From NCBI GenBank assembly GCA_018713745.1, contig DVOH01000028.1, forward strand, positions 1 through 40,879: a stretch of 40,879 nt of DNA. Reading direction: 5' to 3'. The DNA is from Candidatus Stercoripulliclostridium merdipullorum. Lineage in GTDB: Bacteria; Bacillota; Clostridia; Christensenellales; DTU072. A program made the position numbers and the translations under genes. Below the pieces are notes generated by a model that ran no database searches, was not told the DNA's origin, and saw nothing but the letters and a program-made list of their open reading frames with translations. The stretch's first letter is position 1; every line of letters begins with the position of its first letter. Shown here in pieces: positions 1-40,879 of the stretch.

Positions 1-76
1 CTATATGGTATTTGCAATTCCATTTTGTATGTGCTAAACTGTTTACGATGTTATCTTGCTCTTGCATTATGATATC

Positions 77-137
77 CTCCGATTGTGTATTTGGCGACTG
101 GCAGGTCTTCTTCTATTGTACACAATCGGAGTTTTTT
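77..137 (+). terminator. Long inverted repeat (13-bp perfect stem, 29-nt loop) followed by T6; terminator-like or structured RNA end
   Basis: ctccgattgtgta (77-89) is the exact reverse complement of tacacaatcggag (119-131), followed by tttttt (132-137). Confidence 0.55.
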
Positions 138-165
138 GTCTGCCTCATCGGCTTAGCCTTTTTTG

Positions 166-196
166 AACCCCGCGACTATCGCGGGGTTTTCTTTTC
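166..196. terminator. Rho-independent terminator hairpin, potentially bidirectional
   Basis: aaccccgcg-actat-cgcggggtt followed by T-rich sequence. Confidence 0.7.
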
Positions 197-202
197 ACAA
201 AA

Positions 203-230
203 TAAAAAGCCCGACGCATCGGTCGGGCTT
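203..230 (-). terminator. Rho-independent terminator for the MMPL exporter gene
   Basis: aagcccgac...gtcgggctt hairpin just downstream of the minus-strand stop; T-rich tract on the minus strand. Confidence 0.7.
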
Positions 231-246
231 TCGGGCAAGCGAATGC

Positions 247-2628
247 CTATTTGGCGGTATCCCGGCGCGTTTCTTCGGCGGGCTCAGCCTTTTTGTTGTC
301 GATCATACGTTTTTTGCCCTTCCACATCGTGTATCGGATGGGCGTATCCAGCAGAATCAGCAGTTGCGGCAACAAGACAAGTACGAGAACGAACGCGCAC
401 AAGCCGCCCCTGCCGATCGTCATCCCGAACAATGACGTTGCGGGCATTCCGGACACAATCCCCAAGGCAAACCCCGCAAAGGTCAGGATTCCCGCCGACG
501 TGATCAACGAACGGCTGGAGTTGCTGACGGCGTGACGCATGGCGTCGAATTTGTTCATGGTGGCACGGTGTTCGACATAGCGGTCGCTGAGCAGGATGGC
601 GTAGTCGATCGTTGCGCCGAGCAAAATCGAACTGACCAGGAGGTATCCGACAAAGATCATCGGCTGATCGAAAATATACGGGAATACCATATTGACATAG
701 ATCGATCCTTGTATCACGCCGATCAAAATGATCGGGATGAGAATCGAGCGTGTACTGATCAGAATAATCAGCGCGACCAACGCGATGGAAATGTAAGTGA
801 TGATGTCGTAGTCGGAACGAACGAGGTCGCGGATTTCGAGCGTGCTTTCGGACTCGCCGAGCATAAAGTACGCTTTGCCGCCGCTTGCGATATCGTCGCC
901 CACATACCGGTCGACGATGGCGCGGATTTCGGCAAGAATGGCTTCGGGGCGTTCTCCCTCCTGTTCGCAGTTGAGCATCACAACCATACGGGTATAATTG
1001 CCTTTGTCTTTGAACTGCTTTAAGAAGGAATCGGGCAGCATTTCGTCGAATCCCGCCTCTTCGATGACCGAAAGAGATTGCACGCTGATCACCTTGTCGG
1101 TGCCGAGCGCGATGATATCGTATGTAATGGCGGCTTCTCGATCGTAATACTCGACGGGCAACAGAATGGCAAGCTGATTCTGAATGCCGAATTTTTCTTC
1201 GATGACGGCTTTATCCTCACTTAACAGACTTCCGGGGCCGCCCGTTGAAGCTTCGGGTCCGTAGGTGTAAGTGTTAAGCCCCTGGAAATAAATACAGGGA
1301 ATAATGGCAAGGATAATCAGAACGGGCAGGAACTTGCGTGTTTTGATCAAAAAATTGCTGAACTTGCCCAATCGGAGATTGAAGGTTTTGTGTTCGCCTT
1401 TGAAGATCAGTTTTTCGGTCAAAAGAATCATGCCGGGCATAAAGAAGAACACGGCAAGGATGCTGAAAATAACGCCCTTGGTCAAAACCAAACCGATGTC
1501 GAAGCCGAGTTTGTATTGCATAAACATCAGCGCGACGAATCCCGCAACCGTCGTCATCGAACTTGCCATGATGGGACTGAAGGAAGTACGCAAGGCTTCG
1601 ACCATAGCGGGAGAAGCGTCTTTCCCGCTGCGGCGTTCCTGTTTGTAACGGTTGAGGAGGAAAATCGAATAGTCCATCGTCAGCGCAAGCTGCAAAACGG
1701 CGGAAACGCCGTGCGTCATATACGAAATGGAAGAAAGGGCGAGATTGGTGCCCATGTTGATCAGAATCGACGCACCGATGACGAGGAGAATCAGCACCGG
1801 CTCCCACCAGGAGGTCGTCATCAAAAACAGAATGACGATTACCACAATACCCGCCACGATCGTGGAAGTCACGGTTTCGGAGGTAACGGTCAGACGGGCG
1901 TTGTACGGAATGGCAGAGCTTCCGGACATATAAATTTCGATATTTTCCATACTGCGAATGGTGCGTATGGCGTTGTATGTGGAATCGCTGTAATCGCCTT
2001 CTTCAAAAAAAATCTGGTAAAACGCGGCGTTGTCGTTGTAAAACGTCTTGATCTGATCCTTGAACGCCGTTGCCGATCCGATATTGAGGGAGGGATCGTT
2101 CATCATCGGCGCCATGGCGAGGACGAAGGACGTAAACAAACCTTTGTCCGGCTGTTCGTCGGGAGCGGCTTCCATAATAATATTAACCTGATCGACCAGA
2201 TCGAGGTCGGCAAAATCGGGCGTGAGCCCCTCGATAATCGCTACGATAAATTCTACGGCTTTGCCGCGGGTAATCTCCTTGCCGTCCTCTTCCATGGACT
2301 GCAGCGGAACTTCGATAAACGGCTCCACCAGCTCGTCGATCCAAACGACGCTTTTGACGCCGTCGACGGCAAGCAAGGTCTGTTTGAAATCGGTTGCGGC
2401 TTCGACGTCAACGTTGTTGAGCATCAGCGAAGCGTTGCCGGACGAGCCGAAATCGTGATACATCGCGTTGAGTCCGAGTTTGGTTTCGGAGTCTTCGGGG
2501 AGATACAGCGTGTCGTCGTAATTGACTTGAACAAAGGGTAAGCAAATTGCGCCGCCCGCCGCAAGCACGGCGAATAAAATGACGAAAACAAGCTTATATT
2601 TGGCGATAAACTCGGCAAATTTTTTCAT
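247..2628 (-). CDS. MMPL/RND-superfamily exporter
   Basis: ORF 247..2661; internal ATG at 2628 (MKKFAEFIAKYKLVFVILF) preferred. Two TM bundles and large extracytoplasmic loops typical of MMPL/RND. Confidence 0.85.
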   Translation of the reverse strand: MKKFAEFIAKYKLVFVILFAVLAAGGAICLPFVQVNYDDTLYLPEDSETKLGLNAMYHDFGSSGNASLMLNNVDVEAATDFKQTLLAVDGVKSVVWIDELVEPFIEVPLQSMEEDGKEITRGKAVEFIVAIIEGLTPDFADLDLVDQVNIIMEAAPDEQPDKGLFTSFVLAMAPMMNDPSLNIGSATAFKDQIKTFYNDNAAFYQIFFEEGDYSDSTYNAIRTIRSMENIEIYMSGSSAIPYNARLTVTSETVTSTIVAGIVVIVILFLMTTSWWEPVLILLVIGASILINMGTNLALSSISYMTHGVSAVLQLALTMDYSIFLLNRYKQERRSGKDASPAMVEALRTSFSPIMASSMTTVAGFVALMFMQYKLGFDIGLVLTKGVIFSILAVFFFMPGMILLTEKLIFKGEHKTFNLRLGKFSNFLIKTRKFLPVLIILAIIPCIYFQGLNTYTYGPEASTGGPGSLLSEDKAVIEEKFGIQNQLAILLPVEYYDREAAITYDIIALGTDKVISVQSLSVIEEAGFDEMLPDSFLKQFKDKGNYTRMVVMLNCEQEGERPEAILAEIRAIVDRYVGDDIASGGKAYFMLGESESTLEIRDLVRSDYDIITYISIALVALIILISTRSILIPIILIGVIQGSIYVNMVFPYIFDQPMIFVGYLLVSSILLGATIDYAILLSDRYVEHRATMNKFDAMRHAVSNSSRSLITSAGILTFAGFALGIVSGMPATSLFGMTIGRGGLCAFVLVLVLLPQLLILLDTPIRYTMWKGKKRMIDNKKAEPAEETRRDTAK

Positions 2629-2667
2629 AGAAGCACTACCCCTGACGCGTCTTAGACGCAAGTGAAG

Positions 2668-3246
2668 CTATATCCTCGACTCTACTCCGTTGAAGTAGAA
2701 TTTAGCCAGACGATGAATCAACTGGCGCCGCTCTTCGCCCCGGGTTTCCCGCCAGAAGGTCAGAAGTCCCGTCAGAAATCCGTCCGCAATCGTCTTTGCC
2801 AACATACGATTGCCCTTTGTGGGGCGGGGGAAAATGCCGAACAAAAACATTTCTTCCAGCCGCATTCGGATTCCGTTGTAAAATTGCGCGTATGCGGAGC
2901 CTTCGCTCTTGTCGATCAAAATCAGAAATTCCCGCCCGTAACGATCGGCGATATCGCTGATCGCCACACTGATTTCTTCGGCGAGACGGCGCAGGTCCGA
3001 CACGTCGAAGGTCAAAAAGTGCTCATAACTTTTGGCTATAAATCGCGGGATCGCTTCGCTTGCCTCTTTGACGACGGCGTCAAACAAGGCTTCTTTCGAC
3101 GCAAAATACCGATAAAGGTTGCCGATGGGAACTTTGGAGCCGACGGCGATCTTACGCATGCTGGCGCGGTAATAACCCGACCGTTCAAACTCTGCCAAGG
3201 CGGCTTCTAAAATCCGTTCTCTGACTTCCTCTTTTTGATATTGCAT
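2668..3246 (-). CDS. TetR/AcrR family transcriptional regulator
   Basis: 192 aa; N-terminal HTH 'RERILEAALAEFERSGYYRASMRKIAVGSKVPIGNLYRYFASKEALF'. Confidence 0.88.
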   Translation of the reverse strand: MQYQKEEVRERILEAALAEFERSGYYRASMRKIAVGSKVPIGNLYRYFASKEALFDAVVKEASEAIPRFIAKSYEHFLTFDVSDLRRLAEEISVAISDIADRYGREFLILIDKSEGSAYAQFYNGIRMRLEEMFLFGIFPRPTKGNRMLAKTIADGFLTGLLTFWRETRGEERRQLIHRLAKFYFNGVESRI

Positions 3247-3287
3247 CGTTCCTCGAAAGAGAAATTGCGTTCTCTTTTTCTCCTTTT

Positions 3288-3316
3288 ATTATATGAAAAA
3301 CCCCTTCGGTTGTCAA
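3288..3316 (-). promoter_or_regulatory. Consensus sigma-A promoter for the tetR-exporter operon
   Basis: Minus strand TTGACA (3316-3311) - 17 nt - TATAAT (3293-3288). Confidence 0.8.
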
Positions 3317-3381
3317 TGAATCCGATCAAGTTTTTCAGCTTTTTTTAATCTTTCGACGACGGTCTTTCCGCCGCCGAACGT

Positions 3382-4545
3382 TCAGAACCGTAAGACGGCG
3401 ACTTTCAGATAAAGGGTTTCTTCCCCTGCCGCAAGACAGGGGTGATCCGCCCCCTGGAAGCGGTATTCCAACAAAACGGGCGCCCTGCCGACCGAAGCGG
3501 CGGCGTCCGACAACATCTTGAGAAACATGGTGGGCGAAACGTGTTGGGAGCAGCTGCAGCTGACCAGAATCCCCCCTTCCGCCAGCAACCGCATTGCCGC
3601 GGCGTTGACGTCGCGGTAGCCGCGCAGGGCGGCTTTGACGGTGTCTTTGGACTTCGTAAACGCGGGGGGATCGAGTACAATGACGTCAAACCGTCTGTTT
3701 TCGGCGCGGAACCGCCTGAGCGCGTCAAAAACGTCGCATTGTTCGGCTTGCACCTCCAGTCCGTTGGCGCGGGCGTTTGCGGCGATCGCCTCGACGGCGG
3801 CAGGGCTGATGTCCAATGCAAGCACTTCGCTTGCGCCGTGCTTTGCGGCGTTCAGCGCAAATCCTCCGACGTTGGAGAAGCAATCGAGGACACGCTTGCC
3901 TTTTACATATCGTTTGAGCGCGGCGCGGTTGTCCTTTTGATCGAGAAAATATCCCGTCTTTTGCCCTTCGGCAAGGCTGACGCCGATTTTCAGTCCGTTT
4001 TCGACAATCGTCACGGTGTCCGGCACGCTCCCGTACAGGACGCCTTTGACAAGCGGAAGTCCCTCTTTCTCCCGAACGGCGACGTCGCTGCGCTCATAAA
4101 TTCCTTTGGGGCGGAAACGTTCGACCAGAACCTCGACGATTTCCTGCTTGCGGCAGTCCGTCCCGAGACACAAAAACTGCACCGACAAATAGTCCCCGTA
4201 TTTATCCACCACGAGTCCCGAAAGCCCGTCCCCTTCTCCGAATACGACGCGATAGTTGTCGTCGTACCCCATCGCGCGGCGCATTTCGTCGGCGGAAGCG
4301 ATTTTCCGACGGAAAAACTCTTTGTCGATCGTCTCCGATTGATCGCGGCTGATCAGCCGCACCAAAATTTTGGAGAGGTGATTGATATAGCCTTTGCCGA
4401 CAAACTTTCCGTCGGCGGCGTAAACCGACGCGATCGAACCTTGCTTGTCTTTTCCTTCGATCGCGGCGACTTCGTTGGCATAAACCCAGGGATGTCCCGC
4501 CAAAAGACGGCGCTCTTCCCCCTTCTTCAGGCGAACGGTATACAT
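3382..4545 (-). CDS. Class I SAM-dependent rRNA methyltransferase (RlmI/RlmK-like, PUA + methyltransferase)
   Basis: N-terminal PUA-like 'RLLAGHPWVYANEV', then 'VLDCFSNVGGFALNAAKHGA' and 'VIVLDPPAFTKSK'. Confidence 0.85.
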   Translation of the reverse strand: MYTVRLKKGEERRLLAGHPWVYANEVAAIEGKDKQGSIASVYAADGKFVGKGYINHLSKILVRLISRDQSETIDKEFFRRKIASADEMRRAMGYDDNYRVVFGEGDGLSGLVVDKYGDYLSVQFLCLGTDCRKQEIVEVLVERFRPKGIYERSDVAVREKEGLPLVKGVLYGSVPDTVTIVENGLKIGVSLAEGQKTGYFLDQKDNRAALKRYVKGKRVLDCFSNVGGFALNAAKHGASEVLALDISPAAVEAIAANARANGLEVQAEQCDVFDALRRFRAENRRFDVIVLDPPAFTKSKDTVKAALRGYRDVNAAAMRLLAEGGILVSCSCSQHVSPTMFLKMLSDAAASVGRAPVLLEYRFQGADHPCLAAGEETLYLKVAVLRF

Positions 4546-4548
4546 AAA

Positions 4549-5403
4549 TTACAGCTCCGATTTCTGCAACGCCGACAAACGGTCGAGATCGCTTGCGGCT
4601 TTGAGTTTTTTGAGAATCACCTCGATCACGCGATAGAGGTCGCCCCCCTCGCGGTAATCCGCGGGAAGACAAAAGTTGACGCGGTTATCTTCGAGCAGTT
4701 CGCGCGAAGCTCCCTTCTTGGGGTCGTCCGGGTGATAAACCCCGATCGAATGCCCGCCGTTTTCCTTGACCAGTTTCATACAGGGGATGTCGGTCAGGCT
4801 GTCGCCGATATAAATCAGATTGCGCGACGGGATGCGCCGCTCGTGCTCGCTCATACCGTCGTTGATCCGCTCGTCGGTATCGGCAAGGACGCCCTTGTTG
4901 ATGCGGAACAGAAATTGCGTTTTATTGGCAAAATTGACGACTTGCGCCGGCCACAGCGGGCTTTTGTCGACGCGGTCATAATAATAACTCGAAGCGTAAA
5001 TCTTGGTGAAGTGCTTGGCAATCGCACTCCCTTCGATCATTTCCTTGACGCCTGCCGAGATGATATAATGCTCGACCTGAATCCCGATTTCGTCGGCAAG
5101 GCGCGCGACGGCGTCAAACCACTCGGTAACGCCCGGAAACAGCTCGATTCTGCTGCCGATCCCGCGCAAATATTCCTTGGTCATCGGGATCCCCGCTTCC
5201 TTTGCCGACTTCAGCATCATATACATCGACGCGAGAATCTGATCGACGCCCTCTTCGGTGGTCAGCACGGCGGCTTTTTTCCAGAAGGTATCGGGATCGG
5301 TTCCGCAATCGGGGATAAACGTATACTCTTGCATATCCTTCGGCGAAAGGGTATGGTCGAAGTCGTAAATCAGTGCCGCTTTCGGCCGGTTGGTTTTGAT
5401 CAT
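4549..5403 (-). CDS. HAD-family hydrolase/phosphatase
   Basis: ORF 4549..5490; 'AALIYDFDHTLSPKDMQEY' and 'LIYIGDSLTDIPCMKLVKENGG'. Start codon uncertain (ATG at 5403 used). Confidence 0.75.
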   Translation of the reverse strand: MIKTNRPKAALIYDFDHTLSPKDMQEYTFIPDCGTDPDTFWKKAAVLTTEEGVDQILASMYMMLKSAKEAGIPMTKEYLRGIGSRIELFPGVTEWFDAVARLADEIGIQVEHYIISAGVKEMIEGSAIAKHFTKIYASSYYYDRVDKSPLWPAQVVNFANKTQFLFRINKGVLADTDERINDGMSEHERRIPSRNLIYIGDSLTDIPCMKLVKENGGHSIGVYHPDDPKKGASRELLEDNRVNFCLPADYREGGDLYRVIEVILKKLKAASDLDRLSALQKSEL

Positions 5404-5583
5404 TTCGGTCAGTTCCGTGACGCCTCCTTGCCTCTTTATTATATCCCGACCGAAGCAAAAAATGTCACGGCTCCTTATGAGAATGTGCAATCTTCGGGCA
5501 GATTGTAACGGTTGTATTTTAGCAAAAATTCCCCCGTTCCGTCAAGACGCCGGGGGAATACGCGCGGGTAAAAATTCCGAACG

Positions 5584-6732
5584 CTATCTGCGGTCGGGAT
5601 TGGACTTGCGGACGCCGCGGATGAGATAATAATTCTCGTTGTCGGCAAGCTCTTCGATTTCGAAGAAGGGACGGAAGGCGACCGCCTCTTCGGTCGCGGG
5701 TCTAAGACGACGCGAAATCCGTTTGACGCCGGTGTGGCGGGCGTTGATTTCGGCGGCGGATGCGCTGTGAATGACGGCAAACGTTCCGCCTTCTTTCAGA
5801 CAAGCGGCGACCTTGGCGGCAAAGGCGTTGCGGTCCATAAAATGCGGAAAGGCGTTGTATACGACGACGCGATCGAATTCTCTGCCGTGGAAGCCGTAAA
5901 AATCCAGCGCCATATAAGTGACGCGCGGATTTTTGCGTTTGGAACGCGCGACGGCAATCATCTCGTCCGCGACGTCGACGGCGACGACTTCGGCTGCGCC
6001 CAGTTCGAGGAGAACGGAATCGATCACGCCCGTCCCGCACCCGACGTCAAGAACGCGCTCCCCTGCGCGAACGCCCGAAAGGGCGACGAGTTGCTTCAGG
6101 CGTTCGGGCGAAACGCCGCCCTTGCTGTCCCAGTCCGCGGCGGCGGCATTGAAATAGGACTTACAGACGCTGACGTTCTTCAGCGAACCGACGCCCCAGA
6201 GATCGCGGCGATCGGGGACAAAAATTCCCGCCTTTTCGAGGGCGAACAGCAGTTGCGGAATGAGCAGAAGCTGTATCAGAATACCCGGCCAGGACAAGAC
6301 GAAGGAAGCCGTCAGCCACATTTGGACGGAATATTTGCCGACGGACAAGATCAGACCGTTGACGACGCCCGAAACCGCGCGGCCGCAAAGCATCGCGACG
6401 ATCAGGGCGAGGTAAAGATTGAGGGGCTGATATTTCGTGCGGATCAGACGGATCAGAATGCCCGTTGCAAACCCGTAGACGGCAAGCTCCGCCGCCATTG
6501 CGGGGAGGATGGTCATCGGCGGCATCCCCGTAGCAAAGGAGGACAGCACGGGCGTAATCACCCCGGCGAACGCCCCCAGTACGGGACCGCACAAAAACCC
6601 GCACAGCAATACGGGGATATGCATGGGCAGGAAGATATTGCCGCCCTTGGGGATGGCGTGAAACGCCATGGGCAGTACGATACCGACGGCGATCAGCACC
6701 GCGGTCAGAACAAGACTTTTGACTCTTTGCAT
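5584..6732 (-). CDS. Fusion: ECF-transporter S-component-like membrane domain + SAM-dependent methyltransferase
   Basis: One 382-aa ORF: multi-TM N-terminus 'NIFLPMHIPVLLCGFLCGPVLGAFAGVITPVLSSFATGMPP'; C-terminus 'VRAGERVLDVGCGTGVIDSVLLELGAAEVVAVDVADEMI'. Confidence 0.75.
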   Translation of the reverse strand: MQRVKSLVLTAVLIAVGIVLPMAFHAIPKGGNIFLPMHIPVLLCGFLCGPVLGAFAGVITPVLSSFATGMPPMTILPAMAAELAVYGFATGILIRLIRTKYQPLNLYLALIVAMLCGRAVSGVVNGLILSVGKYSVQMWLTASFVLSWPGILIQLLLIPQLLFALEKAGIFVPDRRDLWGVGSLKNVSVCKSYFNAAAADWDSKGGVSPERLKQLVALSGVRAGERVLDVGCGTGVIDSVLLELGAAEVVAVDVADEMIAVARSKRKNPRVTYMALDFYGFHGREFDRVVVYNAFPHFMDRNAFAAKVAACLKEGGTFAVIHSASAAEINARHTGVKRISRRLRPATEEAVAFRPFFEIEELADNENYYLIRGVRKSNPDRR

Positions 6733-6749
6733 AACGATAAAATAAAAGG

Positions 6750-7094
6750 TTACCCTGCTATGATTTCTTTGATGACAAACTCTCTGCCGGACAGAATCGT
6801 TTTGTCAAAACTTTTGCACGAAGGGCAATACCCTTCGTGCAAAACGACGTTGAATTCCGTTCCGCAACGATCGCACCGCGCCATCCCGGGGACGGTCTCG
6901 ATCTCGAGTTTGGTGTGCGCAAACATCGGTTTGCGGTCGATCGCGGCGGGAAAACAGTCTTCGAGATAGCTCGGAATGACCAGCGAAAGCTCTCCGACCT
7001 GCAACGTAATCTGTTGCACTTCGGTAACGCCTTCGGCTTCGGCGATTCTGCCGACCGTTTTGATCACCTCGAACATCAGTCCCAGTTCGTGCAT
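6750..7094 (-). CDS. hypA: Hydrogenase/nickel-enzyme maturation protein HypA
   Basis: 114 aa starting MHELGL (Ni-binding MHE), zinc ribbon CDRC...CPSC. Confidence 0.9.
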   Translation of the reverse strand: MHELGLMFEVIKTVGRIAEAEGVTEVQQITLQVGELSLVIPSYLEDCFPAAIDRKPMFAHTKLEIETVPGMARCDRCGTEFNVVLHEGYCPSCKSFDKTILSGREFVIKEIIAG

Positions 7095-7095
7095 G

Positions 7096-9780
7096 TTATT
7101 CCTCCGCGCCGAAGGCTTTTTTGACGGCGGTGCCGACGATCTTACCGGCGCGTTTCAAGGCATAAGGCGCGACCTTAAGCGGAAGGGTTTCGAACTTGCC
7201 GGCAAAGTTGTCTTTTTCTTTGCGGAGCAGATGAATGGCGTCAAATTTGCAGCGCGTCGTACACAGACCGCACCCGACGCACATATACTGATCGACGACG
7301 ACGGCGCCGCAGCCGAGACAGCGTTCGGTCTCTTTTTTGAGCTGCTCTTCGGTAAAGGTCAAGCGGTCGTCCTCGAAGGTACGGCGTTTGCGATCGGTAT
7401 GCCCTGCCTGCTGACGGGGGGTGTTGTCGAAGCCCTGCACGACGATATTGTCTTTGTCGAAGGCGACATAATCGCGGCGGTCACGCCCGAGCACCAGACT
7501 CTGACCGGGCTGAACGTAGCGGTGAATGGAGATCGCCCCCTGCTTGCCTGCGGCAATGGCGTTGATGGCAAACTGCGGACCCGTAAAGACGTCGCCGCCG
7601 ACAAAGATATCGGGCTCTGCGGTCTGATAGGTGAATCCGTCTGCCGCCGCCGTGCCGTTGCGGTTGACGACGACCTTGGCGCCGTCGAGCAAGCCGCCCC
7701 ACTCGATGGACTGCCCGATCGAAAGCAAAACGGTATCGGCTTCGACGAAGGTGACGTCGCTGTCGTCGTAACGCGGCGCAAAGCGTCCGTTTTCGTCAAA
7801 GACGGAGAGACATTTTTTGAGTTCGACGCCCTTGACGACGCCGTTTTCGGTGCAAATCCGTTTGACGCCGTAGCCGTTGTGAACGACGACGTTTTCGGAC
7901 TCGGCTTCGACGATTTCTTCTTCGTGCGCGGGCATCTGTTCCCGACTTTCAAGGCAGTACAGATCGACCGAAGCGGTATTCAGGCGAACAGCCGTCCGTG
8001 CGACGTCGATGGCGACGTTGCCGCCCCCGATGACGACGACCTTGCCTTTGATTTCCGCCGTCTTGCGCCCGAGATTGACGTCTTTGAGGAACTGTACCCC
8101 TGCGATAACGCCCTCCGCGTCCTCGCCTTCGACGCCGAGGCTTCTGCCGCCCTGCGCGCCGATGGCAAGATAAAACGCCTGATAGCCTTCTTCCCGCAGT
8201 TGTTTGAGGGTGACGTCTTTGCCGACTTCGACGCCCGTTTTGATTTTGACGCCGAGCTCTTTGAGAATTTCGATCTCGGCATTGACGACGTCGCGCTCCA
8301 GACGGAAGGACGGAATCCCGAGGGTCAGCATACCGCCGGGTACCGCTTCTTTTTCGAACACCGTGACGTCGTAGCCGTCAATTGCAAGATAGTACGCGCA
8401 GGAAAGTCCCGCGGGACCCGCGCCGACCACGGCGATTTTGTTGCCGTAATCGTGCATCTTTTTGGGGATATAGCGCGCGGCTTTGTCCAGATCGCGGTCG
8501 GCAATAAACTTTTTGATTTCGTCGATGGCGATGGGTTCGTCAATGTCCCCTCTCGTGCATTCCGACTCGCATCCGCGCGGACAGATACGGCCGCATACGG
8601 CGGGGAAGGGATTTTCTTTTTTGATCAGCTCGAGGGCTTCGGTATACTTCCCTTGCGCCGCCAGCTTGATGTAGCCCTGAATGGCAATGTGCGCGGGACA
8701 CTTGGTCTTACAGGGCGCGGTTCCGCTTTCGGCTACGTCGGTACGGTTGACGCGATAGTCGGGATTCCAATCCTCTTTGCGCCAGATGTGATCGACGATC
8801 TTCTTCTCCTTCTTTTCGGGAACGGGAACCTTGGCGCAGAGTTTTTGTCCGAGTTTCAGCGCATTGGTCGGACAGGTTTCGACGCACTGACCGCAGGCGA
8901 CGCACTTCTCTTTGTCGGCTTCGGCATAATAGTTGGACGCAATCGCTTCGGGCGCTTTGAACATCGTCGCAACCCGCATGGCAAAACACGAACACGAACA
9001 GCAGTTGCAGATCGCCGCGGTTTCGCCTTCGCCTTCGATGTTGGGCATCTGATGCATCAACCCGTTTTCTTCGGCGCGCAGAATGATTTCACGCGCTTCT
9101 TCCCGCGTGATCTGACGCGCTCTTCCCGTGCGGATATAGTACTCGGCGCCCGAACCCATCTGAATACACATATCGGTTTCGAGATGCCCGCACCCTTCTC
9201 CCATAATCCGGCGCGAACGGCGGCAGGAACAGTCCGCCACCGAAAAGATGTCGTATTTGTTGAGATAATATTCGATTTCTTCGATTTCGACCTTGTGCGG
9301 GTTGCCGTCGATCGCCTTCTGAACGGGAATGACGCGCATCATGCCCGTACCCATCGGCAAAACGGGTGCGACCGCCGCAATGCGGATCCGCGTATATTCT
9401 TCAAACGCCCTTGCGATCTGTGGATATTTTTCGCACTGCTTCTTGTTGTTGACCATCATCTCGAGGATGCCGGGGGCAAAAATCTGCACCAGGAATACGT
9501 CTTCGCCGTTTTCGGTGTAAACTTTGCAGACGCCGATTTCGGCAAGTTCCATCGCGATCTTGCGGACGTAATCTTCGGGTTTTTTGCAGCGCGCGGCAAG
9601 CTCTTTGACGGTGCGGGGCTTGCGAAGCCCCATTTTGAGCGCAACGTCCGCCTGCTCGTCGCTGACAACGCATTCGAGGGCGTAATATTCGGGGGCGTTT
9701 TCGTCGATTTTGTTCATCATACCGGTCAGCCCGCCGACCATTTTGCAGAGTTTAACGATTTTTTTTCTGAGTTCAGCCAC
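7096..9780 (-). CDS. Multidomain Fe-S/FAD oxidoreductase (N-terminal HTH-like and 4Fe-4S region, GltD-like FAD/NAD(P) domain, C-terminal ferredoxin)
   Basis: ORF 7096..9936; GTG at 9780 is the likely start and overlaps the hypB stop. 'CVACGQCVETCPTNAL', 'IAVVGAGPAGLSCAYYLAIDGYDVTVFEKEAVPGGML', 'VVVIGGGNVAIDVARTA', 'CVGCGLCTTRCKFDAI'. Confidence 0.85.
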   Translation of the reverse strand: MAELRKKIVKLCKMVGGLTGMMNKIDENAPEYYALECVVSDEQADVALKMGLRKPRTVKELAARCKKPEDYVRKIAMELAEIGVCKVYTENGEDVFLVQIFAPGILEMMVNNKKQCEKYPQIARAFEEYTRIRIAAVAPVLPMGTGMMRVIPVQKAIDGNPHKVEIEEIEYYLNKYDIFSVADCSCRRSRRIMGEGCGHLETDMCIQMGSGAEYYIRTGRARQITREEAREIILRAEENGLMHQMPNIEGEGETAAICNCCSCSCFAMRVATMFKAPEAIASNYYAEADKEKCVACGQCVETCPTNALKLGQKLCAKVPVPEKKEKKIVDHIWRKEDWNPDYRVNRTDVAESGTAPCKTKCPAHIAIQGYIKLAAQGKYTEALELIKKENPFPAVCGRICPRGCESECTRGDIDEPIAIDEIKKFIADRDLDKAARYIPKKMHDYGNKIAVVGAGPAGLSCAYYLAIDGYDVTVFEKEAVPGGMLTLGIPSFRLERDVVNAEIEILKELGVKIKTGVEVGKDVTLKQLREEGYQAFYLAIGAQGGRSLGVEGEDAEGVIAGVQFLKDVNLGRKTAEIKGKVVVIGGGNVAIDVARTAVRLNTASVDLYCLESREQMPAHEEEIVEAESENVVVHNGYGVKRICTENGVVKGVELKKCLSVFDENGRFAPRYDDSDVTFVEADTVLLSIGQSIEWGGLLDGAKVVVNRNGTAAADGFTYQTAEPDIFVGGDVFTGPQFAINAIAAGKQGAISIHRYVQPGQSLVLGRDRRDYVAFDKDNIVVQGFDNTPRQQAGHTDRKRRTFEDDRLTFTEEQLKKETERCLGCGAVVVDQYMCVGCGLCTTRCKFDAIHLLRKEKDNFAGKFETLPLKVAPYALKRAGKIVGTAVKKAFGAEE

Positions 9781-18560: not shown

Positions 18561-18589
18561 TTGACAGGCGGATTTTTCCGGTGTATCAT
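18561..18589 (+). promoter_or_regulatory. tracrRNA promoter
   Basis: TTGACA (18561-18566) - 17 nt - TATCAT (18584-18589); predicted +1 about 18596-18597, at the start of the anti-repeat. Confidence 0.8.
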
Positions 18590-18596
18590 AATAAAT

Positions 18597-18675
18597 AGAA
18601 TAACAAGCGTTCAAATACAAATTTATTCTAATCACTTGTCGCATTGGCGGCGCTCCCGTAAGGGAGATTTTTTTT
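18597..18675 (+). ncRNA. tracrRNA (about 75-80 nt, short form)
   Basis: Anti-repeat gaataacaagc (18598-18608) is an 11-nt perfect complement to the crRNA repeat GCTTGTTATTC. Then gt bulge and tcaaat (18611-18616) pairing with GTTTGA; ends in ctcccGTAAgggag (18653-18666) + T8. Confidence 0.9.
18653..18675 (+). terminator. tracrRNA Rho-independent terminator
   Basis: ctccc-gtaa-gggag-a-tttttttt. Confidence 0.85.
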
Positions 18676-18709
18676 GCCCTTTTGCTTCCCTTCTCGTTAT
18701 TATGGAATG

Positions 18710-18739
18710 ATTATATCATATTTACATGGGGCTTGTATA
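18710..18739 (-). promoter_or_regulatory. Candidate cas operon promoter
   Basis: Minus strand TATACA (18739-18734) - 18 nt - TATAAT (18715-18710) with extended -10 TGA; predicted 5'UTR of about 160 nt. Confidence 0.6.
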
Positions 18740-18740
18740 C

Positions 18741-18772
18741 AAAAAGGTGTCGCACAAAAGCGACACCTTAAA
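18741..18772 (-). terminator. Rho-independent terminator downstream of the membrane protein gene
   Basis: aaggtgtcg...cgacacctt (18744-18752/18761-18769) with T5 on the minus strand. Confidence 0.75.
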
Positions 18773-18780
18773 CGTTTTTT

Positions 18781-19503
18781 TCAGGCGTTTTGCCCGAACA
18801 GGCGATCCAAAAGTTCGTTCGCCTCGAAGGATTGATACGTTCGTACCGTGATGTGACGCATTTCGTCCTCCGCAGGATAACGGATGCGATAGGTATAAAT
18901 TGCGGCGTTCTGCTCGACCGAATATCGCACCTCGATTCCGCGATACACGGTTTTGCTCGGGAGCGTTGCGTCCCGAAACGCGCTGTCCAGATGTCCCCGA
19001 TACTTCCACGGGTAGCGATCGATGCGGAAGTCCTCGATCGCCTCGTCAAGGACAATGCCATCGAGGCGCAAGCCAACCGCTTCGGTTTTCTCGCCCGCCC
19101 CGTACGTCAATACCGAGCACGCAGTCATCAGGGTCTGCATTTCGATCGGAAGAACCGTGCCGCCGTATTGCGCGTGAAACTCCTCCTGCGACGCAATGCT
19201 GACGAAGGACAAGAGCGTACTGTCGCTGTAATACTCGCCTGCCGGGTCTTCCACCGAGGGTTGATCGGGTGGCGTCGCCGGCTCCTCTTTGGGGAGTAGT
19301 TGCAGGGGCAGTACCACCGCCGCGGCAACGACAAGAATCGTCATGCACGCCGCAAGCGCATAGCGCATACGGCGTGCGGAAGTTTTGGTCGGGCGCGAAG
19401 GCTCTTCCCCTGCGGCATGCAGGCGGTTGAGATCGCGCGAACGGTCGCGGCAAGGTTGCCGACGAAATTCCTGTATATAGTCATCGATTTTTTTCGGTTG
19501 CAT
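18781..19503 (-). CDS. Single-pass membrane protein, candidate anti-sigma-like protein
   Basis: 240 aa, N-terminal cytoplasmic segment, TM 'YALAACMTILVVAAAVVLPLQLL', extracytoplasmic C-terminus; adjacent to a sigma factor gene. Confidence 0.5.
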   Translation of the reverse strand: MQPKKIDDYIQEFRRQPCRDRSRDLNRLHAAGEEPSRPTKTSARRMRYALAACMTILVVAAAVVLPLQLLPKEEPATPPDQPSVEDPAGEYYSDSTLLSFVSIASQEEFHAQYGGTVLPIEMQTLMTACSVLTYGAGEKTEAVGLRLDGIVLDEAIEDFRIDRYPWKYRGHLDSAFRDATLPSKTVYRGIEVRYSVEQNAAIYTYRIRYPAEDEMRHITVRTYQSFEANELLDRLFGQNA

Positions 19504-19532
19504 CCCCTTGTTCTCCTCTTAGTTATTATGGC

Positions 19533-20411
19533 TTAGCTGAAATAAATGCTGTCGGCAGCGTCCAGCTCTCCGTATGCACCGACGCAGTACCAGTCCGAAG
19601 TCGACGAACCGAGTCCCGCTTCGACCCGCAGCATAATTACGGTGCGGAAGGGCGTCGAACCACCGTTGTAGAAGTCGATCTTGCGATATCCGAACACCTG
19701 CATAATGTGCTTGGCGGTATAGTGCGAATAGTAAAGGGTAAAGGCGTTGTTTTGATCGGAGTAGGTAGCAAACCCGTAATCGTCAACGTACAGCGACACC
19801 GTTCTGCCCGCGTCGATCTGGGCTTTGAGGGCGCTGAAATTGATCGTCGTGCCGCTCATAACGCTTGTATTGTGCATTGTATACCCTTTGCTTGACGCAT
19901 AGCTGCGCAGACCGTTCAAAAAATCGGGTCGGGACGTCCCGTTCTGGACGCTGTTGGTCCCCATCCGGTTGTAAAGGTCCGCAATGACGTTTTGGATCGT
20001 AGACGAAACATACGTCATCGGCAAATAATAGTAATATCCCGTGCGTTGCATCCCGGGCGTAAAATTAGGAATCAGGCCGGTTTGTCCCTTATCGTAGAAT
20101 CCGATCAGCGTGGCGCCCGCAACCGGTGCGCAAGCATTGGGGTAGCTCGTCATATTACCGTTGTAATACTTGGGGTAATTGTTGTTGTTGGGAATGGATT
20201 CGGTGATCGTGCGTGAGGTGTAGCGGATCGTCTCGCTCGAAGATCCTACCAAAGACAGCGTCGTCGCTCCTGCGCCGTAATATTGGACTTCGGCGGCATC
20301 GTCGGTTGCGGCAAACGCGGTGCCTAAGGTACCGATGCCGAGGGTTGCGACCATCGCGACGGCGACGATCAGAACAAACAGTTTGAGAAGATTGGGGGTT
20401 TTGTGTTTCAT
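19533..20411 (-). CDS. Secreted C39-like (papain-fold) peptidase candidate
   Basis: Signal peptide 'LFVLIVAVAMVATLGIGTLGTAFA'; 'YPNACAPVAGATLIGFYDKG' (putative catalytic Cys), 'YSHYTAKHIMQVFGYRKI' (putative His). Confidence 0.55.
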   Translation of the reverse strand: MKHKTPNLLKLFVLIVAVAMVATLGIGTLGTAFAATDDAAEVQYYGAGATTLSLVGSSSETIRYTSRTITESIPNNNNYPKYYNGNMTSYPNACAPVAGATLIGFYDKGQTGLIPNFTPGMQRTGYYYYLPMTYVSSTIQNVIADLYNRMGTNSVQNGTSRPDFLNGLRSYASSKGYTMHNTSVMSGTTINFSALKAQIDAGRTVSLYVDDYGFATYSDQNNAFTLYYSHYTAKHIMQVFGYRKIDFYNGGSTPFRTVIMLRVEAGLGSSTSDWYCVGAYGELDAADSIYFS

Positions 20412-20456
20412 TGAGGACTCCTCCGTTGTAAATTTGAAGCGTAATCTCTTACCCTT

Positions 20457-21134
20457 CTACTTATATAACGCAGGAACGACGGGCGCTGTCTTGTCCTGAT
20501 CGGTATTATTTACGATTGTTTTGCTCAAAATCTGATTCGACACGGGTTCCGGAGGTTGTTCGGGTTCTTCTTCCACCGCCCAGCCGTCCGCTTTCAGCCT
20601 TAAGGTAAGAATTTCTTTGACCTTGCGGCACAGGCGCTCCGCCTGCGCTTTGGTGCGACCGGTGTCGCGCGCGATTTCTCGCACCGAACGCTCGCGGTAC
20701 ACCATCAGCCAAAACACTTCGCGCTCGGCGTCGTTCATTTCCCGCGCCGCGCGGACGAAACTTTGCTTCAGCTCCATCTGCCTGATCGTCGTTTCGGTCG
20801 GATCGTACGAGCCGCATTCTTCAAACGCTTCGGGCTCGAACGGAATTTCCCTGCGGTCGGCGCGCCTGCAACGCGACTTTGCCATATTCTCGATGACCTT
20901 GATCAGGTAGGCTTCGCCGTTGCCCGTAAACCGGAGCCGGGCACAGATCGTATGAATCCGCATCCAAAAGTCCTGCACCAGATCGTCGGCATCCGCCGCA
21001 ACTTTCAGATAGCGGTATGCAGCCAAAAACAGACGGTCTCCCATCAGGCAATGCAAGGCTTCGACTGCTCCTTTTTTCCCGCGACGGATTTCTTCCATCC
21101 GCAGGTTGATTTCCACGATTCTGTCCGACTTCAA
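20457..21134 (-). CDS. Sigma-70 family (ECF-type) RNA polymerase sigma factor
   Basis: 'ADADDLVQDFWMRIHTICARLRFTGNGEAYLIKVIENMAKSRCRR' and 'EREVFWLMVYRERSVREIARDTGRTKAQAERLCRKVKEIL'. TTG start. Confidence 0.75.
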   Translation of the reverse strand: MKSDRIVEINLRMEEIRRGKKGAVEALHCLMGDRLFLAAYRYLKVAADADDLVQDFWMRIHTICARLRFTGNGEAYLIKVIENMAKSRCRRADRREIPFEPEAFEECGSYDPTETTIRQMELKQSFVRAAREMNDAEREVFWLMVYRERSVREIARDTGRTKAQAERLCRKVKEILTLRLKADGWAVEEEPEQPPEPVSNQILSKTIVNNTDQDKTAPVVPALYK

Positions 21135-21220
21135 AGGCTGCTTTCTCCTACGGAATTATCATAACGCAAAATTGTCGGAACCGTCAAATATTTGCTTCTT
21201 CTCTTTTATCTTATATATAT

Positions 21221-21249
21221 AAAAAGAGCGCCGAGGCGCTCTTTTTTTG
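21221..21249. terminator. Bidirectional Rho-independent terminator
   Basis: aaaaagagcgc-cgag-gcgctcttttttt. Confidence 0.8.
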
Positions 21250-21324
21250 GCAATCCGAAGATTATACGCTCCGCTTATCGTCCGCTTATCGTCCGATTTG
21301 CGTGGTCCGCGGCGACTTTGCGTT

Positions 21325-22866
21325 TTATCCGCGAGAAACGATATAGTGCATCTCGGCTCCGTCCGCACCCGTGACCGTCAGAACGGTTACGTCGCCGCTT
21401 GTTTCCGCGACCATCGCCGTCGACGAAAGATTGACGTCGCTGAAAATCACGGTATCGGACGTGCCGTCCGTCAGCTTATATCCGCCGCTTGCCGTGACGC
21501 TCAGATAATATCCGCCGTTGACCGCGGCAAACTTCTCCTTGCTTTCGGCACCCGTGCGGAGATTGCGGGCATAGAGATAGGTTTCCCGCACCACCGAGGT
21601 GTCGGGTTGCGTCACCTCTTCGGTTTTTCGATAATACAGTATGCCGTTGTCGCTGACCCGCGCATTGGTCATTTCGCTCGTCAGACGGAAAACGACCTCC
21701 TTCTTCTCGTTGAAGTAAACACCGTTGTCGCTTGCAAACAATCCGTTTCCGACATAAGAAATATAGCTGTTTTCGATGAAGTTACTGAGCTCTTTCTTGT
21801 CGCCGTACACTTTGGTTTCCGCCCCGTTACCGACCAACACATAGGATCCGTCCACCGCAAGGAACTGCGCCCCGGGCAAAAGTTCCTGCAGATCGACATA
21901 GACTTTGAGTTTTTCATTGAACGTCTGCAAAAAGACTTGGGCGCCGAGATATTTTTTACTGCCGATTTTTTGTACTTCGAGCGTCGCGTACTCGGTCGAA
22001 ATCGCCTGCACGCGGTCAACCAGATAATCGAAGTTCATCCCTTTGACCTTGTCTTTTTTGACGTCGTAGCGTTTGGTCACCAGACGGTAGCGACTTTCCA
22101 CGCCCGAAGAAGCGTCGATAAAGTCGTATTTGTTGCTTTCCTGATGGACGCGGTAAGCATATTGAATATATAAATAATTCTTGACCGACCACATCGTAAA
22201 GTCATCCATCCCGACTTCGGCTTCCGCCATCGCCGCCACGTCGACGATGCGGATCAATCCGCCTTCTTTGTCGTAAACATAAAGATATGCTCCGCCCGCA
22301 CTGCCGAAGGCGATATCGTAGTCTTCGAGTTCCAAAAACGCTCCCCGATGCGTCAGCGGCTGATAGTCGGCATTGACCGAATAGGTCACTCCGTTGCCGT
22401 CGGCATCCAGCGCGTACACTTTGCCGTCGTCAAACAGCAATTCGCCCGTTTCGCCGTTATAGCGCGCGGGCGTTTTGACCGAGGCGATCAGCTCGGCTTT
22501 GCTGCCGTAATAATTGTAAGTCGTTTTTCCGTCCGTCCCCGCAACGGAACCATAATAAATTCCGTCCGCAACTTTGATGTACGGGGTGTTTCCCGATACA
22601 AACGTTTGCGATTTGGTCGCGTAAAGTCCGTATGTGACCAAGCCACTGTTGACTTTGCTGACCGACAAAACGCCCGTGCCGTCAATCGAATTGACATTGT
22701 AACCGTTGATCGCCTGCGCATAATCGACAACGGTAACAGGATTCCGATCGTCCGTGCCTTCCAGCAGCTTTGCCGTCTGTTTGCTCGCTTTACAGCCGGT
22801 CAGCCCGATCGCAAGCGCAAGAACGGTCAGAACGCAAAGCGCAATCATGACAACTCTTTTTTTCAT
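21325..22866 (-). CDS. Lipoprotein of unknown function
   Basis: 513 aa; lipobox 'VLALAIGLTGC'. Confidence 0.7.
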   Translation of the reverse strand: MKKRVVMIALCVLTVLALAIGLTGCKASKQTAKLLEGTDDRNPVTVVDYAQAINGYNVNSIDGTGVLSVSKVNSGLVTYGLYATKSQTFVSGNTPYIKVADGIYYGSVAGTDGKTTYNYYGSKAELIASVKTPARYNGETGELLFDDGKVYALDADGNGVTYSVNADYQPLTHRGAFLELEDYDIAFGSAGGAYLYVYDKEGGLIRIVDVAAMAEAEVGMDDFTMWSVKNYLYIQYAYRVHQESNKYDFIDASSGVESRYRLVTKRYDVKKDKVKGMNFDYLVDRVQAISTEYATLEVQKIGSKKYLGAQVFLQTFNEKLKVYVDLQELLPGAQFLAVDGSYVLVGNGAETKVYGDKKELSNFIENSYISYVGNGLFASDNGVYFNEKKEVVFRLTSEMTNARVSDNGILYYRKTEEVTQPDTSVVRETYLYARNLRTGAESKEKFAAVNGGYYLSVTASGGYKLTDGTSDTVIFSDVNLSSTAMVAETSGDVTVLTVTGADGAEMHYIVSRG

Positions 22867-23000
22867 GGGACACCTCCTTTCGTCGTGCTAAAGCACTTTT
22901 CTATATTATACGACAACTTTCGACGGAATGCAAGACGGGATGTGAAAAAACAAGGAGGCTACCGCCTCCCCATACAATCAATCCGATCATTATTTGCGAA

Positions 23001-23036
23001 AACGGGAATCCTAATATAGAATTTAGGATTCCCGTT
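23001..23036. terminator. Hairpin/terminator-like element
   Basis: aacgggaatccta (23001-23013) / taggattcccgtt (23024-23036), 13-bp perfect stem. Confidence 0.5.
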
Positions 23037-23061
23037 CGTGTCGCTTAAAAAATTTATTTTT

Positions 23062-24519
23062 TTATCGGTTGTCGGCTTCTTCTTGCAGCATTTGTCTGAC
23101 GTCAACGTCTTCGGCGCTTCTGCCGAGCGTCTTTGCCATCTCGGCGACTTCCTTTTTGCCGAGGTTGTAAATCAGCAAAAACGACACAAGCATCACCACC
23201 GCACCGATCAGCATCAGCCCGACCGACATCCGCACCATGCGTTCCGATACGCCGGGGAGTTGGTTGCCGATGGGATTTGCCTGCGGATTGTAATCCACCG
23301 CCTGCATACACAAAAGCGGCAGCGACAAAGCTACCCCTTGCGAAATCTTGCGGAACAGACTGTACATGGCATAGATACTTCCCTCTTCCCGGGTGCCCGT
23401 CTTGATCTCCTGATAATCGATGCAATCGTTGACCATCGCCCACGCGATCAGATTGAACATGCCGCCGCCCAACTGAATCACCATCAGACCCGCGATATAG
23501 ATATACGAACCCGTTTTGTCGGCGGGAACGGGAACGATCAGCATAACGATTCCCGCAACGATGCTGAGCGCAAACGGAACGCCGACGGCGTATTTTTTGC
23601 CGAAGCGGCGGACGAGCTTAGCGGTAAACGGGATAAAGAACACCATCGGGAGATAGGTCAGAATGCTTGCCACCGTCACCATGGTTCCCGCGTCGCCGAA
23701 ATGCACTTGGAACAACCACTTGGTCGTCTGCGTGCTGGACATCAAAAAGACGATGGACGCAAACGTGGCAAGGCAGAGCGCAAGAAGAGGACGGTTGTGC
23801 AAAAAGCCTTTGATGGTTTTGAAATAGTTGAATCTTTGTCTGTGTTCGACGGGAACGACGACGCGTTCGGTCGTCATACGGATACAGAGCATATAGGCGA
23901 CAAACGCAATCGCTCCCATTCCGAGTCCGATCCAGATCAGCCGGTCGCCGATAATGTTGTCGTTTTGATCGTATACCAAAAGAGGCAGAAGCATACAGAT
24001 CGCACCGCCGATCGCCGCCCCGATGCTGCGCCAGGTCGACAGTTGCGTCCGTTCGATGGGATCGCCCGTAATCGCACTGCTCAGCGCGCCGTACGGCACG
24101 TTGAGGAAGGTATAGCAGACATCCCACAAAAGATACGTCACGATGCAGACTGCGATTTTGACCCACGCCGCGGCGTCGGGAATGGGTAAAAACACCAACG
24201 CGCCCGACACGATCAGCCCGATCGATCCGATTTTGATCCAGGGCTTGAACTTGCTTTTGCCTTTCCCGATACGGACGGCATCCATAACGCCGCCCATGAT
24301 CGGATCGTTGATGCCGTCCCAGACCTTGGTCAGAATAATGATGACAGCCCACGCCGCCGTCGAAATACCGATGTATTGCGTATAAAAATCGACCATGAAC
24401 GCCGAAATCAACGCAAAACTCATATTGCATCCGAAATCGCCGAAGGCGTATCCTATTTTATCTTTCCAACCGAATTTGGGAAGAGCGGTTGCGGAATTGG
24501 CGATAACGTTCGGTTCCAT
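23062..24519 (-). CDS. GPH-family (MFS-like) sugar:cation symporter
   Basis: ORF 23062..24528; 'KIGYAFGDFGCNMSFALISAFMVDFYTQYIGI', 'VWDGINDPIMGGVMDAV'; 12-TM pattern. Confidence 0.85.
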   Translation of the reverse strand: MEPNVIANSATALPKFGWKDKIGYAFGDFGCNMSFALISAFMVDFYTQYIGISTAAWAVIIILTKVWDGINDPIMGGVMDAVRIGKGKSKFKPWIKIGSIGLIVSGALVFLPIPDAAAWVKIAVCIVTYLLWDVCYTFLNVPYGALSSAITGDPIERTQLSTWRSIGAAIGGAICMLLPLLVYDQNDNIIGDRLIWIGLGMGAIAFVAYMLCIRMTTERVVVPVEHRQRFNYFKTIKGFLHNRPLLALCLATFASIVFLMSSTQTTKWLFQVHFGDAGTMVTVASILTYLPMVFFIPFTAKLVRRFGKKYAVGVPFALSIVAGIVMLIVPVPADKTGSYIYIAGLMVIQLGGGMFNLIAWAMVNDCIDYQEIKTGTREEGSIYAMYSLFRKISQGVALSLPLLCMQAVDYNPQANPIGNQLPGVSERMVRMSVGLMLIGAVVMLVSFLLIYNLGKKEVAEMAKTLGRSAEDVDVRQMLQEEADNR

Positions 24520-24540
24520 TGAAAGCACCTCTTTCAGCGT

Positions 24541-26697
24541 TTATTTTTTGATCGTTTGCAGATAGCGTTCGGCATAATTGACCATTTCGTCGTTGAGTTT
24601 GACAAACGGCAGTTTGAGCAACGTGCGGACACGGAAAGGACGAAGCAGACCGATCAGCGGACTGTTTGCCTTTTTGCCCGCAAACTTGGCGATCAACGCT
24701 TTGATTTCGGCATTGTCCAGAAGATCGCCGACCTTGTCGTTCAGACTGAAACAGGTCGGATCGTATTCCCCTTCCTTCTCGTTGAACCAGTTGCGTACCA
24801 TGCTCGGTTCGCCCGACGGCAAACGGTAGTCGGCGGGCGTCTCGCTTACGCCTTCGATCGTCACCTCGTCACGGCAATCCCCTGCGGCAACCGTCACGAC
24901 GTTCTCGCCCGCGGCAATCGCAATCCCCGGGAACACAAACACCTTGTCGCCTTTTTGCGTCATCTCTTTGCCGCCCGCCCGAAGCGTCACTTCGGGCAGA
25001 TTGCTGTATACCTTGATCGTCGTTTCGCCGATCGGACGCTTCGCGTATCGCCGCCCGGCAAGATAGACAAACGGTTGATCCGACCAATAGGCTTTGTATA
25101 AATAGAATGCGTCTTTTTTCAGTTTTCGGTCAAAGGTCACCAGCCCCTTGTTGTTGCGTCCTCGTACCCCGCCTTCGTTGCGCATCGCAGAGCCGAAATC
25201 ATACATATTCCACACAAAACTGCCCCACATCCATTCGGCGGCATTGATACGGGTAATATAGTTTTCGTGGTACTTCGCCTGATACCCTTCGCTGTAATCG
25301 CCCGGGACGGGATCGTCCCCTTGATATCGCACGATGCCTTCGGCGCCGTATTCGGACAGACACAATTTTTTATCGGGGTTCGCGGCGCGCCACTTTTGGA
25401 GCCAGCGATCGAGATCTTTGTACGTCCCCGCATACCAGCCGAAATAATGATTGTATCCGACGAGATCGGTAATCGCGTTAAGTCGCGAATCGACGGGACA
25501 CATCGACACCTGGGCTATCGTCGTAAGGCGGGAAGAATCGAGGCGTTTTGCCAGCGCGTTGAGTTCGACCAGCGCTTCGTAAAGACCTTTGGGTTCTCCC
25601 CCGATCGTCAGCTCGTTGGCAATCCCCCAACAGAAAATCGACGGGTGATTGCGGGCTTGCGTAATCAGCTCGGTCAGTTGCGACTTGGCGTTTGCCTGCC
25701 GCTTTTTGGAAAAGCGCGAAATCACCGGAACTTCCGCCCAGACCAACAATCCTTTGCGGTCGCACAGGGTATAAAAATCATCGTTCTGTTGATAGTGCGC
25801 AAGCCTGACGGCATTGGCGCCGACCTCGAGGATCAGATCGACGTCTTCGGCATGCTCTTTGAAGGTAATGGCATTGCCCATGTTTTCGCGATCCTGATGG
25901 CGCGATACCCCTTTGAGTTTCAGCGGTTTGCCGTTGAGGTACAGCCCCTTCTCCGCGTCGACCTCGATCGTCCTGAACCCCGTTTCGACCTTAACTTCGT
26001 CCTCTTCGAGCCGACAGACGACGGTATAGAGACAGGGATTTCCCACCCCCTGCCACAACACGGGATCTTTGACTTCCAACACCGTCTTTCCGCTGACGGC
26101 AGGAACGGTAACTTCCTGCAAGACCACGCCCGCGGCATCGGTCAATGCAACCGTCATTTTGTCCGAAGCCTCGGTTCCGACTACCTTAACATCGATTTCG
26201 AGCATCCATTTGTCGCCGTTTTTGATGGGCGCCACAAATACGCCTTTGCCGTTTTCGGTCACGTCGAAGTGCTTTGCCGGCAGGCGGATCAGATTGACGC
26301 CGCGATACAGCCCTCCGTAAAACGTGAAGTCCGCCATCGTCGGATATACCGTTTCGTCCGCGGCGTTGCTGACTTCGATGACAAGTTCGTTCTGCGCTCG
26401 GACAAGCCGCCCCGTCAGATCGACGTAGAACGCCGAGTATCCCCCGCGATGCCTTGCCGCCTCGACGCCGTTGACAAACACCTTCGCAACCGAATTGGCG
26501 GCGAGCACTTCGAGAAAAACCGTCCCGTCCGTCCCTTCCAGTTGTTTGCGATACGTTGCGCAATCGCGCACATAACCGTTTGTCCCGTCCTGCCCGTCGA
26601 GATTGTTCCAGGTATGAGGAAGATCGACGGTTACCGTACCGTCACTGCCGCTCGGCGTAAACGCCCAGCCTTGATTGATGCTTTGGATGCTTCGCAT
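24541..26697 (-). CDS. Glycoside hydrolase family 2 (beta-galactosidase/glucuronidase type)
   Basis: 'LKLKGVSRHQDRENMGNAI', 'NHPSIFCWGIANELTIGGEPKG', 'KLCLSEYGAEG'; ATG at 26697 after an RBS. Confidence 0.88.
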   Translation of the reverse strand: MRSIQSINQGWAFTPSGSDGTVTVDLPHTWNNLDGQDGTNGYVRDCATYRKQLEGTDGTVFLEVLAANSVAKVFVNGVEAARHRGGYSAFYVDLTGRLVRAQNELVIEVSNAADETVYPTMADFTFYGGLYRGVNLIRLPAKHFDVTENGKGVFVAPIKNGDKWMLEIDVKVVGTEASDKMTVALTDAAGVVLQEVTVPAVSGKTVLEVKDPVLWQGVGNPCLYTVVCRLEEDEVKVETGFRTIEVDAEKGLYLNGKPLKLKGVSRHQDRENMGNAITFKEHAEDVDLILEVGANAVRLAHYQQNDDFYTLCDRKGLLVWAEVPVISRFSKKRQANAKSQLTELITQARNHPSIFCWGIANELTIGGEPKGLYEALVELNALAKRLDSSRLTTIAQVSMCPVDSRLNAITDLVGYNHYFGWYAGTYKDLDRWLQKWRAANPDKKLCLSEYGAEGIVRYQGDDPVPGDYSEGYQAKYHENYITRINAAEWMWGSFVWNMYDFGSAMRNEGGVRGRNNKGLVTFDRKLKKDAFYLYKAYWSDQPFVYLAGRRYAKRPIGETTIKVYSNLPEVTLRAGGKEMTQKGDKVFVFPGIAIAAGENVVTVAAGDCRDEVTIEGVSETPADYRLPSGEPSMVRNWFNEKEGEYDPTCFSLNDKVGDLLDNAEIKALIAKFAGKKANSPLIGLLRPFRVRTLLKLPFVKLNDEMVNYAERYLQTIKK

Positions 26698-26745
26698 AAC
26701 AAACTCCTTACAAAAGAGTACAAAACTGAATTTTGTTTCGCTTTT

Positions 26746-26774
26746 ATTGTACCCGTTTTCCCCACTGCCGTCAA
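26746..26774 (-). promoter_or_regulatory. Promoter of the GH2-symporter operon
   Basis: Minus strand TTGACG (26774-26769) - 17 nt - TACAAT (26751-26746). Confidence 0.65.
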
Positions 26775-26821
26775 GAGGGGTTTTGCCCGCGCGATGCCCG
26801 AAGCCCGTAGAACGGCGCAAA

Positions 26822-26854
26822 AAAATCTCCGTCGCGCATACCGCTGACGGAGAT
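26822..26854 (-). terminator. Terminator downstream of the Pr6Pr gene
   Basis: tctccgtc...gacggaga hairpin with T7 on the minus strand. Confidence 0.65.
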
Positions 26855-26879
26855 ACCGATTTCCGTACCGAAAAGTACT

Positions 26880-27617
26880 TTATTCCCCTTTATCCGCCTC
26901 TTCTGTCGGGGGTTCAATCGGTTTGCGACCGACCGCTCCATGCCTTTTGGTCAACGCCGCCGCGATTTTACGATCGGCAAACACCGTCAGTCTGCCCAGA
27001 CCGTAAAACGCCGCCGCAAGCGCGGCAACCGTCAGCACGACATAACCGCCCAAGAGATCGACGTCGACGAAGGGATACGGATATCGCGTCGATCCGTAAA
27101 GGGGTGCGCCGAGATCGGCACGCACAAAAATAAAGACGGCATACAAGACGGGATAAATCAGCCAAAGAAGGGCGGCGTTGGGGCGAAGTTTACCGTGCGG
27201 CACAAACAAAATCCAGTCCGCAAGCGCCATCAGCGGGATAACCCCGTGCACGACGTAATTGCCGATCGTCGTCAGGACGGCAATCGTCCCCGTGTTGCCC
27301 ATACTGAATTTCTGCCACGAAAGAAGCGCCCAGTACCCGACAAACGTAATCATAATATAAAACGTGATTCCGGCATGCACGACGGGATTGACGCCGGCGA
27401 CCTCCCCGATTTTGCCCTCTTTCGCCATCTGTACGGCGGAGCGGACGGCAAGCACGAGAAACAGCAACACGGTAAAGACGTTGGTCTGCATCGTATAATA
27501 TACCGCCATCAGGGCGGGAGAACCGCCGATCGTCATGACGACGATCCCGAAGATCCCGATGAGCGACGCGGCGATCCGGAACATCAGCGCAAACAGGCGA
27601 TTGCGGGACAAAATCAT
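26880..27617 (-). CDS. Pr6Pr family membrane protein
   Basis: 'YYTMQTNVFTVLLFL', 'VVHGVIPLMALADWILFVPHG', 'YGSTRYPYPFVDVDLLGGYVVL'. Confidence 0.7.
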   Translation of the reverse strand: MILSRNRLFALMFRIAASLIGIFGIVVMTIGGSPALMAVYYTMQTNVFTVLLFLVLAVRSAVQMAKEGKIGEVAGVNPVVHAGITFYIMITFVGYWALLSWQKFSMGNTGTIAVLTTIGNYVVHGVIPLMALADWILFVPHGKLRPNAALLWLIYPVLYAVFIFVRADLGAPLYGSTRYPYPFVDVDLLGGYVVLTVAALAAAFYGLGRLTVFADRKIAAALTKRHGAVGRKPIEPPTEEADKGE

Positions 27618-27702
27618 ATTCTTTTCCTTATGTAGCGGGATAAAGTAACTATATTGTACAGGAAACGGGTCGTTTCGTCAAGGGGGAGTTGTTCCCGCGC
27701 GG

Positions 27703-27732
27703 TTGACAAAGGGGCACGACAAGGACTATGAT
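27703..27732 (+). promoter_or_regulatory. Promoter of the isochorismatase-like gene
   Basis: TTGACA (27703-27708) - 18 nt - TATGAT (27727-27732). Confidence 0.7.
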
Positions 27733-27757
27733 GAAAAAAACGCTTCGGGAGGTTCCT

Positions 27758-28306
27758 ATGAATCCGAACAAAACCGCCATCCTTGTCGTCGACATGCTCA
27801 ACGACTTTGTCACGGGCGCGCTGAAGTGCGACCGCGGACTTGCCATTGTTCCCGCTACGGCACGCCTGCTTGACGGAGCGCGCAAAAAAGGCGTCCCCGT
27901 CATATTCTGCAACGACGCGCACATCAAAGGCGTCGATCACGAACTCAAACTTTGGGGCGATCACGCCATTGCCGGAACCGAAGGCGCAAAAGTTATTCCC
28001 GAACTCAATCTGTCGGAAAAGGATTATGTCGTGCCGAAACGCCGTTACAGCGGCTTTTTCCGTACCGATCTCGAGCTTCTGCTCCGCGAACTCGGCGTCG
28101 AAACCGTCATCATGACGGGGCTCCACACGCATATGTGCGTGCGCCATACCTCCGCCGACGCCTATTGCTTAGGATACGAAGTCGTCGTCGCCGCCGACGC
28201 AACCGACAGCTTTACCGAAGCCGATTATCTTGCCGGACTCGACTATCTCAAAGCCGTCTACGGCGCAAAGATCGAAACCGTCGACAGTCTGCTTGCACAG
28301 TTCTGA
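27758..28306 (+). CDS. Isochorismatase/nicotinamidase-like cysteine hydrolase
   Basis: MNPNKTAILVVDMLNDFVTGALKC..., 'TGLHTHMCVRHTSADAYCLGYEVVVAADAT'. Confidence 0.88.
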   Translation: MNPNKTAILVVDMLNDFVTGALKCDRGLAIVPATARLLDGARKKGVPVIFCNDAHIKGVDHELKLWGDHAIAGTEGAKVIPELNLSEKDYVVPKRRYSGFFRTDLELLLRELGVETVIMTGLHTHMCVRHTSADAYCLGYEVVVAADATDSFTEADYLAGLDYLKAVYGAKIETVDSLLAQF

Positions 28307-28348
28307 CGCCGCCATAGCGCCCTCTCCGCGCGCCCTTCCGATTGGGGA

Positions 28349-28377
28349 TGGACAACCTCCCCGCCTTGTGCTATACT
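28349..28377 (+). promoter_or_regulatory. Promoter of the ferredoxin gene
   Basis: TGGACA (28349-28354) - 17 nt - TATACT (28372-28377). Confidence 0.6.
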
Positions 28378-28398
28378 GAAGTCAAACGGGAGGTAATT

Positions 28399-28785
28399 AT
28401 GGCATTTTATATCGATTCCGACCGCTGCGTCGACTGCGGCTACTGCAAAACCGTTTGCCTGTTCGGCGCCGTCGAAGAGCGCAAGCTCGACGACGGACGG
28501 TATGTCTTTGCCATCAACGACCGCTGTCACGGCTGTGCCCAGTGCGCCGAAGGCTGTCTGGTCGGATGCATTCTGCCCGCCGAAGGTCACCGCCCCATCG
28601 CCGAAGTCACCATCGACCCCGCGCGTTGCAACGGTTGCTCCCTTTGTCACCACATTTGCCCCGCGTTTGCCGTCGAGGGCGAACTAAAAGTATCGTTTCA
28701 CATTCTGCAAGAGCGTTGCATCCACTGCGGTCTGTGCGCTTCGCGCTGTAAGCAAAAAGCGATCGACGTCCGCTACGCACAATAA
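28399..28785 (+). CDS. Ferredoxin-like protein with four CxxCxxCxxxC motifs
   Basis: CVDCGYCKTVC, CHGCAQCAEGC, CNGCSLCHHIC, CIHCGLCASRC; RBS ggaggt. Confidence 0.88.
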   Translation: MAFYIDSDRCVDCGYCKTVCLFGAVEERKLDDGRYVFAINDRCHGCAQCAEGCLVGCILPAEGHRPIAEVTIDPARCNGCSLCHHICPAFAVEGELKVSFHILQERCIHCGLCASRCKQKAIDVRYAQ

Positions 28786-28807
28786 CGATATCGTTTTTTC
28801 GGGCAAT

Positions 28808-28835
28808 AAAAAACGGGAGTTCGGACTCCCGTTTT
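28808..28835. terminator. Bidirectional terminator between convergent genes
   Basis: aaaacgggagt-tcgg-actcccgtttt. Confidence 0.8.
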
Positions 28836-28840
28836 CCGCT

Positions 28841-29434
28841 TTACGCGTTGTCGTTGAGTTTGAGCATAACTTCGCCCTGCTTCGCCTGGCAAAGCGGACA
28901 AATCTGAAACGCTTCCTTCCCCTCTTCTTCGTAGCCGCACCCCGAACACTTCCATTTGACAACGTGATCCTTCTTGTACAGCGTGCCGCTTTTCATCTGC
29001 TGATACAGATCTTGGAACAACAGACGGTGACAGTTTTCGACCTGTCGGACGTTTTTGTAAAGCCCCGCGATGTCTTTGAACCCTTCTTCGCAGGCAATCT
29101 TCTCGTAGGTCGCGTAAATTTCGTCGCTCTCTTTGCCTTCGTCCTCTGCCGCAAAACGCAGGTTGTCGAGGAGATTCCACTTTTCCTTGAAAGGATAGCC
29201 CGCCGAAATATCGATGTTGTCAATCGTACCGCTGCAGGCGGTCTGGATGAACGAGTAGAACATTCTTGCATGATTGAACTCGTTGTATACCACTTTGTCG
29301 ATCAAATCGGCAAGCGCTTTGTACCCCGCTTCCCTCGCTCCGTACTCGATAAAGCGGTACCGCACCATTGCTTGACACTCTCCGGCATACGATTTTGCCA
29401 GATTCTGATAAGTTTTGCTGTCGATCAGTTTCAT
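28841..29434 (-). CDS. Rubrerythrin family protein
   Basis: Ferritin-like 'AKSYAGECQAMVRYRFIEYGAREAGYK' and C-terminal rubredoxin-like 'WKCSGCGYEEEGKEAFQICPLCQAKQ'. Confidence 0.9.
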   Translation of the reverse strand: MKLIDSKTYQNLAKSYAGECQAMVRYRFIEYGAREAGYKALADLIDKVVYNEFNHARMFYSFIQTACSGTIDNIDISAGYPFKEKWNLLDNLRFAAEDEGKESDEIYATYEKIACEEGFKDIAGLYKNVRQVENCHRLLFQDLYQQMKSGTLYKKDHVVKWKCSGCGYEEEGKEAFQICPLCQAKQGEVMLKLNDNA

Positions 29435-29507
29435 ATTAACCTCCGGTCTTGGAATACGCATTAGTATTGCCGATCCCGCGTCGTTTATACGCCCGGAGCG
29501 GACAATC

Positions 29508-29536
29508 TTGACAGAATTCCGGCGATCCATTATAAT
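29508..29536 (+). promoter_or_regulatory. Perfect consensus sigma-A promoter
   Basis: TTGACA (29508-29513) - 17 nt - TATAAT (29531-29536). Confidence 0.85.
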
Positions 29537-29573
29537 ATAACCAAATAAATCTAACCCGAAAAGGAGGATTTGT

Positions 29574-31625
29574 ATGGATCAAAAATATCAAGCGCTTTTT
29601 ACCCCCTGGAAAATCGGCAACCTCGAAATCAAAAACCGTATCGTCATGTGTTCGATGGGCGGAACCTGCCTTTTCGGATTTGCCGAACCCAACCACTGGG
29701 ACAAAGAAGCAGCCCGTCTTATCCTCGAAGTCGCAAAAAACAACTGCGGTCTGATTCTGCCGGGCATCGCTCCCATTCACGATCTGGTCGGCAGCAAATG
29801 GCTGTATCAGGGCGAACGAAAATTCAAAAAACTTAAGGAATTCATGGACGAAATCCACAAGACCGGCGCAAAGCTGTTTGTACAGATCACCGCCGGCTTC
29901 GGACGGTCGTTTGCCGTCAGCGGTCTGACCGAAATGGTTCACACCAATCCGCTTTTGCGCGGGATGCTCAAACCCTTCATCAACGTTGACCGTCTGACGA
30001 TGGCGCCTTCCGAAGCGCCCAACCGCTGGTCGGACAAAGTGACCAGCCGCGCCATGACCCAAAAAGAAATCCGAGATATCGTCGACGGATTTGCCCTGGT
30101 TGCCAAAAAATGTAAAGAAGCCGGCGTCGACGGCGTCGAAGTGCATGCCGTACACGAAGGTTATCTCCTCGATCAGTTCACGCTCCCCTATGTCAACAAG
30201 CGGACGGACGAATACGGCGGAAACTTTGAAAACCGCTACCGCTTCGCCGTCGAAATTCTCAACGCGATCAAAGCCGCCTGCGGCAAGGATTATCCCGTAT
30301 CCCTGCGTTACTCCGTCGTTTCCAAGACCAAAGACTTCCGTCTGGGCGCGCTCCCTTGCGAAGGCGACGACTATACCGAAGTGGGCAGAGATCTCGAAGA
30401 AGGCATCCGCGCGGCAAAATATCTCCAAGACGCGGGCTATGATATGCTCAACTGCGACAACGGCACTTACGACGCCTGGTATTGGTCGCATCCCCCGATG
30501 TACATGCCCCAAAACTGCAACTTCCGCGAAGCCGAACTGGTCAAAGAAGCGGTCGATATTCCCGTCGTCGTTGCGGGACGCAACGAGCCGGATTACACCG
30601 CGGAGAAGATTGCCTCGGGCAAAATCGACGCCATGGGCGTGGCGCGGCAATTCCTTGCCGATCCCGAGTGGATCACCAAGCTGATGGAAGATCGCGTCGA
30701 CGATATCCGTCCCTGTATCTGCTGCCACAACGGATGCTTCAATCTGTCCAAATACGAAGGGACGCCCAACCTGCAATCGCTTGCCGAAACCAAAGCGATG
30801 TGCCGCTGTGCCGTCAACCCGATCTCGATGAACTCCCGCAAGTATCACATCACACCGACCGAAAATCCCCGCAAATTTGCCGTCGTCGGCGGCGGAATCG
30901 GCGGAATGGAAACGGCACGGGTTCTCGCAATGCGCGGACACAAAGTCGAACTCTACGAAAAGACGGGCGAACTGGGCGGAGTATTTATCCCGGCGGCGTC
31001 CTTTGACTTCAAAGAGAAAGACCGCGATCTTATCGCCTGGTACCGCAAGCAGCTTGCCGATCTCGGCGTCAAAGTTCATCTGAATACCGAAGTCAACGAC
31101 GTCAAAGCTCTCGATGCCGACGAAGTGATCGTCGCAACGGGCGCGACGGCGCGCAAGCTTCGCGTCCCCGGCGCCGAAAAGGCGATCGAAGCGGTATCGT
31201 ATCTCAACGACCGCAGTCAGGTCGGCGAAACCGTCATCGTTGTCGGCGGAAGCCTGACGGGGTGCGAAATCGCCTACGAACTCTATCTGAGCGGCAAAAA
31301 ACCCGTTATCATCGAGATGAAAAACGATCTGATGGCGGCGCCCGGCATCTGTCTTGCCAACACCTCCTACCTCAGAGACTTCTTCAAACTGAAACAAGTC
31401 CCCGTATATCTCAATTCAACCGTCAAAGAAATTACCGACAAAGGCGTCGTTGCCGTCGATCGGAGCGGCAAAGAAACAACGATCGCCGGCGACTCGGTGA
31501 TCCTTTGCGTCGGATACGTTCCGCAACCGTTGGTCAAATCCAAAAATCTTGTCGGCGACTGTTACGAAGTCGGCAACATTATGACGGCGATTCAACGCGC
31601 GTGGGACGTCGCAATGGCAAAATAA
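29574..31625 (+). CDS. OYE-like NADH:flavin oxidoreductase (2-enoate/2,4-dienoyl-CoA reductase type)
   Basis: TIM-barrel 'LFTPWKIGNLEIKNRIVMCSMGG', 'GVDGVEVHAVHEGYLLDQFTLPYVNKRTDEYGG', Fe-S 'CICCHNGC', NAD/FAD 'FAVVGGGIGGMETARVLAMRGHKVELYEK'. Confidence 0.9.
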   Translation: MDQKYQALFTPWKIGNLEIKNRIVMCSMGGTCLFGFAEPNHWDKEAARLILEVAKNNCGLILPGIAPIHDLVGSKWLYQGERKFKKLKEFMDEIHKTGAKLFVQITAGFGRSFAVSGLTEMVHTNPLLRGMLKPFINVDRLTMAPSEAPNRWSDKVTSRAMTQKEIRDIVDGFALVAKKCKEAGVDGVEVHAVHEGYLLDQFTLPYVNKRTDEYGGNFENRYRFAVEILNAIKAACGKDYPVSLRYSVVSKTKDFRLGALPCEGDDYTEVGRDLEEGIRAAKYLQDAGYDMLNCDNGTYDAWYWSHPPMYMPQNCNFREAELVKEAVDIPVVVAGRNEPDYTAEKIASGKIDAMGVARQFLADPEWITKLMEDRVDDIRPCICCHNGCFNLSKYEGTPNLQSLAETKAMCRCAVNPISMNSRKYHITPTENPRKFAVVGGGIGGMETARVLAMRGHKVELYEKTGELGGVFIPAASFDFKEKDRDLIAWYRKQLADLGVKVHLNTEVNDVKALDADEVIVATGATARKLRVPGAEKAIEAVSYLNDRSQVGETVIVVGGSLTGCEIAYELYLSGKKPVIIEMKNDLMAAPGICLANTSYLRDFFKLKQVPVYLNSTVKEITDKGVVAVDRSGKETTIAGDSVILCVGYVPQPLVKSKNLVGDCYEVGNIMTAIQRAWDVAMAK

Positions 31626-31643
31626 CACTTGTTTTTCAAAACG

Positions 31644-31676
31644 AAACGCCCTGCTCCGGCAGGGCGTTTTGCTTTT
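31644..31676. terminator. Terminator downstream of the OYE-like gene
   Basis: aaacgccctgc-tccg-gcagggcgttttgctttt. Confidence 0.75.
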
Positions 31677-31708
31677 CGATCGGTTTACGCTTTTCGTCAG
31701 ACCCTTTC

Positions 31709-32143
31709 CTATCCCAAGCGATCGACGCCCGCTCGGTCAAAGACGCCGCAGCAAGCGATGTTTTGCCTCCCGATCGCCCGTCGGAACAGCCGCACGGGAT
31801 TGAGATACCACCGCAGGATATGCTTGCGATCGGACAACACGACAATTTTCTTTGCCCCCATCGCCGCCGCGATCGGGACCGAAAACAGCGCGTTCTGTCG
31901 GGTGGTCAGACTCTCGCTTTCCTCTTTCAGCAATCCTTCCTCCGTCCCGCACGCAAGGAGATAGTCTTTCATCGCTTTGCTCTCGGGAATTCCGCTTGCT
32001 TTGTTGGCAACCCCGCCCGACAAAATTACCTTCCGCGGCTTTAAGCGTTCGATGGCGTAACGCGTCAGCTCCAGCCTCTCTCTGAGGCAGTCCGTCATGC
32101 TTCCGTCATCGTTCAGGCGATTGCCCAGTACCACTATAATCAT
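31709..32143 (-). CDS. YdcF/DUF218-like protein
   Basis: MIIVVLGNRLNDDGSMTDCLRERLELTRYAIERLKPRKVILSGGVANKASGIPESKAM; RBS gggagg. Confidence 0.8.
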   Translation of the reverse strand: MIIVVLGNRLNDDGSMTDCLRERLELTRYAIERLKPRKVILSGGVANKASGIPESKAMKDYLLACGTEEGLLKEESESLTTRQNALFSVPIAAAMGAKKIVVLSDRKHILRWYLNPVRLFRRAIGRQNIACCGVFDRAGVDRLG

Positions 32144-32177
32144 ATTTACCCTCCCGTTCGGTTGTCGCAATACATTT

Positions 32178-33164
32178 TTACGCTTTACGCGCAATGCCGA
32201 GTTCTTCCGCCACTTCCTGCAGGCGTCGGATATCCTCTTCGATTTGCTTGCCGTTCGTGTCCGGCGCAACGTTGACTACCAACAGATTCTGCCGCTCGGT
32301 CAACAAGCGGTATTTTTCCACGATAAAATCCTTCTCCACCGGCTTGTCCGCCGCGTATTTGCTGTCCCAGAACCAGTTGTTCATATTCCGGATGCAAATC
32401 GTCGCTTCAAACGGTAAATAATAAAGTTCTCCGTCGTGCGCATACAGTTTCGGGTCGTCTTCCCGTGTAAAATGCGGATCGAACAATCGGAAGTCGCTCG
32501 GAAAATATTTGATCGGCATCCCCTCCCGATACCGCTCGGGCAAATACCGATTCGACGGCTTTTTGCGCCGTGGATTGCCGATCGTTGTGTTGACCGCAAC
32601 CGCGCAGTCGGGCTGTAACGTATGCACGAGGTCATAGATTTTGTCAAGATGCCATCGCTTCGGACGCTTGTCCCAACCGCCGTCCAGCCACAATTCCACC
32701 ACCTTGCCGTATTTGCCGCCCAACAGTTCGGTGAGCTGTCGGCACATATACTCCGTGTATGCCGCATCGTCCCGATAACACCGTTCGTGGCGGTCCCACA
32801 GCGAATAGTACAGCCCGAGCCCGACGCCGTAGCGCGTGCACGCCTTGGCGACTTCCGCAACAACGTCTGTCGTGTTTCCGCTGTTGTTGACCCCGTAATC
32901 GGTATATTGGGTATCCCAAAGGCAGAATCCGTCATGATGCTTCGTGATCAGGACCACATAGTTCATCCCCGCTTCGTAGGCGTTCCGTACCCACCCGTCC
33001 GCGTCGATCGCGGTCGGCTTGTACCCCGACGCCGGCAACGTCCCGTCCGACCACTTTTTGTCAAAAAACGTATTGATCCCGAAGTGAATAAACATGCCGT
33101 ATCGCCGCGCAATCTGCGCTTGTTGCACAGGATTTGGCTTTGTGGAAGGAAGCAATCGTTTCAT
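32178..33164 (-). CDS. Alpha-L-fucosidase (GH29-like)
   Basis: 'YGMFIHFGINTFFDKKWSDG', 'MNYVVLITKHHDGFCLWDTQYTDYGV', 'YYSLWDRHE', 'VVELWLDGGWDK'. Confidence 0.85.
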   Translation of the reverse strand: MKRLLPSTKPNPVQQAQIARRYGMFIHFGINTFFDKKWSDGTLPASGYKPTAIDADGWVRNAYEAGMNYVVLITKHHDGFCLWDTQYTDYGVNNSGNTTDVVAEVAKACTRYGVGLGLYYSLWDRHERCYRDDAAYTEYMCRQLTELLGGKYGKVVELWLDGGWDKRPKRWHLDKIYDLVHTLQPDCAVAVNTTIGNPRRKKPSNRYLPERYREGMPIKYFPSDFRLFDPHFTREDDPKLYAHDGELYYLPFEATICIRNMNNWFWDSKYAADKPVEKDFIVEKYRLLTERQNLLVVNVAPDTNGKQIEEDIRRLQEVAEELGIARKA

Positions 33165-33284
33165 ATCCGCATCTCCTTTGCTTTATATTCATTATAACAT
33201 ACCTTCCGCTTCGGCGCACGGCAAATTTTTGCCCGTCAAGCACAATCGCTCGCCTTCGGTGACGCCATCCCAAGCCTTGACGGA

Positions 33285-33313
33285 TTGACAGATCGACGAC
33301 CGCCCGATATAAT
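33285..33313 (+). promoter_or_regulatory. Perfect consensus sigma-A promoter
   Basis: TTGACA (33285-33290) - 17 nt - TATAAT (33308-33313). Confidence 0.85.
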
Positions 33314-33343
33314 AAATACGAATCGGTATAAGGAGATTTTTTG

Positions 33344-34906
33344 ATGGCTGCTTTGCGCTCTTTCTTTTCCCGTAAATCCGTCTTGCTGACGGTTTGGATG
33401 TTTGCTTCCGTTGCCCCATGGCTGTTTTATATCTGCCGAACGGGTCAGGTTTTTATCGACATCGTGCTGTTTAAGGGGTTTTCTTCCTCGCTGTTCGCCC
33501 TTATGATCGCATCGGCAATTTCAGCCACCGTTCTCGCTTTTTTGCGGATTCGCTCTTCCCGCCTGAAAGACGCAAGACTCCTCCCTTCCCCCTTCCTCGG
33601 TTGGAGTGTGGCGTCCTTTGTTTTGACGTTTGTCTTCACCGTCGTCTGGATTGCCTCGCTTGCCACGATGGGCAAAGAGTCCTCTCCCGTCGCACTCCGC
33701 ATGCTCCTTCCCACCCTGCCGATCGGCGCAGCCGTCATTGCGGCGGTGTTTTTCGCGCTGTTCTTTCCCGCACTCTCTTCCCCCAAACTCCGCACGGCAA
33801 TCGCCGTCGTCACGATTGCCGCTTTGCTCTTCGGAACGATCGGCACCCTTTATCCTCTCAGCAAATTCCGCTTTCTTGCCGATCCCATGGTTCTCGATAC
33901 CGGAAAAGGCTACTCGATCGTCTTTGCAACCAATACTTCGGGCACGGGCTTTGTCCGATACGACTACGGCGGAAAAACCTATACCCTTTACGACACCGAC
34001 AACGGCAGAAAAGAAAACGCTCTCATCCACAGCGTTTTTGTTCCCTACGAGCATCTCGACGGCAATGCCTACACCGTGGGCGCAACCCGCGTGATTGACG
34101 AACTCAGCTACGGCGGCACCAACGGCAAAACCATTGTCAGCGACATCTACCGTTTTTCCGAACGCAATCGGAACGACCAAACGACTTACCTCTCGGTATC
34201 CGATTGGCACACGTTTAACGACCTTGCCCTCCGCACGGCATCGCTCCGCACGGAATATGACGGAATCCTCCTGCTCGGCGACGCTTTGCCGGGACTGCAG
34301 TTTGAAGAAGAAGCGGCGGAATATATCGTCAAATTCGGAGGAGATTTGTCGGGCGGAACGATCCCGGTCGTATACGTCCGCGGCAATCACGAAACGCGCG
34401 GGGCATACGCCACCGAACTTTCGGGCGCACTGGGGTTGGAAAAATTCTATTATACCGTCGAAACCGACGCCTGTCGTTTTGTGGTACTGGACAGTGCCGA
34501 AGACAAAAACGACGACCACCCCGAATACGGCGGAATGACCGACTACACCGCCCACCGCACACAAATGGTCGAGTGGCTGGAAGGACTGACTCCCTCCGAA
34601 AAACCGACGGTCATCCTAAGCCACGCCCCCGAAATCTGCATTGAAAACGATCTCCGCGCGCGTGCGTTTGCCGCGATCGAATCCCTCAACGCCACGCTGA
34701 TGGTCAGTGGGCATTATCATGTTGCGGAGATGCGCAAAGAAAACGATCTCGATATCCTGCTCGACGGCGGACATAGCGGAAAATCCTTTGTCGCATCCGC
34801 CCTGACTCTGACCCGGACGGGAATCGGGATCGAAGCATGGAACGACAAAGGGACCACCGTTCTGACCCACACAATCGACTACCGTACCCCCGCTGCCGAT
34901 TGCTGA
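33344..34906 (+). CDS. Membrane-anchored calcineurin-like metallophosphoesterase
   Basis: N-terminal TM segments; 'YLSVSDWHTFN', 'ILLLGDALPG', 'VVYVRGNHETRG', 'VILSHAPE', 'LMVSGHYHVAEM'. Confidence 0.82.
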   Translation: MAALRSFFSRKSVLLTVWMFASVAPWLFYICRTGQVFIDIVLFKGFSSSLFALMIASAISATVLAFLRIRSSRLKDARLLPSPFLGWSVASFVLTFVFTVVWIASLATMGKESSPVALRMLLPTLPIGAAVIAAVFFALFFPALSSPKLRTAIAVVTIAALLFGTIGTLYPLSKFRFLADPMVLDTGKGYSIVFATNTSGTGFVRYDYGGKTYTLYDTDNGRKENALIHSVFVPYEHLDGNAYTVGATRVIDELSYGGTNGKTIVSDIYRFSERNRNDQTTYLSVSDWHTFNDLALRTASLRTEYDGILLLGDALPGLQFEEEAAEYIVKFGGDLSGGTIPVVYVRGNHETRGAYATELSGALGLEKFYYTVETDACRFVVLDSAEDKNDDHPEYGGMTDYTAHRTQMVEWLEGLTPSEKPTVILSHAPEICIENDLRARAFAAIESLNATLMVSGHYHVAEMRKENDLDILLDGGHSGKSFVASALTLTRTGIGIEAWNDKGTTVLTHTIDYRTPAADC

Positions 34907-34915
34907 AACACCGAC

Positions 34916-36058
34916 TTAACGATAAAAAATCGCGCCTCCCGTCAAGACGATCATCTTGACCGCCTGCGCCGAAAAATCGTCCGCCGTAACAAACAGCGGC
35001 TTGTCAAGCCGTCCTCTTGCCAATATTTTGACGGCATCCGCCCGCATCGGCACCAATCCCGCTTGCTTTAATCGATCGACGTCGACCCGATCTCCCGCCG
35101 AAAACCGTGCGGCGATCGTATCGATATTCACCGCGAATTTTTTGCCCGTTTTGCGTTTTCCGTCCGCGGCTGCCGCAATCAGCCGTTCCGCCGTCCGATC
35201 GGACATCAGTCGATCGGCTTCGTCGGGGCTGACACTTTGTTGCAGACGGTTGCCCCGATGAATCAGCTCGAAATCTTCGGGCTTCGGTTGTTCCCCTTCG
35301 ATCACGCGAATCCACCCGCAGGCAATCAGACTTTCGGTCGTCCGATACGCATAAGTTTGCACGCCGGGCACTTCGGGCGGATTTTCGCGCCGCTTCAGCC
35401 CCGCTTTTTGCGCCGCAAGTCCGATCAGCTCGGCGGCATAGCGCACCCCGCGCTTCGACTTGACTTTGACAAACGTCGGAACTTTGGCATATCGCTTGAC
35501 TTCGGACGCGTCATGCGCAAAGTATTTTGCGCCCACGCTGTCGCCTTCGTCGAGCGCAAGATAGAGATACAACGTTTTGCCGCGGATGGCAAACTTGGCA
35601 AACGTCGCCCTGCCCGCATAAAAACACGCATTGTGCCAGGTTTCCCGACTACGGATTTTTTCGTATTCCGTCAGGCATTTCGACAATGCAACGTAATACT
35701 CCTTGGTCGATTGCTCCGACTGAATCAGCTTGGCGCGGAAGGAGCGATACAGCCTGCGCCGTCTTTTCGACAAAAGGGAACCTTCTCCGGTTTCGTCCGA
35801 CTCCGCCGTTGCCGTAAGGACGGGGGCGGCGATCCAATCGTCCGCCATGTCCTCGTCCGCCGCGGCGGGGGACGTCTCGGCGGGTATCGATTCGTCATCC
35901 GCCTTTTCGAGCGGCGCTTGCGTCGTTTTGCGCCGATTAAAAGCTGCCCCTGCCAGTCCGATCAACAGCAACGAACACAGTCCCGTCAGAATCGACGTGC
36001 CGACCAATTGCCCCTCGGCAATCAGCGCACCGATCAATCCGGAAATTGCCGCATTCAT
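34916..36058 (-). CDS. Membrane-anchored protein of unknown function with a C-terminal ribosomal L15-like domain
   Basis: ORF 34916..36133; ATG at 36058 overlaps the upstream stop. TM 'ILTGLCSLLLIGLAGAAFNRRK'; C-terminus 'VDVDRLKQAGLVPMRADAVKILARGRLDKPLFVTADDFSAQAVKMIVLTGGAIF'. Confidence 0.65.
   Translation of the reverse strand: MNAAISGLIGALIAEGQLVGTSILTGLCSLLLIGLAGAAFNRRKTTQAPLEKADDESIPAETSPAAADEDMADDWIAAPVLTATAESDETGEGSLLSKRRRRLYRSFRAKLIQSEQSTKEYYVALSKCLTEYEKIRSRETWHNACFYAGRATFAKFAIRGKTLYLYLALDEGDSVGAKYFAHDASEVKRYAKVPTFVKVKSKRGVRYAAELIGLAAQKAGLKRRENPPEVPGVQTYAYRTTESLIACGWIRVIEGEQPKPEDFELIHRGNRLQQSVSPDEADRLMSDRTAERLIAAAADGKRKTGKKFAVNIDTIAARFSAGDRVDVDRLKQAGLVPMRADAVKILARGRLDKPLFVTADDFSAQAVKMIVLTGGAIFYR

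Positions 36059-40879: not shown

What the first reader, a model, noticed from the sequence alone, without database searches (positions are those of the whole stretch)
18561..18720. tracrRNA is encoded entirely antisense to the predicted cas9 5'UTR
The tracrRNA (about 18597-18675, +) has its own promoter and terminator. The best candidate cas9 promoter (TATACA-N18-TATAAT, extended -10, 18739-18710, -) lies upstream, so the roughly 160-nt cas9 5'UTR would contain the complete tracrRNA complement. The 5'UTR includes a crRNA-repeat mimic (TTTGAACGCTTGTTATTC versus repeat GTTTGAGAAGCTTGTTATTC). Pairing could recruit RNase III to cas9 mRNA or titrate tracrRNA, giving a feedback loop different from the long-form tracrRNA repression known in S. 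pyogenes.
Basis: partly seen in the sequence, partly recalled or inferred. Interest (0 to 1): 0.75.

Follow-up and report, generated by a model that had tools for sequence, protein, structure and literature searches.

The report
tracrRNA antisense to cas9 mRNA leader
In this CRISPR-Cas9 locus the small helper RNA (tracrRNA) is encoded opposite the untranslated start of the cas9 message, an arrangement shared by at least 30 related bacteria and already known in one form from Group B Streptococcus; it makes cross-talk between the two RNAs possible, but a regulatory effect is not shown.

Summary
The window carries a type II-A locus (cas9-cas1-cas2-csn2, five spacers). The tracrRNA (+, 18597-18674) has a near-consensus promoter and an intrinsic terminator and lies about 55 bp upstream of the cas9 ATG. 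The predicted cas9 promoter lies beyond the tracrRNA 3' end, giving a leader of about 161 nt that contains the full tracrRNA complement. In the window alone this is not decisive: a proximal candidate, TTGAAC-18-TATGAT, scores as well and would give no overlap. Relatives favour the distal promoter: in 34 scored loci it is significant in 23, the proximal in 7, the tracrRNA promoter in 32; distal beats proximal in 29. The proposed feedback loop is untested. The overlap stops short of the ribosome-binding site, whose predicted accessibility shows no systematic change. No S. pyogenes-type long-tracrRNA guide was found. The "repeat mimic" is simply the complement of the anti-repeat. The architecture has a precedent: Group B Streptococcus P2cas sits at the tracrRNA 3' end and alone suffices for immunity in CC-17 strains. 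What is added: a distal-promoter layout appears to be the rule in this order of Clostridia, which makes tracrRNA/cas9-leader cross-talk directly testable.

The parts
14496..18542 (-). cas9 (type II-A, 1348 aa)
   Evidence: TIGR01865 cas_Csn1, E 7.5e-241
18547..18552 (-). cas9 Shine-Dalgarno AAGGAG, outside the overlap
   Evidence: sequence; predicted accessibility same with or without the tracrRNA part of the leader
18561..18589 (+). tracrRNA promoter TTGACA-N17-TATCAT, filling the gap between the tracrRNA start and the cas9 RBS
   Evidence: 11/12; p 0.002 vs shuffles; significant in 32 of 34 loci
18597..18674 (+). tracrRNA (anti-repeat at its 5' end, nexus hairpin, terminator)
   Evidence: anti-repeat pairs with the CRISPR repeat; nexus hairpin conserved
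18653..18674 (+). tracrRNA intrinsic terminator
18710..18739 (-). distal cas9 promoter TATACA-N18-TATAAT, extended -10
   Evidence: counterpart significant in 23 of 34 loci
18543..18703 (-). predicted cas9 mRNA leader, about 161 nt, containing the complement of the whole tracrRNA
   Evidence: inferred from the distal promoter; not measured
18585..18614 (-). rival proximal cas9 promoter TTGAAC-N18-TATGAT (its -10 lies on the tracrRNA -10, its -35 in the anti-repeat)
   Evidence: 9/12, p 0.030; counterpart significant in only 7 of 34 loci
18744..18769 (.). bidirectional terminator separating the locus from the upstream gene
13588..14496 (-). cas1
   Evidence: TIGR03639
13305..13646 (-). cas2
   Evidence: TIGR01573
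12541..13308 (-). csn2 (type II-A marker)
   Evidence: TIGR01866
12197..12546 (-). CRISPR array, 36-nt repeats, five spacers; last repeat degenerate

Best explanation
A compact type II-A control region with two convergent promoters. The tracrRNA promoter sits between the tracrRNA gene and the cas9 start codon. [quoted passage not shown] start sites not measured). The cas9 leader therefore carries the complete tracrRNA complement, ending before the RBS. Most likely consequence (inferred): free tracrRNA pairs with some leaders, RNase III cuts the duplex, and what remains is a shortened but still translatable cas mRNA plus loss of some unbound tracrRNA, that is, weak coupling of the two levels rather than an on/off switch. 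I put about 0.75-0.8 on the architecture and about 0.4 on pairing having a measurable effect on either RNA.
For: Promoters and terminators in the window. In 34 loci with Cas9 at 34-52% identity the tracrRNA lies antisense directly upstream of cas9; distal promoter p<=0.05 in 23/34 (Fisher 5e-23), proximal 7/34 (1.5e-3), distal>proximal in 29/34 (Wilcoxon 1.7e-5), cas9 strand better than the opposite strand in 27/34. Several distal promoters are at or near consensus (L002 TTGACA-17-TATAAT; L017, L022, L036). RNase III is encoded in the genome. Interaction energy -95 kcal/mol for the leader versus -9 for one repeat. [quoted passage not shown]
Against: No transcript data. In the window itself the proximal promoter candidate scores as well as the distal one. 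In 11 loci the distal promoter is not significant; in two of them (L025, L026) an upstream gene in the cas9 direction appears to end just before the tracrRNA 3' end, so read-through is possible. Loci are related, so the combined p-values overstate independence; tracrRNA 3' ends were set partly by hand. Nothing shows an effect of pairing.
Confidence: 0.62

Rival explanations
1. Incidental overlap: the layout is compaction of two transcription units. The transcripts overlap, but tracrRNA is quickly bound by Cas9 and crRNA, and the leader by ribosomes or its own folding, so pairing has no effect.
For: RBS outside the overlap and SD accessibility not systematically changed. The GBS P2cas transcript crosses the tracrRNA gene and still gives immunity. 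The leader sequence is explained by tracrRNA function alone.
Against: A perfect duplex of nearly 80 bp is a strong RNase III substrate by general knowledge, and RNase III already acts on tracrRNA:crRNA. The layout is kept over wide divergence.
Confidence: 0.4
2. cas9 is transcribed from the proximal promoter (18614-18585, -), start near 18578, so there is no overlap; or both promoters are used, as P1cas and P2cas in GBS.
For: Score 10.2, p 0.030 in the window; also significant in L019, L021, L022, L024, L026, L010.
Against: Not conserved (7/34). Its -35 is part of the anti-repeat and its -10 coincides with the tracrRNA -10 on the other strand, so chance resemblance is likely. The distal score is higher in 29/34.
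Confidence: 0.2
3. Strong feedback loop: tracrRNA represses Cas9, or the leader titrates tracrRNA so as to control Cas9 activity.
For: Full complementarity and RNase III present.
Against: No RBS masking. Repression by free tracrRNA would give positive feedback (more Cas9, less free tracrRNA, less repression), not homeostasis. The GBS precedent shows function in spite of the overlap.
Confidence: 0.12
4. S. pyogenes-type autorepression by a long tracrRNA guiding Cas9 to the cas promoter.
For: Known in other type II-A systems (PMC11417352).
Against: No guide-like match between the sequence upstream of the tracrRNA and the cas promoter beyond chance in the window or in the relatives compared; the gap has room for one tracrRNA promoter only.
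Confidence: 0.04

Closest known systems
Streptococcus agalactiae P2cas (formerly srn036 promoter), distal cas promoter at the tracrRNA 3' end
   Same: cas mRNA starts at the tracrRNA 3' end and crosses the tracrRNA gene antisense; the only cas promoter in CC-17 strains (PMC12216829)
   Different: GBS usually also has P1cas and a long tracrRNA that represses it, and P2cas is repressed by CovR; here there is no room for a separate P1 and no tracr-L guide was found
Streptococcus pyogenes type II-A locus with tracr-L autorepression
   Same: tracrRNA upstream of cas9 on the opposite strand; same gene order
   Different: cas promoter lies between tracrRNA and cas9 (own knowledge of the locus); two tracrRNA forms; regulation by Cas9 binding to DNA
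Listeria monocytogenes type II-A locus
   Same: tracrRNA close upstream and antisense to cas9, promoter-like TGCTATAAT beyond its 3' end (L043, by eye)
   Different: different repeat and tracrRNA sequence; start sites not checked here
Noncanonical crRNAs from mRNAs in Campylobacter jejuni (Jiao et al. 2021, PMC8224270)
   Same: an mRNA segment pairs with the tracrRNA anti-repeat
   Different: here the mRNA is complementary to the whole tracrRNA, so a long duplex rather than a guide is expected

Membership tests
type II-A CRISPR-Cas | Cas9, Cas1, Cas2 and Csn2 in one operon | tested here: met
   NCBIfam matches above cut-off, adjacent on one strand
type II-A CRISPR-Cas | 36-nt repeats with tracrRNA anti-repeat pairing | tested here: met
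P2cas-type cas transcription (promoter beyond the tracrRNA 3' end) | cas-direction promoter at or upstream of the tracrRNA 3' end | tested here: met
   sequence and comparative evidence only
P2cas-type cas transcription (promoter beyond the tracrRNA 3' end) | measured start site there | not testable with these tools
   needs RNA data
tracr-L autorepression (S. pyogenes) | 5' extension of tracrRNA matching about 11 nt of the cas promoter next to a PAM | tested here: not met
   longest match 8-9 nt in the window, chance level
cis-antisense RNA regulator of cas9 | full complementarity between the two transcripts | tested here: inconclusive
   holds if the distal promoter is used
cis-antisense RNA regulator of cas9 | effect of one RNA on the level of the other | not testable with these tools
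   needs experiment

The most novel reading that the evidence does not exclude
Across a broad group of Clostridia type II-A systems, tracrRNA doubles as a cis-antisense regulator of the cas operon: unbound tracrRNA pairs with the cas9 leader and RNase III cuts both, so that Cas9 output is tied to the pool of unbound tracrRNA, in place of tracr-L autorepression.
Probability: 0.15. Interest if true: 0.75.

Novelty: new member of a known kind. Interest (0 to 1): 0.42.

Why it matters
How Cas9 levels are held in check is known mainly from streptococci. If most relatives of this locus have only the distal promoter, tracr-L repression cannot be the general solution, and every cas9 message in them is born complementary to the system's own guide-RNA cofactor. 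That is simple to test with strand-specific RNA data.

Tried and rejected
Rfam: no hit in the window. tracr-L style guide: rejected (the script stopped with an error at its last locus). RBS switch by leader folding: no systematic change, mean unpaired SD probability 0.59 full versus 0.60 truncated. Spacers targeting the control region: none, longest shared stretch 8 nt. Stray repeat copies as scaRNA-like elements: only the array itself within 3 mismatches. Cas9 relatives in viral contigs: none. Chylinski 2013, Workman 2021 and a 2023 NAR paper on CRISPR-derived regulatory RNAs are not held, so precedent in them could not be checked. Lactobacillus and Nicoliella plasmid loci: by eye they do not show the compact layout (in L. 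crispatus the tracrRNA appears to lie some 240 nt or more from the ATG; no adjacent tracrRNA was seen in the other two).

Full report
What is there. The window holds a type II-A locus on the minus strand: cas9 (14496-18542), cas1, cas2, csn2 and an array of 36-nt repeats with five spacers (12197-12546). Upstream of cas9, on the plus strand, lies the tracrRNA gene. Its promoter TTGACA-N17-TATCAT (18561-18589) and its terminator (18653-18674) are clear. Its anti-repeat pairs with the CRISPR repeat. On the minus strand a promoter with consensus -10 and extended -10 (TATACA-N18-TATAAT, 18739-18710) lies beyond the tracrRNA 3' end, directly after a bidirectional terminator (18744-18769) that closes the upstream gene. 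A transcript from it would have a leader of about 161 nt that contains the complement of the whole tracrRNA.

Is the distal promoter the right one? In the window alone this is undecided: a proximal candidate (TTGAAC-N18-TATGAT, 18614-18585) has a similar score (10.2, p 0.030 against 9.5, p 0.027). I therefore collected relatives: two from genome contigs, others from the same family and order, with Cas9 identity from 34 to 52%. In all loci whose upstream region was examined, a tracrRNA lies antisense directly upstream of cas9. Scoring sigma-70-type promoters against dinucleotide shuffles in 34 loci gave: tracrRNA promoter significant in 32, distal cas9-direction promoter in 23, proximal in 7. 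The distal score exceeds the proximal in 29 of 34 and that of the opposite strand in 27 of 34. The predicted leader has a median of 172 nt, and the -10 ends a median of 28 nt upstream of the tracrRNA 3' end. The proximal candidate in the window uses the conserved TTGAAC of the anti-repeat as -35 and the mirror of the tracrRNA -10, which makes chance resemblance likely. Limits: the loci are related, tracrRNA 3' ends were set partly by hand, and 11 loci lack a significant distal promoter, two of which (L025, L026) seem to have an upstream gene in the cas9 direction ending close by.

How it probably works. The layout is two convergent promoters about 110 nt apart, start to start. The overlap ends about 55 nt before the start codon, so the RBS is not covered by tracrRNA. 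Folding the leader with and without its tracrRNA part does not change SD accessibility in a consistent way, which speaks against a translation switch. A full duplex would be much stronger than tracrRNA with a repeat (-95 against -9 kcal/mol), and the genome encodes RNase III, so trimming of the leader and loss of some unbound tracrRNA is the most plausible effect of pairing. Whether it matters to the cell is open. Note that if pairing represses cas9, the loop is positive rather than homeostatic: more Cas9 binds more tracrRNA and relieves repression.

Comparison with the known. In Group B Streptococcus the cas operon has a distal promoter, P2cas, at the tracrRNA 3' end; [quoted passage not shown] An antisense RNA over the tracrRNA 3' end was found there earlier by dRNA-seq (PMC4448216). 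So a cas mRNA that crosses the tracrRNA gene is known and works. The S. pyogenes loop (tracr-L guiding Cas9 to the cas promoter; PMC11417352) has no visible counterpart here: no guide-like match was found in the window or its relatives. Listeria shows a similar layout by eye; the Lactobacillus and Nicoliella plasmid loci do not.

Verdict. Real, conserved, and with a precedent: a new member of a known kind. What is added here is that the distal-promoter layout seems to be the rule in this group, which makes cross-talk between tracrRNA and cas9 mRNA a concrete, testable question. No regulation is shown. Steps that are shown: gene content, promoters and terminators as sequence motifs, conservation of layout. 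Steps that are inferred: the cas9 start site, duplex formation, RNase III cleavage, any effect on Cas9.

Noticed in passing
window 12541-12555: The csn2 stop codon (TGA) is supplied by the first CRISPR repeat: csn2 reads through the leader end (CTTTTGAG, cf. ATTTGAG in L002 and L003) into GTT TGA. In L002 and L003 csn2 ends well before the repeat.
   Followed up: partly
window 18596-18631 (tracrRNA); alignment A1 columns 2-10 with 34-41: The 5' part of the anti-repeat can pair inside the tracrRNA with a conserved UUUAUUCU segment downstream of it; four pairs change on both sides (5 of 500 shuffles reach this). Free tracrRNA may hold its anti-repeat closed.
   Followed up: partly
window 18543-18644: The cas9 frame stays open upstream to an ATG at 18644, inside the tracrRNA complement; the conserved N-terminus places the real start at 18542.
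   Followed up: no
L025 and L026, upstream of cas9: An upstream gene in the cas9 direction appears to end about 20 nt before the tracrRNA 3' end, with no clear distal promoter; cas9 may be read from the upstream gene.
   Followed up: no
window 12181-12216: The leader-distal repeat is degenerate in its 3' half.
   Followed up: no
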